64,000 nt of DNA from the NCBI RefSeq assembly GCF_000718015.1, contig NZ_JODY01000037.1:40780-104779 (forward strand), read 5' to 3'. Source of the stretch: Streptomyces catenulae. Its GTDB lineage: Bacteria > Actinomycetota > Actinomycetes > Streptomycetales > Streptomycetaceae. Below the pieces are notes generated by a model. That model did no database searches. It saw only the letters and a list, made by a program, of their open reading frames with translations, and was not told the origin of the DNA. The stretch's first letter is position 1. Each line of letters begins with the position of its first letter. Positions 1-64,000 of this stretch are shown here, in pieces. The position numbers and the translations under genes were made by a program.

Positions 1-158
1 ACGAGGAGCGGTACGCCGGACCGGTCGGTTTCCTGTCCGGCCGGATCACCCCCGAGATCGAGCGCCGGGCCACCGAGATCGGAGCGCTCGGCGTGACCGA
101 CCGGCTCTGGGTACTGCTCGACTGGATCGAGGAGGCTGTGGCGGCGAGCCGGGGGTGA
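1..158 (+). CDS. C-terminal end of an unidentified protein (partial, runs off the left edge)
   Basis: An open frame enters at the left edge and stops with TGA at 156-158, giving the last 51 residues of a protein. The tail is amphipathic and helical, containing the stretch RLWVLLDWIEEAV, and ends in AASRG. It has codon bias like its neighbours, so it is very likely real coding sequence. No catalytic motif or domain is recognisable in this fragment and I do not assign a function. It converges on the deacylase gene that ends 54 bp downstream. Confidence 0.6.
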   Translation, partial: EERYAGPVGFLSGRITPEIERRATEIGALGVTDRLWVLLDWIEEAVAASRG

Positions 159-212
159 GGGGCACGGGGGGTGAGGCGGGGGCCCGGCGCGTCGAGGCGT
201 GCGGCGGCGCGG

Positions 213-1835
213 TCAGGGCCGGGGCGCTGCGCGCCTGATCGCCCTTCCCGCCAGGACCTCCGTGCGGTGGCCGTTCTCGATGACGGGCTCGCCGTTGATG
301 AGGACGTGGGGGATGCCGGTGGGCAGGGTGCGCGGGGCGGCGAAGGTGGAGCCGGCGGCGACCGTTTCCGGGTCGAAGAGGACGAGGTCGGCGCGGTAGC
401 CCTCGCGGATCAGGCCCCGGTCGGGCAGGCGCAGGCGGGCGGCGGGCCGGGAGGTGAGGTGGGCGACGCACTCCTCCAGGGAGAGGACGCCCAGTTCACG
501 GACGTAGTGGCCCAGGTAGTGGGGGAAGGTGCCGTAGGCGCGCGGATGCGGCTTGGCGCCCTGGAGGATGCCGTCGGAGCCGCCGGTGTGGACGCGGTGG
601 CGCATGATCCGGCGGACGTTCTCCTCGTGGCCGACGTGCTGGAGGATCGTCGGGCCGAGGTGGTCGTCGATCAGCAGACGGCGGGCTACGGTCCACGGCT
701 CCTCGCCGCGCGCGGCGGCGCTCTGTGCGACGGTCCGCCCGACGTACGGGGCGAACGCCGGGTCCGTCGTCCCGGAGATCTCGATGGTGTCCCACTCGAT
801 GGGCACGCCGTGGCAGCCGTCGGCGCCCTCGACCTCCATGGTGTGCCGGATCCGGGCGGCGCTCCCCTCGTCCCGCAGCCGGGCGAGAATCGCCTCGGGC
901 CCGCCCTCGCTCGCCCAACTCGGCAGCATCGCGACCAGCGTCGTACAGCCGGGGGTGTACGGATACGAGTCGAGGGAGATGTCGGCGCCGCCGTCCAGCG
1001 CCGCGTCCAGCAGGGCCAGCAGCTCGGGGGCGCGGTCCTTGTTGACGCCGAAGTTCATGGTGGCGTGGGCGAGATGGAGGGCGCAGCCCGCCTCGCGGGT
1101 GAGGGCGACCATCTCCTCGTACGCCTGGAGCGCACCGGCGCCGTAGGAGCGGTGGTGCGGGCAGTAGTAGCCGCCGTATTCCGCCACGACGCGGCAGAGT
1201 TCGGTCAGTTCGGCGTCGGAGGCGTACATGCCGGGGGTGTAGGTGAGGCCGGAGGAGAGGCCGACGGCGCCCTGTTCCAGGCCCTCGGCGACGAGTTGCT
1301 TCATCCGGGTCAGCTCGTCGGCGGTGGCGGGGCGGTCCTCCCAGCCCAGGGCGAGCATCCGGACGGTGCCCTGCGGGATGAGGTAGGCGGCGTTGACGGC
1401 GATCCCGGCGCCGTCGAAGCCGTGGTCGAGCCGGTCGAGATAGCCGCCGACCGAGCGCCAGGTGAAGTCGATGTCGCTGCCGTCGCCGTTCCATCCGGCG
1501 ATCTGGGCGCGGACCTCCGCGAGGGTGCGGTCGTCGACGGGCGCGTACGACAGGCCGTCCTGGCCGAGGACTTCGAGGGTGACGCCCTGCGCCGCCTTCG
1601 CCTCGTGCGCGGGGTCGCGGAGGAGGGCGAGGTCGCTGTGGGCGTGCATGTCGATGAAGCCGGGGGCGAGGGCGAGACCGTCGCCGGGGAGCGTGTGGCG
1701 GGCGGACGGGCGGGGACCGGCGTCGCCCTCGCGGTGCACGGTGGCGATCCGGCCGCCGACCAGGGCGACGTCGGCGCGGTAGGACGGGCCCCCCGACCCG
1801 TCGATGACGCGTACGTCGCGGAGCACGGTGTCCAT
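213..1835 (-). CDS. D-aminoacylase-like amidohydrolase (N-acyl-D-amino acid/amino-sugar-acid deacylase family)
   Basis: A 540-residue cytoplasmic metal-dependent amidohydrolase expected to remove an acyl group from an N-acylated D-amine. Visible metal-site features are GFIDMHAHSD (H64, H66), the HLAH cluster (H254, H257) and the late Asp in GGSDG (D421), with a C-terminal composite sandwich segment (YRADLVLFDP). Known D-aminoacylases carry a conserved Cys in a GNCG motif after the first strands as a metal ligand. Here the equivalent stretch reads LEVLGQDGLS, so the enzyme belongs to a divergent subfamily and its substrate may not be an ordinary N-acyl-D-amino acid. The start is the ATG at 1835, preceded by an AAAGGCAG-type RBS. 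It lies downstream of and co-oriented with the PLP enzyme and opposite the sugar-acid kinase/GntP operon, which suggests an N-acyl sugar acid as substrate. That substrate is inference. Confidence 0.85.
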   Translation of the reverse strand: MDTVLRDVRVIDGSGGPSYRADVALVGGRIATVHREGDAGPRPSARHTLPGDGLALAPGFIDMHAHSDLALLRDPAHEAKAAQGVTLEVLGQDGLSYAPVDDRTLAEVRAQIAGWNGDGSDIDFTWRSVGGYLDRLDHGFDGAGIAVNAAYLIPQGTVRMLALGWEDRPATADELTRMKQLVAEGLEQGAVGLSSGLTYTPGMYASDAELTELCRVVAEYGGYYCPHHRSYGAGALQAYEEMVALTREAGCALHLAHATMNFGVNKDRAPELLALLDAALDGGADISLDSYPYTPGCTTLVAMLPSWASEGGPEAILARLRDEGSAARIRHTMEVEGADGCHGVPIEWDTIEISGTTDPAFAPYVGRTVAQSAAARGEEPWTVARRLLIDDHLGPTILQHVGHEENVRRIMRHRVHTGGSDGILQGAKPHPRAYGTFPHYLGHYVRELGVLSLEECVAHLTSRPAARLRLPDRGLIREGYRADLVLFDPETVAAGSTFAAPRTLPTGIPHVLINGEPVIENGHRTEVLAGRAIRRAAPRP

Positions 1836-1962
1836 GGAGCTGCTGCCTTTCGGTACGTCGGCCTTGCGGTCGAGCCTGCGGTCGGCCGGTGTCCGGGGCG
1901 GTTCGCCGGTCGGGTGGGGAGGGGCGGAGGGGCGGGGTGAGACGTGGGGGGCGTGGCCCGGG

Positions 1963-2007
1963 CGGGGGCGGTTTGTTCAGGAAGGCTTCCTGAGCGAAAC
2001 GCCCCCG
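1963..2007 (-). terminator. Interrupted hairpin between the PLP-enzyme and deacylase genes
   Basis: An outer stem CGGGGGCG/CGCCCCCG (1963-1970 with 2000-2007) plus a short T/A extension encloses an inner palindrome TCAGGAAG-G-CTTCCTGA (1977-1993). It sits in the 225-bp gap between two minus-strand genes, so it could be a terminator or attenuator after the upstream gene, or an operator. There is no U-run, so a terminator call is tentative. Confidence 0.45.
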
Positions 2008-2019
2008 CCCGTACCGCTT

Positions 2020-2077
2020 CCGGAAGAGCGTCCGGAAGGAGGTCCGGAGGAACGTCCGGTCTAGAAGAACGTCCGGA
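2020..2077. repeat. Degenerate 12-bp tandem repeat straddling the 3' end of the PLP-enzyme gene
   Basis: CCGG cores recur at 2020, 2032, 2044 and 2056 with an exact 12-bp period, then once more at 2073. Read on the minus strand the units resemble CCGGACGTTCTT. The last copy lies inside the coding end (residues IRTFF) and the others lie beyond the TAG stop, as if the gene end had been slipped or duplicated out into the intergenic region. Confidence 0.7.
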
Positions 2078-3389
2078 TGAAGTCCACGACCGTGCCGTCG
2101 GATTCGACCAGCGGGATCAGCTGCCACTTGTCGAAGGAGGTGCAGGGGTGGGAGAGGCCCATGCCGACCCAGTCGCCGACCTCCAGGGCGTCGGCGGACT
2201 CGGTGGCCAGCCAGGCGTGCTGGTCGGAGAGACCGGTGACGGTGACTCCGGCGGCGGGCCGCTCGGCGCCGTCCCGGGCGGAGCGGACCACCTGGGCCCG
2301 CGGCAGGTCGAGGTCGTAGGCGGCGTCCCGCTTCCCGGCGTTGGCGAACGCCTGGTGCGGGGTGGGGCGGGAGACGATCTGCGCCCAGAGGCGGAACGCG
2401 GGCTGGAGGGTGCCCTCCTCGGGGACCCGGTTGAACGGTGTGAGGTGGCGGTAGTGGCCGTCGTCGTGCGAGACGTACGCGCCCGAGCGCAGCAGCTTGA
2501 GGACCGGGGCGGAGAGCGCGGGGATCTCGGCGAAGACCTCGGCGACCGCGTCGAACCAGGCGCTGCCGCCCGCGCTGACGACGATCTCGTCCACCCCGGC
2601 GAACCGGCCCTCGGCGTCGAACGCGGCGGCGAGCGCCACCAGACGGCGCAGCCAGGCGGTGACCTTGGTGTGGTCCGCGTCGGGGACCTCGCCCTCGTAT
2701 CCGGCGACACCGGCCAGGCGCAGGGTGGCGGTCGCGGCGACGGCGTCGGCCACCGCGCGGCACTCCGCCTCGGTGCGGACGCCGGTGCGGGCGCCCTCGC
2801 CCGCGCCCAGCTCGACGACGACGTCGACGGGGCGGCGGGCCCCGGCGTCGCGGAGCGCGGCGTCCATCAGCTCGACGCCGCGGACGGAGTCGACGTAGCA
2901 GACGAAGTGGAACTCCGGGTCGGCGTCCAGCTCGGCGGCGAGCCAGCGCAGGGCGGCGGGGTCGACCAGTTCGTTGGCGAGGAAGATCCGGGCGATGCCG
3001 TGGGCGCGGTAGACGCGGGCCTGGTGGGGGACGGCGGCGGTGATGCCCCAGGCGCCGTGCTCCAGCTGGCGGACGAAGAGCTGCGGGGCCATGGAGGTCT
3101 TGCCGTGCGGGGCGAAGGCGAGGCCGTGCCGCGTCGCGTACGTCTCCATCAGCGCGAGGTTGTGCGCCACGGACTCGGCGGAGAGCGCGAGGACGGGGGT
3201 GGTGAAGCCGCCGTCGAAGAGGTTGCGGCGTTCGGCGGCCAGTTCCCCGACGGTGCGGCCCTCGGCGTCCGGCGGGAGCGCCTTGAAGCGGTGGTCGACG
3301 CGTTCGTCCGCGAGGGCCCGGGCGGCCGCCGTCGCGGGGGCGTGCGGGTCCGTGGCGGGCCGGTCGTGGGTGAGCCGGTCGTCGGCCAT
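2061..3389 (-). CDS. PLP-dependent D-serine dehydratase/D-threonine aldolase-fold enzyme (amino acid deaminase or D-glucosaminate dehydratase)
   Basis: A 442-residue fold-III PLP enzyme. The Schiff-base lysine is K97 in FAPHGKTSM, followed by an alanine-racemase-type barrel and a C-terminal D-serine-dehydratase-like domain with the conserved LSHPCTSFDKW (H414 and C416, probable zinc ligands). Family members eliminate water and ammonia from D-serine or D-threonine, and D-glucosaminate dehydratase is reported as a PLP enzyme. Sequence alone cannot choose between these. The neighbours (KDG-type kinase, RidA, GntP permease, deacylase) favour a sugar-acid substrate giving 2-keto-3-deoxygluconate. 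RidA would then hydrolyse the enamine intermediate. The ATG start at 3389 follows GGAGG. The gene is divergent from the kinase operon across a 471-bp intergenic region that carries operator-like sequence. Confidence 0.85.
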   Translation of the reverse strand: MADDRLTHDRPATDPHAPATAAARALADERVDHRFKALPPDAEGRTVGELAAERRNLFDGGFTTPVLALSAESVAHNLALMETYATRHGLAFAPHGKTSMAPQLFVRQLEHGAWGITAAVPHQARVYRAHGIARIFLANELVDPAALRWLAAELDADPEFHFVCYVDSVRGVELMDAALRDAGARRPVDVVVELGAGEGARTGVRTEAECRAVADAVAATATLRLAGVAGYEGEVPDADHTKVTAWLRRLVALAAAFDAEGRFAGVDEIVVSAGGSAWFDAVAEVFAEIPALSAPVLKLLRSGAYVSHDDGHYRHLTPFNRVPEEGTLQPAFRLWAQIVSRPTPHQAFANAGKRDAAYDLDLPRAQVVRSARDGAERPAAGVTVTGLSDQHAWLATESADALEVGDWVGMGLSHPCTSFDKWQLIPLVESDGTVVDFIRTFF

Positions 3390-3510
3390 GGGGCCTCCTC
3401 AGAGCTGGGCGCCGGGCGCGGGCTGCGCCGCGGCGTGCCGGTCGGTGCTGGGCGAAGTATGCGCCGGGGGATCGGGGCGGGGCCGGATCGGGTCGGGCCT
3501 CTCCGTATCC

Positions 3511-3550
3511 GTTGCATATTCTGCAACACCCATTGCGTATATCGCTTAAT
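3511..3550. promoter_or_regulatory. Palindromic operator, probably for the local IclR regulator
   Basis: GTTGCA-TATTC-TGCAAC (3511-3527) is a perfect 6-bp inverted repeat with a 5-bp spacer. A degraded copy with the same layout, TTGCG-TATAT-CGCTT, follows at 3533-3547. The spacing matches IclR-type half-site geometry, and the only local regulator gene is iclR at 5063. The site lies 122 bp from the PLP-enzyme start and about 310 bp from the kinase start, so it could control both directions. The remainder of 3390-3860 holds no supportable gene. Confidence 0.6.
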
Positions 3551-3860
3551 GCTGTCTAACATCCGAGCCGACGCCGGGTCAATGACGGGTGTCGGCGGTC
3601 GTCACGGCCGCCGCGCACGCCGTGTCCCGGGCCGGAAATCCGGTGGTCACCGCGGTCGTCGGCCGCACCGCCACCGGACGCCCGGCACCCGCCGCCCGCA
3701 CCCGCCGCGACCGCCGCCCGGCCCTCGCCCCCGAGCCGCCGCCCGGTACGTCCACCGCCGCGACGCGTGCCGGACGGACGGCTCCGGCGCCGCGGTACGG
3801 CCGGGTCCCCGGATCCGGCGACGGCTTCCCCACACGGCACAGCTAAGGAGCACCACCCTC

Positions 3861-5066
3861 GTGACCAGGCCCTCGAACGCCAGCGGCACCGCAGGCCAGG
3901 ACGGCGGCGCCACCCACGGCGCCGGGCTCCCGGCGGGCTCCACCGACGTCGTCTGCCTCGGCGAGTCCATGGTCACCTTCCTGCCGTCCCGCCCCGGGCG
4001 CCTCGCCGACGTACCCTCCTTCGCGCGCGCCATCGGCGGCGCCGAGTCCAACGTCGCCTGCGTACTGGCCGCCGCCGGACACCGCGTCCGCTGGGTCTCC
4101 CGGGTCGGCGCCGACGGCTTCGGCGACCACCTCGTCGCCGCCATCGCCGCCCACGGCGTCGACACCGGCCACGTCGCCCGCGACCCGCACCGCCCGACCG
4201 GTATCTACTTCCGTACCGCGGGGGAGCGGGCCACCGGCGCGGACGGCGAGGAGCCCGACGCCGCCGAGGTCGTCTACTACCGCGCCGGATCCGCCGCCTC
4301 CGCCATGACCCCCGACTCGCCGGGCCCCGCCGCCCTCGACGGCACCCGGGTGCTGCACCTCACCGGCATCACCGCGGCGCTCTCCGACAGCTGCCTCGCC
4401 GTGCTGCGCACCCTCACCCGCCGCACCCCGGACCGCCCGCTGGTCTCCTTCGACGTCAACTACCGCGTCGGGCTGTGGCAGGGCCGCCCGCAGGGCCCCG
4501 AGACCCTGCTCGACCTGGCCCGCGGCGCCGATGTGGTCTTCGTCGGGGAGGACGAGGCGGCGGCCGCCTGGGATCTGCACGGGCCCGAGGCGATCCGCGC
4601 GGCGCTGCCCGAACCGGCCGTCCTCGTCGTCAAGCAGGGCTCCGAGGGCGTCACGGTCCTCCACCGGGAGGCCACGGACGGCGCGCACCCCGGCACGGCC
4701 CCCGGCGCGCCCGCCGGTGCCGACACGCCCGCCGGAGCCGGTGCCGACACGCCCGCCGCCGACACCCGCACCTACGCCCCCGCCCTCACCGTCGACGTCG
4801 TCGCCTCCGTCGGCGCGGGGGACGCCTTCGCCGCCGGATTCCTCTCCGGGACCCTGCGCGGGCTGCCGGTGTTCGACCGGATCCGGCACGGGCACCTCAT
4901 GGCCGCCGCCGCGCTGACCGTCCCCGGTGACCTCGCTGGACCGCCGCCACGCCCGCTCGCCGACCGCCTCGCCGCCCTTCCCGCCGGTGACTGGGGGAGA
5001 CTGCGTCTCGGCCCCGGCTGGACGACGGGGCTGCACGACACACGGGTGGAGGTCCCCCAGACATGA
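3861..5066 (+). CDS. kdgK: PfkB-family sugar kinase, 2-keto-3-deoxygluconate kinase type
   Basis: A 401-residue ribokinase-family enzyme. The substrate-binding GGAESNVA (59-66), the SFDVNYR..LW segment (196-206) and the anion-hole/catalytic GAGDAFAAGF (318-327, base D321) are all present, and the SFDVNYR and GGAESNVA versions resemble KDG kinases more than fructokinases. Expected reaction: ATP-dependent 6-phosphorylation of 2-keto-3-deoxygluconate, feeding KDPG aldolase. The start is GTG 3861 behind AAGGAG at 3845. The open frame continues far upstream but without coding character. An unusual insert of Ala/Pro/Gly/Asp/Thr (about 272-303) carrying GADTPA repeats interrupts the C-terminal half. 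The stop overlaps the iclR start (ATGA), so the two are translationally coupled. Confidence 0.85.
   Translation: MTRPSNASGTAGQDGGATHGAGLPAGSTDVVCLGESMVTFLPSRPGRLADVPSFARAIGGAESNVACVLAAAGHRVRWVSRVGADGFGDHLVAAIAAHGVDTGHVARDPHRPTGIYFRTAGERATGADGEEPDAAEVVYYRAGSAASAMTPDSPGPAALDGTRVLHLTGITAALSDSCLAVLRTLTRRTPDRPLVSFDVNYRVGLWQGRPQGPETLLDLARGADVVFVGEDEAAAAWDLHGPEAIRAALPEPAVLVVKQGSEGVTVLHREATDGAHPGTAPGAPAGADTPAGAGADTPAADTRTYAPALTVDVVASVGAGDAFAAGFLSGTLRGLPVFDRIRHGHLMAAAALTVPGDLAGPPPRPLADRLAALPAGDWGRLRLGPGWTTGLHDTRVEVPQT
4714..4758. repeat. 24-bp-period duplication inside the kinase gene
   Basis: A 21-bp unit beginning CCGGTGCCGACACG occurs at 4714-4734 and again identically at 4738-4758. In frame it encodes two GADTPA copies in a surface insert of the kinase. 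It keeps the reading frame and is absent from the usual KDG kinase core. Confidence 0.85.
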
Positions 5067-5842
5067 GCCAGACAGTAGACCGCGCACTGAGCATCCTTCC
5101 GCTGCTCGCCGAGGGCCCGGCCAACCTCGAACAGGTCGCGGTCCGCCTCGGCGTGCACAAGTCGACCGCGCTGCGGCTGCTGCGGACCCTGCACGAGCAC
5201 GGCATCGTCTACCGCCAGCCCGACCAGCGCTACCGCCTCGGCGCCCGGCTCTTCGCCCTCGCCCAGCAGGCGGTCGAGAACCTCGACGTGCGCGACATCG
5301 CCCACCCCCACCTCGTCGCCCTCAACGAGAGTTGCGGACACACCGTCCACCTCGCCGTCTACGAGGAGAACGAGGTCCTCTACATCGACAAGGTCGAGAG
5401 CCGCTACCCGGTGCGGATGTACTCGCGGATCGGCAAGCCCGTCGCGATCACCGTCGCCGCGGTCGCCAAACTGCTCCTCGCCGACCTGTCCGACCCCGAG
5501 CGCCGCGGCATCGCGGAGAAGCTCGACTACCCCCTCTACACGTCCCGTTCGACACCGAACGCCGCGGCCTTCCTGGCCGAACTGGCCAAGGTCCGCGAAC
5601 AGGGCTGGGCCACCGACCTCGGCGGCCACGAGGAGTCCATCAACTGCGTCGGCGCCCCGATCCGCGGCGCCGACGGCCGGGTGGTCGCCGCGATGTCGGT
5701 CTCCGCACCGAACGTCGTCGTCACCGCCGACGAACTCCTCACCCTCCTCCCGCTGGTGCGCCGCACCGCCGACGCCATCAGCCGGGAGTACTCCGGAACA
5801 GCAATCCCCCGGCCCTCCGCCGGTCCCGCACAGGAAGCCTGA
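5063..5842 (+). CDS. IclR-family transcriptional regulator
   Basis: A 259-residue regulator: N-terminal winged helix-turn-helix (about 4-65, with NLEQVAVRLGVHKSTALRLL as the recognition region) and a C-terminal IclR effector domain (about 80-250, including the typical ...INCVGAPIRGADGRVVAAMSV stretch). It would sense a catabolic intermediate and control the divergent sugar-acid/D-amine genes. The ATG overlaps the kinase TGA by 4 bp and the next gene starts 5 bp after its stop, so it sits in the operon it probably regulates. The palindrome at 3511-3527 is the best candidate site. Confidence 0.9.
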   Translation: MSQTVDRALSILPLLAEGPANLEQVAVRLGVHKSTALRLLRTLHEHGIVYRQPDQRYRLGARLFALAQQAVENLDVRDIAHPHLVALNESCGHTVHLAVYEENEVLYIDKVESRYPVRMYSRIGKPVAITVAAVAKLLLADLSDPERRGIAEKLDYPLYTSRSTPNAAAFLAELAKVREQGWATDLGGHEESINCVGAPIRGADGRVVAAMSVSAPNVVVTADELLTLLPLVRRTADAISREYSGTAIPRPSAGPAQEA

Positions 5843-5847
5843 ACACC

Positions 5848-6258
5848 ATGACCGAGAAGACCGCGCTCACCCCGGCCACCCACACCACCCCGCCCGCGAA
5901 GTTCTCCCACGGCGTCAGGAAGGGCAACATCCTCCAGGTCGCCGGCCAGGTCGGCTTCCTCCCCGCCGAGGAGGGCAAGGCCCCCACCCCGGCCGGTCCC
6001 ACCCTGCGCGAGCAGACCCTCCAGACCTTCGCCAACGTCCAGGCGATCCTCGAAGAGGGCGGCGCGACCTGGGACGACGTCATGATGATGCGCGTCTACC
6101 TCACCGACGTGGACCACTTCGCCGAGATGAACGAGATCTACAACGCCTACTTCGAGGAGCAGGGCCTCAAGGAGGCGCCCGCCGCCCGCACGACCGTCTA
6201 CGTCGGTCTGCCCAAGGGCCTGCTCATCGAGATCGACGCGCTCGCCGTCCTGAGCTGA
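5848..6258 (+). CDS. ridA: RidA/YjgF family enamine/imine deaminase
   Basis: A 136-residue protein of the Rid family, which forms trimers and hydrolyses reactive enamine/imine products of PLP dehydratases to keto acids. Conserved features include the core LREQTLQTFANVQAILEEGG, the catalytic-site Arg in AARTTVYVG (R114) and the acidic IEIDALAV strand (E128). Its place in the same operon as, and next to, a fold-III PLP dehydratase is a strong functional hint: it would clear the enamine released by that enzyme. The ATG is 5 bp after the iclR stop. Confidence 0.9.
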   Translation: MTEKTALTPATHTTPPAKFSHGVRKGNILQVAGQVGFLPAEEGKAPTPAGPTLREQTLQTFANVQAILEEGGATWDDVMMMRVYLTDVDHFAEMNEIYNAYFEEQGLKEAPAARTTVYVGLPKGLLIEIDALAVLS

Positions 6259-6314
6259 CCCGACGGACCGGGCCGCACCCGGCCACCGTCCACCGCCGCA
6301 CCGGCCGTCCGTAC

Positions 6315-6368
6315 GGCACCCACCGCAGGGGTCGCCGTACGGGCCCGGGCCGGGCACCCACCGCAGGG
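6315..6368. repeat. Direct repeat in the ridA-gntP gap
   Basis: GGCACCCACCGCAGGG occurs at 6315-6330 and 6353-6368 (38-bp period) in the 295-bp gap between ridA and the permease gene. The gap has no coding signal. A separate promoter for the permease is possible but I see no clear -35/-10 pair. Confidence 0.7.
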
Positions 6369-6553
6369 TCCCGGCCACCCACACCCCCCACCGAGCAACC
6401 GCCTTGCCCTTAAAGCACCTTCACCCGCACCGTCCGCCGCACGGCGCGGCGCCCCGCACCTCCGGGGCGCCGTGCCGCGGTCCGCCCTGCCCCGAGACGC
6501 ATTCCAGGGGAGCCACCCGGACCTCCGGGCCCCGCCGACAACGGAGTCACACG

Positions 6554-8035
6554 ATGTTCCTCGCCGCCGCCACGGCCCCCGCGCCACCGCCCCCGCCGCC
6601 GCACACGGGCGGGCTGCTCGCCCTGATACCGGGCACCCCGGGCCTGCTGACCGTCGCCGTCCTCGGCATCGCCCTGCTGCTTGTGCTGATCATCAAGTTC
6701 CGGCTACAGCCGTTCGTCGCGCTGCTCACCGTCTCCATCGCGGTCGGACTGGGCGCCGGACTCTCCGTCACCGAACTCTTCGGCACGGTCCAGAAGTCCG
6801 ATGTGAAGTCCATGATCGAGAGCGGTATGGGCGGCACCCTCGGCCATATCGCGATCATCATCGGTCTGGGCACCATGCTCGGCTCGATCCTGGAGGTCTC
6901 CGGCGGCGGTGAAGTGCTCAGCACCCGCCTGCTGAACCTCTTCGGCGAGCAGCGCGCCCCGCTCGCCATGGGCCTGACCGGCCTCCTCTTCGGCATCCCG
7001 GTCTTCTTCGACATCGGCATCTTCGTCCTCGCCCCGATCGTCTACGCGGCGGCCAAACGCGGCGGCAAGTCGATGCTCCTCTACTGTCTGCCGCTGCTCG
7101 GCTCGCTGTCGATGACCCACGCCTTCCTGCCGCCGCACCCCGGACCGGTCGCCGCCGCGAGCCTCTTCCACGTGGACCTCGGCTGGATCATCCTGATGGG
7201 CCTGGTCTGCGGTATCCCCGCGGTCCTCGCCACCTGGGCGTGGGCCGCCTGGATCGGTAAGCGGATCTTCGTCGAACTGCCGCAGGACATGGCCGAGGCG
7301 GCGGACGAGGCGAAGGCGGCGGTCCTCGCCGAACAGCGCGCCGCCGGGGTCACCCCGCAGGAGAAGCCGGTGTCGCTGGGCGCCGTCCTCACCATCATCG
7401 CGATACCGCTGGTGCTGATCCTGCTGTCGACGTTCTCGTCCATCGCGCTGGACCCCAGTACGTTCCGGTCGGTCGTCGAGTTCTTCGGCAACCCGTTCGT
7501 CGCGCTGAGCCTCGCGCTCTTCGCCGCGTACTACCTGCTCGGCATCCGCCGCGGCTGGTCGCGCAAGTCGCTGGAGCGGGTCTCCACCGCCTCGCTCAAG
7601 CCGATCGGCAACATCCTGCTGGTGGTCGGCGCGGGCGGCGTCTTCGGCGCGGTCCTCCAGGGCAGCGGCGTCGCGAACGCCCTCTCCGACACCTTCCACG
7701 GCGTCGGGCTGCCGGTCATCGTGCTGGCCTGGCTGCTCTCGCTGGTGCTGCGCGTCGCCCAGGGCTCGGCGACCGTCGCCATCGTCACCACCGCCGGGAT
7801 CGTCCTGCCGCTCGTCCAGGGCCAGGGCATGTCGCAGGCGCATCTGGCGCTGATCATCATGGCGATCTCGGCCGGTTCGATCTTCGCCTCGCACGTCAAC
7901 GACGGCGGCTTCTGGATGGTCGCCAAGTACTTCGGCATCTCCGAGCGCGACACCCTGAAGTCCTGGACGGTCCTGGAATCCGTCCTCTCGGTCGCGGGCT
8001 TCGCGGTGGCGGCGCTGGTCAGTCTGGTCGTGTAG
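6554..8035 (+). CDS. GntP-family gluconate/sugar-acid permease
   Basis: A 493-residue inner-membrane transporter of the gluconate:H+ symporter family, with about 12 hydrophobic segments from residue 25 to the C-terminus and GntP-type motifs such as GIPVFFDIGIFVLAPIVYA, the AFLPPHPGPVAAA loop and the late segment SHVNDGGFWMV. The ATG at 6554 precedes a short Pro-rich cytoplasmic tail; upstream in-frame sequence to 6404 lacks coding character. Being in the kinase-iclR-ridA operon, its substrate is likely the sugar acid or N-acyl sugar acid used by the pathway. Exact specificity is inference. Confidence 0.9.
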   Translation: MFLAAATAPAPPPPPPHTGGLLALIPGTPGLLTVAVLGIALLLVLIIKFRLQPFVALLTVSIAVGLGAGLSVTELFGTVQKSDVKSMIESGMGGTLGHIAIIIGLGTMLGSILEVSGGGEVLSTRLLNLFGEQRAPLAMGLTGLLFGIPVFFDIGIFVLAPIVYAAAKRGGKSMLLYCLPLLGSLSMTHAFLPPHPGPVAAASLFHVDLGWIILMGLVCGIPAVLATWAWAAWIGKRIFVELPQDMAEAADEAKAAVLAEQRAAGVTPQEKPVSLGAVLTIIAIPLVLILLSTFSSIALDPSTFRSVVEFFGNPFVALSLALFAAYYLLGIRRGWSRKSLERVSTASLKPIGNILLVVGAGGVFGAVLQGSGVANALSDTFHGVGLPVIVLAWLLSLVLRVAQGSATVAIVTTAGIVLPLVQGQGMSQAHLALIIMAISAGSIFASHVNDGGFWMVAKYFGISERDTLKSWTVLESVLSVAGFAVAALVSLVV

Positions 8036-8044
8036 CGGAGGGGC

Positions 8045-8083
8045 GGACCGCCGGGGGACGGAACGGGACGACCCCGGCGGTCC
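8045..8083 (+). terminator. Hairpin ending the sugar-acid operon
   Basis: A perfect 12-bp stem GGACCGCCGGGG/CCCCGGCGGTCC (8045-8056 with 8072-8083), 15-nt loop, starts 9 bp after the permease stop. It has no U-run, as is common for Streptomyces terminators. Confidence 0.7.
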
Positions 8084-8225
8084 GGGCGGCGCAAGGTGGC
8101 ACGGTGCGTCAACTTCCGCCTGATCCGGGCCGATTCATTGCCCTGGGGCCGTGGGGCGCCAACAATGCGCACGACAAACCGAAGGGCTGTTCGCCCTGCG
8201 GTACGCAGCGTGAGAGGACCCCACA

Positions 8226-9137
8226 ATGAACCGACCTCTCGTCGGCACCCTCGCCACCGTCGTGCTGGGCGCCGCCGCCCTGGTGGGCACCGCCGGAACG
8301 GCCGGTGCCGCCCAGCAGTCCGGCACGGACGCCCCCAACACCTTCCGTGCGACCACCCCCATATCCGCCCCGGCCAAGGCCCACACCCAGGCGGTCGACT
8401 TCGCCGGGACGGTGGCGCTCAGCAACTGCTCCGGCTCCATCGTGAAGATGCCGACCTCCAAGGACACCGACCCGGCACTCGTCATGACGAACGGTCACTG
8501 CCTGGAGTCCGGGATGCCGGGGGCGGGCGAGGTCATCGTCGACCAGCCCTCCACCCGCAGCTTCACCGTCCTGGACGCCAAGGCGGGTGAGCTGGGCACC
8601 GTCAAGGCGACCAAGGTCGTCTACTCGACGATGACCGACACCGACGTCACCCTCTACGAGAGCGGCTCCACCTACGCCGACATCCAGCAGAAGTACGGCA
8701 TCAAGCCCTTGGAGCTGGACACCGCGCACCCCACCGACGGCCACAAGATCACCGTGGTGTCGGGTTACTGGAAGCAGACCTACTCCTGCGCCATCGACGG
8801 CTTCGTCCCCCAGCTCAAGGAGGGCGACTGGACCTGGAAGGACTCGGTCCGCTACACCACCGACTGCAAGACGATCGGCGGTACCTCCGGCTCCCCGGTG
8901 ATCGACGACGAGACCGGCAAGGTCACCGCCATCAACAACACCGTCAACGAGGACGGTGAGAAGTGCACGCTCAACAACCCCTGCGAGGTGGACGAGAGCG
9001 GCGCCGTCACCGTGCACAAGGGCACCCCGTACGGCCAGGAGACCTACGGCATCCCGAAGTGCTTCACCGACGGCAACAAGCTCGACCTGAGCGCCTCCGG
9101 CTGTGAGCTGCCCAAGCCGTCCGGCGTCCGCCGCTGA
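8226..9137 (+). CDS. Secreted trypsin-like (S1 family) serine protease
   Basis: A 303-residue exported protein. A Sec signal peptide (basic MNRPLVGT, hydrophobic core, AGAA cleavage region near 28-30) precedes a chymotrypsin-fold domain. The triad is visible: His in VMTNGHC (H91), Asp in TDTDVTLY (about D140) and Ser in GTSGSPV (S221). Paired cysteines (68/92 and several C-terminal) suggest disulfides outside the cell. ATG 8226 is preceded by GAGAGGA. It stands alone between two terminators, converging on the chitinase gene. Likely role: extracellular protein degradation. Confidence 0.9.
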   Translation: MNRPLVGTLATVVLGAAALVGTAGTAGAAQQSGTDAPNTFRATTPISAPAKAHTQAVDFAGTVALSNCSGSIVKMPTSKDTDPALVMTNGHCLESGMPGAGEVIVDQPSTRSFTVLDAKAGELGTVKATKVVYSTMTDTDVTLYESGSTYADIQQKYGIKPLELDTAHPTDGHKITVVSGYWKQTYSCAIDGFVPQLKEGDWTWKDSVRYTTDCKTIGGTSGSPVIDDETGKVTAINNTVNEDGEKCTLNNPCEVDESGAVTVHKGTPYGQETYGIPKCFTDGNKLDLSASGCELPKPSGVRR

Positions 9138-9155
9138 ACGCAGCAGACATGAAGA

Positions 9156-9192
9156 GGCCGGGCCCCGCGCGCACGCTACGCGGGGCCCGGCC
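9156..9192. terminator. Strong hairpin between protease and chitinase genes
   Basis: A perfect 14-bp stem GGCCGGGCCCCGCG (9156-9169) with its complement at 9179-9192 and a 9-nt loop. It is symmetric in position between convergent genes and could serve both strands, although there is no clear U-run. Confidence 0.8.
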
Positions 9193-9245
9193 CGTATGGG
9201 GGGTGGCGTTCGAGGGGCCCGCCACCTCCGGGCCCGCGCCGGTGG

Positions 9246-10292
9246 TTACGGCAGGCTGTGCACGTGCTTGCCGACCTGGCTCGCGAAGGCGTTGCCGTTC
9301 GCCGCGTCCCAGTTGGTCGACCAGGTCATCGCACCGCGCAGCCCGGGGTACGTCTTCGACGGCTTGAAGGTGCCGCAGCCGCTGCCCTTCGTCAGACAGT
9401 CCAGCGCGTCGTTGACCACCGACGGGGCGGTGTAGCCGCCGCCCGCCGCACTGGAGGACGCCGGGACACCCAGACCGACCTGGGAGGGGTCGAGGCCGTT
9501 CTCCAGCTGGATGCAGGCGAGCCCGGTCAGGAAGTCCACGGTGCCCTGGGAGTAGACCTTGCCGTCACAGCCCAGCATCGAACCGCTGTTGTAGTACTGC
9601 ATGTTGACGACGGTCAGGAAGTCCTTGATCCCCAGCGCCGTCTTGAAGTACTCGTTCTGCGGCGACTGCATGTCGATGGTCTGCGGCGCCATCGTCACCA
9701 CCACATCGGGGTGCTTGGCGTGCACCGCCTTCAGCGCCTGCGTCATGTACGTGGAGTTCAGGCCGTTCTCCAGGTCGATGTCGACGCCGTTGAAGCCGTA
9801 CTCGTCCATCAGCTTGTCCAGCGACGCGGCGAAGGCGTCCGCGGAGGCGGAGTCGCTGACCGAGACGGCCCCTTTCTCGCCGCCGACGGAGAGGATCACG
9901 GACTTCCCCGCCGACTGCTTCGCCTTGATGTCGGCCTTGAAATCGTCGGCGGAGGCGTAGCCGACCGCCGGATCGAGGTTGAAGGTGATCTCGCCAGGCT
10001 TGCCCGTCGCGTCGGCGAAGGCGACCGCGATGATGTCGTACGCGTCATCGACGTCCTTCAGCTTCTGGACGGTGGCGCCGTTGTTGAAGTTCTGCCAGTA
10101 GCCGGTCACCGCGTGCTTGGCCACCGCGGACGCGCCCGCCGCCGGAACGGATTGCCGGTGGGCCTCCGGCGCCGCCTGCGCGGTGCCCGCGGAGAGCGCA
10201 CCGCCCGTCAACAACGCCGCCACGGCGACCACGGCCGGCAGCGCCTTCCTCGTCGTACCCGAACGTGTCTTCCTGCTTCGTGCGCCAACCAC
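9246..10292 (-). CDS. Secreted GH18 chitinase
   Basis: A 348-residue exported protein with signal peptide ending near AQA-APEA (about residue 40) and a single GH18 TIM-barrel without a carbohydrate-binding module. The catalytic signature appears as FNGVDIDLEN (168-177, acid E175), with the preceding SVILSVGGEKG strand and later MQYYNS, all typical of family 18. Expected reaction: hydrolysis of chitin with retention through the N-acetyl group. GTG start at 10292. Regulation: a dre-like palindrome lies about 73-84 bp upstream, consistent with DasR/GlcNAc control of Streptomyces chitinases. Its product would feed the amino-sugar metabolism that may be represented by the operon at 213-8035. Confidence 0.92.
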   Translation of the reverse strand: MVGARSRKTRSGTTRKALPAVVAVAALLTGGALSAGTAQAAPEAHRQSVPAAGASAVAKHAVTGYWQNFNNGATVQKLKDVDDAYDIIAVAFADATGKPGEITFNLDPAVGYASADDFKADIKAKQSAGKSVILSVGGEKGAVSVSDSASADAFAASLDKLMDEYGFNGVDIDLENGLNSTYMTQALKAVHAKHPDVVVTMAPQTIDMQSPQNEYFKTALGIKDFLTVVNMQYYNSGSMLGCDGKVYSQGTVDFLTGLACIQLENGLDPSQVGLGVPASSSAAGGGYTAPSVVNDALDCLTKGSGCGTFKPSKTYPGLRGAMTWSTNWDAANGNAFASQVGKHVHSLP

Positions 10293-10364
10293 GACTGCCT
10301 CCGGCTGTGGGGGAGTTGGGGGTGTGCGGTGCGCGCGCAGAGAGCTCCGCGCTGCCGTACAACG

Positions 10365-10376
10365 TGGTCCAGACCA
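10365..10376 (-). promoter_or_regulatory. dre-like DasR operator upstream of the chitinase
   Basis: TGGTC-CA-GACCA at 10365-10376 is a perfect inverted repeat in its 5-bp arms and matches the DasR-responsive element core (TGGTCTAGACCA) and the 12-bp repeat known from Streptomyces chi promoters. On the minus strand it follows a TTGACA -35-like hexamer (10389-10384), so the operator lies within the presumed promoter. Confidence 0.75.
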
Positions 10377-10629
10377 ATGCCCCTGTCAAGGTTTCCGACA
10401 CCACCCGTTGCCCCTTGCGGGTGGCGGGCGTGACGATGGCCGGGAGGTGAAGTGGCCCTTCCCCAGGGGCCGCAGACGCGGGGTCAGTGACCCGGAACGT
10501 GTTCTCCCGGACGTATCTCGCGGATAAAGTGCTGGACGTACGGCGCCGAGTGCGCAAGCAGTGCGGAGACAAGCAGTGCAGACAGCGGCCCCGGGAAGCG
10601 GAGGCCGGAGGGAGTTGGGAGGGAGCGGC

Positions 10630-12054
10630 GTGCCGACCGCGATTGCCGTCACCGGCTCCGATCTCGCGCTGCCCGCCGCCGACCGCACCACCCCCGCGGC
10701 GGTGGTGCTCCCCGCCCCGCACCTCCAACCGCTCGACGAGGCGCTGACGCAGACCGCCGCGGTCCTCGAACACCACGGCCACCTCGTCGTCCTCTACTCC
10801 GACGCCTGCCCCGCCGACCACGTACGGCGGCTGCACACCCTCCGCGGGCTGCTGGAGAGCGACCGCATCGCCCTGGTCAAGGTGGACCTGCCGCCGCTCG
10901 GCCTCGCCGTCCTCGCCCGTCAGCTGCGCGAACTCTCCCGCTCGGCGCTGAGCCCCGGCGTCCTGGCCTGCGCCGCCCGGCTGCTGGCGCACTACATCCA
11001 CGCCGGGGCGCTGCTCGCCACCGTCGGCGGACTGGACCGCGTCGAGGTCGACCTCCGCGCCCATATGGCGTCCTGGCTGCCCGGTGTGCAGTTCGCGGTC
11101 CTCGCCGCGCCCGCGCCGCACCTGGTCAGGGTCGAGCGCCACCGCACCGACGCCGCGCTGCCCGCCCCGTCGTACGCCACGGAACTGGTCCTCGCCCGAG
11201 GCCATTTCAACGGCGACTGGGTCGGCTCCGTGCTCGCCCCCGCCTGGCAGGTGCGCGGCGCCCACGAGGTGCCGCTGCCCACCGAGTCCGCGCAGTGGTG
11301 GGGCACCCGCAAGCTGGTCGAGTTCGCCGCCGCCATCCCCGACCCGGCGCTCCTGCACCGTCTGGTCTCCTCGGTACGCCGCGAGGAGTGCGCCTGGTGC
11401 GGCCTCGAACTCCTCGGCGACCGCTGCGCGTTCTGCGGTACACCGTGCCGCGGCGGGGAACACGTCGCCGCAGGTGGACGCGCGGTGACCGAGGGGACCA
11501 CGGGGACCCGCGGGGCGCCCGCGGCGCTGCCCCCGGGAGGCGGCGAGCCCCCCGCCGCCGGAGCGCCCGCCTCGGCCGGAGCGCCCGCCCCGCTGCCGGG
11601 CACGGCGCCCGGCCCGCTGCCCGGCCCGCTGCCCCCGGGCCCCGCGTCCGCCGCCCCGCCGCCCGCCTCCGCCCCGCCCGATACCGCCCCGCCCGGGGAA
11701 GCGCCGCCCGCGGCCCGGCCGTTCGGTACGCCGGGTGTACCGGGCGCGCCGGGCGCCTTCGGCGCGCCCTGTGTCCCCGGGCTGCCCGCGGGCCCCGCCC
11801 CGTTGCCCCCGGACGCGCCGCCCACCGGGCCGCCGTACCCGGGGGTGTATCCGGGCGGTACGCCGCTGGCGGGGCCGCTCCCCGGTGGCCCGTTCGCCGG
11901 GCGGCCGCCCACCGGCCCGCCGCCCGCGGCCCCGCCAGCGGCCGGGCCCCCGTACGCCCTCGGACTCTCCCCGGTGGCGCCGCCCGGCGTGCCCGGAGGC
12001 GTTCCCCGTCCGCAGCCGCCCCGTCCCGCCCCGATCGAGGTCCCCCACCCATGA
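10630..12054 (+). CDS. Unknown protein heading the Tad pilus operon: alpha/beta domain, zinc-ribbon, Pro/Gly-rich tail
   Basis: 474 residues starting at GTG 10630 behind GGAGGGA. The first 250 residues look like a mixed alpha/beta domain rich in LVVLYSDACP- and ALVKVDLPPL-type strands. A four- or five-cysteine cluster CAWC-x8-CAFC-x3-C follows (C254, C257, C266, C269, C273), typical of a zinc ribbon. About 190 residues of low-complexity Pro/Gly/Ala follow to the end. There is no signal peptide, so it is probably cytoplasmic. It overlaps the CpaB-like gene by ATGA, so it is almost certainly part of the pilus machinery. I do not recognise the family. It could be a cytoplasmic adaptor or regulator. 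Confidence 0.75.
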   Translation: MPTAIAVTGSDLALPAADRTTPAAVVLPAPHLQPLDEALTQTAAVLEHHGHLVVLYSDACPADHVRRLHTLRGLLESDRIALVKVDLPPLGLAVLARQLRELSRSALSPGVLACAARLLAHYIHAGALLATVGGLDRVEVDLRAHMASWLPGVQFAVLAAPAPHLVRVERHRTDAALPAPSYATELVLARGHFNGDWVGSVLAPAWQVRGAHEVPLPTESAQWWGTRKLVEFAAAIPDPALLHRLVSSVRREECAWCGLELLGDRCAFCGTPCRGGEHVAAGGRAVTEGTTGTRGAPAALPPGGGEPPAAGAPASAGAPAPLPGTAPGPLPGPLPPGPASAAPPPASAPPDTAPPGEAPPAARPFGTPGVPGAPGAFGAPCVPGLPAGPAPLPPDAPPTGPPYPGVYPGGTPLAGPLPGGPFAGRPPTGPPPAAPPAAGPPYALGLSPVAPPGVPGGVPRPQPPRPAPIEVPHP

Positions 12055-12767
12055 ACGCACGTCAGCGCCGCGGCCTGATCCTGCTCCTGCTGTCGGTCCT
12101 CTGCGCGGCCGGCGCCTTCGCCGGGGTGCTCTCCGTCATCCGCAACGTCGAGTCGAAGGTCGGCCCGGAGCGGACCGCGTACCGGCTCAAGGCCGATGTG
12201 GCGGCCTACACCCCGCTGGATCCGGGGCAGTTCGAGAAGGTCGCGATGCCCGAGCGCTGGCTGCCGCCGACCGCCGTCACCGATCTGGACGCCCTCAGCG
12301 GGAAAATAGCGGTCACCCCCCTCCACAAGGGTTCGCTGCTCCAGAACGACATGATCGTCGCCCGGCCCGCGCTCCAGCCCGGTCGCCAGGAGATCGCCAT
12401 CATGATCGACGCGGCCACCGGTGTCGCCGGGAAGATCACCCCGGGCGCCCGGGTCAACATCTACGCCACGTTCGAGGGCAAGCGCGCCGAGGACAAGCCG
12501 GTCTCCAAGGTCATCGTGGCCGGTGCCCAGGTCATCGACGTCGGCAAGCTCACCCCGCTCGCCGCCCAGGACCCCGGCGACGCCACCGGCGCCCGCCGGG
12601 AGGGCGAGGCCGTCCCGATCACCTTCTCGCTCGACACCAAGGACGCCCAACGCGTCGCCTACGCCGAGTCCTTCGCCTCCCACGTACGCCTCGCCCTGCT
12701 CGCCCCCGGCTCCGACCGCGCCATCCCGCCGGCCGACCGCACCTACACCCTGGACGGCGACAAGTGA
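12051..12767 (+). CDS. SAF-domain pilus assembly protein (CpaB/RcpC-like)
   Basis: A 238-residue protein with one N-terminal membrane helix (about 7-30, LILLLLSVLCAAGAFAGVL) and an extracytoplasmic SAF domain (about 45-110: ADVAAYTPLDPGQFEKVAMP..., KIAVTPLHKGSLLQNDMI) followed by an RcpC-like region. CpaB/RcpC proteins sit in the envelope part of Tad systems. In this Gram-positive there is no outer-membrane secretin, so it may organise the pilus base at the membrane. The ATG overlaps the upstream stop (ATGA); the next gene starts 13 bp after its stop. Confidence 0.8.
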   Translation: MNARQRRGLILLLLSVLCAAGAFAGVLSVIRNVESKVGPERTAYRLKADVAAYTPLDPGQFEKVAMPERWLPPTAVTDLDALSGKIAVTPLHKGSLLQNDMIVARPALQPGRQEIAIMIDAATGVAGKITPGARVNIYATFEGKRAEDKPVSKVIVAGAQVIDVGKLTPLAAQDPGDATGARREGEAVPITFSLDTKDAQRVAYAESFASHVRLALLAPGSDRAIPPADRTYTLDGDK

Positions 12768-12780
12768 CCCGGAGGCACCG

Positions 12781-14133
12781 GTGACCATCCGCATCCTGCC
12801 GGCCGTCGGCGACCCCGACGCCGCCCGCGCCCTGACCACCCTGCTCGCCGGGGTGCCCGACGCGGCCACGGCGCCGCCGGTCGCCGACTCCGCGGCGCTC
12901 CTCGACGCGCTCGCCGGAGCCGCGCCGCCGGACGCCACCGGGCCCGCCGCCGTCGAGGCGCTGCCCGAGGTCGTCCTCGTCCACGAGCGCATCGGCCCGC
13001 TGCCCGCCCTCGACCTGATCCGCGAGGTGGCGCTCCGCTTCCCCGCGGTCGGCGTCGTGCTGCTCACCGCGGACGCCGGGCCCGCGCTCTACTCCGCCGC
13101 CATGGACGCGGGCGCCCGCGGCGTCGCCGGACTGCCGCTCGGCCACGACGAACTCGCCGCCCGCGTCCGGGCCGCCGCCCAGTGGGCCGCGGGCGTCCGC
13201 GTCCACCTCGGCGGCGGGCGGGAGGCACCGCCGGGACCGGCCGGGACCCTGCTCACCGTCACCGGCGCAAAGGGCGGCACCGGCACCACCGTCACCGCCG
13301 TACAACTCGCCCTCGCCGCCCGCCAGGCGGGCCGCCGGGTCGCCCTCGTCGACCTCGACCTCCAGTCCGGCGACATCGCCTCCTACCTGGACGTCCAGTT
13401 CCGCCGCTCGGTCGTCGACCTCGCCGGGATCGCCGACCTCTCCGCCCGGGTACTGGCCGACGCCATACACGACCACCCCACCGGCCTCGCGCTGCTGCTC
13501 GCCCCCGAGGAGGGCGAGCGCGGCGAGGAGGTCGACGACCACGCCGCCCGGCAGATCGTCACCGCGCTGCGCGCCCGCTACGACGTCGTCATCGCCGACT
13601 GCGGCTCCCAGATGCAGTCCGCCAACGCCGCCGCCGTGGAACTCGCCGACACCGCCCTGCTGGTGACCACCCCGGACGTGGTCGCGGTACGCGCCGCCAA
13701 ACGCCAGGTCCGGCTCTGGGACCGGCTGCGGATCCGTAAGGCGGAGTCCACCCTCACCGTCGTCAACCGCCTCACCCGGCACACCGAGATCCAGCCCCCG
13801 CTGATCGCCAAGGCCACCGGCACCGCCGTCGCCGCCACCACCGTGCCCGCGGCCTTCAAGGAGCTGCAGCCCTGCGTCGACTCCGGGCGGATGCAGGATT
13901 TGGACGCCCGCTCCACGGTCCGCGCGGCCCTGTGGGCGCTCGCCGGGGAGCTGGGCCTGGTGGCCGCCGCCTCCGGCGTCCCCCGCCTCAAATCCGGCCA
14001 CCGCGGCCGCCCGTCGCTGACCGGCCGCCGCCGCAAGGCCCTCCCGGCGGGCCCGGTACCGCCCCAGGCCACCCCCGGCCCGGCCACCCCTCCGGCACCG
14101 GCGGGCCCGTCCGCCCCGTACGAGGAGGGCTGA
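12781..14133 (+). CDS. CpaE/TadZ-like pilus localisation ATPase
   Basis: 450 residues. The N-terminal 140 residues resemble an atypical receiver domain (VVLVHERIGPLPALDLI, GVVLLTADAG) and the rest is a MinD/ParA-type P-loop domain with the deviant Walker A GAKGGTGTT (162-170, K164), switch Asp in VDLDLQSGDIA and the IADCGSQMQ strand. TadZ/CpaE proteins position the Tad apparatus at one site in the cell. The C-terminal about 60 residues are Pro/Arg-rich. GTG start at 12781 with GGAGG just upstream. Confidence 0.88.
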   Translation: MTIRILPAVGDPDAARALTTLLAGVPDAATAPPVADSAALLDALAGAAPPDATGPAAVEALPEVVLVHERIGPLPALDLIREVALRFPAVGVVLLTADAGPALYSAAMDAGARGVAGLPLGHDELAARVRAAAQWAAGVRVHLGGGREAPPGPAGTLLTVTGAKGGTGTTVTAVQLALAARQAGRRVALVDLDLQSGDIASYLDVQFRRSVVDLAGIADLSARVLADAIHDHPTGLALLLAPEEGERGEEVDDHAARQIVTALRARYDVVIADCGSQMQSANAAAVELADTALLVTTPDVVAVRAAKRQVRLWDRLRIRKAESTLTVVNRLTRHTEIQPPLIAKATGTAVAATTVPAAFKELQPCVDSGRMQDLDARSTVRAALWALAGELGLVAAASGVPRLKSGHRGRPSLTGRRRKALPAGPVPPQATPGPATPPAPAGPSAPYEEG

Positions 14134-14137
14134 GCGG

Positions 14138-14680
14138 GTGGGGCGGGCGGGCGAGGCGCGTACGGGAGACCACGGCGCGGCGCGGGCGACGCGCTCCCGC
14201 GGGGGAGCCCCGGCGCGCCCGGGGCGGCCCGGCCCGGCGCGTCCGCCACGGCGCGGCCCCGGCGGGCGCCCCGTCCGCCTCCGTCGGCTCCCCGCGACGC
14301 CCCGCACCCGCCCCGCCGGGGACCGCGGTCAGGTCACCGTCGAGTTCGCCGGGATGCTGCCGCTGATCCTGCTGGTCCTCGTGCTGCTGTGGCAGTTCGT
14401 GCTGGTCGGCTACACCTTCTCGCTCGCCGCGCACGCCGCCGACCGGGGCGCGCGGGCCGCCGTGGCGCTCCGCGACGGCGGCCCCGGCGCCTGCCGTACC
14501 GCCGCCACCGGCGAACTCCCCGCCTCCTGGCGCTCCGCGGCCACCACCACCTGCGCCGCCGACGCGGGCCTGTGGCACGCGACCGTACGCCTCAAGGTCC
14601 CGGTGCTCTTCCCGGGTGCGGCCGCCTTCCCCTGGACGGTCAGCGGCACCGCCGGAGCCGTCGACGAGGAGGGCCGATGA
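14138..14680 (+). CDS. tadE: TadE-like pseudopilin (first copy)
   Basis: 180 residues from GTG 14138. After a long, Arg/Pro-rich N-terminal leader (about 60 residues) comes a type IVb prepilin motif DRGQVTVEF: cleavage after Gly, Glu at +5 and Phe at +6. A hydrophobic helix (GMLPLILLVLVLLWQFVLV) and an exported domain with a Cys pair follow. It should be processed by the prepilin peptidase at 21684 and act as a minor pilin or assembly factor. The leader is unusually long, so a start nearer the motif cannot be excluded. The stop overlaps the next gene (ATGA). Confidence 0.82.
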   Translation: MGRAGEARTGDHGAARATRSRGGAPARPGRPGPARPPRRGPGGRPVRLRRLPATPRTRPAGDRGQVTVEFAGMLPLILLVLVLLWQFVLVGYTFSLAAHAADRGARAAVALRDGGPGACRTAATGELPASWRSAATTTCAADAGLWHATVRLKVPVLFPGAAAFPWTVSGTAGAVDEEGR

Positions 14681-15204
14681 GCCGGACCTGCGGGCGCGGA
14701 CCGCGCCGCACGGACCCCGCCCGCCGCACGCCCCCCGGCGCGTCCGACGCCGCCCGCGCCCCCGGCGCGCGGCGGCCCGCAGGGGCCCGCCGCTTCCGCG
14801 GACCGGCCGGTGACCGCGGTCAGGCGTCCATCGAATTCCTCGGGTTCCTCCCGCTGCTGCTCGTCGTCGCGCTCGCCGTCGTCCAGCTCGGGATCGCCGC
14901 GTTCGCCGTGCAGCAGGCCGGTACGGGCGCCCGCGCCGCCGCCCGGACCGCCTCGCTCGACCCGCCGGACCGGCAGCGCGACCCGGCCGCCGCCGGGCGC
15001 GCCGCGATGACCGGCTGGGTCGCCGAGCGCGCCCGGATCGGCGTCGGCGGCGCGGGCGACGCGGTCCGCGCCACCACGACCGTCACCCTGCCCTCCGTCA
15101 TCCCCGGTGTCTCCCTCGGCACCGTCAGCCGCAGCGCGACGATGCCCCGCCCCGCGGCCGCGCACGCACCGGGCGCCGCCCCGGAAGGAGTCCTCGCGCC
15201 ATGA
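14677..15204 (+). CDS. TadE-like pseudopilin (second copy)
   Basis: 175 residues, ATG 14677 overlapping the upstream TGA. It has the same layout as its neighbour: Arg/Pro-rich leader of about 46 residues, prepilin motif DRGQASIEF, hydrophobic helix LGFLPLLLVVALAVVQLGI and a small exported domain. Paired TadE/TadF-like pseudopilins are standard in Tad loci. It overlaps cpaF by ATGA. The first 40 residues look like low-complexity leader and may not all be translated. Confidence 0.8.
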   Translation: MSRTCGRGPRRTDPARRTPPGASDAARAPGARRPAGARRFRGPAGDRGQASIEFLGFLPLLLVVALAVVQLGIAAFAVQQAGTGARAAARTASLDPPDRQRDPAAAGRAAMTGWVAERARIGVGGAGDAVRATTTVTLPSVIPGVSLGTVSRSATMPRPAAAHAPGAAPEGVLAP

Positions 15205-16538
15205 GTCTCAAAGGCCGCATCGCCGCCCCGGAACCGGAGGGCGAGGCCCGCTCCGACGGGCGGCTGGTCCCCGTCTACCGCGCCAAGCTCCTCCAGGAGA
15301 TCGACCTGGCGGAGATGTCCGCGCTGACCGCCGCCGAGCGCCGCTCCCGGCTGGAGCGCGTCCTCGGCCACATCATCAGCCGCGAGGGCCCGGTCCTCTC
15401 CACCGCCGAACGCGATCTGCTCATCCGCCGCGTCGTGGACGAGGCGCTGGGCCTCGGCGTCCTCGAACCGCTCCTGGAGGACACCTCCATCACCGAGATC
15501 ATGGTCAACGGCCCGGACCGGATCTACGTCGAACGCCACGGCCGGGTCGAGCCGGTCCCCGTCCGCTTCGCCTCCCACGAGCAGCTGATGCAGACCATCG
15601 AGCGGATCGTCTCCACCGTCAACCGCCGGGTCGACGAGTCGAATCCGATGGTCGACGCCCGGCTGCCGTCCGGTGAGCGCGTCAACGTGATCATCCCGCC
15701 GCTCGCCCTCAACGGCGCCGTCCTCACCATCCGCCGCTTCCCCCGCGCCTACGCCCTCGCCGAACTCCTCGGCATGGGCACCCTCGACGAACAGATGCTG
15801 CTGCTGCTCGCCGCCCTCGTCCGCGCCCGCTTCAACATCGTCGTCTCCGGGGCCACCGGCGCCGGGAAGACCACCCTGCTCAACGCGCTCTCCGGGCTCA
15901 TCCCGGACGGCGAGCGGATCATCACCGTCGAGGACGCCGCCGAACTCCAGCTCCAGCAGAGCCATGTCATCCGGCTGGAGTCCCGGCCGCCCAACGTCGA
16001 GGGCAAGGGCCGCATCACCATCCGCGACCTGGTCCGCAACTCCCTGCGGATGCGGCCCGACCGCATCATCGTCGGCGAGGTCCGCGGCGGCGAGACCCTC
16101 GACATGCTCCAGGCGATGTCCACCGGTCACGACGGCTCGCTCGCCACCGTCCACGCCAACAGCGCCGAGGACGCGCTGATGCGGCTCCAGACCCTCGCCT
16201 CGATGTCCGACGTCAAGATCCCCTTCGAGGCGCTGCGGGACCAGATCAACAGCGCCGTCGACTGCCTCGTCCAGCTGGGGCGCGGCGCCGACGGCGCCCG
16301 CCGTATCACCGAGGTCGCCCTCCTCGACTCCCGCGGCCACCAGGCGTACCGCCTCGCCACCGTCTGCCGCTTCGAGACCGAACCGATGACCGCCGACCGC
16401 CGGGTCCACGGCCACATCCGCCACTTCCCGCTGCCGCGCCGGACCGCCGAACGCCTGCGGATGGCGGGCGAATCCGTCCCGCCCGCCTTCGGCGTCGCCG
16501 CCACCGACGATCAGCTCGCCACCCGGGAGGCCCGATGA
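15201..16538 (+). CDS. cpaF: CpaF/TadA pilus assembly and secretion ATPase
   Basis: 445 residues. The N-terminal domain (about 30-160) is followed by a VirB11-like ATPase core with Walker A GATGAGKTT (217-225), Asp box IITVEDAAELQL, Walker B-type RIIVGEVRGGETLDML and a His box in TGHDGSLATVHANS. This hexameric cytoplasmic motor powers Tad pilus assembly. The start is fixed by the ATGA overlap with the second tadE gene and by GGAAGGAG 12 bp upstream. The stop overlaps tadB in the same way. Confidence 0.95.
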   Translation: MSLKGRIAAPEPEGEARSDGRLVPVYRAKLLQEIDLAEMSALTAAERRSRLERVLGHIISREGPVLSTAERDLLIRRVVDEALGLGVLEPLLEDTSITEIMVNGPDRIYVERHGRVEPVPVRFASHEQLMQTIERIVSTVNRRVDESNPMVDARLPSGERVNVIIPPLALNGAVLTIRRFPRAYALAELLGMGTLDEQMLLLLAALVRARFNIVVSGATGAGKTTLLNALSGLIPDGERIITVEDAAELQLQQSHVIRLESRPPNVEGKGRITIRDLVRNSLRMRPDRIIVGEVRGGETLDMLQAMSTGHDGSLATVHANSAEDALMRLQTLASMSDVKIPFEALRDQINSAVDCLVQLGRGADGARRITEVALLDSRGHQAYRLATVCRFETEPMTADRRVHGHIRHFPLPRRTAERLRMAGESVPPAFGVAATDDQLATREAR

Positions 16539-17482
16539 CGCGCGCCCTCGACCCCGCGCTCCTCACCGTCGGCGCCGCCCTGTTCAGCTGCGTCCTCGCG
16601 GTCGCCGGGCTCCAGCTCTACGCGTCCGGGCGGGACCGGCGGCGCGCCGTCGTCGACCGGCTCGCCGACGACCGCCGACTGCCGGTGACCGGCCGGGGCC
16701 GCCGCTTCGCCGCCCTCGACCGCGCGGTCCGCGCCACCCGCTACGGCCGCCGCCTGGAGAAACGGCTCGCCGCCACCGGGCTCGACGTCACCCCGGGCGA
16801 GTTCACCGCCTACCTCGCCGGGGCGGTCGTCGCCCTCTGGCTGGTCGCGCACGCCGTCCTCGCCGCCTTCTTCGGGCCGATCGCCGCGCTCACCGCCGTC
16901 TGGGCCGCGTTCGCCTTCCTCGACTGGCAGCGCCGCAAGCGCACCGAGCGCTTCATCAACCAGCTCCCGGAGCTGTCCCGCATCCTCGCCAACGCCACCC
17001 AGGCGGGTCTGGCGCTGCGTACGGCGCTGGGCATGGCCGCCGAGGAGCTGGAGGCACCGGCGGGTCAGGAATTGGCCAAGGTGTCCGACAAACTCGCGGT
17101 CGGCCACTCCGTCGAGGAGGCCCTCGACGAACTGGCCGAACGTCTTCCCTCCCGCGAACTCGTCGTCCTCGTCACCACCCTGGTCCTCGCCAACCGGGCC
17201 GGTGGCACCGTCGTCGGCTCGCTGCGCAACCTCACCCGCACCCTGGAGGAGCGCAAGGAGACCCGGCGCGAGGTCCGCACCCAGCTCTCGCAGGTCACCG
17301 TCACCGCGTACGTCGTCCCGCTGCTCGGCATCGGCACCCTGCTGCTGATGAACCGCATCGCCCCCGGCGCCATCGACCGGATGACCTCCTCCTTCCTCGG
17401 CCAACTCGCCGTCGTCGCCGCCTTCGTCCTCTACGGACTGGGCTTCTTCCTCATCCGACGGCTCTCCAAGATCGACGTCTAG
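16535..17482 (+). CDS. tadB: TadB-like inner-membrane platform protein
   Basis: 315 residues of the type II secretion F (GspF) superfamily. An N-terminal membrane helix (about 9-27), two helices near 90-130, the cytoplasmic F domain (INQLPELSRILANATQAGL... and the GHSVEEALDELAERLPSRE region) and two C-terminal membrane helices are visible. TadB and TadC form the platform in the membrane that CpaF drives. Translationally coupled to cpaF (ATGA overlap). Confidence 0.9.
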   Translation: MTRALDPALLTVGAALFSCVLAVAGLQLYASGRDRRRAVVDRLADDRRLPVTGRGRRFAALDRAVRATRYGRRLEKRLAATGLDVTPGEFTAYLAGAVVALWLVAHAVLAAFFGPIAALTAVWAAFAFLDWQRRKRTERFINQLPELSRILANATQAGLALRTALGMAAEELEAPAGQELAKVSDKLAVGHSVEEALDELAERLPSRELVVLVTTLVLANRAGGTVVGSLRNLTRTLEERKETRREVRTQLSQVTVTAYVVPLLGIGTLLLMNRIAPGAIDRMTSSFLGQLAVVAAFVLYGLGFFLIRRLSKIDV

Positions 17483-17495
17483 GGACGGGCACCGC

Positions 17496-18389
17496 ATGGC
17501 CACCGGAATCCTGCTGGCGCTGCTCGCCGCGCTCTCCGTCGCGGGCGCGTGCGGCGGCCTCGCGCTCTACCGCCGCGAGGCGAAACTCCCGCCCGACCTC
17601 GCCCTCTCCTTGGAGGTCGGCGCCCGCCGCACCACCGCCGTCGGCTCCGCCGTCGACCGTACGGGCATGCGCTACGCCCCGCTGGTGCTGCGGCTGATGG
17701 GCCCCGACCGGGTCTCCCGGCTGCGCCGCCGGATCGACCTGGCGGGCAACCCGGGCGGGCTGACCGTCGACCGCTACGCCGCCCGGCGCGCGGTCTACGG
17801 CGGGCTCGGGCTCTTCGGCGCGCTGGTGATGTTCCTGCGCGGCCAGCCGCTGCTCGGCGTGGTGATGGTGCTGTTCGCCTGCTTCTGGACCGAGGTCGGC
17901 ATCCGCGCCGCCATCCGCCAGCGCAAGGACACCATCGAGCGGACGCTGCCGGACTTCCTCGACGTCCTCGCCGTCGTGGTCAGCGCGGGGCTCGGTTTCC
18001 GCCAGGCCCTGGACCGCGTCGCCGACCGCTACGAGGGCCCCTGGGCGGACGAGCTGCGCATCACGCTGCGCCAGATGGACATGGGCGTCAGCCGCCGTAC
18101 CGCCTTCGAGGAACTGCGCAAACGCAACGACTCCGAGCAGGTCGCACAGTTCGTCACCGCCCTCCAGCAGGGTGAGGAGTTGGGCGCGCCGATCGTCGAC
18201 ACGCTCATCCAGATCGCCGACGACATGCGGCGCACCGACGCGCAGAACGCCCGCCGCCGGGCCGCCCGCGCCGTCCCCAAGGCCACCATGGTCGTCACCA
18301 CCTTCATGGTCCCGGCGACCATGATCCTGCTGATCGCCGGGTTCTTCCTCGGCTCCGGCACCGACTTCGGCTCCCTGATGGGGAAATGA
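17496..18389 (+). CDS. tadC: TadC-like inner-membrane platform protein
   Basis: 297 residues, second GspF-superfamily member, starting at ATG 17496, 13 bp after tadB. It contains an N-terminal helix, a pair of membrane helices near 105-135, the conserved ERTLPDFLDVLAVVVSAGLG and QFVTALQQGEELGAPI segments, and a C-terminal helix (FMVPATMILLIAGFFLGS). It pairs with TadB in the pilus platform. The operon pauses after it with a 476-bp leader before the pilin gene. Confidence 0.9.
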   Translation: MATGILLALLAALSVAGACGGLALYRREAKLPPDLALSLEVGARRTTAVGSAVDRTGMRYAPLVLRLMGPDRVSRLRRRIDLAGNPGGLTVDRYAARRAVYGGLGLFGALVMFLRGQPLLGVVMVLFACFWTEVGIRAAIRQRKDTIERTLPDFLDVLAVVVSAGLGFRQALDRVADRYEGPWADELRITLRQMDMGVSRRTAFEELRKRNDSEQVAQFVTALQQGEELGAPIVDTLIQIADDMRRTDAQNARRRAARAVPKATMVVTTFMVPATMILLIAGFFLGSGTDFGSLMGK

Positions 18390-18865
18390 AAGCCGCCGAA
18401 ATGTCCCCGACGGATTCACCCGGACGCGCCGCGCGCCGCGCTTCGGCGGCCACTCCGCCGCCCGGCCCGGGGTCCCGGGCGGAGCGCCGCGTACCGGATG
18501 TGGGCACGCGACCGAAACCGTTCGCGGCCGCCGACGGCTTGCCGCCAACTCCTTCGCAACAGCAACGAGTTGTGCCACAGTGGAGCCGCCATCGGGGTGC
18601 AGGGTGTCCCGCGCGGGGACCGCAGGGGGATCGGGGGTGAACGGAGTGCGAGGTGCACCGCTTCCGCCACGGAAGGCCATTGGCCGAATTCTTTCGCTCC
18701 GGCTCCTCGCCGTGTCCTCCGAACAGGTTGGGGTAGGGATTCCCTGTTCCAGGAGCGCCTTCCCGGCGTACTTTTCTCGTGTCGTGACCGCGGAGCTACG
18801 CGCCGACACCACGGGGACAGCCCAACCGGACCAGAGCGGTGCGGGGGCCCATGGAGGAGAAGACG
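18390..18865 (+). promoter_or_regulatory. Long leader before the Flp pilin gene
   Basis: 476 bp without a convincing gene. Composition becomes less G+C-rich toward 18690-18790 (GAATTCTTTCGC, TACTTTTCTCGTG), as expected of a promoter and 5' untranslated region. The major pilin is normally needed at far higher levels than the machinery, so a separate promoter here is expected. I cannot place exact -35/-10 boxes. Confidence 0.45.
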
Positions 18866-19033
18866 ATGGCGAAGCGGATCGTGAGGAACGACGACCGGGG
18901 GCAGACCTCGATCGAGTACCTCGGCATCATCGCGGTGGTCGTGGCGATCGTCCTGGTGCTGTCCACCACGGATTTCGGCAGTCAGATCGCGAACGCCATC
19001 GCCGACAAGATCTCCGAAGTCGTCGGCATCTAG
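18866..19033 (+). CDS. flp: Flp/Fap-type major pilin
   Basis: A 55-residue prepilin. The start ATG 18866 is chosen because GGAGGAGAAG sits 6-12 bp upstream, whereas starts at 18839 and 18851 lack an RBS. The sequence has a short basic leader, the type IVb cleavage motif DRGQTSIEY (cut after G12, Glu +5, Tyr +6), then one hydrophobic helix LGIIAVVVAIVLVLS and a short exposed tail FGSQIANAIADKISEVVGI. It would polymerise into the Tad pilus fibre after processing by the A24 peptidase at 21684. Confidence 0.93.
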   Translation: MAKRIVRNDDRGQTSIEYLGIIAVVVAIVLVLSTTDFGSQIANAIADKISEVVGI

Positions 19034-19074
19034 CGGGCCGCACCCCCGCACCCGCCCCGCCCGGCGCCCCCGCC

Positions 19075-19800
19075 ATGACCGCACCCGCCGCCCGCCCGCC
19101 GCGCGATGCCGGACAGGCGTTCCCGGTCTACATCGTGGCGGTCGCCGGGCTGCTCTTCCTCGCCCTCGCGTTCTTCGCCGTCGGCCAGGCGGCGGCGAGC
19201 CGCGGCGGCGCCCAGACCGCCGCCGACGCCGCCGCCCTCGCCGCCGGGCAGAAGTACCGCGACCGGCTGACCGAAAGCTTCCTCGACGCGCTGCGCTCCG
19301 GCGCCGACTGGCGCGATCTGCTGGAGGGCCGCGGCGCCGACTCCCGTACCGCCTGCGACAGCGCCGGGTGGTTCGCCGGGCGCAACGACGCGGTCCTCAC
19401 CGACTGCACCCCCGACTCCTGGCCCACCTCCTTCGCCGTCCAGGTCCGCGCCCGCTCCGCCGTCGGCCACTCCGTCGTGCCCGGTACGGAGTCCGCGCAC
19501 GCCGAGGCGCGCGCCACCGCCGTCGTCGAACCCCGCTGCCGCGCGGACGCCTCCGACGACACACCCCCGAAGACCGGACCGCACACCCCCGGCGGGGGAG
19601 TACCCTCCTCCACCCCCGGACCCGGCACCGGCGACACCGGTGCGGGCAAGGGGGAGCACGGCCCCGACGGCACGGACGACGCCCCCCTCCCCGGGCTCGT
19701 CTGCGACGGAAAGGCATGGCACCTGGTCCCCGGCGACCTGCACGACGGCCGCGGACTGCCCGGAGCCGCCGACCTGTTCGCCGTCCGGCTCGCCCGATGA
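19075..19800 (+). CDS. TadG-like/pilus-associated exported protein
   Basis: 241 residues from ATG 19075. The N-terminus DAGQAFPVYIVAVAGLLFLA resembles the other pilins but lacks the +5 Glu, so it is probably a membrane anchor rather than a processed pseudopilin. The segment SRGGAQTAADAAALAAGQ is typical of TadG/TadE-related (Flp-like) proteins. An exported domain with several Cys follows, then a Pro/Gly/Thr-rich linker (about 165-205) and a short C-terminal segment. Likely a surface component of the Tad apparatus. Confidence 0.75.
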   Translation: MTAPAARPPRDAGQAFPVYIVAVAGLLFLALAFFAVGQAAASRGGAQTAADAAALAAGQKYRDRLTESFLDALRSGADWRDLLEGRGADSRTACDSAGWFAGRNDAVLTDCTPDSWPTSFAVQVRARSAVGHSVVPGTESAHAEARATAVVEPRCRADASDDTPPKTGPHTPGGGVPSSTPGPGTGDTGAGKGEHGPDGTDDAPLPGLVCDGKAWHLVPGDLHDGRGLPGAADLFAVRLAR

Positions 19801-19867
19801 CCGCGCCGCCGGTCCCGGGCACGGCCGACCGCCCACCGAACCGCTGACGACCGAAGGACTGGCACCC

Positions 19868-20449
19868 ATGAGCATGCGGCGCACGACGAAAGCCGCCCGA
19901 GGAGCGGCCGCCACGGCGGTGGCGGTCGGCCTGGCGCTCCTCGTCGCCGGCTGCGGAGGCGGTGACGCCGGGGGAGGAAAGACGGACGACCGGGCACCGG
20001 CCCGCCACGCCGATCCCGCAACCGCCGAGCCCACCGCCCCCGCCGCCGATGTCGACAAGGCCATCGGCGAGATGAAGGGCCCGGACGGCGTCACCGTCAC
20101 CCTGCACTCCGTCATCCGTGACTCCGGCGGCTTCGTCACCGTCAACGGCACCGTCGTCAACCACGGCAGCCGCGTCTTCAACGCCATCGACTGGCGCTCC
20201 AACGAATCCGAACTCCGCTCCCGCTCCTCCCTCTCCGGCGCCACCCTCGTCGACAAGGCGGGCAAGAAGCGGTACCTCGTGCTGCGCGACACCGACGGCG
20301 AATGCCTGTGCACCACGGGCCTGAGCGGGCTGCGGCCCGGTGAGAGCCGCCCGATCTTCGCGCAGTTCCCCGCCCCGCCCGCCAAGGTCACCGAGGTCGA
20401 CTTCCAGCTCCCGACGATGCCACCCGCCGACGTACGGATCACGGAGTGA
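19868..20449 (+). CDS. Putative lipoprotein of the Tad locus
   Basis: 193 residues with a lipoprotein signal peptide: RRTTKAARGAAATAVAVGLA followed by lipobox LVAGC (C29). A Gly/Asp/Pro-rich spacer and a beta-rich domain of about 120 residues follow (VTVTLHSVIRDSGGFVTVNG..., with a CLC motif near ECLCTTG). It would sit on the outer face of the membrane. The stop TGA at 20447-20449 overlaps GTG 20446, a start-like codon for the next frame. I recognise no named family. Syntenic position suggests a pilus accessory role together with the OmpA-like protein that follows. Confidence 0.75.
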   Translation: MSMRRTTKAARGAAATAVAVGLALLVAGCGGGDAGGGKTDDRAPARHADPATAEPTAPAADVDKAIGEMKGPDGVTVTLHSVIRDSGGFVTVNGTVVNHGSRVFNAIDWRSNESELRSRSSLSGATLVDKAGKKRYLVLRDTDGECLCTTGLSGLRPGESRPIFAQFPAPPAKVTEVDFQLPTMPPADVRITE

Positions 20450-20629
20450 CCGCGACCATGCCCGCGACGCACCCGCCCCGCCCCCACCCGACCGGCACCC
20501 GCCCCGCCGGCGGCCACCCGCCGGGCCACCGGACTCGCCACCCCCGCCGCACACGCCGACACCCCGCCCGGACTGACCGAGGACACCACACCGCCGGTCG
20601 CCATCGATCCCCGCGACCCCGATCTGCGG

Positions 20630-21079
20630 ATGGTGCAGGGCGCCACGCTGGCCCCGGCGAAGGTCCTCAACATCAAGTCCGTGGTGGAGACCGACGACGG
20701 TGCCGAACGCCGCCAGGACACCAACGACAATGTGACGTTCGCGCTCCAGGCGGAGGTCCTCTTCGGCAAGGACAGCGCCGATCTGACCGACGACGCCCGC
20801 TCCCGGATCTCCGCCATCGCCGCCGAGGTCACCAAGCAACACGCCCGGAAACTGCGGGTCTTCGGCTTCACCGACAACCTCGGCTCCGCCGCCCACGGCC
20901 TGACCCTCTCCCGGCAACGCGCCGGTGCGGTCCAACGCCGCCTGGCCCAGGACCTCGGCTCCGGCATCACCTTCGAGATCCGCGGCTACGGCGAGCAGTA
21001 CCCGATCGCGGACAACTCCACGGAGGCGGGCCGCAAGAAGAACCGCCGGGTCGAGGTCAGCTTCCCCCGGCAGGAATGA
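20630..21079 (+). CDS. OmpA-family C-terminal peptidoglycan-binding protein (5' end appears damaged)
   Basis: 149 residues from ATG 20630 form a full OmpA/MotB-like domain (FALQAEVLFGKDSADLTD, ...LRVFGFTDNLGSAAHG, LSRQRAGAVQRRL, YGEQYPIADNSTEAGRKKNRRVEV), which binds peptidoglycan. In the same frame upstream, coding-like sequence continues back to the lipoprotein stop and contains ATGLATPAAHADTPPG, which looks like the end of a signal peptide and mature N-terminus. No ATG, GTG or TTG exists in that frame between 20450 and 20630. Either the gene uses a non-standard CTG, has lost its start and hydrophobic core by a deletion or frameshift, or the sequence has an error. As annotated it would lack export. 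Confidence 0.7.
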   Translation: MVQGATLAPAKVLNIKSVVETDDGAERRQDTNDNVTFALQAEVLFGKDSADLTDDARSRISAIAAEVTKQHARKLRVFGFTDNLGSAAHGLTLSRQRAGAVQRRLAQDLGSGITFEIRGYGEQYPIADNSTEAGRKKNRRVEVSFPRQE

Positions 21080-21175
21080 GGGCCGGGCTCCGGGAGGGCC
21101 GAACTTTCAGGAAGGCTGCCTGATGGTCGCCGACTGCCGTGAGCCGACGTCAGGTCGGCGCGGACGGCCGACCGT

Positions 21176-21556
21176 TCACGGGTGACCGTCCGCCTCCGGG
21201 TCCGCCTCCGCCGTACGGAGGGTCAGTCGTACGCCCTCCCGCAGCCCCCACCCGGCCATCGCCCCGGCGGACGCCTCCAGTACGTGGCGGGCGCGGGGGC
21301 GCGGCAGCCCCAGCCGTCCCGGGGGCATGGTGCGCACCGCGAGCACCCGGAGCGTCCGGTCGAGGTAGGCGACATCGATCGCGAACCGCATCCCGAAGGT
21401 GTGCACCCCGCTCGCCGGTGTCAGCAACAGCGCGCCCGCCACCCCGTCCCGGCCCAGCAACCCCCGCCTGCGGGCCCGGTAGGACGCGGCGATCTCCACC
21501 GCGACCGGCCTGTCCGCCCCGTGCACCGTCCCCGTACCGTCCCGCCAACGCGCCAT
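21176..21556 (-). CDS. DUF192 family protein
   Basis: A 126-residue protein with the DUF192 hallmarks: a RRRGLLGRDGVAGALLL segment, HTFGMRFAIDVAYLD, and RHVLEASAGAMAGWGLREG. The ATG at 21556 is preferred over the open frame to 21610. There is no signal peptide in this version, unlike many bacterial members. Function of the family is unknown. It lies on the opposite strand between the pilus operon and the prepilin peptidase gene and is often found beside Tad genes in actinomycetes. Whether it takes part in pilus biology cannot be judged. Confidence 0.82.
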   Translation of the reverse strand: MARWRDGTGTVHGADRPVAVEIAASYRARRRGLLGRDGVAGALLLTPASGVHTFGMRFAIDVAYLDRTLRVLAVRTMPPGRLGLPRPRARHVLEASAGAMAGWGLREGVRLTLRTAEADPEADGHP

Positions 21557-21683
21557 GGCCGCCGTTCTACCAGCCACCCGCCCCCACCGGCACGGGCGCC
21601 CCGGCCCCACGCCTGCGCCCCGCGCCCCGTCCCGCTCACCCGACCGGCCCCCGCCCCCGGCCCCCGCGCTCTATGGTCGTCGG

Positions 21684-22415
21684 GTGTCCCCGACGCTGAT
21701 GATCCTCGCCGCCGTCTACGGCGTCGCCGCCGGAGTGCTGCTGCCCCGGCCCGTCCACCGGCTGAGCGTCGAGCCGGACCACGACCGGCGCACCGACTGC
21801 CCCCGGGGCCACCCCCTCACCGGCCCGGCCCACGGCTGGCTGGGGACCGCCCGCTGCCGCCCCTGCGGCGCCGCGTACGGGCCGGGGACGGCGACCACCG
21901 CCGCCGTCACCGCACTGGTCTGCGCGGCGCTCGCCGCCGCCACCGGGCCCCGCCCGGAACTCGCCGCCTGGCTGCTGATGGCCCCCGTCGCGGTCCTCCT
22001 GGCCGCCGTCGACCTCCGGGTGCGCCGCCTCCCGGACGCCCTGACGGCGGCGCTCGCCGCGCTCGCCGCCGCCGGGCTGGGGGCCGCCGCGCTCCTCGGC
22101 GGCGCGGCCGGGTCCTGGCGCCGCGCGGTCCTCGGCGGGCTGCTGCTCGGCGGCTGCTACCTGCTGCTCTACGTCGCCCACCCGAACGGCATCGGCCTCG
22201 GCGACGCCAAGCTGGCGGTCGGCCTCGGCACGGCCCTGGGCTGGTACGGCTGGCACACCCTGCTCGTCGGCGCCGCCGCGGGCATCGGGCTCGGCGCCCT
22301 CCGCGGCTGCTGGCTGCTGCTCGCCGGGCGGCGCCGGGAGGCCATGCCGCTCGGCCCGTACCTGATCGCCGGGGCGCTCTGCGGGCTGCTCCCGGCGGCT
22401 GCCGCAGCCGCCTGA
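21684..22415 (+). CDS. A24-family prepilin peptidase (TadV/CpaA-like)
   Basis: 243 residues from GTG 21684, an integral membrane aspartyl protease with about six helices. The catalytic Asp pair is D110 in AAVDLRVRRLPD and D174 in GLGDAKLAVG. The N-terminal part keeps the four-Cys cytoplasmic loop of longer prepilin peptidases in reduced form (C39 ... C58, C61), but whether it methylates is unknown. It should cleave the Flp pilin and the two TadE proteins at their G-Q junctions. Its transcription ends at the strong terminator about 125 bp downstream. Confidence 0.9.
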   Translation: MSPTLMILAAVYGVAAGVLLPRPVHRLSVEPDHDRRTDCPRGHPLTGPAHGWLGTARCRPCGAAYGPGTATTAAVTALVCAALAAATGPRPELAAWLLMAPVAVLLAAVDLRVRRLPDALTAALAALAAAGLGAAALLGGAAGSWRRAVLGGLLLGGCYLLLYVAHPNGIGLGDAKLAVGLGTALGWYGWHTLLVGAAAGIGLGALRGCWLLLAGRRREAMPLGPYLIAGALCGLLPAAAAAA

Positions 22416-22538
22416 CGAGGGCCGCGACCGGCCTCCGGGCGGCGGCGGTGCGCCCCGGCGCGCGACCGGGGCACACCGGGTTCTCCGATGTTGCGCACAC
22501 CACAGGGCTCATGGGGTTATGGTGGAAGCCCCCCCCTC

Positions 22539-22579
22539 GGGCCGGTCCGTATCCCCCCCCACGGACCGGCCCGCTTTTT
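22539..22579 (+). terminator. Rho-independent terminator after the prepilin peptidase gene
   Basis: A perfect 12-bp stem GGGCCGGTCCGT/ACGGACCGGCCC (22539-22550 with 22561-22572), a loop of A-T-C8, then GCTTTTT. This is a rare U-run terminator in such a G+C-rich genome. A TATGGT -10-like hexamer at 22518-22523 lies just before the stem, but no -35 fits, so a separate tiny transcript is only a possibility. Confidence 0.85.
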
Positions 22580-22720
22580 GTTGCCGTCCTCCTCCCGGCT
22601 CCGTTCCTGAGCGTCCCGCCGCCCCCGGCGCACGCCAGGAGCACACGGCACACGGGGGCGCACACCGCCTCCCGGACACCGGCCCCGCCGGACCTACGGC
22701 CCCGGACCGGCTCTACCGGA

Positions 22721-23758
22721 TCAGCTCCGGCGGGCCCAGATGTTCACCCCGTCGGTCGTCTGCGCGAACTCGTCGATCTCCGCCAGCTCCGTCGCGGTCA
22801 GCTCCGGTGCGCCCAGCGCCGCGATGTTCGCCTCCAGCTGCGCCACGCTGCTCGCCCCGATCAGCGCCGACGTCATCCGCGGATCCCGCAGCACCCAGCC
22901 CAGCGCCAGCTGCGCCAGCGACTGGCCCCGGCGGGCGGCGATCTCGTTGAGCCCCCGCAGCCGCCGCACCACGTCCTCGGAGAGCAGCCCCGGGTCGAGC
23001 GACTTGCCCAGCGAGGCGCGCGAGCCCTCCGGGACGCCGTGCAGGTACTTGTCGGTGAGCAGCCCCTGCGCGAGCGGCGCGAACGAGATGCAGCCCATGC
23101 CCTCGCTCTCCAGGGTGTCCAGCAGCCCGTCGTCCTCGGTCCAGCGGTTGATCATCGAGTACGACGGCTGGTGGATCAGCGCCGGAACGCCCATCCCGCG
23201 CAGAATCCGGGCCGCCTCACGGGTCTGCTCGGAGGAGTACGAGGAGATTCCGGCGTAGAGCGCCTTCCCCTGGCGGACGGCGGACGCGAGGGCGCCCATC
23301 GTCTCCTCCAGCGGGGTTTCCGGGTCGAAGCGGTGCGAGTAGAAAATATCGACGTAATCGACCCCCATCCGCTTCAGCGAGGCATCGAGTGAGGAGAGGA
23401 GATATTTCCGCGAACCCCATTCGCCGTACGGACCGGGATGCATCCGATATCCCGCTTTGGTCGAGAGAATGATCTCGTCGCGGTAGGGCCGGAAGTCCTG
23501 GGCGAAGATCTTCCCGAAGTTCAGCTCGGCGGACCCGGGCGGCGGACCGTAGTTGTTGGCCAGGTCGAAGTGGGTCACGCCCAGGTCGAAGGCGCGGCGC
23601 AGGATCGCCCGCTGTGAGGTCAAGGTGCGGTCGTCACCGAAGTTGTGCCAGAGTCCCAGAGAGATGGCCGGAAGTTTCAGGCCGCTGCGTCCGGTGCGCC
23701 GGTACTCCATGGAGTCGTAGCGCGAATCCACGGCGCAGTACGGAGAAGAATCAGTCAT
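22721..23758 (-). CDS. Aldo/keto reductase, L-glyceraldehyde-3-phosphate reductase (YghZ) type
   Basis: 345 residues, NADPH-dependent aldo/keto reductase. Features are HFDLANNYGPPPGSAE with catalytic Tyr, LSTKAGYRM with the Lys, YSHRFDPETPLEETM with the His, and cofactor-binding GASSVAQLEAN near the end. The NYGPPPGSAELNFGK and the GYRMHPGPYGEWGSRKYLL insertion place it with the YghZ/Kv-beta-like AKR14 group, which reduces methylglyoxal and L-glyceraldehyde 3-phosphate. ATG 23758 follows GGGAG. It is divergent from the cis-prenyltransferase gene (124-bp gap). The stretch around 23330-23470 uses A/T-ending codons more than its surroundings. Confidence 0.9.
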   Translation of the reverse strand: MTDSSPYCAVDSRYDSMEYRRTGRSGLKLPAISLGLWHNFGDDRTLTSQRAILRRAFDLGVTHFDLANNYGPPPGSAELNFGKIFAQDFRPYRDEIILSTKAGYRMHPGPYGEWGSRKYLLSSLDASLKRMGVDYVDIFYSHRFDPETPLEETMGALASAVRQGKALYAGISSYSSEQTREAARILRGMGVPALIHQPSYSMINRWTEDDGLLDTLESEGMGCISFAPLAQGLLTDKYLHGVPEGSRASLGKSLDPGLLSEDVVRRLRGLNEIAARRGQSLAQLALGWVLRDPRMTSALIGASSVAQLEANIAALGAPELTATELAEIDEFAQTTDGVNIWARRS

Positions 23759-23882
23759 GGTCAACTCCCTATCACGGTCCTCGCAGACACCTGATGCGGC
23801 CATCGACACGCCCGAGAAGTAAAGTTATGGCCTTAGGCGACGGGGCGACCGCCAATGGGCACGGAGGGGCTGGTCCACACTC

Positions 23883-24680
23883 ATGCTGCGATCTTCGGGG
23901 ATGCGTATCCCGTATCCGCAGGCACTGCGGAATCTGGTCTACCGGCTGTACGCACGACGGGTCGAGGGACGGCTGGACCACAGCCAGGTGCCCAAGCACA
24001 TCGGCGTCATCCTCGACGGCAACCGCCGCTGGGCACGGGCCGACGGCCGGACGACCGAGCAGGGCCACCAGGCCGGTGCCGCCAAGATCGGTGAACTGCT
24101 GGGCTGGTGCGCCGAGACCGATGTCGAGGTGGTCACCCTCTGGCTGCTGTCGACCGACAACCTCGACCGGCCCGAGTCCGAGCTGAAGCCGCTGCTCGGC
24201 ATCATCGAGAACACCGTGCGTGATCTCGCCGCCGACGGACGCTGGCGCGTCCACCACGTCGGCAACCGCGATCTGCTGCCGTCGGACACCCAGCTCGTCC
24301 TCAAGCAGGCGGAGGAGGACACCGTCGACAACACCGGCATCCTGGTGAACGTCGCCGTCGGCTACGGCGGCCGTCAGGAGATCGCCGACGCGGTCCGCTC
24401 GCTCCTCCTCGAACACGCCGACCGCGGCACCTCCTTCGAGGAGCTGGCCGAGACCGTCGACATCGACCTCATCTCCAAGCACCTCTACACCAGCGGCCAG
24501 CCCGACCCGGACCTGGTGATCCGCACCAGCGGTGAGCAGCGGCTGTCCGGATTCATGCTCTGGCAGTCGGCGCACTCCGAGTACTACTTCTGCGAGGTCT
24601 TCTGGCCCGCCTTCCGGAAGGTCGACTTCCTGCGCGCCCTCCGCGACTACGCGGCCCGCCACCGGCGTTACGGCTTCTAG
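23883..24680 (+). CDS. uppS: Cis-prenyltransferase (isoprenyl/undecaprenyl diphosphate synthase family)
   Basis: 265 residues from ATG 23883, or 259 from ATG 23901. It extends a prenyl diphosphate with isopentenyl diphosphate in cis. Signature regions: HIGVILDGNRRWA with catalytic D45, TLWLLSTDNLDRP, and the C-terminal PDLVIRTSGEQRLSGFMLWQ and YYFCEVFWPAF. The RLYARRVEGRL start is typical of actinobacterial members, some of which make short (C15) and others long (C50-55) products. Chain length cannot be read from the sequence. It feeds lipid carriers for cell-wall synthesis. Confidence 0.93.
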   Translation: MLRSSGMRIPYPQALRNLVYRLYARRVEGRLDHSQVPKHIGVILDGNRRWARADGRTTEQGHQAGAAKIGELLGWCAETDVEVVTLWLLSTDNLDRPESELKPLLGIIENTVRDLAADGRWRVHHVGNRDLLPSDTQLVLKQAEEDTVDNTGILVNVAVGYGGRQEIADAVRSLLLEHADRGTSFEELAETVDIDLISKHLYTSGQPDPDLVIRTSGEQRLSGFMLWQSAHSEYYFCEVFWPAFRKVDFLRALRDYAARHRRYGF

Positions 24681-25112
24681 CCCGCCGCCTTCGCTTCCGG
24701 CCCGCCTTGCCCCGTATGCCCGGGTACGTCCCCGTGGTGGACGGCCCCGCGCGGCGTCGGCCCCGGGTCCTTCCGCGCCCCGGTCACCCCAGGTGGTGGC
24801 CGGGGCGCGGCCGTACACGGCGCGCGTCACCCAAGGTTCACCGCCTGTGCGCCCGCGCGCCGGGCATGGGCGCACCCCAACGCGGGAATGTTCCTGGCAG
24901 GTCGGCGTCCGGAATCAGACACGGGCGCCGTATCTCAGCGGACGGCATGGGGCCGTCCGCCCGGGAGGCCCTTTGCGCATCACGGAGGCCCGTGCGACCC
25001 GCACGGACGACGCGGAGGGCCGGTGTTCGGCCCGCGCAGCGCGGCCAGAACCCGGTCCTGTCCCCCGCGACGCCGTCGCACCCCGACCTCATCCGAGGGG
25101 GTTCGTCCACCC
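24681..25112 (+). other. Intergenic region before the PhoH-like gene
   Basis: 432 bp with no supportable gene. It holds a 9-bp hairpin GCGGACGGC/GCCGTCCGC (24938-24946 with 24952-24960) and a second short GTGCG/CGCAC element near 24990. The downstream gene probably has its promoter and a structured leader here. No clear promoter boxes. Confidence 0.5.
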
Positions 25113-26450
25113 GTGGTGAACAGCAACAAGCGCCGTGAGAGCGGCCGGCACACCTACGTCCTCGACACCAGCGTCCTGCTGGCCGATCCAGGCGCCATGT
25201 CCCGCTTCGACGAGCACGAGGTCGTCCTGCCGGTCGTGGTGGTCACGGAGCTGGAGGCCAAGAGGCACCATCCAGAGCTGGGGTACTTCGCGCGGCAGGC
25301 GCTGCGCCTGCTGGACGAGTACCGCGTACGGTTCGGGCGGCTGGACGCGCCCCTGCCCATCGGCGATCTGGGCGGCACCCTCAGAGTCGAACTCAACCAC
25401 TCCGACCCGGGGATCCTGCCCGCCGCCTTCTGGAACGGCCACAGCCGCGTCGGCGACAACGACGCGCGGATCCTCGCCGTCGCCCGCAACCTCCAGGCCG
25501 AGGGGTACGACGTCACGGTCGTCTCCAAGGACCTGCCGATGCGGATCAAGGCGTCGTCCGTCGGGCTGCTCGCCGAGGAGTACCGCGCCGAACTCGCCGT
25601 CACCGACTCCGGCTGGACGGGCATGAGCGAGGTCGCCGTCACCGCCGAGCAGGTCGACGCGCTCTTCGCCGACGAGGTCGCGCACGTACCGGAGGCCGAC
25701 GGACTGCCCGTCCACACCGGGCTCGTCCTCCAGTCGGAGCGCGGCAAGGCGCTGGGCCGGGTCACCGAGGACGGCGCGGTGCGGCTGGTGCGCGGCGACC
25801 GCGAGGCGTTCGGCATCCACGGCCGCAGCGCCGAACAGCGCATCGCCCTGGACCTCCTGCTGGACCAGGAGGTCGGCATCGTCTCCATGGGCGGGCGGGC
25901 CGGTACGGGCAAGTCGGCGCTGGCGCTCTGCGCGGGGCTGGAGGCGGTGCTGGAGCGCCGTCAGCACCGCAAGGTGATGGTCTTCCGGCCGCTGTACGCG
26001 GTGGGCGGGCAGGAGCTGGGCTATCTGCCGGGCAGCGAGTCCGAGAAGATGAGCCCCTGGGCGCAGGCGGTCTTCGACACGCTCTCCGCGGTGACGAGCA
26101 AGGAGGTCATCGAGGAGGTCGTGGAGCGCGGGATGCTGGAGGTGCTGCCGCTGACCCACATCCGCGGCCGGTCCCTGCACGACGCGTTCGTCATCGTCGA
26201 CGAGGCCCAGTCCCTGGAGCGGAACGTCCTGCTGACGGTGCTCTCCCGGATCGGGGCCAACTCCCGGGTGGTGCTCACGCATGATGTCGCGCAGCGGGAC
26301 AACCTGCGGGTCGGACGGCACGACGGGGTGGTGGCCGTGGTGGAGAAGCTGAAGGGGCACCCGCTCTTCGCCCACGTCACGCTGACCCGCTCGGAGCGCT
26401 CGCCGATCGCCGCGCTGGTGACCGAAATGCTGGAGGACGGCAGCATCTGA
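25113..26450 (+). CDS. PhoH-family ATPase with N-terminal PIN ribonuclease domain
   Basis: 445 residues, start GTG 25113 (GTG 25116 is equally possible) with GAGGGG upstream. The N-terminal PIN domain (about 13-155) keeps acidic residues D18 in [10 protein letters not shown]47 in VVTELEAKR and D115/D117 in GDNDARIL. The C-terminal PhoH domain (about 235-445) has Walker [10 protein letters not shown] (260-268) and Walker [12 protein letters not shown]. This is the PhoH2 layout, for which RNA helicase plus RNase activity is reported in mycobacteria. It would act on RNA in the cytoplasm. It is monocistronic and closed by a hairpin at 26469. Confidence 0.92.
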
Positions 26451-26468
26451 CCCGGTGTGTACGACGGG

Positions 26469-26508
26469 ACGCCGCCCGGAGAAGCCAAGGAGCTTAGCCG
26501 GGCGGCGT
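26469..26508 (+). terminator. Hairpin after the PhoH-like gene
   Basis: An 11-bp stem ACGCCGCCCGG/CCGGGCGGCGT (26469-26479 with 26498-26508) enclosing a small AAGC/GCTT stem, starting 18 bp after the stop, followed by TTCTG. Confidence 0.8.
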
Positions 26509-26546
26509 TCTGATGCGCGGGAATATCCGGCAATCTCAGGGGGCAA

Positions 26547-26572
26547 ACCGGGTGTGAGCTTTCACACCCGGT
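26547..26572. promoter_or_regulatory. Perfect 26-bp palindrome upstream of the muralytic gene
   Basis: ACCGGGTGTGA-GCTT-TCACACCCGGT (26547-26572) has 11-bp perfect arms. It sits 39 bp beyond the phoH terminator and nearly 290 bp before the next start, just ahead of an A/T-rich patch (GGAGAATTGATTCC). It could be an operator at the promoter, or a second terminator. It has no U-run. Confidence 0.6.
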
Positions 26573-26739
26573 GGAGAATTGATTCCCGGTGGCCCCGTCG
26601 GGCAGAGTCTGGGTCCTGTCAGGCCCCGCATACGGCACCACCAGCATCCTCAGAGGTGCGGTACCAACCCGAACTTCATAGCGACCGCCGTATGCCGCCC
26701 GAGCACCACGCGGACCCCGAGGGGGACGTACCGGGCCCG

Positions 26740-26852
26740 TGCCTCCCGTGACCAGCCGACCCCGCCGCTCAACAGGGGGCGGAACAAGGGGGGCCAGCGC
26801 CAGGGGCACGATTGCGCCCGCGAGGTCACCTATGCGGGCGATGCTGGAAGGA
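26740..26852 (+). promoter_or_regulatory. Structured leader, candidate ydaO (c-di-AMP)-type riboswitch
   Basis: The leader has a CCGCC..GGCGG hairpin (26762-26782), a purine block GGAACAAGGGGGG, a CGCCCGC/GCGGGCG stem (26815-26821 with 26834-26840), and an outer CCAGC/GCTGG stem (26794-26798 with 26843-26847) whose right arm runs into the RBS GGAAGGA. The order GCCGA-CCC...GGAAC-GGGGGG...GGGGC-GAUU is reminiscent of the ydaO motif known before Streptomyces cell-wall hydrolase genes. The 3' CCGUCAGCUAACC element of classical ydaO is not obvious, so the class is uncertain although a structured leader is likely. Confidence 0.45.
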
Positions 26853-26858
26853 AATCGT

Positions 26859-27560
26859 GTGAGCCGGATCTCGGTCCGGGGATTCGCCGTGGCCTCCGCC
26901 ACCGCGGTCACCACCGTCGGCGCCGTTGTCGGCGTCGCTGCAGGCAGCCAGCCGGGCTTGGACAACAGCAACACCCAGGCCACGGCAGCCGATGCGACGA
27001 TCGCCGACCTCCCCGCGGGCCAGCAGGCCCAGGTGCAGACGGCTTCCCTGACGCAGCAGGCGGACGACCAGTCCACCCAGGCCGATGCGGCAGCCCTCAA
27101 GTCCGCGCAGGAGTCGGCACGCAAGGACGCCGCGCAGACCGCGCAGGAGAAGAAGGCCGCCGCGGACGAGGCGAAGGCGAAGGCCGACGCCGATGCGCGC
27201 AAGAAGAAGCTGGAGGTGTCGCGTTCCGCGACCCGTGACGCCAGCGACTTCGTCGCCAAGGGCTCGTACACGATCGCCGAGACTCAGGCCATGGCGCGCC
27301 AGATGATCCCGGCCGATCAGTTCCAGTGCTTCAGCAACATCGTGAGCCACGAGTCCGGCTGGAACTACCAGGCCACCAACGCCTCCTCCGGCGCGTACGG
27401 TCTGGTCCAGGCGCTGCCCGGCTCCAAGATGTCCTCCGCGGGTTCGGACTGGCAGACCAACCCGGCCACCCAGATCAAGTGGGGCCTGAACTACATGAAC
27501 AGCCGCTACGGGAGCCCCTGTGGCGCCTGGAGCTTCTGGCAGCAGAACAGCTGGTACTAG
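26859..27560 (+). CDS. Secreted SLT-type muralytic enzyme (lytic transglycosylase-like)
   Basis: 233 residues from GTG 26859, chosen because GGAAGGA lies 7 bp upstream. A signal peptide/anchor (SVRGFAVASATAVTTVGAVV) is followed by a Gln/Ala/Lys-rich coiled coil (about 50-125, QEKKAAADEAKAKADADA) and a C-terminal transglycosylase domain: catalytic Glu in NIVSHESGWN (E165), SSGAYGLVQALPGSKM and QIKWGLNYMNSRYGSPCGAW. Such enzymes cut peptidoglycan glycan strands and act in growth, sporulation and germination of Streptomyces. Control by the leader at 26740-26852 is likely. Confidence 0.88.
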   Translation: MSRISVRGFAVASATAVTTVGAVVGVAAGSQPGLDNSNTQATAADATIADLPAGQQAQVQTASLTQQADDQSTQADAAALKSAQESARKDAAQTAQEKKAAADEAKAKADADARKKKLEVSRSATRDASDFVAKGSYTIAETQAMARQMIPADQFQCFSNIVSHESGWNYQATNASSGAYGLVQALPGSKMSSAGSDWQTNPATQIKWGLNYMNSRYGSPCGAWSFWQQNSWY

Positions 27561-27590
27561 GCCGCACCTCGCCGTACCGCACGTACACCC

Positions 27591-27623
27591 GAAACCCCCG
27601 ACCGCGTCAGCGTCGGGGGTTTC
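27591..27623 (+). terminator. Hairpin after the muralytic gene
   Basis: A perfect 12-bp stem GAAACCCCCGAC/GTCGGGGGTTTC (27591-27602 with 27612-27623), 9-nt loop, 30 bp after the stop. Confidence 0.85.
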
Positions 27624-27687
27624 GTGCGTCCCGCACAGGTAACGTCGTCCCGTCAGATGTGGGGGGCGGGAGGGGAAGAGGAACGAC

Positions 27688-29211
27688 ATGTCCAGATTGC
27701 CTCAATGGGTCGGTGGCCTCGGCGCCGGTCTGACGCGGCTCGCGCAGCGGCTGGAGGAACAGCGCCGCCGGGCGGAAGCCGCGGCGGCCGAGGATGCGGA
27801 GGCGCTGCGGCGTGACGGGGCCGCCGGACCCTCGGGCGGTACACAAGCCTCGGGCGCGGCGCGTCCGGAGCCCGATGTGCCCGCGGCGGAGAAGGAGTCC
27901 CCGGCTGCCCGGGAGCCCGTGACGGCTGCGGTCGCCGGGCCCGCGGCGGCCGGTGGGCCGGAGCCGGTGGCCGCGGAGCCCGGGAGCGGCGCGGCGCCGT
28001 CCGGTGCGGAGGCGGGGCGGGCGGCTGCGGCGGTGCCCGCGCCGCCCGCGTACGCACCGGCCATCGGGGCGCGGCCCGATCCGGCGTCCGCGGTGCCGTG
28101 GGGGGTGCGGGTCGCGGCCGAGGCGGGGTGGCGGCTGCTGGTGCTGGCCGGGACGCTCTGGGTGCTGGCGCAGGTCATCACCACCATCGAACTGGTCGTG
28201 CTGGCCTTCGTCGCGGCGCTGTTGATCACCGCGCTGCTGCAGCCGACGGTGGCCTGGCTACGGCGGAGGGGGCTGCCGCGCGGCGTCGCCACCGCGCTGA
28301 CGTTCATCGGCGGCTTCGTGATCATGGGGTTGGTCGGCTGGTTCGTCGTCTGGCAGGTGCAGGCCAACATCGACTCGGTCTCCGACCGGATCCAGGAGGG
28401 CATCACCGAGCTGAAGGGCTGGCTGCTCAAGAGCCCGTTCCATGTGACCGACGGTCAGATCAACAACATCGCCAAGAACCTTCAGGACGCGGTCGGTGCC
28501 AACACCGAGGCGATCACCTCCGCCGGTCTGGAGGGCGTCACCGTCGTGCTTGAGGTGCTCACCGGCATTCTGCTGGCGATGTTCACCACGCTCTTCCTGC
28601 TCTACGACGGCCGGCGGATCTGGGAGTGGATGCTGAAGCTGGTGCCGTTCGCCGCCCGGGAGGGCGTGGCGGGCGCCGGGCCGCGGGCCTGGCGGACGCT
28701 GACCGCGTACGTCCGCGGCACGGTGCTGGTCGCGATGATCGACGCGTTCTTCATCGGCATCGGGCTGTACTTCCTCAAGGTGCCGCTGGCCGTGCCGCTG
28801 GCGGTCTTCATCTTCCTGTTCGCCTTCATCCCGCTGATCGGCGCGGTCGTCTCGGGCGCGCTGGCCTGTGTCGTCGCGCTGGTCACCCAGGGCATGTTCA
28901 CCGCGCTGATGGTGCTCGCGGTGGTGCTGGCGGTGCAGCAGATCGAGGGCCACATCCTGCAGCCGTTCATCCTGGGGCGCGCGGTGCGGGTGCACCCGCT
29001 CGCGGTGATCCTCTCGGTGGCGGCGGGCGGGCTGATCGCCGGGATCGGCGGCGCGGTGGTCGCCGTTCCGCTGGTGGCCGTCACCAACACCGTCGTCGGC
29101 TACCTCCGTTCGTACTCCCTGGAACAGGCGGTCCGGATGGCGCCGCAGCCGCGGGGGGCCACGGCGATCGGGGTGGCGCCGACCCCGGTGCGGCCCCCGT
29201 CCGGGGAGTGA
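27688..29211 (+). CDS. AI-2E (PerM/TqsA) family membrane transporter
   Basis: 507 residues from ATG 27688. A long Ala/Pro/Glu-rich cytoplasmic N-terminus (about 1-130) precedes the AI-2E permease domain with about eight membrane helices: two at 145-190, one near 205-230, then after a soluble segment (DSVSDRIQEGITELKGWLL...) helices near 285-310 and four to five at 345-480, including the PLIGAVVSGALACVVAL and QQIEGHILQPFILGRAV motifs. Family members have been linked to autoinducer-2 export or Na+/H+ antiport. The substrate here is unknown. Monocistronic, terminator immediately downstream. Confidence 0.88.
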   Translation: MSRLPQWVGGLGAGLTRLAQRLEEQRRRAEAAAAEDAEALRRDGAAGPSGGTQASGAARPEPDVPAAEKESPAAREPVTAAVAGPAAAGGPEPVAAEPGSGAAPSGAEAGRAAAAVPAPPAYAPAIGARPDPASAVPWGVRVAAEAGWRLLVLAGTLWVLAQVITTIELVVLAFVAALLITALLQPTVAWLRRRGLPRGVATALTFIGGFVIMGLVGWFVVWQVQANIDSVSDRIQEGITELKGWLLKSPFHVTDGQINNIAKNLQDAVGANTEAITSAGLEGVTVVLEVLTGILLAMFTTLFLLYDGRRIWEWMLKLVPFAAREGVAGAGPRAWRTLTAYVRGTVLVAMIDAFFIGIGLYFLKVPLAVPLAVFIFLFAFIPLIGAVVSGALACVVALVTQGMFTALMVLAVVLAVQQIEGHILQPFILGRAVRVHPLAVILSVAAGGLIAGIGGAVVAVPLVAVTNTVVGYLRSYSLEQAVRMAPQPRGATAIGVAPTPVRPPSGE

Positions 29212-29231
29212 CGGCGGCACCTGGATACGGA

Positions 29232-29265
29232 GAAGCCCCGTGGACCGGTGGGTCCACGGGGCTTC
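29232..29265. terminator. Bidirectional hairpin between the permease gene and ahpD
   Basis: A perfect 13-bp stem GAAGCCCCGTGGA/TCCACGGGGCTTC (29232-29244 with 29253-29265), 8-nt loop, between convergent genes. Confidence 0.85.
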
Positions 29266-29286
29266 CGCGATGGTGCGCGGGCGGAA

Positions 29287-29820
29287 TTACTCCGCCAGGG
29301 CGGCCTCGGCGTCGAGGGTGGCGCCGACGGCCTGGAGGACGGCGGCGATCTTGACGGCCTCCTGGATCGTCTCGCGGTCCACCCCGGCCTTACGGAGCAC
29401 CTGCTCGTGCGAGTCGAGGCACATACCGCAGCCGTTGATGGCCGAGACGGCCAGCGACCACAGCTCGAAGTCGACCTTGTCCACGCCCGGGTTGCCGATG
29501 ACGTTCATCCGCAGACCGGCGCGCATCGTGCCGTACTCCGGGTCCGACAGCAGGTGCCGGGTCCGGTAGAACACGTTGTTCATCGCCATGATGGCGGCGG
29601 CGGACTTGGCGGCCTGGTACGCCTCGGGGGAGAGGTTGGCCTTGGCCTCCGGCTCCAGCTCGCGGAGCACCTTCGGCGAGCGCGAGGCGATCGCGCAGGC
29701 CAGGACGGTGCCCCACAGCTGCTGCTGCGGGAGGTCGCTGTTGCCGATGACCGAGCCGAGGTTCAGCTTCAGGTCCTTGGCGAAGTCCGGGACTGCGGAC
29801 TTCAGTTCATCGAGAGCCAT
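29287..29820 (-). CDS. ahpD: Alkyl hydroperoxide reductase subunit D (AhpD-like)
   Basis: 177 residues, carboxymuconolactone-decarboxylase fold. The redox centre [10 protein letters not shown] (C131, C134 with the nearby His) is the AhpD active site, which passes electrons from lipoyl carriers to AhpC. ATG at 29820, 11 bp after the ahpC stop, so both are in one transcript. Regulation is expected through OxyR, encoded divergently. Confidence 0.95.
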
Positions 29821-29831
29821 GGGGAATCAGC

Positions 29832-30386
29832 TCACTCGCCCGAGAGGAGCGCGACCGGGTCGAGGGTCTCGTCGCCCTTGGACCAGTTGCAGGGGCACAG
29901 CTCGTCGGTCTGCAGGGCGTCGAGGACCCGCAGGACCTCCTTGGGGTTACGGCCGACGGAACCGGCGGTCACCATCGTGAACTGGATCTCGTTGTTCTGG
30001 TCGACGATGAAGACGGCGCGCTGCGCGAAGCCGTCCTCGCCCTCGATGCCCAGGTCGCGCATGAGCTCGTGCTTCGAGTCGGCGAGCATCGGGAAGGGCA
30101 GGTCGGTCAGGTCCGGGTGGTCCTTGCGCCAGGCGTGGTGCACGAACTCGGAGTCACCGGAGAAGCCGAGGATCTGGGCGTCACGGTCGGCGAACTCGTC
30201 GTTCAGCTTGCCGAAGGCGGCGATCTCGGTGGGGCACACGAAGGTGAAGTCCTTCGGCCACGCGAAGACGATCTTCCACTTGCCTTCGTAGGTCTTGTGG
30301 TTGATCTGCTCGAACTCCTTGCCGGACTCGAGCGAAACGCAGGCGGTCAGGTCGAACTCGGGGAACTTGTCACCGACAGTGAGCAC
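29832..30386 (-). CDS. ahpC: Alkyl hydroperoxide reductase subunit C (peroxiredoxin)
   Basis: 184 residues from GTG 30386, supported by AGGAGAG just upstream; the open frame to 30458 lacks this. A typical 2-Cys peroxiredoxin: peroxidatic Cys in FTFVCPTEI (C51) and resolving Cys in ELCPCNW (C164, with C166). It reduces H2O2 and organic peroxides using AhpD as reductant, as in actinomycetes lacking AhpF. Divergent from oxyR across 273 bp that must hold both promoters. Confidence 0.95.
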   Translation of the reverse strand: MLTVGDKFPEFDLTACVSLESGKEFEQINHKTYEGKWKIVFAWPKDFTFVCPTEIAAFGKLNDEFADRDAQILGFSGDSEFVHHAWRKDHPDLTDLPFPMLADSKHELMRDLGIEGEDGFAQRAVFIVDQNNEIQFTMVTAGSVGRNPKEVLRVLDALQTDELCPCNWSKGDETLDPVALLSGE

Positions 30387-30659
30387 GCGCTCTCCTTGCA
30401 ACACCGGAAGTCCCTTTTGGGGCATTCCTTGAGGGTTGGACGGATAACACAGTGCCATACGGAGTATTGATCAGGGAAATAGCCAGAGTTGTTGATGTTG
30501 ATTGGGTGCGGTTATCAGTGCTGTTCGGATGGTGTGTCGTGTGCCGGTGAGCGGTGTCGGGGCGCCGAAAATCGGTTTACGGGGGCGGGGAGTCGCCGCT
30601 TCCGGGGGTTCGGACGGTGGCTCCGTAGACTGGAAGGGGTTGATCGGAGGTGGTTATCA
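30387..30659. promoter_or_regulatory. ahpC-oxyR divergent control region
   Basis: An A/T-enriched region by local standards. The 11-mer GGTTATCAGTG occurs twice, at 30510-30520 and 30652-30662, the second overlapping the oxyR start (GTG at 30660). A/T-rich sequence near 30455-30500 (ATTGATCAGGGAAATAGCC) is the likely OxyR/RNA polymerase contact zone of ahpC. I cannot fix the exact OxyR box. Confidence 0.55.
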
Positions 30660-31631
30660 GTGGCGTCGCCGGTGAGCGGAGGACGGGCGCGGCAGCCGAG
30701 CCTGGCGCAGCTGCGGGCCTTCGTCGCGGTCGCCGAGCATCTGCACTTCCGGGAGGCGGCGGCCGAGATCGGGATGAGCCAGCCCGCGCTGTCCGGAGCG
30801 GTGTCGGCGCTGGAGGAGACGCTCGGCGTCCAGCTGCTGGAGCGGACCACCCGTAAGGTGCTGCTCTCCACCGCCGGGGAGCGGGTCGCGGCGCGGGCGC
30901 GGACGGTGCTGACGGCCGTCGGGGAACTGCTGGAGGAGGCGGAGGCGGCGCGGGCGCCGTTCACCGGATCGCTGCGGCTCGGGGTGATCCCGACCGTCGC
31001 GCCGTATCTGCTGCCGACGGTCCTGCGGCTGGTCCACGACACCTACCCCGACCTCGATCTCCAGGTCCACGAGGAGCAGACCGCCTCGCTGCTGGACGGG
31101 CTCGGGCACGGGCGGCTCGATCTGCTGCTGCTCGCGGTGCCGCTCGGCGTCCCGCAGATCACCGAACTCCCGCTCTTCGACGAGGACTTCGTACTGGTCG
31201 CGCCGAAGGAGCACTGGTTGGGCGGGCGCGGTGACATCCCGCGCGAGGCGCTCAAGGAGCTGGATCTGCTGCTGCTCGACGAGGGGCACTGCCTGCGCGA
31301 CCAGGCCCTCGACATCTGCCGGGAGGTCGGGCGCGAGGAGGGGGCGCCGGTCACCACCAGCGCGGCGGGCCTGTCGACGCTGGTGCAGCTGGTGGCCGGA
31401 GGGCTCGGGGTGACGCTGCTGCCGCGTACCGCGCTGCGGGTGGAGACCGCCCGCAACGACGAGCTGACCACCGGATACTTCGCCGATCCGGCGCCCGCCC
31501 GGCGGATCGCGCTGGCGATGCGGAGCGGCGCGGCCCGCCAACGGGAGTTCGAGGAGTTCGCGGCGGCGCTGCGGGTGGCGCTGCGGGGGCTGCCGGTACG
31601 GATGGTGCAGACGGGGACGGAAGCGGCGTAA
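30660..31631 (+). CDS. oxyR: OxyR hydrogen-peroxide sensor (LysR family)
   Basis: 323 residues from GTG 30660 with GGAGG 10 bp upstream. It has an N-terminal LysR helix-turn-helix (about 14-72, HFREAAAEIGMSQPALSGAV) and a C-terminal sensor domain with the OxyR signature EGHCLRDQALDIC, containing both redox cysteines (C211, C220) that form the activating disulfide. It activates the divergent ahpCD genes. The catalase gene at 42489 is another plausible target but is not adjacent. Confidence 0.95.
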   Translation: MASPVSGGRARQPSLAQLRAFVAVAEHLHFREAAAEIGMSQPALSGAVSALEETLGVQLLERTTRKVLLSTAGERVAARARTVLTAVGELLEEAEAARAPFTGSLRLGVIPTVAPYLLPTVLRLVHDTYPDLDLQVHEEQTASLLDGLGHGRLDLLLLAVPLGVPQITELPLFDEDFVLVAPKEHWLGGRGDIPREALKELDLLLLDEGHCLRDQALDICREVGREEGAPVTTSAAGLSTLVQLVAGGLGVTLLPRTALRVETARNDELTTGYFADPAPARRIALAMRSGAARQREFEEFAAALRVALRGLPVRMVQTGTEAA

Positions 31632-31711
31632 GGGGAGGGGCGCGGGCCTCCCGGCGCCGGGCACGCGCTCCGGGGACCGGCGGTGGCGTGCCCCGGGACC
31701 GTCGGCCCGTC

Positions 31712-34048
31712 TCACTCCGTCCGCAGCCCCTCCGGGCGCATCATCCGCCACAGCGGCGGCAGGCTCAGGGCCGTCACGAAGAGGATCACGCCGCCGCCGA
31801 TGCCCGCCATCCCGGCCACCACCGGCCAGTCGACCCGTACCTCGGCGTTGATCATCCGTAGCAGCAGGGTGCCCAGCAGCAGCCCGCAGCCGACCGCGAG
31901 CACCAGCCCGAGCAGGACCGGGACCGCGGTCTGCCACAGCACCGACCAGCCCAGCCCGGAGCGGCGGACGCCGAAGGCATGGAGCGAGGAGAGGACCCGG
32001 CGGCGTTCGTGGAGCTGCTCCACCGTCGAGATGATCAGGCCCGCGCCGATCAGCAGCAGGGTGACCGCGGCGGCGGCGAAGAGACCGTTGCGGATGCCGG
32101 AGTACGCCCGGTCGTGCGGGTTGTCCACCGCCGAGGACTCGTACAGCGTCGGGGTGACCTTCGCCATCGAGGTGCGGATCCGTTCGACGGCGTCCGGGAC
32201 GGAGCGGTCGAAGCCGATCCGGAGCGCCATGTCGCCCATGGCCAGACGGCGGACGTCGACGGTGGAGGGGGTGGCGAGGATCTCGTACCGGTGGTCGTCC
32301 GGTCCGTCGCCCAGGTGCCGGAGCGGGACCTGACGGGCGTCGGCGGGGAGCGTCCAGGGGTGCGGGGTCGGGCGGTCCTCCGGGGCGAACGGCGGGTTGA
32401 GGTCGAGGGTGGCGCCCGGGCGCGCCGCCCGGTCACGGCCCTGTGTCACGAAGACGTCGCCGTCGCGGCAGGAGCCCAGCGTGGCCACCCGGCGCAGCTC
32501 GGCGCAGCTGCCGATGGCGAGATTGAGGAAGCTGTCGCTGGTCGGCAGGGTGTCGAGGGTGGCCTCGATGACGCCCTGGGCGTCGGTCGCGCCCGGCGTG
32601 GCGCGCACCGCGGCGAGCGCCCGCTCGGTCTGCTGCCAGCTCTCCGCCTGGGTGGTGTAGCCGATCCGGGGCAGCGCACCGGAGCGCGCGTACGCCTGGG
32701 TGAAGCCGAACTGCATACCGGTGAAGAGCATGTGGATGGCGATGGCACCGGCCACCGCGACGGTGATGCCGCCGACCGCGCGGGTCGCCGAACCGCCGGA
32801 CGCCTGGAGCCGCCGGATCGCCAGCTGCCAGGGCACCGGGCCGCCGCGCAACCGGCCCACCACCGCCTCCACCAGCCACGGCAGCAACGCGGTGACGCCG
32901 AACAGCAGCAGCATCGAACCGGCGGCCAGCATCGTGGTGTTGGCGGCGGAGTCCTCCCAGACCCGCTGCCGCAGCAGCGGGAGCAGCAGCGCCGCACCCA
33001 GCACCGGGGGGAGCAGCCGCCACCAGAACCGACGGCGCGGCGCGGGCCGCCGGTGCACCACCCCGAGCGGATCGACCGTCACCCCGCGCTGCGCGAACAG
33101 CGTCACCAGGACCGAGACGGCGGGGACGAGGACGGCGATCAGCGCGGCGGGCAGCGCGCCGGGCCGGACGTCGGCGGGGAAGACGTTGATGTCCCACAGG
33201 GTGATCCACCCGGCGGTCTGCCGGGCGGCGAGGAACAGCACGGCGCCGCCCGCCAGCCCCAACGCGGAGCCGAACAGCGCCTCCCCGGCGGCGATCCGGC
33301 GGGTGGTGGCGATGTCCGAGCCGAGCAGCCGCAGCGCCGCCAGCCGCCGTTCGCGCCGGTCGTGGCCGAACCGTGCGGAGGTGCCGAGGAAGACCGTCAC
33401 CGGCGTCAGCAGCGCCACACACGTCATGATCACCAGCAGGGTGCCCTGCGGGGTCAGCGGTCGTGGGGTCCAGCCCTTGCCGAAGTGGTCGATGCGGTAC
33501 CCGGCGGGCGGGCGCAGCGCCGTGCTGCCCGCGACATAGGTCAGCTCCGCCGGACCCTGGAGCCCCGCGTCGCCGATGACGCCGACGATCTTGTACGGGA
33601 GCCGCTGCCGCAACAGGGCGCTGCCCGGTTCGGCCAGCAGTTCCCGGAGCGCCGGGGAGACCCGCATCTCGCCCGGTCCGGGCAGCCGGTCCATGCCGGG
33701 CGGCACCGGCGGGTGCGCGCCGTCGGGCCGGACCAGACGGCCGCGGATCGGCTCCCCGTGGAAGACGGTGTCGGCGCTCGCGTAGCGCACCGTGGTGTCG
33801 CCGCGCGGCGGTTCGTGCATCTGGCCGAGGTTCTCGCGGGCCTTCTCGCGGCCGTGCCAGGCGTTCATCAGGGTCGGTACGGACGCGCCGATCAGCAGTA
33901 CGGCGACGCCGAGGGCCACGCCGACCGCGGTCAGCGCCGTACGGGTCCAGCCCTCCCGGCCGCCGCTCGCGGCGAACCGTATCCCCATGGCCAGATCGCG
34001 GCACCAGCCCCGCGCCCGGGCGGGCACCGGCGGGCCCGGGTCACTCAC
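31712..34048 (-). CDS. FtsX-like ABC transporter permease (module 1)
   Basis: 778 residues, MacB/FtsX superfamily. Layout: first membrane helix near residue 40, large extracytoplasmic domain (about 60-200), three helices (about 205-330), a central group of helices (about 345-440), a second extracytoplasmic domain (about 455-650) and three final helices (about 660-765). The duplicated FtsX core makes it a fused double permease. GTG start overlaps the ATPase stop (GTGA). Such systems extrude lipids, peptides or drugs, or transmit mechanical signals rather than import. Substrate unknown. It forms a unit with the ATPase and PadR genes upstream and is paralogous to the permease at 35388. Confidence 0.88.
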   Translation of the reverse strand: MSDPGPPVPARARGWCRDLAMGIRFAASGGREGWTRTALTAVGVALGVAVLLIGASVPTLMNAWHGREKARENLGQMHEPPRGDTTVRYASADTVFHGEPIRGRLVRPDGAHPPVPPGMDRLPGPGEMRVSPALRELLAEPGSALLRQRLPYKIVGVIGDAGLQGPAELTYVAGSTALRPPAGYRIDHFGKGWTPRPLTPQGTLLVIMTCVALLTPVTVFLGTSARFGHDRRERRLAALRLLGSDIATTRRIAAGEALFGSALGLAGGAVLFLAARQTAGWITLWDINVFPADVRPGALPAALIAVLVPAVSVLVTLFAQRGVTVDPLGVVHRRPAPRRRFWWRLLPPVLGAALLLPLLRQRVWEDSAANTTMLAAGSMLLLFGVTALLPWLVEAVVGRLRGGPVPWQLAIRRLQASGGSATRAVGGITVAVAGAIAIHMLFTGMQFGFTQAYARSGALPRIGYTTQAESWQQTERALAAVRATPGATDAQGVIEATLDTLPTSDSFLNLAIGSCAELRRVATLGSCRDGDVFVTQGRDRAARPGATLDLNPPFAPEDRPTPHPWTLPADARQVPLRHLGDGPDDHRYEILATPSTVDVRRLAMGDMALRIGFDRSVPDAVERIRTSMAKVTPTLYESSAVDNPHDRAYSGIRNGLFAAAAVTLLLIGAGLIISTVEQLHERRRVLSSLHAFGVRRSGLGWSVLWQTAVPVLLGLVLAVGCGLLLGTLLLRMINAEVRVDWPVVAGMAGIGGGVILFVTALSLPPLWRMMRPEGLRTE

Positions 34049-34734
34049 CGCAAGCCCGCCAGCAGGTCCTTCACCTTGCCGTCGCGGACGGTGATCTCGC
34101 GGTCGGAGTAGGCGGCGACGCGGGTCTCGTGGGTGACGAGGACGACGGCCGCCCGGGTCTCGCGGGCGGCGTCGGTCAGCAGCGTCATCACGCGTTCGCC
34201 GTTGAGGGAGTCCAGGGCGCCGGTCGGTTCGTCGGCGAAGATCACACGGGGGCGGGTGGCGAGGGCGCGGGCGACGGCGACGCGCTGGCCCTGGCCGCCG
34301 GAGACCTCACCGGGGCGCTGCCGGTGCACCTCCTCGACCTCCAGCCGCTCCAGCCACTCCCGCGCCTGCCGCTCGGCCTCCTTGCGGCGGGCGCCGTTGA
34401 GGCGGAGCGGGAGGGCGACGTTCTCCAGGCAGGTGAGTTCGGGGACGAGTTGGCCGAACTGGAAGACGAAGCCGAAGTCGGTGCGGCGCAGGGCGCTGCG
34501 GTCGGCGTCGCTCATCGTCGTCAGATCGCGGTCCGCGTACCGGACGGTGCCGCGGTCCGGCCGGATGATGCCCGCCAGGCAGTGCAGCAGCGTCGACTTG
34601 CCGGAGCCGGACGGGCCGAGGACGGCGACGACCTCACCGGGGTGGACGGAGAACTCCGCGCCGTCCAGCGCGGGCGTCGCGCCGTACGTCTTGTGCAGGT
34701 CGCTCGCGGCGAGCAGCGAACCCTCCGGCGTCAT
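34045..34734 (-). CDS. ABC transporter ATP-binding protein (module 1)
   Basis: 229 residues, LolD/MacB-like ATPase: Walker A GPSGSGKSTLL, Q-loop FQFGQLVPELT, signature VSGGQGQRVAVARAL, Walker B RVIFADEPTGALD and H-loop VLVTHET. ATG 34734 overlaps the padR stop (ATGA), which decides it over the longer open frame. It energises the FtsX-like permease encoded next. Confidence 0.95.
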   Translation of the reverse strand: MTPEGSLLAASDLHKTYGATPALDGAEFSVHPGEVVAVLGPSGSGKSTLLHCLAGIIRPDRGTVRYADRDLTTMSDADRSALRRTDFGFVFQFGQLVPELTCLENVALPLRLNGARRKEAERQAREWLERLEVEEVHRQRPGEVSGGQGQRVAVARALATRPRVIFADEPTGALDSLNGERVMTLLTDAARETRAAVVLVTHETRVAAYSDREITVRDGKVKDLLAGLR

Positions 34735-35255
34735 CCGTGCACCGTCTGCGCCAGGCCGTCCAGACGGGCCGCGGTCAGCTCCAGCCAGCGCAGGTCCGCC
34801 TCCAGATGGAAGAGGGCGTGGTCGCAGATCAGCTGGTCGGCGAGGTCGCCCTGGCGCTTGCGCTCGGTGAGCCCGCGCATCAGCCGCAGGTGCTCGGCCC
34901 GCTGGGTGTCGAGGAGTTCGGCCGCGTCGCGCCCGGTCATCAGCGCGAGGACGACCTTGGTGTACAGCGTCGACTGAAGATAGGGCTCCGGCTTCTCCGG
35001 GCGGCTGAGCCACTGCCCGACGTCCGTGACACCGGCGTCCGTGATGGCGTACCGCTTGCGCTCGGGGCCCGCACCGGCCTCGACGCCGTCCACCTCGACC
35101 AGACCGTTCTTCAGCAGCCGGGACATCGTCGAGTAGACCTGTCCGTAGTGCAGCGGACGGTCGTGCCCGAAGTGCTCGTCGAAGGCCCGCTTGAGGTCGT
35201 AGCCATGGCGGGGACCGGACTCCAGAAGGCCCAGCAGCGTATGACCGATTGACAT
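34731..35255 (-). CDS. PadR-family transcriptional regulator
   Basis: 174 residues from ATG 35255 (AAGGTGG just upstream). The N-terminal winged helix (about 3-80: HTLLGLLESGPRHGYDLKRAF, YGQVYSTMSRLLKNGLVEVDG) and C-terminal dimerisation helices are typical of PadR proteins that repress efflux pumps until a drug or stress signal binds. First gene of the padR-ATPase-permease operon, so autoregulation is likely through the site at 35275-35307. Confidence 0.92.
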   Translation of the reverse strand: MSIGHTLLGLLESGPRHGYDLKRAFDEHFGHDRPLHYGQVYSTMSRLLKNGLVEVDGVEAGAGPERKRYAITDAGVTDVGQWLSRPEKPEPYLQSTLYTKVVLALMTGRDAAELLDTQRAEHLRLMRGLTERKRQGDLADQLICDHALFHLEADLRWLELTAARLDGLAQTVHG

Positions 35256-35274
35256 GGCGACCACCTTACGTCGT

Positions 35275-35307
35275 GGGTGTATCCCGGGTGTATACGCTCG
35301 ATTTATA
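35275..35307 (-). promoter_or_regulatory. Probable PadR operator, module 1
   Basis: GGGTGTAT occurs twice one helical turn apart (35275-35282 and 35286-35293). From 35287 the sequence is GGTGTATAC-N6-TTTATA, almost identical in layout to the element before module 2. It lies 20-52 bp upstream of the padR start, in the expected promoter. Confidence 0.7.
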
Positions 35308-35387
35308 CGTACCCGCCGAGGGCACCGGAACGCCCCGTGCGGCCCGGGTGACCGGGCCGCACGGGGTGGGTGCGGGCGGCGGCGCGC

Positions 35388-37775
35388 TCACTCCGTCCGC
35401 AGGCCGTCCGGGCGCATCAGCCGCCACAGCGACGGCAGGCTCAACACCGTGACCAGCAGGACCAGCAGGCCCGCGGCGAGCGGCAGCGGCCAGATCGCCG
35501 ACCAGTCGTACGCCGCCTTGCCCGCGCTCCGCAGCAGCCCGGCGCCGAGCCCGAGCCCCGCGGCAACCGCCAGGGCGAGCCCCAGCACGATCGGCACCGC
35601 GGTCTGCCACAGCACCGACCAGGCGAGGGTGGAGCGGCGGGTGCCGAAGGCGACCAGCACCGACAGCAGCCGCCGCCGCTCGCGCAGCTGCTCCACGGTG
35701 GTGACCAGCAGCCCGGCGGCGACCAGCGCCATCGTCACGGTCGAGCCGAGCAGCAGCCCGGTGTGCACGCTGGCGAACTGGGCGTCGCTCTCGGTGTCCC
35801 GCACCGTCGAGGCGGACGCGTCCGGGCCGAGCGCGGCGGCGGCGTTGCGGATGTGCTCCTCGCCGTCGGGCACCGCCGGGTCCGTGCGGATCAGGACGCG
35901 GGCCGACGGGTCCTGGAGCCGGGTGAGGTCGAGGGCTCCGGGGGTGGCCAGGATGCCGAGCGAGGTCTGGCCCGTCGGGTCCTTGCGGGCGGCGATCTCG
36001 CGGGTCCCCGGCGGGACGGTCCACAGGCGGGGCGTGCCGAGCGGCTTGCCGGTGTCCCCGTCGGCGTTGAGCAGGACCTTGCCGCCGGGGCGGGCGACCT
36101 CGCGGATCGTCGCGGCGTCGACCGCCAGGCCGCCGCGGGTGGCGAGGAAGGCGTCGCCGTCGTGGCAGGCGCCGGTCTGCGCCACCTCGCGCAGCGCGGC
36201 GCAGTCGCCGACGATCACCGAGGCGCCGGGCGCGAACTTCTCGCCCTTGCGCAGCGGGCCGGAGCGCGCCACGGTCGCACCGACCAGCGTGTGGGCGGTG
36301 CGCACGCCCTCGGTCGTCGCGACCCGGTCGGCGGCGCGGCGGAGCGCGGCGCCGGTGGACTCCGGCAGCGACACGGTCATCTGGGCGCGGCCGGAATCCT
36401 GCCCGGTACGCGTGACGAAGTCGCTCTGCAGGGCGGAGACCAGCAGTTGCAGCGCCAGCGCCCCGGCCACCGCGACACAGATGCCGCTGACCGCGCGCGC
36501 CGCGGTGCCGCCGCTCAACTGGAGCCTGCGGACGGCGAGCTGCCAGGCGACCGGCCCGCGGCCGAGCCGCCCCACGACCGCCTCGATCACCCACGGCAGC
36601 ACCGCGGTGACCCCGCACAGCGTGAGCGCCGCGCCGACCGCCGCGGGGTAGGCGCCGACGCCGCGCTCCCGCGGGTCGAGCGGCCCGCTGACCAGCAGGA
36701 TCGCCGGGCCGCCGACCAGCAGCGGGAGCCGCCACCACAGCCGTCGGCGGCGGGCCGTACGGCCGCGGACCACGCCGAGCGGTTCGATGGCGACGCCGCG
36801 CAGCGTGAAGAGGGTGACGGCGAGGGCGGCGACCGGCACGGCCACCGCGATCAGCGCGGCCAGCGCCGGGAGCGGCGTCACGTCGGAGGGGAAGGCGTTG
36901 ATGTCCCAGAGCGTGACGGAGCCCGCGTACGTCCGGCAGAGCAGGAAGAGCGCGGTGCCCAGGGCCAGTCCGCACAGGGCGCCGAAGAGGGCCTCGCCCG
37001 CGGCGATCCGGCGGGTGGTGGCGACGTCCGCGCCGACCAGCCGGAGCGCGGCCAGCCGCCGGTCGCGGCGGTCACCGCCGAAGCGGATCGCGGTGGCGAT
37101 GAAGACCGCCACCGGCATCAGCAGCACCACACACGCGATGAAGATCAGCATCAGCAGCGTCGGGCTCATCGGCTGGTCGCCGAAGGCGTCGGCGCCGAAG
37201 TGGGTCAGCCGGAAGCCGTCCTCCGTCTTCAGGGGGACATCGCTGGTCAGGTAGTACGCCAGCTCCTTCGGGCCGACCAGCCCGGGGTCGGCGATGGTGC
37301 CGGTGATCACGTACGGCAGCCGCTCGCGCAGCAGGGCGCCGTCGGGCGAGGCGAGCAGATCGCGCAGGGCGGGGGAGACCGCCATGGTGCCGGGGCGCGG
37401 GTACGCGGTGACGCCCGGCGGGAGCGGGGCCCGCTTCCCCTCGGGGTACAGCCGGAGACCGAAGACCCGCTGGTCGTGGTAGGTGGTGTCGGCGTCCATG
37501 GCGATCACGGTGCGCTCGGAGGCGCGCGGCGGGTCGTCGCCGTTGAGGATCTGCCGGGCCATGGCGCGCTCCTGGCGGCCCTCCATGAGGTGCGGCACCG
37601 AGGCGGCGCCGAGCAGCAGCAGGACGCCGAGGCCGACGCCGACGGCGGTCAGCAGCGTACGGGTCCAGCCCTCGCGGCCCCCGGCGGCGGCGAACCGCAG
37701 CCCCATGCCGAGGTCGCGCAGCCAGACGGCCGGGCCGTGCGGCGGTGCGGGCCGATGGTGCGGTGGGCGGGTCAT
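35388..37775 (-). CDS. FtsX-like ABC transporter permease (module 2)
   Basis: 795 residues, same double-FtsX layout as the module 1 permease with closely similar motifs (WLRDLGMGLRFAAAGGREGW at the start, TTRRIAAGEALFGA and RPDGLRTE at the end), so the two arose by duplication. ATG 37775 overlaps the ATPase stop (ATGA). The extracytoplasmic domains are the least similar parts, which suggests different ligands. Substrate unknown. Confidence 0.88.
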   Translation of the reverse strand: MTRPPHHRPAPPHGPAVWLRDLGMGLRFAAAGGREGWTRTLLTAVGVGLGVLLLLGAASVPHLMEGRQERAMARQILNGDDPPRASERTVIAMDADTTYHDQRVFGLRLYPEGKRAPLPPGVTAYPRPGTMAVSPALRDLLASPDGALLRERLPYVITGTIADPGLVGPKELAYYLTSDVPLKTEDGFRLTHFGADAFGDQPMSPTLLMLIFIACVVLLMPVAVFIATAIRFGGDRRDRRLAALRLVGADVATTRRIAAGEALFGALCGLALGTALFLLCRTYAGSVTLWDINAFPSDVTPLPALAALIAVAVPVAALAVTLFTLRGVAIEPLGVVRGRTARRRRLWWRLPLLVGGPAILLVSGPLDPRERGVGAYPAAVGAALTLCGVTAVLPWVIEAVVGRLGRGPVAWQLAVRRLQLSGGTAARAVSGICVAVAGALALQLLVSALQSDFVTRTGQDSGRAQMTVSLPESTGAALRRAADRVATTEGVRTAHTLVGATVARSGPLRKGEKFAPGASVIVGDCAALREVAQTGACHDGDAFLATRGGLAVDAATIREVARPGGKVLLNADGDTGKPLGTPRLWTVPPGTREIAARKDPTGQTSLGILATPGALDLTRLQDPSARVLIRTDPAVPDGEEHIRNAAAALGPDASASTVRDTESDAQFASVHTGLLLGSTVTMALVAAGLLVTTVEQLRERRRLLSVLVAFGTRRSTLAWSVLWQTAVPIVLGLALAVAAGLGLGAGLLRSAGKAAYDWSAIWPLPLAAGLLVLLVTVLSLPSLWRLMRPDGLRTE

Positions 37776-38458
37776 CCGGTGGTCACCGCTTCCCTGACCT
37801 TGCCGTCGCGGACGACGACCTCGCGGTCGGAGTAGGCGGCGACGCGGGTCTCGTGGGTGACGAGGACGACGGCCGCCCGGGTGGCGCGGGCCGCCTCGGT
37901 GAGCAGGCCCATGACACGTTCGCCGTTGAGGGAGTCCAGGGCGCCGGTCGGTTCGTCGGCGAAGATGACGCGGGGGCGGGTGGCGAGGGCGCGGGCGACG
38001 GCGACGCGCTGGCCCTGACCGCCGGAGACCTCACCGGGGCGGCGCCCGGCGACCGGGTCCACCTCCAGCCGCTCCAGCCACTCGCGGGCGTGCGCCTCGG
38101 CCGCCTTGCGGGCGGTACCGGCCAGCCGCATCGGCAGGGCGACGTTCTCCAGGCAGGTGAGTTCGGGGACGAGTTGGCCGAACTGGAAGACGAAGCCGAA
38201 GTCGCCGCGGCGCAGGGCGCTGCGCTCGGCGTCGGTCATGGCGGTGAGGTCGTGGTCGCCGTAGCGGACGGTGCCGCGGTCCGGCTGGATGATCCCGGCG
38301 AGGCAGTGCAGCAGCGTCGACTTCCCGGAGCCGGACGGGCCGAGGACGGCGACGACCTCACCGGGGTGGATGGAGAACTCCGCGCCGTCCAGGGCGGGCG
38401 TGGCGCCGTACGCCTTGTACAGGCCACCGGCGTGGAGCAGTGAGCCGGACGGGGTCAT
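37772..38458 (-). CDS. ABC transporter ATP-binding protein (module 2)
   Basis: 228 residues and nearly identical over long stretches to the module 1 ATPase: Walker A GPSGSGKSTLL, signature VSGGQGQRVAVARAL, Walker B RVIFADEPTGALD, H-loop VLVTHET. ATG 38458 with GGAGG upstream. Unlike module 1 there is no padR gene here, but the promoter carries the same operator-like element, so the single PadR protein may control both modules. Confidence 0.95.
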   Translation of the reverse strand: MTPSGSLLHAGGLYKAYGATPALDGAEFSIHPGEVVAVLGPSGSGKSTLLHCLAGIIQPDRGTVRYGDHDLTAMTDAERSALRRGDFGFVFQFGQLVPELTCLENVALPMRLAGTARKAAEAHAREWLERLEVDPVAGRRPGEVSGGQGQRVAVARALATRPRVIFADEPTGALDSLNGERVMGLLTEAARATRAAVVLVTHETRVAAYSDREVVVRDGKVREAVTTG

Positions 38459-38513
38459 GGGCGGGCCTCCGGGGGTGCGGGCAAGGGGCGTCCGTGGAGC
38501 ATGCGCCGCACTC

Positions 38514-38541
38514 TACACGAGGTGTATACATCGCGTGTATA
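38514..38541 (-). promoter_or_regulatory. Probable PadR operator, module 2
   Basis: TACAC-GAG-GTGTA (38514-38526) is followed by GGTGTATAC-N6-TGTATA (38521-38541). The second part matches the element before padR in sequence and spacing (GGTGTATAC then T[G/T]TATA six bases later). It lies 56-83 bp upstream of the module 2 ATPase start. Confidence 0.7.
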
Positions 38542-38571
38542 GAAGTTTCCGGGACCGGCTCGGTCCGTCCC

Positions 38572-38595
38572 GGCCCGGCGGGGATCCGCCGGGCC
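38572..38595 (-). terminator. Hairpin after the RHH-protein gene
   Basis: A perfect 10-bp stem GGCCCGGCGG/CCGCCGGGCC (38572-38581 with 38586-38595) with a 4-nt loop, starting 6 bp past the stop of the minus-strand RHH gene. Confidence 0.75.
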
Positions 38596-38601
38596 GCCGG
38601 G

Positions 38602-38883
38602 TCAGTCCGTCGCCCCGTCCGGGCCGGGCTCCGGCGCCTTCGGCGGCCGTCCCCGGCGGACCGGGCCGCCCGCGCCGCGCGGCAACCGGCCCGCGTCCGC
38701 CAGCGCCTTCCGCAACAGGAACTCGATCTGCGCGTTGGTGCTGCGGAGTTCGTCACCGGCCCAGCGGGCCAGCGCGTCGTGGATCAGCGGGTCCAGCCGC
38801 AGCAGCACCTGCTTGCGCTGCTGCGGCCGTCGCGCGGGCCTGCGGGCGCCGCCGCCCGGTCCCTCGGGGCTCTCGTCACTCAC
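38602..38883 (-). CDS. Small ribbon-helix-helix-like protein
   Basis: 93 residues from GTG 38883, which overlaps the stop of the SPFH gene (GTGA). The middle, RKQVLLRLDPLIHDALARWA followed by LRSTNAQIEFLLRKAL, reads as one beta strand and two helices of an Arc/MetJ or HicB-like DNA-binding fold. Both ends are Arg/Pro/Gly-rich. It could repress its own operon through the palindrome at 39939 or be a nucleoid-type or antitoxin-like protein. No toxin gene lies next to it. Function unassigned. Confidence 0.75.
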   Translation of the reverse strand: MSDESPEGPGGGARRPARRPQQRKQVLLRLDPLIHDALARWAGDELRSTNAQIEFLLRKALADAGRLPRGAGGPVRRGRPPKAPEPGPDGATD

Positions 38884-39845
38884 TGGTAGAGCGAGCCCGT
38901 GTTCAGCACCGGCTGGGCGGCGCGGTCACCGCACAGCACCACCATCAGATTGCCGACCATGGCCGCCTTGCGCTCCTCGTCCAGCTCGACGATGCCCTGC
39001 TCGCTGATGCGCACCAGCGCCTGCTCGACCATGCCGACCGCGCCCTCCACGATCTGCTGCCGCGCCGCGACCACTGCACCCGCCTGCTGCCGCTGGAGCA
39101 TCGCCGAGGCGATCTCGGGCGCGTAGGCGAGGTGGCTGAAGCGGGACTCGATGATCCGCACACCGGCCGCCTGCACCCGCGCGGTCAGTTCGACGGCGAG
39201 CTTCTCGGTGATCTCCTCGGCGTTGCCGCGCAGCGAGAGGGCGTCCTCGTCGTGTGCGTCGTAGGGGTACTCGATCGCGATGTGCCGGACCGCCGCCTCG
39301 GTCTGGGTCGAGACGAACTCCAGGAAGTCGTCCACCTCGAAGAGCGCCTGTGCGGTGTCCTCGACCTGCCAGACGACGATCGACGCCAGCTCGATCGGGT
39401 TGCCGTACGCGTCGTTGACCTTCAGCACCGCGGTCTCGTGGTTCCGCACCCGGGTGGAGATCTTCCGGGCGCTGGTCAGCGGGTTGACCCAGCGCAGACC
39501 GTCGGTGCGGATGGTGCCGACGTACCGGCCGAAGAGCTGGATCACCCGCGCCTCGCCCGGCGCCACCATCTTCACGCCCGTCATGCAGAAGAACGAGGCC
39601 AGCAGCGTCAGGATGCCGACGATGATCAGCGCGGCGGCGAGCCCGGAGCTGCCGCCCGAACCGGCGACCCCGCCGCCGATGATCATCGCGATGCCGAGGA
39701 AGACGCCGAGCGTCGTCAGCAGCAGCGCCAGACCGCCCGGGATGCTGTGCGCGGCCTTCTCACGGACCTGTGGGGCCGGCATCTCGGGCGCGTCGGCGAG
39801 CGGTGCCTCGGCTCTGGGCGGGGTGGTCGGTGTGGTCTCGGACAT
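38880..39845 (-). CDS. SPFH/band 7 domain membrane protein (slipin-like)
   Basis: 321 residues from ATG 39845. A Pro-rich cytoplasmic N-terminus (about 1-35) is followed by two membrane helices (about 37-85: [20 protein letters not shown] and [19 protein letters not shown]), then an SPFH domain (about 90-260, [20 protein letters not shown], ...[21 protein letters not shown]) and a C-terminal helix with [20 protein letters not shown]. Such proteins oligomerise in membrane microdomains and often respond to envelope stress. Translationally coupled to the small RHH protein, with a palindrome in its promoter. Confidence 0.9.
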
Positions 39846-39938
39846 GGGAGCCCCGTTTCTCGTGACGCGCCCGGAGCGCCGGACGCGGGGTCGGCGGCGG
39901 CGCCCGGACGGTCCCCGGCGCGATCTCACCGACTCATC

Positions 39939-39954
39939 AAAGTGATAACACTTT
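39939..39954 (-). promoter_or_regulatory. Palindromic operator before the SPFH-RHH operon
   Basis: AAAGTG-ATAA-CACTTT (39939-39954) is a perfect 6-bp inverted repeat in a locally A/T-rich patch, 94 bp upstream of the SPFH start and 168 bp upstream of the divergent PBP gene. It probably overlaps a promoter. The binding protein is unknown; the RHH protein of the operon is one candidate. Confidence 0.65.
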
Positions 39955-40121
39955 AACGCTCCCACCTGGCCGATGCGCAACCCCGCCCGCGGTTCCGTCG
40001 CGTTCAGGTGCTCTTTGTCACGTAGGAAAACCCCTTGATCGATGAGCATTTGGGGGCAGATGCGGTGTTAGCTTCAACAGCTGACCCAGCGGGGGGCGGT
40101 ACGACGAAAGTGACAGGAGCC

Positions 40122-42416
40122 ATGGGCCGAGCGGACGCGACACGAGCGCGGCAGGGGAGCCGCGGGGCCGGGCCCCGGCCGAAGGGCCGGATACGCCGAC
40201 TCTTCACCTGGAAGAAGATGCTCGGCACCTTCTTCGGGATATGCCTCCTCGGGATAGCCGCCGCCTTCGGCCTGTACTTCTACGTCGACGTCCCCGCGGC
40301 GGGCACCGAGATCGCCACCGCGCAGAGCAACGTCTACAAGTACGCCGACGGCAAGGTGCTCGCCCGCACCGGCAAGCTGAACCGTGAGAGCGTCCCGCTC
40401 AGCCGGGTGCCCCTGGAGGTGCAGCACACCTTCGTCGCCGCCGAGAACAAGACCTTCTACGACGACCACGGCATCGATCTCAAGGGCACCTTCCGCGGCA
40501 TCTTCAAGACCCTCCAGGGCGAGGGCAAGCAGGGTGGCTCCACGATCACCCAGCAGTACGTCAAGAACTACTACCTCTCCCAGGAGCAGACGGTCTCCCG
40601 CAAGCTCCAGGAGATCGTGATCTCCCTGAAGGTCGACAACGAGAAGTCGAAGTCGGAGATCCTCGACGGTTACCTCAACACCAGCTACTACGGCCGCGGC
40701 GCCTACGGCATCCAGGCCGCCGCCCAGGCGTACTACCGCAAGGACGCCGAGCAGCTGACCGTCTCGCAGGGCGCCTACCTCGCCTCGCTGCTCCAGGCGC
40801 CCAACCAGTACGACTGGGCGCTGGCCACCCCGACGGGCAAGAAGCTCGTCCAGCAGCGCTGGGCCTACACCCTCGACAACATGGTCGAGATGAAGTGGCT
40901 CAGCAAGGCCGACCGGGACAAGCAGAAGTTCGACGTCCCCAAGGACCCCAAGCCGCAGGAGGGGCTGACCGGCAGCACCGGCTATCTCGTCCAGGCGGCC
41001 AAGGACGAACTCTTCGCCCACGGCGTCGACGAGAAGAAGTTCGCGCTGGGCGGCTGGACCGTCACCCTCGGCGTCGAGAAGGACAAGCAGCTCGCGCTGG
41101 AGCGGGCCGTCAAGCGCAAGCTCACCGCCGACCTCGACCCCAAGCTCCGCGAGGCCGACCGGAACGCCCAGCTCGGCGCCGCCTCCGTCGACCCGAGCAC
41201 CGGCCACATCGTCGCGATGTACGGCGGCGCCGGATACACCCAGCACTACATCAACAACGCGACGCGCCAGGACTACCAGCCGGCCTCCACCTTCAAGCCG
41301 CTGATCCTCGCCACCGCCCTGGAGAACCACGCCACCACCCAGGACGGCCGCCCGATCACGCCCGACACCGTCTACGACGGCACCAACCGGCGCCCGGTCA
41401 CCGGCGGCACCGCACCGTTCGCACCGCCCAACGAGGACCAGCGCAGCTACGGCAACATCACCGTCCAGAAGGCGATGAACAACTCCGTCAACTCGGTGTT
41501 CGCGCAGATGGGCGCCGATGTCGGCCTCGACAGCCTGAAGAAGACCGCGACCTCGCTGGGCATGAACGGCGCCCGGATGGACGTCCAGCCCGCCATGACC
41601 CTCGGCTCCATGGGCGCAAGCCCGGTCCAGATGGCCGGGGTCTACGCGACCTTCGACAACCACGGCCGCAAGGTCACCCCGACCCTGGTCACCAAGGCCG
41701 AGCACGCCACCGACCCGGAGCCGGACCTGCCGGACCCGATCGGCGACCAGGTGCTCAGCCGTAAGACCGCCGACACCGTCACCTCGGTGCTGCGCGGTGT
41801 GGTCGACGACGGTACGGCCACCGCGGTGCAGGACACCTCGTACCAGGCGGCGGGCAAGACCGGCACCTCCGACGACAACAAGTCGGCGTGGTTCGTCGGC
41901 TACACGCCCAAGCTGGTCACCGCCGTCGGCATGTTCGGCGAGGCCCAGGGCGGTAAGCAGGTCACCCTCCGCGGTGCCGGTGGCGGCGGCCGGGTCAACG
42001 GTGGCGGCTACCCGGCGCAGGTCTGGGCCGCCTACAACGCGGCGGCGCTCGGCTCCGGCGCCGGAGCCACCTTCGACCTGGACGCCGACTCCGGCATGGG
42101 CGTCGCCCCGCCGCCCCCGACCGACACCAGCCCGCCCGCCTCGGAGACGCCGTCCGGCACCCCGACCGAGTCGGAGAGCCCGTCGGGCACCCCCACCCAC
42201 GACCCGACGCCGACCGACACCGGCGACCCGACGCCCACCGACACCGGCTCCGCCCCGACCGACCCCGGCACCGGCGGCACCACCAGCGGCACCACCGGCG
42301 GTCCGGGCGGCGCCAACGGCGGCCAGGGCGCCGGCGGCAACAACGGCACCGGCGGCGCGGGCGGCGCGGGCAACGGCCCCGGCGGCGGCGCCGACGGCCT
42401 CAACGCGCTGAACTGA
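40122..42416 (+). CDS. Class A penicillin-binding protein (bifunctional glycosyltransferase/transpeptidase)
   Basis: 764 residues from ATG 40122 (AGGAG 6 bp upstream). One N-terminal membrane helix (about 32-54), a GT51 glycosyltransferase domain with catalytic Glu in AAENKTFYDDHG (E108) and GGSTITQQYVKN, and a transpeptidase domain with SxxK STFKPL (S389, K392), SVN (455-457) and KTGTS (579-583). It polymerises and crosslinks peptidoglycan on the outer face of the membrane. A C-terminal Pro/Thr/Ser then Gly/Asn-rich tail (about 670-764) is typical of Streptomyces members. Closed by a 22-bp hairpin. Confidence 0.95.
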   Translation: MGRADATRARQGSRGAGPRPKGRIRRLFTWKKMLGTFFGICLLGIAAAFGLYFYVDVPAAGTEIATAQSNVYKYADGKVLARTGKLNRESVPLSRVPLEVQHTFVAAENKTFYDDHGIDLKGTFRGIFKTLQGEGKQGGSTITQQYVKNYYLSQEQTVSRKLQEIVISLKVDNEKSKSEILDGYLNTSYYGRGAYGIQAAAQAYYRKDAEQLTVSQGAYLASLLQAPNQYDWALATPTGKKLVQQRWAYTLDNMVEMKWLSKADRDKQKFDVPKDPKPQEGLTGSTGYLVQAAKDELFAHGVDEKKFALGGWTVTLGVEKDKQLALERAVKRKLTADLDPKLREADRNAQLGAASVDPSTGHIVAMYGGAGYTQHYINNATRQDYQPASTFKPLILATALENHATTQDGRPITPDTVYDGTNRRPVTGGTAPFAPPNEDQRSYGNITVQKAMNNSVNSVFAQMGADVGLDSLKKTATSLGMNGARMDVQPAMTLGSMGASPVQMAGVYATFDNHGRKVTPTLVTKAEHATDPEPDLPDPIGDQVLSRKTADTVTSVLRGVVDDGTATAVQDTSYQAAGKTGTSDDNKSAWFVGYTPKLVTAVGMFGEAQGGKQVTLRGAGGGGRVNGGGYPAQVWAAYNAAALGSGAGATFDLDADSGMGVAPPPPTDTSPPASETPSGTPTESESPSGTPTHDPTPTDTGDPTPTDTGSAPTDPGTGGTTSGTTGGPGGANGGQGAGGNNGTGGAGGAGNGPGGGADGLNALN

Positions 42417-42424
42417 CCGGCCCC

Positions 42425-42480
42425 CGCACGGCCCGCGGCCCCCGCCTCGTACCCACGGGGCGGGGGCCGCGGGCCGTGCG
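42425..42480. terminator. Very long bidirectional terminator between the PBP and catalase genes
   Basis: A perfect 22-bp stem (42425-42446 paired with 42459-42480, beginning CGCACGGCCCGCGG) and a 12-nt loop, lying between convergent stops. No U-run, but exceptional stability. Confidence 0.9.
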
Positions 42481-42488
42481 GCGGCGGG

Positions 42489-43952
42489 TCAGCCGCCGTT
42501 GACCTTCTTGGCGATCCGGTCGCCGACGTCCTTGTCGACATTGCGCCAGTACTGCAGCGCCCGCTCCAGCACCGGCTTGCTGACACCACCCCGCAGGTGC
42601 CCGGCGACATTGCCCACCAGCCGCTCACGGGCCGCGTCGTCCATCACCTTGCGGACCAGCGTCCCCGGCTGCCCGAAGTCGTCGTCCTCCCGGCGCTTGG
42701 TGTACGCCTCCCGGACCAGCTCCCCGTCGGCGGCCCAGCCCACCGGGTCCGTGCCCTCCTGCGCGGCGGCGGCCGGACCCCCGTACGAGTTCGGCGCGTA
42801 CGGCCGGGCCGCCCGCGAGGGATCGAACCGCATCGGTCCGTCCTTGGCGTACGAGTGGACCGGGACGTGCGCCCGATTCGGCGGCAGCTGGGCGTAGTTC
42901 GGGCCGATCCGGTACCGGTGCGTGTCCGGGTACGAGAAGAGCCGCCCCAGCAGCATCTTGTCCGGCGACGGGCCGATGCCCGGCACCAGGTTGGACGGTT
43001 CGAACGCCGCCTGCTCGATGTGGATGAAGTAGTCCTCCGGGTTCCGGTTCAGCGTCATCCGCCCGACCTCGATCAGCGGGTAGTCGCCGTGCGGCCACAC
43101 CTTCGTCAGATCGAACGGGTTGAACCGGTAGTCCGGCGCGTCATCGAACGGCATGACCTGCACATACAGCGTCCACGAGGGGGCGTTGCCGCTCTCGATC
43201 GCATCGTGCAGGTCCCGGCGGTGGACGTCACCGTCCTCACCGGCCAGCCGGTCGGCGTCCGCCTGCGTGAGGAAGTCGATGCCCTGATCGGTCTTGAAGT
43301 GGTACTTGATCCAGAACTTCTCCCCTCCGGCGTTGACCCACATGTACGTGTGCGAGCCGTAGCCGTTCATGTGCCGGTACGACTTGGGGATGCCGCGGTC
43401 GCCCATCAGCCAGGTGACCTGGTGCGCGGACTCCGGTGACAGCGTCCAGAAGTCCCACTGCATGTCGTTGTCGCGCATCCCGTTGTCCGGGCGGCGCTTC
43501 TGCGAGCGGATGAAGTCCTGGAACTTGATCGTGTCGCGGACGAAGAACACCGGGGTGTTGTTGCCGACCAGGTCGTAGTTGCCCTGCTCGGTGTAGAACT
43601 TCAGGGCGAAACCGCGCGGGTCGCGCCAGGTGTCGGGGGAGCCCTGCTCACCGGCGACGGTCGAGAAGCGGGCCAGCATCTCGGTCGTCTTGCCCGGCTG
43701 GAAGAGATCCGCCTTGGTGAACTGGCTGACGTCGTTGGTGACCGTGAAGGAGCCGTACGCGCCGCTGCCCTTGGCATGCACCACCCGCTCGGGGACCCGT
43801 TCCCGGTTGAACAGGGCCATCTTCTCGATCAGGTAGTGGTCGTGCAGCGCGATCGGGCCGTCGGGGCCGATGGTCAGCGAGTTCTCGTCGCTCCCGATCG
43901 GGATGCCGACGTTGTTCGTCGTGTGCGGGACGTTCTGCGCGGGCCTGGACAT
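42489..43952 (-). CDS. katA: Monofunctional haem catalase (clade 3)
   Basis: 487 residues, the usual length for small-subunit catalases. Active-site His in [12 protein letters not shown] (H59), Asn in [11 protein letters not shown] (131/132), and the proximal haem ligand Tyr in [17 protein letters not shown] are present. It decomposes H2O2 in the cytoplasm. ATG 43952 with GGAGG upstream. In many streptomycetes a Fur-type regulator gene (catR/furA) sits next to such a catalase. None is present here, so control may come from OxyR or another distant regulator. Confidence 0.95.
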
Positions 43953-44129
43953 GGAGGAGCGCCTCCGTTTCGACTGGGAAGTGGGGGAGTGGGGGGTCAG
44001 TCAGTCCCTTTTGTCCACCCAAGCAGTCAACGCCGCCGACGGCATGTCGGCAACCCTGTACCGACAACCCTTTCCCGACGGGCCACACCCGCCCCACCCG
44101 GCACCCGCCCCGGCCCACCGCACACGGGA

Positions 44130-44159
44130 GAGCCCCGCCCGGCTGCCCGGACGGGGCTC
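44130..44159 (-). terminator. Hairpin after the phosphatase gene
   Basis: Outer stem GAGCCCCG/CGGGGCTC (44130-44137 with 44152-44159) with an inner CCGG/CCGG pairing, about 37 bp downstream of the minus-strand stop at 44196. Confidence 0.75.
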
Positions 44160-44195
44160 CCGCAGACCGTACGCACCACGCGCCCGGCCGGGTGA

Positions 44196-46499
44196 TCAGC
44201 GCGGACCGGCGCCCGGCGGCATCGACAGCTCGAACCAGACGACCTTGCCCATGCTCAGCCGGGTGGCGCCCCAGCGCCGCGCCATGCGGTTGACGAGATA
44301 CAGACCGCGCCCGCCCTCGTCCGACGGGCGCGCCTGCCGCAGCCGCGGCAGCTGCGGCACGTCGTCGCCGACCTCGCAGCGCAGCACATCCGTCCGCAGC
44401 AGCCGCAGCGTCACCGGCCGCTCCGCATACCGCACCGCATTGGTCACCACCTCGCTGACCAGCAGCTCCACCTGATCCGTCAGCTCCTCCAGACCCCAGC
44501 GCGACAGCGCCCGCCGGGCCAGCCGACGCGCCTGCCCCGCCGTCTGGGCCTTCGGATCGAGATACCAGTAGGCGACATCGCTGGGTGCTATCCCGTCGAA
44601 TCTCGCCGCCAGCAACGCGATGTCGTCGTCACGGTCGCCGGGCCCGAGCATGTCCAGGACCTCGTCGCAGAGCGGCTCCAGCGGCGGCGGGTTCGGGCCG
44701 GTCAGCCGCGCCGTCTCCGCCAGCCGCTCCCGCAGCTGCTCGATGCCCGTCCACACGTCCCGGATCCGCGACTCCACCAGACCGTCGGTGTAGAGCACCA
44801 GCGTGGCACCGGCCGGGGCGTCCAGCTCCACCGCCTCGAAGTCCACACCGCCGACCCCGATGGGCGCGCCCGCCGGGACCCGCAGCACCTCCGCCCGGCC
44901 GCCGCGGTGCAGCATGACGGGCGGCGGATGCCCCGCGTTCGCCACGATGATGCGGTGCGCTACCGGGTCGTACACCGCGTACAGGCAGGTCGCCATGCGG
45001 TCCGAACCCAGCCGCTGCGCCTGTTCGTCGAGGTGGTGCAGCACCTCCTGCGGCGGCAGATCCAGACCGGCCAGCGTCTGCGCCGTCGTCCGCAGCTGCC
45101 CCATGATCGCCGCCGAGGTCATCGAGTGCCCCATGACGTCCCCGACGACCAGCGCCACCCGGCTGCCCGGCAGCGGAATCGCGTCGTACCAGTCGCCGCC
45201 GACCCGCGCGGTCTCCGCGGCGGGCAGATAGCGGCTGGCCAGCCGGACGCCGGTGGGCTGCGGCAGCGAGTCCGGCAGCATCGTGCGCTGGAGCGCGTCG
45301 GCGATGTACGCCTCGCGGCCGTAGAGCACCGCCTTGTCCACGCCGAGCGCGGTGTGCGTCGCCAGCTGCGCCGCGACCAGCAGATCGTCGCCCTCGAACG
45401 CCGGACGGTCCGGGCGGCGCAGGAACACCGCCGCCCCGATCACCCGGCGGCGGCCGCGCAGCGGCGCCAGGATCACCCGGCGCCCGCCCGGCAGCTGGGT
45501 GCCGTCGCCCAGCAGCTCCGGCAGGGCCGTCCGCGCCGCCGGGACGTCACCGAAGAGCGGCCGCACCCCGCGCAGCACCTCCGCCAGCGGCCCGCCGTTC
45601 AACACCTCGGCCAGCTCCGCCGCGCTGCCGCCCATCGCCGGGCCCAGATCGGGCTGCGCGGGCAGCACCGGCAGCCGGATGCCGTTGGTGTCCGGCTCCT
45701 CCGGGATCCGGTCGGTACGCCGCAGCCGCAGCACCATCGGACCGGTCGGCCGCTCGTCGCCCACCGGCAGCGGATCGCGCAGATACACCAGGATCGCGTC
45801 GGCGAACGTCGGAACCGTCGCCCGGCAGAGCCCCAGCACGATCTCGTCCAGATCGATACCGCGGGCGATCCGCCGGGTGGCCGCGCCGATGAACCGCAGC
45901 CGGTCCCCGCCCGCCTGCCGGGCGGCCGCCGCCTCGTCGCTCTCGCCCGGATGGTCCGCCCGCGCCGGAGGCACCGGCGCCGGACCGGTCGCCGCACCCG
46001 CGGGCGGCGGTACGAACGCGCCGGACGACCCGTCGTCACCCGGCGGCCGCGACCGGCCGCCCTCCCGTGGCCGCCCGATGCCCTCGGCCGGGACGTGGCC
46101 GGTACCCGGCCGCGGCTCACCGGGGCGCGGCTCGCCCTGCTCCGGCGGCTGCGCCCCGCCGACCGCGCCGCGCGCCGCCAGCCCGTCGTCGTACGGGGCG
46201 TGACCCCCGGCCGTACGGGGCCGGCCGTGGCCCGCGACCGGCTCGCCGCCGCCCGGCCCGGCACCGGCCGTGACCAGCGGGGCGTCCGGCGGACCTGCGG
46301 CCGCGCCGTTCTCACCGCGCACGGCGAAACCGGCCCCGGGCAGCGGTGCGAAGCCCGCCGCCCCCGGCTGCTGGAGGGCGCTGCGGGGGTCCGGCACCCC
46401 GCCGAGCGGCGAGGAGCCCGGGCCCCGCGCGGGGGACGCCGAAGGAGCGGCAGGCGGGACCGGCTGCCGCAGGTGGTGGGAGGTTGGGTGCTCCGTCAC
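44196..46499 (-). CDS. SpoIIE-type PP2C phosphatase with GAF and C-terminal HATPase (RsbU/RsbW-like fusion)
   Basis: 767 residues from GTG 46499. Domain order: disordered Pro/Gly-rich region (about 1-185), GAF sensor (about 205-395), SpoIIE phosphatase (about 415-610; RVGGDWYDAIPLPGSRVALVVGDVMGH carries metal-binding Asp and Gly residues, VLYTDGLVE the later Asp), then an anti-sigma-type HATPase (about 640-765, SEVVTNAVRYAERPV and DEGGRGLYLVNRMARRWG). Streptomyces has many such proteins, which set partner-switching of sigma/anti-sigma factors in stress and development. The first in-frame GTG after the Arg-rich stretch is used because upstream codons lack coding character. No adjacent anti-anti-sigma gene is seen. 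Confidence 0.9.
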   Translation of the reverse strand: MTEHPTSHHLRQPVPPAAPSASPARGPGSSPLGGVPDPRSALQQPGAAGFAPLPGAGFAVRGENGAAAGPPDAPLVTAGAGPGGGEPVAGHGRPRTAGGHAPYDDGLAARGAVGGAQPPEQGEPRPGEPRPGTGHVPAEGIGRPREGGRSRPPGDDGSSGAFVPPPAGAATGPAPVPPARADHPGESDEAAAARQAGGDRLRFIGAATRRIARGIDLDEIVLGLCRATVPTFADAILVYLRDPLPVGDERPTGPMVLRLRRTDRIPEEPDTNGIRLPVLPAQPDLGPAMGGSAAELAEVLNGGPLAEVLRGVRPLFGDVPAARTALPELLGDGTQLPGGRRVILAPLRGRRRVIGAAVFLRRPDRPAFEGDDLLVAAQLATHTALGVDKAVLYGREAYIADALQRTMLPDSLPQPTGVRLASRYLPAAETARVGGDWYDAIPLPGSRVALVVGDVMGHSMTSAAIMGQLRTTAQTLAGLDLPPQEVLHHLDEQAQRLGSDRMATCLYAVYDPVAHRIIVANAGHPPPVMLHRGGRAEVLRVPAGAPIGVGGVDFEAVELDAPAGATLVLYTDGLVESRIRDVWTGIEQLRERLAETARLTGPNPPPLEPLCDEVLDMLGPGDRDDDIALLAARFDGIAPSDVAYWYLDPKAQTAGQARRLARRALSRWGLEELTDQVELLVSEVVTNAVRYAERPVTLRLLRTDVLRCEVGDDVPQLPRLRQARPSDEGGRGLYLVNRMARRWGATRLSMGKVVWFELSMPPGAGPR

Positions 46500-46584
46500 G
46501 CGTGGGATTCCATCCGTCCGGGGCTGCGCGCCCGACGCGCCGCGTGTCAAGCGCGCCGGTGCGACGCGCCTGACCCGCTGCGTC

Positions 46585-47268
46585 TCAAGCGCGTCGCAGG
46601 TGCAGAAAGAGCTGGATCTCAGGTGGTACGTCCGTACTGGCCGGGGCGTACGCGTAGGAATCCTCCCCGGCGATGTCGAAACCGGCGTCGCGCACGACAC
46701 GGCGCAGGTCCTCACGCAGGAAACCCGATACCCGGATCGAGTTGCCCAGGAACGGGATCGTGAAGTCGTCCACATCGGCCTCGACCATGGACAGGGCCAT
46801 CACCCCACCCGGCCGTAGCAGATCATGCAGCATCCGCAGCGCATAGGGAATCTCCGCGCGCGGCAGCATCAGCAGGGTGAAGTACGCCGTGATCCCGTCG
46901 AACGACCCGGGGCCGCTCAGCGAACCGTGCCGCAGCTCTGCGACGTCCATCCGGTGGAACTCCGCCTCGGGGACGTTCTCCCCGGCGACCTTGACCATCG
47001 TGGGGGAGAGGTCGACGCCCACCACCCGGTGGCCCGCCTCGGCGAGCTGACGGGAGGTGGGCAGCCCGGTACCGCAGCCGACGTCCAGCACCCGCGAGCC
47101 GGGCGGCAGTTCACCGGCGAGCCATGCGGCCGACGCCACCTGCCCGTCCTTGTGCGGGAACGCTTCGTCGTAGCGGTCACCGATCGCGTCGAACGCCTCG
47201 GACTGGCCCGCCCGGTCCAGAGCTAACCGGTTCAGGCCCTCGTACTTGTCGTAGCTGTCAGCGCTCAC
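46585..47268 (-). CDS. SAM-dependent class I methyltransferase
   Basis: 227 residues from GTG 47268 with AGGAGAG upstream. Rossmann motif I VLDVGCGTGLPT (60-71), acidic residue after strand 2 in RVVGVDLSP, motif III-like FDGITAYFTLLMLP and LLRPGGVMALSMVEADVD follow. This is a UbiE/Methyltransf_11/25 type enzyme acting on a small molecule. The substrate is unknown. It is separated from the phosphatase gene by 85 bp and may share its transcript. Confidence 0.88.
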   Translation of the reverse strand: MSADSYDKYEGLNRLALDRAGQSEAFDAIGDRYDEAFPHKDGQVASAAWLAGELPPGSRVLDVGCGTGLPTSRQLAEAGHRVVGVDLSPTMVKVAGENVPEAEFHRMDVAELRHGSLSGPGSFDGITAYFTLLMLPRAEIPYALRMLHDLLRPGGVMALSMVEADVDDFTIPFLGNSIRVSGFLREDLRRVVRDAGFDIAGEDSYAYAPASTDVPPEIQLFLHLRRA

Positions 47269-47488
47269 GACCTCGCCTCTCCTGCGCCCGCGGTCAAGTT
47301 CTGTTGTGATTGGTGGAGTTGCGCCTGTGCAGTCTCGCGGAGGACGATCCTACGGTTCGTGGCCCAGGGCGCAGCAAGGGGGCTCGGCACCCGGTCCACC
47401 GAGGAACCGGAGGAGTTGCCCCCAGGCGCGTCTTTCCACCCATCGCCCCGTTCACTCGCCCGACTCCGCCTTTCCTCTCTTCGCCCGC

Positions 47489-48220
47489 TCACGACCGCAA
47501 ACGCCCGGGGACACGGTCCCAGTCCGTCGGCAGCGACGGCAGCTCCCACGCCGGATCGGGCCGCCACTCCTCCCAGCCGTCCCGGAACGGCGCGCCCCAC
47601 TCGGCGATCCGCTCCACCGCCGCCCGGCCCGCGGCCCGCACCCGCGCCGCCTGCTCCGGCGGCATCAGCCCGTCCCGCTGCGCCTGGTCGAACTCGTCCT
47701 CGTCCCGCCACTCCCAGCTGCGGTCCGGGTAGACGCAGAGATCGAGGAAGTGGTCCTGTGAATCGATGCCGCCCGCCCAACGGGCGCGTGGCTCCTCCAG
47801 ATTCACGTACCAGTTCTTGAACCGCCACTCGCGCTCCCAGAACAGCCACACCGACCACGGCTCGCCGGGCCGCGCCAGCTTCAGCACGCCGGTGCCGAAC
47901 CAGCGGTCGTACGAGATCCGCCGCGGCCGGGTGTAGCGCGTGGCCAGCGGCTCGCGGTGGACCGCGGTGCCGTCGGCCATCACCGGCTTCACACAGGCGG
48001 TGCCCGGCGCCATCCACACCGCCAGCAGGTCCTCGGTGTCCCGGACCACGGTCACCGGGCGGCAGATGTGGAAGCGCGCGCCGTCGGCGTTGTCGCGGTA
48101 GCGCCACAGGATGTGGCTGCCGGGCGCCCAGCGCGCGGCCGGTACCGCCGTCCGCCGCGGCCCGGGAGCGCCGTGCCCGGTCGGTGCGCCCGCCGTGGTC
48201 CCCGTCCTCTCCGCTGTCAT
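47489..48220 (-). CDS. DUF402 (FomD-like) protein
   Basis: 243 residues with a DUF402 domain (about 30-220). Diagnostic strands are HILWRYRDNADGARFHICRP, RFKNWYVNLEEPRARWAGGI and the metal-binding DSQDHFLDLCVYPDRSWEWRDEDEF with several conserved Asp/Glu. FomD itself hydrolyses a cytidylyl phosphonate in fosfomycin synthesis; other members are nucleoside-diphosphate phosphatases. There are no phosphonate genes nearby, so a general nucleotide hydrolase role is more likely. ATG 48220. Confidence 0.85.
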   Translation of the reverse strand: MTAERTGTTAGAPTGHGAPGPRRTAVPAARWAPGSHILWRYRDNADGARFHICRPVTVVRDTEDLLAVWMAPGTACVKPVMADGTAVHREPLATRYTRPRRISYDRWFGTGVLKLARPGEPWSVWLFWEREWRFKNWYVNLEEPRARWAGGIDSQDHFLDLCVYPDRSWEWRDEDEFDQAQRDGLMPPEQAARVRAAGRAAVERIAEWGAPFRDGWEEWRPDPAWELPSLPTDWDRVPGRLRS

Positions 48221-48341
48221 GGCCAGATCTTAGGGCCTGCCGCCGCCCTTCCGCCGTCCGTCCGCAAGGTCGCCCGGACGGCGGCGCGAGGGCGGGTCGC
48301 GAGGGCGCCGGCGTACGCCCTGACGTGGGGCGTCCGCGGTG

Positions 48342-49763
48342 TCACGGGTGGGTCATCCGCAACACGTCCAGCGCCTCGTCGAGTTGGGCGGTCGTCAGTA
48401 TGCCGCGCTCCACATAGCCGCCCTCGTCCACGACCTGACGGATCGTCTTCCGTTCGGCGAGCGCCTTCTTGGCGACCCTCGCCGCCTCCTCGTAGCCGAG
48501 GTACTTGTTGAGCGGGGTGACCACCGAGGGGGACGACTCGGCGTATTCGCGGGCGCGTTCGGCGTGGGCGGTGATGCCGTCGACGGTGCGGTCCGCGAGC
48601 AGCCGGGTGACGTTGGCCAGCAGCCGGATCGACTCCAGGACGTTCTTGGCGATCACCGGGAGCATGACGTTCAGCTCGAAGTTCCCGGCGGCACCGGCCG
48701 CGGCGACCGTCGCGTCGGCGCCGGTGACCTGCGCGGCGACCATCAGCACCGCCTCCGGGATCACCGGGTTGACCTTCCCCGGCATGATCGAGGAGCCGGG
48801 CTGGAGGTCGGGCAGGGCGATCTCGGCGAGGCCGGTGCGCGGCCCGGAGGCCATCCAGCGCAGATCGTTGGCGATCTTCGTCAGGCCGACGCCGATGGTC
48901 CGCAACTGGCCGCTGATCTCCACCACACCGTCGCGCGCGCCCTGCGCCTCGAAGTGGTTGCGCGCCTCGGTGAGCGGCAGTCCGGTGGCGCGGGCGACCC
49001 GCTCGATCACCGCGGCGGAGAACCCGGGCGGGGTGTTGATACCGGTGCCCACCGCGGTGCCGCCGAGCGGGAGTTCGGCGAGCCGGGGGAGCGAGGCGCG
49101 CAGCCGCTCGACGCCGTACCGTACCTGCGCGGCGTACCCGCCGAACTCCTGCCCGAGCGTCACCGGCGTCGCGTCCATCAGATGGGTCCGCCCGGACTTC
49201 ACCACCTCGGCGAACTCCGCCGCCTTGCGCTCCAGGGCCGCCGCGAGGTGGTCGAGTGCCGGGATCAGCTCGCGGGTGACCGCCGCCGTCGCCGCGATGT
49301 GGAGCGAGGACGGGAAGACGTCGTTGGACGACTGGCTGGCGTTGACCTCGTCGTTGGGGTGGACGTCCCGGCCCAGCCGCTCGCTCGCCAGTGTCGCGAT
49401 GACCTCGTTGGCGTTCATGTTGGACGAGGTGCCGGAGCCGGTCTGGAAGACGTCGATGGGGAAGTGGTCGTCCCACCGGCCCGCCGCGACCTCCTCCGCC
49501 GCCCCGGCCACCGCCCGCGCCACCTCGGGGTCGAGGACCCCCAACTCGGCGTTGACCTCCGCCGCGGCGGCCTTGATCCGGGCCAGCGCCTCGATGTGGG
49601 CGCGCTCCAGCCGCCGGCCGGAGATCGGGAAGTTCTCCACCGCCCGCTGGGTCTGCGCCCGCCACTTCGCGTGGGCGGGCACCCGCACCTCGCCCATGGA
49701 GTCGTGCTCGACGCGGTACCCCGCGCCCGCCGTGCCGTCCTGCCGGTCCGTCCTGTCGCTCAC
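48342..49763 (-). CDS. fumC: Fumarate hydratase class II
   Basis: 473 residues. The start is GTG 49763 because GGAGG lies 8 bp upstream of it; the alternative GTG 49772 abuts that RBS. Fumarase/aspartase superfamily signature [10 protein letters not shown] (323-332), [23 protein letters not shown] and [11 protein letters not shown] with catalytic H194 are intact. It hydrates fumarate to malate without an iron-sulfur cluster. The window also encodes the Fe-S class I enzyme (56010), so fumarase activity is duplicated with different metal needs. Confidence 0.95.
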
Positions 49764-49824
49764 CTTCGCCACCTCCGAACGGCACAGCGTCCGGCGGCTC
49801 CGCGGTGTTCCCGGCGACGGATTG

Positions 49825-49837
49825 TTACCGCGGGTAA
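49825..49837 (-). promoter_or_regulatory. Short palindrome upstream of fumC
   Basis: TTACC-GCG-GGTAA (49825-49837) lies about 62-74 bp before the fumC GTG, in an otherwise gene-free 143-bp gap, at a place suited to an operator. Binding protein unknown. Confidence 0.45.
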
Positions 49838-49854
49838 TGCCCCGGCCGGGCTAC

Positions 49855-49886
49855 GTTTCCGGCGCCCCCCGGGGAGCGCCGGAAAC
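49855..49886 (-). terminator. Hairpin after hemC
   Basis: A perfect 11-bp stem GTTTCCGGCGC/GCGCCGGAAAC (49855-49865 with 49876-49886), about 21 bp past the hemC stop on the minus strand. Confidence 0.8.
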
Positions 49887-49906
49887 AGCCGCGGTGAACG
49901 CCGGGC

Positions 49907-50842
49907 TCAGTGCGCGATGCCGTCGATCAGCTCGCGGGCGCCCTGCCGCAGCAGCGCCACCGCCACCGACGTGCCCAGCGTCGCCGGGTCCAGCCGCCCG
50001 GCCCACTCGTGGGCGTTGAGCACCGTCTTGCCGTCCGGGGTGAACACACACGCCCGCAGCGACAGATCGCCGCCCCGCCCGGCGCGGGCGTACCCGGCGA
50101 TCGGGGAGTTGCAGTGCCCCTGGAGGACGTGGAGGAACATCCGCTCCGCCGTCGCCTCCCGGTGGGCCGCCGGGTCGCCGAGCGGGCTGATGGCGTCGAT
50201 CAGCTCCGTGTCGCCCTCGCGGCACTGGAGCGCCAGGATCCCGGCGCCGATCGGCGGGCACATCACGTCCGTGGAGAGCACCTCGGTGATCACGTCCGGG
50301 CGGCCGATGCGCTCCAGACCGGCGACCGCGAGCAGCAGCGCGTCGGCGTCGCCCGCGGCCAGCTTCTCCATCCGGCGGTTGGCGTTGCCGCGCATCGGGA
50401 CGCACTCCAGATGCGGGTGCGAGGCGGCGAGCTGCGCCCGGCGGCGCACCGAGGAGGTGCCGATACGGGTCCCGGCGGGCAGCTCGTCCAGGGTGAGGCC
50501 ACCGGGGTGGATGAGGGCGTCGCGCACGTCGTCCCGCTTGAGGAACGCGGCGAACGCCGTCCCGGCGGGCAGCGGACGGTCGGCGGGCACGTCCTTGACG
50601 CAGTGCACCGCCAGATCGGCCTCCCCGGCCAGCAGCGCCGCGTCGACCTCCTTGGTGAACGCGCCCTTGCCCTCGACCAGCGACAGATCGCCCAGCCACT
50701 TGTCGCCGGTGGTCTTCACGGGGACGACCTCGGTGCGCACCCCCGGAAGGAGCGCGGAAAGTTCGGCGCGTACCCGCTCCACCTGGGCGAGCGCCATCGG
50801 CGAGTCACGGGAGACGATTCGGATCAACTCAGGGGCGGACAT
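49907..50842 (-). CDS. hemC: Hydroxymethylbilane synthase (porphobilinogen deaminase), divergent paralogue
   Basis: 311 residues from ATG 50842. The HMBS fold features are present: [17 protein letters not shown], catalytic Asp in VHCVKDVP (D84; the Met of the usual VHSMKDVP is replaced), [11 protein letters not shown] and the dipyrromethane-cofactor Cys C244 in [13 protein letters not shown]. The usual cofactor loop is EGGCQVPIAAY, so this is a variant. It stands alone, not in a hem cluster, so it is probably a second copy rather than the housekeeping enzyme. It would still be expected to polymerise porphobilinogen. Confidence 0.88.
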
Positions 50843-51009
50843 GGCTCCACGATAGGCCGTCGGTCCCGGGCGCCGTACGGGGGCGGGGCGTGTCTCCGGG
50901 GAGGCCGGACCGCGCCGCCCGGGGCGCCGCCGACCGGCGCGCGGAACACCTCCGCGCGCCGGTCCCGCACGCCCGCGCCCGCCCGGTCGCACCCGGTGGC
51001 GCCCGGTGG

Positions 51010-52032
51010 TCAGCGCAGCGCCGCGGCCCGCCTGCGGAGTTCGGCGTGCAGCCCGCCGTGCACCTCCGCCGGGGGCAGCCACTTTTTGCGGAGCTTGGCG
51101 ACGCAGGTGTAGTTGCTGTCGCAGACGTTGGCCAGCGGCGACTCCACCGCCTGCGTCACGAACTGGTACGCGTCTAGCTCGCTCAGCCCGAAGTCCCGCG
51201 CCAGCCACTGCACCAGGTCCAGCTGCGAGATGCGGAAGGCGTCCTCCAGGGGGCGCGCCGAACCGGTCGAGATCAGATGGGTGTCGGACTCGATCCGCGG
51301 CCAGGGCGTCGCGACGCCCTTCAGCAGCTCCACGATCACCACCGTGTGCATCGCCGTCTCCACGGCGACCCCGCAGGTCTCGCCCTCGCCCTGGCGCGCG
51401 TGCCCGTCCCCCAGGCTGAACAGCGCGCCCTCGACGTTCACCCCGAGGTAGCAGGTGACACCGGCGCGCATCTCCGGGGTGTCCATGTTGCCGCCGTGCG
51501 CGTCCGGGACGAGCGCGGACCGGGCCTCCAGGTTGGCCGGGGCCACCCCGACCGTGCCGTGCATCGGCTCCATGGGGAGCGTCAGCGTGTGGTCGCTGTC
51601 CCGGGCGGTGAAGCGGCACAGCCGCCGCTCCCGGTCCAGCTCCCAGATCCACACCGCCTCCGGGAGCGGCGGGTGCAGCGCGGCGGTGGCGTGCGTCGCG
51701 GTCAGCGCCCCGAAGAGCGGCACGGTCGTCGACGCCGCCCAGTCCCGCCGCGGCTCGACGGAGACGAAGTGCACCGCGAGGGTGTCCCCGGGCTCGGCGC
51801 CCTCGACGTGGAAGGGCCCGGTCTGCGGATTGACGTAGGGGAACTCGCAGACCCGCGAGACCAGGTCGTCGGCGGTGCGCACCCGGCCGCCGAAGCAGTC
51901 CTCGGTGTGCACGTCAAGGACGGTGCCGGGCGCGATCCGCGCGACGGGCGCCGCCCCGCCGAACGTCCAGGCGTACTCCTGCGCGGTGGGTCGGACGGTG
52001 AGCACCCGCGGGGTGTCGGCGGGGTCGGTCAT
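51010..52032 (-). CDS. Acetamidase/formamidase family amidohydrolase
   Basis: 340 residues, acetamidase/formamidase (FmdA_AmdA) family, which hydrolyses small aliphatic amides to ammonia. Typical stretches include [51 protein letters not shown] and [17 protein letters not shown] with the conserved Glu. ATG 52032 overlaps the upstream permease stop (ATGA), so both act together: the permease may bring in the amide or an amine. Confidence 0.9.
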
Positions 52033-53654
52033 CGGGACTCCTCATCGTGGGGTGGATCGGACGGGACGGCGGGCCGCGCCGCGTCGGGGCGTACGGCGGG
52101 CCCGGACGCGCCGGGGCGTGCGGTGGGTGCGGTCGCGCCGGGGCGCGCCACCGGACCGGACGCGCCCGCCGCGTCCGCCTCCGCCCCCTCGATCCCGACG
52201 AGTCCGGCCGTCGCCAGCGCGTCCGGCCGCCGGTGCCGCACCACCGCGACCACCACGAGCCCCACGGCCGTCCAACCGGCCACCACCGCCCCCGCGTACG
52301 AGACCGGCGGGGTCAGCTTCTCGACGAACGGGAACGCCGGGATCCCGGCGGCGGTGAGCAGCGCCGGGGTGAACGCGGCGATGCCCAGCAGCGGGAGCAG
52401 CAGATGGCGCACCGGGCGGAACGCGGCACGGTGACGGCGCAGGAAGTACCCCGCGCAGGCGGCGTTGGTCAGCAGGTAGACCGCGATGATCGCGACCACC
52501 ACCACCGTCGCCAGCAGCAGGAACGCGGTCCGCGGGCCGTACGCCGCCCCCAGGAGCAGCGCCGTGCCCAGCGCGATCACGAACTGCGCCGCCAGCCCCA
52601 CCACGGGCGAGCGGTGCACCGGGTGGAGCCGGGCGAAGGCCCGCGGGAAGAGCCCGTCCCGGCCCAGCGCGAAGGCGGTCCGGGTCGAGGCGTTGGTGGC
52701 CGCATTGGCGTTGGCGACCGTGGAGTTGACCACCGCCAGGAAGATCAGCACCCAGAAGATCCCGTAGGAGGCGCGGGCCACCCCGTCCCAGGACGCCGCC
52801 CCGGACGGCCCGAAGGAGGCGAACGCGTCCGGCCCGAAGTACACCGTGATCGCATACGTCGTGAGGACGAACAGCAGCCCGACGGAGAGCGCCGCCCCGA
52901 GGACCGCGCGGCGCACCGTACGGCGCGGATCGCGGGTCTCCTCGGCCAGCGGCGCCGCCGCCTCGAACCCGGCGAACGCCAGCACCGTGTAGACCGACCC
53001 CGCGATGACCCCGGAGAGCCCCGGATGGTCCGGCGGGGTGTGCGAGGTGCCGAACACCGTCAGGGTGTTGTGCCGCCCGGCCGCCGCGATCAGCAGCACC
53101 GCGAGCACCACGAAGACCAGCACCTCGAACACGCCGAGCACGGTGCCGAACCGCGCCGACGCCCTTATCCCGTAGAACCCCGTCGCCACGATGAGCACCG
53201 CCCCCGCGACCGCCCACGGCCACCACAGGCCCGCCGGATAACCGGGCCACTCCTGGTGCAGCGTGTCCGCGACCGTGAACCCCAACTGGAGCAGCAGCAA
53301 CCCCGGTACGAGCGCCTCGACCAGCAGATACGTCCACGCCACCAGGAACCCGACGACGGGGTGCAGCCCCTGGGCGCTGTACGTCGCCACCGAACCGGCC
53401 GACGGCAGCTGCCGCGCCAGCTCCGCGACGGACGAGGCGGTGAACAGGCAGGCGACCAGGGCGATCAGCACCGACAGCGGCAGCGCGCCGCCCGCGTACG
53501 CCGCCCCCGCCGGGATCGACACCGCGACGGCGGCGGCCGGAGCCATCGACGTCACGCTCTGGAACAGCACCTCCCGCAGCCCCACGGCGTCCCGCCGCAG
53601 CCCCGGACCGCCCCCGCCCGTCCCCTGCCGTCCCGTGTGTCCCAGCTGTGCCAC
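52029..53654 (-). CDS. APC-superfamily amino acid/amine permease
   Basis: 541 residues from GTG 53654 (GGGAG upstream). About 12 membrane helices from residue 38, with the APC motif SMAPAAAVAVSIPAGAAYAG near helix 1 and FAGFEAAAPLAEETRDPRRTV after helix 6. The C-terminal about 60 residues are cytoplasmic and rich in Ala/Pro/Gly/Arg with near-repeats (GASGPAVRPDAARPA), visible in DNA as repeated gcgtcgggg-type blocks. Coupled with the acetamidase gene; substrate unknown. Confidence 0.88.
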   Translation of the reverse strand: MAQLGHTGRQGTGGGGPGLRRDAVGLREVLFQSVTSMAPAAAVAVSIPAGAAYAGGALPLSVLIALVACLFTASSVAELARQLPSAGSVATYSAQGLHPVVGFLVAWTYLLVEALVPGLLLLQLGFTVADTLHQEWPGYPAGLWWPWAVAGAVLIVATGFYGIRASARFGTVLGVFEVLVFVVLAVLLIAAAGRHNTLTVFGTSHTPPDHPGLSGVIAGSVYTVLAFAGFEAAAPLAEETRDPRRTVRRAVLGAALSVGLLFVLTTYAITVYFGPDAFASFGPSGAASWDGVARASYGIFWVLIFLAVVNSTVANANAATNASTRTAFALGRDGLFPRAFARLHPVHRSPVVGLAAQFVIALGTALLLGAAYGPRTAFLLLATVVVVAIIAVYLLTNAACAGYFLRRHRAAFRPVRHLLLPLLGIAAFTPALLTAAGIPAFPFVEKLTPPVSYAGAVVAGWTAVGLVVVAVVRHRRPDALATAGLVGIEGAEADAAGASGPVARPGATAPTARPGASGPAVRPDAARPAVPSDPPHDEESR

Positions 53655-53877
53655 GGCCGCTCCCGCACCTCATGACGTTACGGACCCCCGCAGCGTAGGG
53701 AGGCCCGCTCCGGTGACGGAAGGGGCCATACGGTCAGCGTTGCCGGTGCTCCCCGGGGCACGCCGGCGGACCCGGCAGGCGCCCCGGGACCTGCGCCGAC
53801 GGGCGAAATCGCGCCGCGGGCCCCCGGTGTGCAAGGGTGGAATCTCGTCGAAAGCACCTCGGTGAAGGGAGAAGCGC

Positions 53878-53955
53878 ATGTCCTCGAAGCGACGCCGCAA
53901 GAAGAAGGCACGCCGCAAGAACGGAGCCAACCACGGCAGCAGGCCCCAGTCCTGA
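53878..53955 (+). CDS. Ribosomal protein bL37 (25 codons)
   Basis: ATG 53878 to TGA 53955 encodes MSSKRRRKKKARRKN followed by GANHGSRPQS. A near-perfect RBS GAAGGGAGA lies 5-13 bp upstream and a 15-20-bp hairpin follows directly. The basic body and the NHG-x-RP ending match the actinobacterial large-subunit protein bL37 (mycobacterial form ends in ANHGKRPN-type sequence). It binds the 50S subunit. Shorter than most gene-calling cut-offs, so easily missed. Monocistronic. Confidence 0.85.
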   Translation: MSSKRRRKKKARRKNGANHGSRPQS

Positions 53956-53976
53956 ACCGTCGGCTCCATCCCGGCA

Positions 53977-54021
53977 ACGCCGATGCCCCGCGCCTCTGTT
54001 GAGAGGGCGGGGCATCGGCGT
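53977..54021. terminator. Strong terminator after the bL37 gene
   Basis: A 15-bp perfect stem ACGCCGATGCCCCGC/GCGGGGCATCGGCGT (53977-53991 with 54007-54021), with a further CCTCT/AGAGG pairing inside. It also faces the convergent gene ending at 54032 and may serve both. Confidence 0.9.
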
Positions 54022-54031
54022 GTGCGGGCTC

Positions 54032-54673
54032 CTACGCGCCGGGTGGTGCGCCCGGCGGCGCGTACGGCGCCCGCGGCGGCTGCGGGCCGTACGGCGGCGT
54101 CTGCGGGCCCGTGGGAACGCCCGGCGGCGGGACGGCCGCCCGCCGCCTGTCCGACCGGGCGTAGTGGAGCGTCAGGGCCGCCGCACCCCCGAGGAAGACG
54201 ACCGCGACGGTGCCCGGGAGGACCACGGAACCGCCCGAGCGGAAACTGTCGAACGCCGCGTACCCGCTGCCCAGACCCGGCATCAGCAGAGCCCAGCGCT
54301 GCCGTGAACGCCCTTCCGGGTTCGGCGCCTTCGTCAGCCGACCGGCGGGCGGCGGCGGGCCGAAGCCGACCGCCGGTGCGGGGCCCGTGGCGCGCCGCAT
54401 CACCAGGTACGGCGGTGCGCCCCGCCGCGTCTGCCACCGGATGACGACATAGCCGTGCCGGTGGCCGAGGAGCGCCGTCTCCTCGGGGGTCATGCCCGCG
54501 CCGGTGGCCCGCACCTTGACCTCAGGGCGCCCGTCGAAGGAGCGGAGGATCTCCTCCCGGCGGCTGCGCTGCCGGGACCTGGTGCCCACGAGGTCGCTCC
54601 AGCCGGAGACCGCGACGGCGACCGAGGCGCCGAACGCGAGGAGGACGACGGCCAGGGCGATCAGAAGGGTCAT
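54032..54673 (-). CDS. Hypothetical membrane protein
   Basis: 213 residues from ATG 54673, overlapping the upstream stop by ATGA. One N-terminal helix (MTLLIALAVVLLAFGASVAVAV), a soluble middle part (YVVIRWQTRRGAPPYLVMRR), and two helices near 140-185. The C-terminal 30 residues are Pro/Gly/Tyr-rich (PPYGPQPPRAPYAPPGAPP). No family recognised; membrane location is the only safe inference. Partner of the upstream soluble protein. Confidence 0.7.
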   Translation of the reverse strand: MTLLIALAVVLLAFGASVAVAVSGWSDLVGTRSRQRSRREEILRSFDGRPEVKVRATGAGMTPEETALLGHRHGYVVIRWQTRRGAPPYLVMRRATGPAPAVGFGPPPPAGRLTKAPNPEGRSRQRWALLMPGLGSGYAAFDSFRSGGSVVLPGTVAVVFLGGAAALTLHYARSDRRRAAVPPPGVPTGPQTPPYGPQPPRAPYAPPGAPPGA

Positions 54674-55314
54674 GCCGCATCCTCCCACCCGGCCCCCGCC
54701 CGCACCTCCTCCGGTACGAACCGCAGGCTCCGCAGGAACGGCAGCACCAGCGCGCAGTGTTCCGCCCACGGGTCGGCGCCCGGTGCGCTGAACACCACCG
54801 TGGCCAGCGCCTGCGCCCCGGGGACGGCGTCCGGCGGCACGGGGATGAACACCTGGAGTTGGGCCGTCGCGGCGGACGGCCCCGGGGCGCCGCCGGACCC
54901 GCGCGGGGGTTCCGGCCGCCGTACGGTGAACGCCGCCGTGCCGCAGGGCAGTTCCAGGGTGCGGGCGTCCGTACCGGAGCCGTGTTCGGCGAGGACGGTG
55001 CCGATGCCCGCGAGGGCGGCGGCGGTGTCCCGGTAGGTGAGCGGGGAGAGCCCGAGCGTCAGCGTCCCCACCGACCAGGCGCCGTGGAAGTGGCGGAAGC
55101 AGGTGGCGGCGTAGCGGAGGTCTGTGGTGGCGAGCAGCGCCGAGGTCCGCTCGTACGCCGCGGTGAGCGGGGCGATCCGGCCGGGCGGCGGGCAGACCCC
55201 GTGGTCGTCCTCCAGACGCGCTCTCACCTCGGCCTCCGCCTGTGCGGTGGAGAGCCCGGGAACGACCTCCCGGAAGACCGACGGAATCTCGAAGGCGACG
55301 CCTATCGCACTCAT
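54670..55314 (-). CDS. Hypothetical soluble protein
   Basis: 214 residues from ATG 55314. It has no signal peptide or membrane helix. The sequence is mixed alpha/beta (IGVAFEIPSVFREVVPGLS..., AGIGTVLAEHGSGTDARTLELPCGTAAFTVRR, LQVFIPVPPDAVPGAQALATVVFSAPG). Translationally coupled to the membrane protein that follows. I do not recognise the family. The look is like actinobacterial accessory proteins of secretion or envelope systems, but nothing here proves that. Confidence 0.7.
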   Translation of the reverse strand: MSAIGVAFEIPSVFREVVPGLSTAQAEAEVRARLEDDHGVCPPPGRIAPLTAAYERTSALLATTDLRYAATCFRHFHGAWSVGTLTLGLSPLTYRDTAAALAGIGTVLAEHGSGTDARTLELPCGTAAFTVRRPEPPRGSGGAPGPSAATAQLQVFIPVPPDAVPGAQALATVVFSAPGADPWAEHCALVLPFLRSLRFVPEEVRAGAGWEDAA

Positions 55315-56009
55315 TCGAATCACCATGATCGCTGGACTGCCGACTGTCGGGGAATTACTGCCGCGTAACCCTCCGGAAACGGCCCACGAGGACCGCCCGT
55401 ACGGCAGCACCGGCCGGAAGCCGACGCCGGGAAGAGGGATACCGGTGAGATGAAGGGACTTCTCCGCGGCGCCGCGTCCGCCGTGCCGTCGGCACCGCCG
55501 GAGGTTTTACGGAAAGGCGGACCGGGCGCGGGAAAGGGGCACCGCGGGGGAGGCGGGGCCGGAGCGTTCCGCACGCCGTACGGGCCCGGTCAGGGCCGTG
55601 GACGGGCGGCTTCGGCCGCGGGGTTCAGGGAGCGGGCGGAAAGGCCGCGCCGAGCCGGTGCATCCGGCGCTCGGTGCGATTTCTCGGCAGCCGCGGCTGC
55701 CCGCCGCCGACCGTGAAATCCCTGGAATCGGACCGGTGCATCGATGACTCCCGTACGACGAACCGCGCAGCGACCGGCATTCCCGGCCGATAAATCCACC
55801 CGAGGCTAACACGGCGATATCGCGCGGCCGTGCGGATCCGTTGCACACAACTCCCTTACGATTGCCGGGAATTCGCCGGAATCGGGCGCCGGGGAAAATG
55901 CCGGCGGAACGGATCCGGCCGCCACCCCGTGCGGGGTGACGGCCGGATCCGAGGGGCGTGCCCAGGGTGGTGCGGGGCGCACGCGGTGTCCGCGCACGCC
56001 CCCGGCGTA
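55315..56009. other. 695-bp gap containing the fumA terminator
   Basis: No gene here is supportable. A plus-strand frame at 55450-55716 is short and Gly/Arg-rich with no codon bias or homology signal. A lower-G+C patch at 55715-55890 (GATATCGCGCGG, GATAAATCC) may be a promoter for the leftward hypothetical pair or a remnant. Confidence 0.5.
55911..55950 (-). terminator. Hairpin after the class I fumarase gene
   Basis: Stem GGATCCGGCCG/CGGCCGGATCC (55911-55921 with 55940-55950) with an inner CACCCC/GGGGTG stem, about 60 bp past the stop. Confidence 0.85.
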
Positions 56010-57707
<1,698 letters not shown>

Positions 57708-57793
57708 GGGGGCCATTCCTCACTCGACAGGGGGTTCGCCGGCATCTGCGGCAGCACCGACCAGCGTAGAACCCTGGCGCGGCGCGACGGCTG

Positions 57794-57812
57794 TGAGGTA
57801 AGGCTCAGTTAC
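57794..57812. promoter_or_regulatory. Iron-box-like sequence upstream of fumA
   Basis: TGAGGTAAGGCTCAGTTAC matches the DmdR/IdeR-type iron box TTAGGTTAGGCTCACCTAA at 14 of 19 positions, including the whole AGGCTCA core. It lies upstream of the gene for an iron-sulfur fumarase. Whether it is bound, and whether it activates or represses, is unknown. Confidence 0.4.
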
Positions 57813-57958
57813 CCGCGAGGGCGTGCGGGCCGCGGCATCGCGCCTCCGGGGCCGCCCCTGACGCACCCCTGAGAGCCACCCCGAGACATCCCGGAGACCG
57901 ACCCTGACGCACCCCGGAAGTTTGCTGCCGGGGCGACCTGATGCCTCGAATCCCTGTT

Positions 57959-57972
57959 CGCGATGTATCGCG
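57959..57972 (+). promoter_or_regulatory. CGCGAT-GT-ATCGCG palindrome at the DUF1707 gene promoter
   Basis: A perfect 14-bp palindrome ending 18 bp before GTG 57991. Its position makes it overlap the core promoter, so repression or short-leader control is likely. The gap between site and start (TTTGGGTATGTTGGGCGC) has no RBS, so the gene may be transcribed as a leaderless or nearly leaderless mRNA. Confidence 0.5.
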
Positions 57973-57990
57973 TTTGGGTATGTTGGGCGC

Positions 57991-58809
57991 GTGGATGCAG
58001 AGAACCGGGGGACCGACCCCGCGACCCCCGCCGGACCGCGCGACAGCGGTCGGCAGCCCGCGCCTCAGGAGCGGCGGCCGGTCGATATGACCAAGCCCGT
58101 CGCCGAGGCGGACCTCCGGGCGTCGGACGCGGACCGCGACCGGATCGCCGAGATCCTCCGCGAGGCGCTGGCCGAGGGACGGCTGGACGCCGAGGAGCAC
58201 GCCGAGCGGATCGACGCGGTCTACCGCGCCAAGACGCTGGGCGAGCTGGAGCCGATGGTGCGCGACCTGCCCGCACCGGGCCGTACGGCGTCCCCGCGGA
58301 CCGCCGCCGAGGCGCATGCCGGGCCGGTGCCGGACCAGAGCCTGGTCGCGGTCTTCAGCGCCTCGACGCGCAAGGGCCGCTGGCGGGTGCCGGGGCGGAT
58401 CAACGCCGTGGCGATCTTCGGCAGCGTGGAGATCGACCTGACCGAGGCGCTCTTCCCGCAGCAGCAGGTGCTGATCAACGTCACCGCGATCTTCGGCAGC
58501 GTCGAGATCCGCGTCCCGGAGAATCTCACCCTGCGCAGCAGCGGCTCCGGAGTGCTGGGCTCCTTCGAGGTGGCGACCAACGACGCGGTCGAGCCGGACG
58601 CCCCGGTCGTCCAGGTCAACGGCTACGCCGTGCTGGGCAGCGTGGAGGCGAGGCCCAAGCGCGGCGCCTGGGTCCGCGACCTCATAGGCAAGCTGCGCGA
58701 CGACCGCCAGCAGCTGCGCGACCAGCTCCGCGAGGACCGCCGCGACCGCCACGCCGCCCGCCGCGCGGAGCGGTACGACCGCCACGACCGCTTCCGCAAG
58801 GACGACTGA
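57991..58809 (+). CDS. DUF1707 SHOCT-like domain protein with repeated beta domain
   Basis: 272 residues from GTG 57991. An N-terminal DUF1707 segment (about 32-88, LRASDADRDRIAEILREALA, GRLDAEEHAERIDAVYRAKT) is followed by a beta-solenoid-like region with three IFGSVE/VLGSVE motifs (about 140-225) similar to the C-terminal LiaF-type domain. The tail (about 230-272) is densely Arg/Asp charged (DQLREDRRDRHAARRAERYD) and probably coiled coil. Cytoplasmic, function unknown; LiaF-like domains take part in cell-envelope stress sensing. Confidence 0.85.
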   Translation: MDAENRGTDPATPAGPRDSGRQPAPQERRPVDMTKPVAEADLRASDADRDRIAEILREALAEGRLDAEEHAERIDAVYRAKTLGELEPMVRDLPAPGRTASPRTAAEAHAGPVPDQSLVAVFSASTRKGRWRVPGRINAVAIFGSVEIDLTEALFPQQQVLINVTAIFGSVEIRVPENLTLRSSGSGVLGSFEVATNDAVEPDAPVVQVNGYAVLGSVEARPKRGAWVRDLIGKLRDDRQQLRDQLREDRRDRHAARRAERYDRHDRFRKDD

Positions 58810-59094
58810 CGAGGGACCGGGCGCGGGCCCGGGAGGCCCGGCACGGCGCGGCGCGGGCCCGTCCCGGCGGCGCCCGCCGGGCGGTCCGGGCCGCCCGCGT
58901 ACGACGGCTCCCGGACCGGCGTACGACGGCGCTCCGGGCCCCCTTCCCGATCACCACGGTGTGCATAAGCGCGGGTACAGCGGGTAGGGCTGGGGGCATC
59001 GTCTCTCGTACGGCGGCGGGCTGCGAAGTGCCGTGCGCAGAGGGACGGACCAGGGTGCCGCCCACTTCGCCGAAGCCTTCGTCAGGAGTAGACC

Positions 59095-59454
59095 GTGCTG
59101 CTACCGCAACAGCCCCTGCAGGCCGCCGCTGCCGTTCCGTCCCAGCGAGTCCCCTCACGTGACGAGGCAGGCCCCTGGCATGCCGAGGCCGCCTGCCGCC
59201 GGGACGAGGCCGGACTCTTCTTCGCCCCGTCCAAGGAACCCACCGCCGCCCGGCTGGCGCGCGAGGAGGCGGCGAAGCGGGTCTGTGCCCGCTGTCCGGT
59301 GATGCTCGAATGCCGCGAGCACGCCCTGCTCCAGCCCGAGCCGTACGGCGTCTGGGGCGGGCTGACCGCCGCCGAGCGCCGCGTCGTCCTCACCCGGCGC
59401 CGCCGCCGCGAGGCCGACATCCCGCGCCAGACCCGGATGCCGGCCGCGGGCTGA
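59095..59454 (+). CDS. wblI: WhiB-like (Wbl) iron-sulfur transcription factor
   Basis: 119 residues from GTG 59095 with AGGAGT 6-11 bp upstream. Four cluster cysteines C34, C64, C67 and C73 follow the Wbl pattern, with the [12 protein letters not shown] turn after them and an Arg-rich C-terminus. Wbl proteins sense redox or NO through a 4Fe-4S cluster and bind sigma factor region 4 to change promoter choice. The location between fumA and glpX matches the position I recall for wblI in Streptomyces coelicolor, so that symbol is used with caution. Confidence 0.8.
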
Positions 59455-59540
59455 CACCCGGACGGCACGGCGCGCGTCCCGGAGCGGCCGGAAATACGGC
59501 TCCCGCCGGGACGCACGCGGTGCGCCGCCCGTCGCGTCGG

Positions 59541-60572
59541 TCAGCTGGGGCGCTCGAAGTCCACCGTGCTGTACGCGCGCAGCTTCGACAGCCGGTGCTG
59601 CGAGTCGATCTGGCGGATCGTGCCGGACTTCGACCGCATCACCAGGGACTGGGTGAAGGCGGTGTCCGCGCGGTAGCGGACACCGCGCAGCAGCTCGCCG
59701 TCGGTGATGCCGGTGGCGACGAAGAAGACGTTGTCGCCCTTGACGAGGTCGTCGATGGCCAGGACCTTGTCCAGGTCGTGCCCGGCGTCGAGGGCGCGTC
59801 GGCGCTCCGCGTCGTCCTTGGGCCACAGCTTGCCCTGGAAGGAGCCGCCCATGCACTTCAGCGCGCAGGCGGCGATGATGCCCTCGGGGGTGCCGCCGAT
59901 GCCGAGCAGCAGGTCGACGCCGGTGCCCTCGCGGGCGGCCATGATCGCACCGGCGACGTCGCCGTCCGCGATGAACTTGATGCGGGCGCCGGCCTCCCGG
60001 ACCTCCTTGACCAGGTCGTCGTGGCGCGGCCGGTCCAGGATGACGACGGTGACGTCCTCAACGGCGGAGCGCTTGGCCTTGGCGATGCGCTTGATGTTCA
60101 CCGCGACCGGCGCGTTGATGTCGACGAAGTCGGCGGCCTCGGGGCCGGTGGCGAGCTTGTCCATGTAGAAGACCGCGGACGGGTCGAACATGGAGCCGCG
60201 CTCGGCCACGGCCATCACGGAGACGGCGTTGGCCATGCCCTTGGCGGTCAGCGTGGTGCCGTCCACCGGGTCGACGGCCACATCGCACTCGGGGCCGGTG
60301 CCGTCGCCGACGCGCTCACCGTTGTAGAGCATCGGGGCGTTGTCCTTCTCGCCCTCGCCGATGACGACCACGCCGTCCATCGACACGGTGTGGATCAGGG
60401 CGCGCATCGCCTTGACCGCCGCACCGTCGGCGCCGTTCTTGTCACCGCGCCCGACCCACCGGCCCGACGCCATGGCGCCGGCCTCGGTGACCCGGACCAA
60501 CTCCAGGGCGAGGTTGCGGTCGGGGGCCTCGGGGCTGACCTCTAGGGGGGACGGGAGCTGATGCTCGGACAC
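59541..60572 (-). CDS. glpX: Fructose-1,6-bisphosphatase class II (GlpX)
   Basis: 343 residues from GTG 60572. Metal- and phosphate-binding signature [11 protein letters not shown] (100-110), [12 protein letters not shown] and the [17 protein letters not shown] region identify GlpX. It dephosphorylates fructose 1,6-bisphosphate in gluconeogenesis and is usually the only such enzyme in actinobacteria. Divergent from the DUF4245 gene (194 bp apart). Confidence 0.95.
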
Positions 60573-60766
60573 GAGCGCACCTTTCTGTACGGCTACTGCC
60601 GCAGGTCTGAGGGTGTTCCGATTTTATCGTCACGCCGCGAAAGTGAGCAGGCGGCCCTTCGCATGAGCGGAGCGGCGACCGGCGGTGACAGGCCGCATCC
60701 GGGGCGGCGCCGCGGCGCCCCGGGGGCCGTGTCCTGATCGTCCGGGTCATGGGGGACCATAGGGGC

Positions 60767-61312
60767 GTGGCTGGAATGCGAGGCAGACAAACGGTACGGG
60801 ACATGGTCCTGTCGCTGGCGGTGATCGGCGTGCTCGTCGCGGCGATCTACATCTTCATCCCGCACGACGACAGCGGCACCGCGGAGCAGAACGCGGTCAA
60901 GGCCGTCGACACCCGCGTCGAGGTCATCACGGCCCGCCGGGCGGCGCCGTACCCGGTCGCCGCGCCGGAGGGGTTGCCGAAGACCTGGCGCGCCACCTCC
61001 GTGTCGTACCGCGCGAGCGACGACGGCAAGGGCGGCGCCTGGCATCTGGGGATGCTCGACCCGGAGCAGCAGTACGCGGCGGTGGAGCAGAGCGACGCGC
61101 CCGCGGACCAGTTCATCAAGGACGTCACGCTCGGCGCCGAGCGCGCCAAGGGCGAGCAGGCCGTCGGCAGCAAGAAGTGGGAACGCTACAAGGGCGAGAA
61201 GTACAACGCGCTGGTGCGCAAGGAGGCCGATGTGACCACGGTGGTCACCGGCACCGCACCGTACGGCCGCCTCGCCGAGCTGGCCGCGGCCCTGGTGGCG
61301 AAGAAGGGCTGA
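60767..61312 (+). CDS. DUF4245 family membrane-anchored protein
   Basis: 181 residues, GTG 60767 preferred; ATG 60749 and ATG 60776 are possible. One N-terminal helix (MVLSLAVIGVLVAAIYIFI) anchors an extracytoplasmic domain with DUF4245 features (APEGLPKTWRATSVSYRASD, WHLGMLDPEQQYAAVEQSD, TTVVTGTAPYGRLAELAAAL). No RBS precedes GTG 60767, but CATAGGGG lies 3-10 bp before it, which suggests leaderless transcription. Function unknown; family confined to actinobacteria. Confidence 0.85.
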   Translation: MAGMRGRQTVRDMVLSLAVIGVLVAAIYIFIPHDDSGTAEQNAVKAVDTRVEVITARRAAPYPVAAPEGLPKTWRATSVSYRASDDGKGGAWHLGMLDPEQQYAAVEQSDAPADQFIKDVTLGAERAKGEQAVGSKKWERYKGEKYNALVRKEADVTTVVTGTAPYGRLAELAAALVAKKG

Positions 61313-61338
61313 CCGGGCCCGCGTCCGCGGAGACGGTG

Positions 61339-61373
61339 AAGGCCGCCGCACCCCTGGGGGGAGCGGCGGCCTT
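61339..61373. terminator. Bidirectional hairpin
   Basis: An 11-bp stem AAGGCCGCCGC/GCGGCGGCCTT (61339-61349 with 61363-61373) followed by TCGCG, between the DUF4245 gene and the convergent nitroreductase gene. Confidence 0.85.
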
Positions 61374-61411
61374 TCGCGTGCCGGGGGCGCCGGTGCGGCG
61401 GCCGTCCGGGC

Positions 61412-62005
61412 TCAGATCGTGGTGACGGCCTCGGTGTACTCCAGGCGCGGCGAGCGGGGGAAGAAGGCGTCCGGGCCCGGCTTGCCGAAGTTGATGACGA
61501 GGAAGGACTTCTGCTTGCCGTCGCCGAAGAACTCCTTGTCGACGGCGGCGAAGTCGAAGCCGGTCATCGGGCCGGCGGCCAGACCGGCGGCGCGGATGCC
61601 GAGGATGAAGTAACCGGCCTGCAGCGTGGCGTTCTGGGTGCCCGCGACCTCGCGGACGGCCGCCTCGGAGAAGAAGGTGTCCTTGACGCCCGGGGCGTGC
61701 GGGAAGAGCTGCGGCAGCTTCTCGTGGAAGTCGAGGTCCACGGAGAGGATCGCGGTCAGCGGCGCGGCCAGCGTCTTCGGGCCGTTGGCGCCCATGGCGT
61801 GGGCGACCAGGCGCTTACGGGCGTCCTCGGAGCGGACCAGCGTGAGGCGCAGCGGCGACTGGTTGAAGGCGGTCGGGGCGAACTTCACCAGGTTGTAGAT
61901 GGCCTGGACCTGCTCGTCCGTCACCGGCTCGTCCGTGAACGTGTTGGCGGTCTGGGCCTCGCGGAAGAGGAGGTCCTGAGCGGCGGCGTCAAGGGCGAGA
62001 GACAT
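61412..62005 (-). CDS. Nitroreductase-family flavoenzyme (malonic semialdehyde reductase-like)
   Basis: 197 residues from ATG 62005. FMN-binding fold with LVKFAPTAFNQSPLRLTLVRS, ATLQAGYFILGIRAAGLAAGPMTGFD and SFLVINFGKPG, the pattern of the RutE/HadB subgroup that reduces 3-oxopropanoate or quinone/nitro compounds with NAD(P)H. No pyrimidine-degradation genes are nearby, so the substrate is open. Promoter carries an A/T-rich palindrome. Confidence 0.9.
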   Translation of the reverse strand: MSLALDAAAQDLLFREAQTANTFTDEPVTDEQVQAIYNLVKFAPTAFNQSPLRLTLVRSEDARKRLVAHAMGANGPKTLAAPLTAILSVDLDFHEKLPQLFPHAPGVKDTFFSEAAVREVAGTQNATLQAGYFILGIRAAGLAAGPMTGFDFAAVDKEFFGDGKQKSFLVINFGKPGPDAFFPRSPRLEYTEAVTTI

Positions 62006-62082
62006 GGAAGCACCTCGGTGAGTCAGATAGGGGGAGGGTCGGGGCTGCCGATCCGGTGTGTCTAGGTGCTCCACTGTAGCCG

Positions 62083-62104
62083 AATTAGATTAATCTTCAA
62101 CTAA
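62083..62104 (-). promoter_or_regulatory. Probable MarR/HxlR-type operator of the nitroreductase gene
   Basis: The patch around 62083-62104 is very A/T-rich for this genome and centres on AGATTAATCT (62087-62096), a perfect 10-bp palindrome, with TTAG...CTAA flanks. It lies 82-99 bp before the start. Such sites typically bind redox- or drug-sensing MarR/HxlR repressors. None is encoded beside it. Confidence 0.55.
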
Positions 62105-62263
62105 AACCCGAGGGGTGTGAGGGGGCTCACGGTGGGGCTCACGGTGCGGGGTACGGGGCGCCGCGCAGCGGGCGGCGCCGACCGCTGCGGCTCCGCCGCC
62201 GGGTGTGGCTCCGCCGCCGGGCGCGGGCCCGGCGTTCCCGAGGGCAGCCGGGCCGCCCCGGGA

Positions 62264-62572
62264 TCAACCCCGGTCGGCGTTCCCCTCGGGTGCGTCGGAC
62301 TCGGCGAGGGCCGCGTCCAGGCGGGCGCGGGCGCCGTCCAGCCAGCGGCGACAGACCTTGGCCAACTCCTCGCCGCGCTCCCAGAGGGCCAGCGACTCCT
62401 CCAGCGTCGTGCCCCCGGCCTCCAGGCTGCGGACGACCTCGATCAGCTCGTCCCGCGCCTGCTCGTAGCCGAGGGTGGAGTCCACGGGCGCCACGGGATC
62501 GGCGGCCCGCTCACCGGCCGCACCGTGCTCCGCGTCCGCCATCTCGTCCGTCTCCGTCTCCGCCTTCGCCAT
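62264..62572 (-). CDS. xseB: Exodeoxyribonuclease VII small subunit
   Basis: 102 residues, of which about 60 ([40 protein letters not shown]) form the conserved XseB helical pair. Acidic N- and C-terminal extensions. It is 10 bp after xseA, so the two subunits are translated together and form the nuclease that degrades single-stranded DNA. Confidence 0.95.
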
Positions 62573-62582
62573 GCCGTCCAGA

Positions 62583-63830
62583 CTATGCGCTGGGTGTGAC
62601 AGCGCCGTTGCCGTCGTCCGTACCGTCGGTGACCCGTACCACGAAGGCGCCCTCGCAGACCCGTGCGCGCAGCTCCTCGCCGCCGGTCACCTCGGCGGGG
62701 GAGCGCACCGCCGTGCCGTCGCCGCGCTGGAGGACGGCGTAACCGCGCTCCAGCGTCGCCTTCGGGGAGAGCGCGACGACCCGGGCGCGGGTGTGCGCCA
62801 GCTCGGAGTCGGCGCGGTCCAGCAGATGGCCGAGGGTCCGGCGGCCACGGCCGAGCAGCGCGTCGATCTGCTCGGCGCGCTCCGTCACCATCCGCTGCGG
62901 ATGGCGTATCGACGGGCGGCTCAGCGCCGCCGCGAGCCCCCGCTCCTCCCGCTCCAGGAAACCGCCGACCGCGCGCAGCGCCCGCTCGCGCAGCTGCCGC
63001 ACCCGCGTCAGCTCCTCGCCGACGTCCGGGACGACCTTCTTCGCCGCGTCGGTCGGGGTGGAGGCCCGCAGGTCGGCGACGAGGTCGAGCAGCGGGGTGT
63101 CCGGTTCGTGGCCGATCGCGGAGACGACCGGGGTGCGGGCCTCGCCGACCGTCCGCACCAGCCGCTCGTCGGAGAACGGCAGCAGATCCTCCACGCTGCC
63201 GCCGCCGCGCGCCACGATGATGACGTCCACCTCGGGCAGCGCGTCCAGCTCCCGCACCGCCTCGATGACCTCGGGCACCGCGCGCGCCCCCTGGACGGGG
63301 ACGTTGCGCACCTCGAAGCGGACGGCGGGCCAACGGTGCCGGGCGTTCTCCAGTACGTCCCGCTCGGCGGCGCTGGCCCGGCCGCAGACCAGGCCGATCA
63401 GCTGCGGCAGGAACGGCAGCGGCCTCTTGCGGTCCAGGGAGAACAGGCCCTCGGCCGCCAGGGACTTCTTCAGCTGCTCCAGCCGGGCGAGCAGCTCGCC
63501 CACCCCGACCGGCTTGATCTCCGCGGCGCGCAGCGACAGCTGGCCGCGCGGCGCGTACCACTCCGGCTTGGCGTGCACCACGACCCGGGCGCCCTCGCTG
63601 ACCACATCCGCCACCTGGTCGAAGACCCGGCGGTAGCACGTCACGCTCAGCGAGATGTCGTGCGAGGGGTCGCGCAGCGTCAGGAACACCACTCCGGCGC
63701 CCGGCCGCCGCGACAGCTGGGTGATCTGCCCCTCGACCCAGACGGCGCCGAGCCGGTCGATCCACCCGCCGATCAGCCGCGACACCTGTCCGACCGGGAT
63801 CGGCGCTTCGGGAGACGTGGAGAGAGCCAT
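62583..63830 (-). CDS. xseA: Exodeoxyribonuclease VII large subunit
   Basis: 415 residues from ATG 63830. An N-terminal OB fold (about 1-105: [40 protein letters not shown]), the catalytic domain with [37 protein letters not shown] and [20 protein letters not shown], then a long coiled coil and a C-terminal [14 protein letters not shown] motif. It degrades single-stranded DNA with XseB. The 170 bp upstream to the window edge hold no gene I can support. Confidence 0.96.
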
Positions 63831-64000
63831 ACGGGCGAGAGTATCGGCGACCGGTGACAACGGCGGGGGTCCGGCGGCGGACCGGCCCGGCGCCCCACCC
63901 TGCGGCGGCGCCCGGCCCCGCACCGGAACCTGGCCACCCGCACCGGAGCCCCACCCGGCGGCGGCGCCCGGCCCGGCGCCCGGCGGCGCGCCCCGCGCCC

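Follow-up and report, generated by a model that had tools for sequence, protein, structure and literature searches.

Streptomyces are classic chitin degraders, and chitin metabolism in this genus involves the DasR regulon. For their handling of oxidised chitin ends, no report was found in the openly licensed literature. The closest described pathway, ong, has been demonstrated in Pseudoalteromonas by genetics and enzymology, and the accompanying survey places the complete pathway in Gammaproteobacteria and one Betaproteobacterium (PMC9537276). Regulators of the IclR family frequently recognise paired sites in tandem, 18-22 nt from centre to centre, and GTT-11-AAC motifs are of an IclR-family type that is common among sugar and sugar-acid regulons (PMC8222616). 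A pathway of the kind discussed here is thus already published for Pseudoalteromonas and is not new in kind; what is new is the reconstruction of a predicted regulon, in which one operator is shared by a six-gene cluster, eda and an ABC-GH20 operon. We consider it likely that the six genes lie at the catabolic centre of a regulon with which Streptomyces uses C1-oxidised chitooligosaccharides.

The window, i.e. the whole stretch analysed, is 64,000 nt of Streptomyces catenulae DNA, and positions follow its numbering. A sequence-only reading of it described six genes around a divergent control region. This description is borne out by the ORF listing, in which all six are intact, with open frames set about one such region, and by the Pfam assignments given in brackets below, all of which score above their cut-offs.

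213..1835, minus strand: deacylase, a D-aminoacylase-like amidohydrolase of 540 aa (Amidohydro_3); proposed N-acetyl-D-glucosaminate (GlcNAc1A) deacetylase
2061..3389, minus strand: PLP enzyme of fold III, 442 aa, resembling D-serine dehydratase (D-ser_dehydrat and Ala_racemase_N); proposed D-glucosaminate dehydratase, in the role of OngC, yielding 2-keto-3-deoxygluconate (KDG) and ammonia
3511..3527, no strand: operator box 1, GTTGCATATTCTGCAAC, a perfect 6-bp inverted repeat; predicted IclR site
3532..3550, no strand: operator box 2, ATTGCGTATATCGCTTAAT, imperfect, set 21 bp further on than box 1 (TTGC to TTGC)
3861..5066, plus strand: PfkB-family kinase, 401 aa with the GTG at 3861 chosen as start (PfkB); proposed KDG kinase
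5063..5842, plus strand: IclR-family regulator, 259 aa (HTH_IclR and IclR_C); predicted to bind the palindrome
5848..6258, plus strand: RidA-family protein, 136 aa (Ribonuc_L-PSP); OngD counterpart
6554..8035, plus strand: GntP-family permease, 493 aa (GntP_permease), with the ATG at 6554 chosen as start (the listed ORF begins with TTG at 6404); proposed importer of free aldonic acid
9246-10292, minus strand: GH18 protein (chitinase), 1.2 kb past the GntP gene

The solved structure closest to the PLP enzyme is 3gwq, a D-serine deaminase; an assignment as the 3-hydroxy-D-aspartate aldolase BhcC was rejected (NCBIfam NF045642, 87 bits against a cut-off of 690). Among solved structures the kinase is closest to the KDG kinase 1v19, with which its YYR..GSA and DVNYR..LW stretches align, and its top NCBIfam model is a bifunctional KDG/KDGal kinase; it combines PfkB family membership with KDG-kinase-like motifs, at a score under the equivalog cut-off. 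KdgR is the top NCBIfam model for the IclR regulator (153 bits; cut-off 275). The RidA-family protein scores 89.2 bits with TIGR00004, below the cut-off of 106.25, and GntP scores 391.5 bits with the gluconate:H+ symporter model TIGR00791, above the cut-off of 292.75. The RidA frame sits within a longer listed ORF. A deacylase, a PLP deaminase, a KDG-type kinase and a RidA protein are thus encoded together, as in the ong pathway.

Conservation was followed in named loci taken from the best 80 of 461 relatives by PLP enzyme similarity, a sample skewed toward kinase-bearing species, from which 11 short-flank loci were dropped to leave 69 (one Embleya hyalina, others Streptomyces). The deacylase, PLP enzyme, kinase, IclR and RidA genes occur together in 69/69 of these loci and GntP in 61, so the arrangement is not a product of chance. 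Across 150 Streptomyces genomes, the PLP enzyme is present in 148 (E<=1e-60, own genome counted). The chitinase noticed by the sequence-only reading is indeed present, and beside it at 10365 lies TGGTCCAGACCA, a DasR-like (dre-like) site; an exact-match scan of the whole window found this single site and none at the six genes. Because of that site, and because a GH18 gene lies within the fetched flank in only 37 of the 69 loci drawn from the best 80 of 461, this neighbour adds little.

The control-region operator comprises GTTGC-N7-GCAAC and a second box 21 bp on. The PLP gene has a palindrome of this form upstream in 30/30 best-scoring matches (own genome counted) and in all 69 of the named loci with sufficient flank (best 80 of 461). 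Among 40 neighbourhoods picked by hand, it was found at the PLP gene in 30/30 with an IclR gene vs 1/10 without (Fisher p 3.7e-8, not corrected for phylogeny). The GTT-11-AAC palindrome, the tandem spacing and the co-occurrence with the regulator gene are as expected of an IclR regulon, with binding predicted. A strict double site was matched three times in the own genome (7.05 Mb) vs none in a reversed control; the third match (C3:426755), of TTGCCG..CGGCAA type, was excluded by eye. Seven full GTTGC-N7-GCAAC palindromes were found in the own genome among the matches listed for both strands, three of them at the cluster, eda and the ABC-GH20 operon. On ORF inspection, the remaining four (on contigs C5, C30 and C31, and at C53:10549) have no clear link to the pathway; one of them is inside an ORF. 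A 2-mismatch match (C23:21990) lies between ORFs resembling a single-strand-binding protein and a ribosomal protein.

Directly upstream of the best Eda match of the own genome (the KDPG-aldolase gene eda), unlinked to the cluster, the palindrome recurs with the same tandem spacing. It precedes eda in 29/30 loci (best-scoring matches, own counted), against a single further palindrome across 107 kb. Another copy in the own genome heads an operon of SBP, permease, permease and GH20 genes, placing a GH20 hexosaminidase and an importer under predicted common control. Of 40 other genomes picked by hand, 21 showed that SBP, and in 21/21 of these a palindrome precedes the ABC operon. At GH20 the palindrome was found in 0/7 genomes without IclR beside PLP vs 31/42 others (p 3.7e-4, not corrected for phylogeny), “others” being genomes not known to lack IclR, of which the kinase-bearing ones were only partly checked; a truncated locus was left out, and among the IclR-less cases G120 is near a contig start at PLP with no ABC gene within reach. 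The site is not universal, being missing in 11 of those 42. The 40 stretches upstream of GH20 were chosen by hand, 20 of them, taken first, from genomes that have no palindrome within 450 bp ahead of GH20; simple counting over that distance gives 6/30.

Another regulator might bind the palindrome, in which case the cluster, eda and the ABC-GH20 operon would not be one regulon of the cluster IclR. Two genomes without IclR beside PLP would suit such an arrangement, G058 with the palindrome at PLP and G089 with it at eda, as would the fact that IclR binding is a prediction. However, given the association with the IclR gene at both PLP and GH20, and a motif type and tandem spacing that suit the IclR family, we regard it as very unlikely.

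The palindrome also lies upstream of an exported lactonase (PF10282) in 29/50 orthologues, or 20/41 once the nine found first via the palindrome are excluded; it is absent upstream of the own-genome orthologue. Twenty palindrome stretches picked by hand led to the lactonase in nine cases, to GH20 and an MFS transporter in one case each, and in three to other genomes' eda or cluster; several (L241-L243, L247 and L248) adjoin genes with no evident link. AA10 LPMO genes occur in 148/150 Streptomyces genomes sampled; the own genome has two, which suits the proposed regulon. Neither has a GTTGC-N7-GCAAC palindrome, and this, like the missing palindrome at the own-genome lactonase, speaks against it.

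Membership of eda, the ABC-GH20 genes and the lactonase in the predicted regulon supports a route in which C1-oxidised chitooligosaccharides are imported and split, followed by conversion of GlcNAc1A through glucosaminate and KDG to KDPG. In the pathway that we propose, with predicted enzyme activities, transport substrates, inducer and direction of regulation, LPMOs and chitinases would set free oligomers whose terminal unit is 2-acetamido-2-deoxy-gluconic acid (GlcNAc1A) or the corresponding lactone. The ABC transporter would take these up and the GH20 hexosaminidase trim them to GlcNAc and GlcNAc1A, both being encoded elsewhere with the same operator, and GntP would take up free GlcNAc1A. 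The deacylase would then yield D-glucosaminate, which the PLP enzyme would convert to KDG and ammonia, with RidA removing the reactive enamine/imine of this step; the kinase would form KDPG, and Eda, also encoded elsewhere with the same operator, would split it into pyruvate and glyceraldehyde-3-phosphate. IclR would repress all units via GTTGC-N7-GCAAC sites, and would probably be released by KDG or by a similar sugar acid. The chain from GntP through deacylation and PLP dehydration to the kinase, and its link to LPMO-oxidised chitin, had been proposed from the window; it matches the ong pathway (PMC9537276), except for the importer, and is further supported by the one operator joining the cluster to eda and the ABC-GH20 operon in the same genome.

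For the deacylase, assigned by the sequence-only reading to N-acetylglucosaminate, context agrees with the assignment but the OngB residue signature is absent. Its nearest solved structures are AfDam, 9g5m, BbDam and PpOngB. In alignment with PpOngB it retains HxH, two metal His, the catalytic Asp, the carboxylate-binding Arg and Tyr285. The subtype-V zinc Cys is Asp, as in 51/51 aligned relatives, and relative to PpOngB the changes are Cys97 to Asp, Glu226 to Tyr, Lys254 to Thr and Ser290-Ser291-Ser292 to Gly-Cys-Thr, with no alignable counterpart for Gln298. It thus lacks the OngB-family combination of a Cys/His/His metal site, Lys254, Glu226 and the three serines, and likewise that of canonical D-aminoacylases (AfDam/BbDam), since Asp, Thr and Cys replace the zinc Cys, Lys254 and Ser291; Thr at position 292 is D-aminoacylase-like. 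An AlphaFold2 model built with 20 close homologues was too poor for use (mean pLDDT 52.7). As the known GlcNAc1A deacetylase signature fails, the substrate is deduced from context. Were these reactions carried out on a different acylamino sugar acid, such as an epimer (mannosaminate or galactosaminate) or a non-acetyl N-acyl form, this would explain a pocket that differs from OngB at substrate-contacting positions, and would suit the bifunctional, below-cut-off kinase model. Against this, hexosaminides, for example chitooligosaccharides, are what the operator-linked GH20 and ABC genes suggest, and nearly every genome of the genus sample has AA10 genes; we consider such a substrate quite improbable.

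Cluster kinase and cluster-type Eda were compared across 150 genomes, with 114 having both, 24 neither and 12 discordant; the kinase was scored by hand among the matches listed, Eda by a best E<=1e-45 set after looking (120/150; 136/150 at 1e-20), and the co-occurrence is not corrected for phylogeny. G124, scored as kinase-lacking, shows a partial kinase in its neighbourhood, and each of the six genomes with the kinase but without Eda comes as an assembly of ~460 contigs or more. The argument that a D-amino-acid pathway leaves the kinase and GntP unexplained is fair, but some Streptomyces have the core without kinase, GntP and Eda: in 10/21 fetched kinase-less, Eda-less neighbourhoods the deacylase, PLP, IclR and RidA genes and the operator are retained. 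Such genomes suit catabolism of N-acyl-D-amino acids, in which the deacylase would free D-serine or D-threonine, the PLP enzyme deaminate these to keto acids and RidA clear the enamine; the gene families are compatible, a D-aminoacylase and a D-serine deaminase are the closest PDB relatives, and OngC also acts on D-Ser and D-Thr (PMC9537276). The kinase, GntP and Eda would then be a separate sugar-acid module that came under this regulator in some members of the genus. Both propositions seem unlikely to us. The operator precedes GH20 in 8/15 kinase-less, Eda-less genomes (7/10 and 1/5, four of the latter five without IclR beside PLP), and its other positions before eda, the ABC sugar transporter-GH20 operon and the lactonase form a sugar context. 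Nor does the PLP enzyme have any fixed difference between kinase-bearing (46) and kinase-less (24) groups, and the deacylase has a single one, near the N-terminus (34 vs 17), so no specificity switch was found. That the core is kept and these enzymes are alike counts against the proposed route, which offers no fate for KDG in kinase-less, Eda-less genomes. Mean AA10 count is 3.79 with kinase and Eda (n=114) vs 2.58 with neither (n=24; p 9.4e-5), a difference that is not main evidence because it is uncorrected for phylogeny.

Streptomyces very probably has a route for the oxidised chitin ends left by copper enzymes, a capacity shown so far only in Gram-negative bacteria. On balance we lean toward a near genus-wide C1-oxidised-chitin regulon with its own IclR operator code, uniting the cluster, eda and the ABC-GH20 operon, to which many species add an exported aldonolactonase, and with deacetylation recruited independently from a Cys-to-Asp D-aminoacylase-like subfamily. 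This suggests that amino-sugar-acid deacetylation may have arisen more than once from D-aminoacylase-like enzymes, and surveys based on marine sequences may miss such deacetylases. Since the proposed regulon names a transporter, a hydrolase, a lactonase, catabolic enzymes and a repressor, the question becomes testable.

Compared with the DasR regulon, the cluster has another regulator family and another operator; the chitin theme is common to both, and the neighbouring GH18 has the dre-like site. KdgR-type IclR proteins, the nearest NCBIfam model at a score far under cut-off, are likewise tied to KDG metabolism, whereas the KdgR motif is A/T-rich (PMC8222616) and the operator here is GTTGC-N7-GCAAC. 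PpOngB (PDB 9kb1, 9kb3, 9kb4) shares its fold family, judged by sequence, and the conserved residues named above with the Streptomyces deacylase, in which the stretch from Tyr285 to the catalytic Asp is longer (PMC12017989). The cluster of Pseudoalteromonas prydzensis (PMC9537276) shares the deacylase, fold-III PLP deaminase, KDG kinase, RidA and GH20 leading to KDG-6-P. Its regulator is of MurR/RpiR type where Streptomyces has IclR, and its import is by an SSS symporter and TonB receptors rather than GntP and an ABC transporter; the SSS transporter OngIT, TonB receptors and MurR/RpiR are all absent within the Streptomyces cluster and ABC-GH20 operon. The ong GH20 is periplasmic, whereas that of the ABC operon has no signal peptide obvious by eye. 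The Streptomyces deacylase belongs to another subfamily than that of ong, and eda, in a further difference from ong, is unlinked and carries the same operator as the cluster.

The six genes that the sequence-only reading described at 213..8035 are all intact, each with a clear Pfam match, in the 7.05 Mb genome of their Streptomyces host, and the DasR-type chitinase that it placed near them was found as a GH18 gene with a DasR-like site. The features are as follows:

Minus strand: deacylase and fold-III PLP enzyme (Pfam)
Plus strand: PfkB kinase, IclR regulator, RidA and GntP permease (Pfam)
3511-3527: operator box 1, GTTGCATATTCTGCAAC, in the divergent region of the cluster
9246-10292, minus strand: GH18 chitinase
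10365: DasR-like site, TGGTCCAGACCA, beside the GH18 gene

The nearest solved structure to the cluster kinase is a 2-keto-3-deoxygluconate (KDG) kinase, GntP clears the NCBIfam gluconate:H+ symporter cut-off, and the best NCBIfam model for the IclR regulator is KdgR, with a score under the model's cut-off. Conservation was assessed in 80 named loci, the best 80 of 461 relatives by PLP-enzyme similarity, which therefore represent the kinase-bearing part of the genus. In all 69 with enough flank (68 Streptomyces and one Embleya), the deacylase, PLP enzyme, kinase, IclR and RidA genes are co-located, and GntP is within the cluster in 61. Laboratory strains with the full cluster include Streptomyces sp. 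SirexAA-E (L193) and S. griseus (L189). The fetched flank includes the GH18 gene in 37 of the 69 and a trypsin-like protein (8226-9137 in the window) in 43. Embleya hyalina (L217) carries the same cluster, kinase and operator included, so the system extends past Streptomyces proper.

The operator is the palindrome GTTGC-N7-GCAAC, with a second, weaker box beside box 1 and 21 bp between the TTGC boxes. This tandem site is present in 69/69 of the loci with enough flank, and no further TTGC-N7-GCAA occurs in their 1.05 Mb. The PLP gene is preceded by the palindrome in all 30 best-scoring loci (own included); none was seen at the GH18 or trypsin-like gene of the window's genome. According to PMC8222616, IclR-family regulators can have GTT-11-AAC motifs and tandem sites spaced 18-22 nt, and such motifs are frequent among sugar and sugar-acid regulons. 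A different recurring palindrome, TTGCCG-N3-CGGCAA, is found in the window's genome and a number of relatives (L080, L389-L391).

Scanning the window's genome with the palindrome showed that it also precedes the best KDPG aldolase gene (eda), on a different contig from the cluster, with identical two-box layout and spacing when the two sites are set side by side. The strict double site occurs three times in this genome, versus none in the reversed control. Among the best eda loci, 29 of 30 (own included) have the palindrome just upstream, with one stray palindrome in the 107 kb searched. An operator at eda fits the needs of the pathway, as this has to finish with KDPG cleavage.

Sites at import and hydrolysis genes extend the proposed regulon. 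In the window's genome, a palindrome (C34:11613) lies 20 bp ahead of a gene for a solute-binding protein (SBP) with, by eye, a lipoprotein-like signal; the operon continues with two permease genes and one for a GH20 hexosaminidase. The SBP was seen upstream of GH20 in 21 of 40 other, hand-picked genomes, with the palindrome directly ahead of it in 21/21; where a species has no ABC genes, GH20 itself often has the palindrome in front. One genome (G046, L382), in which a search at E<=1e-60 gave no PLP enzyme, keeps the GH20 palindrome. In G021 (L240) a double site stands ahead of an MFS sugar-transporter gene, a candidate for an alternative importer.

LPMO oxidation yields the lactone first, which makes a lactonase a fitting partner. 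Extra double sites in relatives lead to a lactonase-family beta-propeller (PF10282) with an apparent twin-arginine signal (L249-L298). Its orthologues have the palindrome upstream in 29/50 cases (22/30 and 7/20), or 20/41 without the nine first reached via the palindrome. No palindrome lies upstream of the orthologue in the window's genome (L279), or was seen at that genome's two AA10 (LPMO family) genes.

Palindrome and IclR gene tend to occur together. Among 40 hand-picked neighbourhoods, it is present at PLP in 30/30 with IclR versus 1/10 without (Fisher 3.7e-8, uncorrected for kinship). At GH20 it is found in 0/7 genomes without IclR beside PLP versus 31/42 others (3.7e-4, likewise uncorrected, IclR presence being confirmed for only part of the kinase-bearing genomes among the 42). 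The exceptions without IclR beside PLP are G058, with the palindrome at PLP, and G089, at eda.

The main objection comes from genomes lacking the cluster kinase (judged by hand among the matches listed) and this Eda (presence taken as best E<=1e-45), where the proposed pathway does not account for KDG use. Of 150 genomes, 114 have both, 24, such as G038 and G054, have neither, and 12 are discordant. The core of deacylase, PLP enzyme, IclR, RidA and operator is together in 10/21 neighbourhoods fetched from the 24, the rest having lost more. The GH20 palindrome is retained in 8/15 such genomes examined, so the sugar context often survives, and three genomes of this kind (G113, G120, G135) encode another kinase next to another Eda at a separate site. 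In G124 (L132) the match to the cluster kinase covers just 212 of 401 residues, the gene possibly being in decay. Two findings slightly reduce confidence in both readings below: roughly half of the kinase-less neighbourhoods, rather than the majority, keep the core, and the palindrome at GH20 is of limited generality.

The best explanation, which we consider probable, is a Streptomyces regulon for C1-oxidised chitooligosaccharides. The reaction chain of the sequence-only reading, supported here with predicted activities, has already been demonstrated in the ong cluster of Pseudoalteromonas prydzensis, according to PMC9537276. There, OngB is a D-aminoacylase-like N-acetyl-D-glucosaminate deacetylase, and the fold-III PLP enzyme OngC converts glucosaminate to KDG and ammonia, also accepting D-Ser and D-Thr; a MurR/RpiR repressor and an SSS symporter are also encoded in the cluster, as are KdgK, the RidA protein OngD and the GH20 OngA. 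When the same authors surveyed genomes, 2,455 marine and 12,220 terrestrial, the whole pathway turned up in Gammaproteobacteria and a single Betaproteobacterium. The main text of neither ong paper (PMC9537276, PMC12017989) mentions Streptomyces or Actinobacteria. The tested residues of the window's deacylase match neither OngB nor the canonical D-aminoacylase, the zinc cysteine being Asp here and in 51/51 relatives. It may belong to a third subfamily that took on this step; we infer its substrate, N-acetyl-D-glucosaminate, from context only. The OngB Ser290-292 signature is present in PDB 9g5m, an "amidohydrolase family protein" with PpOngB as best score after self, which may be another such deacetylase. 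We lean modestly towards a near genus-wide C1-oxidised-chitin regulon with its own IclR operator code and deacetylation independently recruited from an Asp-type D-aminoacylase-like subfamily. The evidence supports the cluster as a new, actinobacterial variant of the known pathway, with predicted enzyme activities and a regulon through which it can be tested directly.
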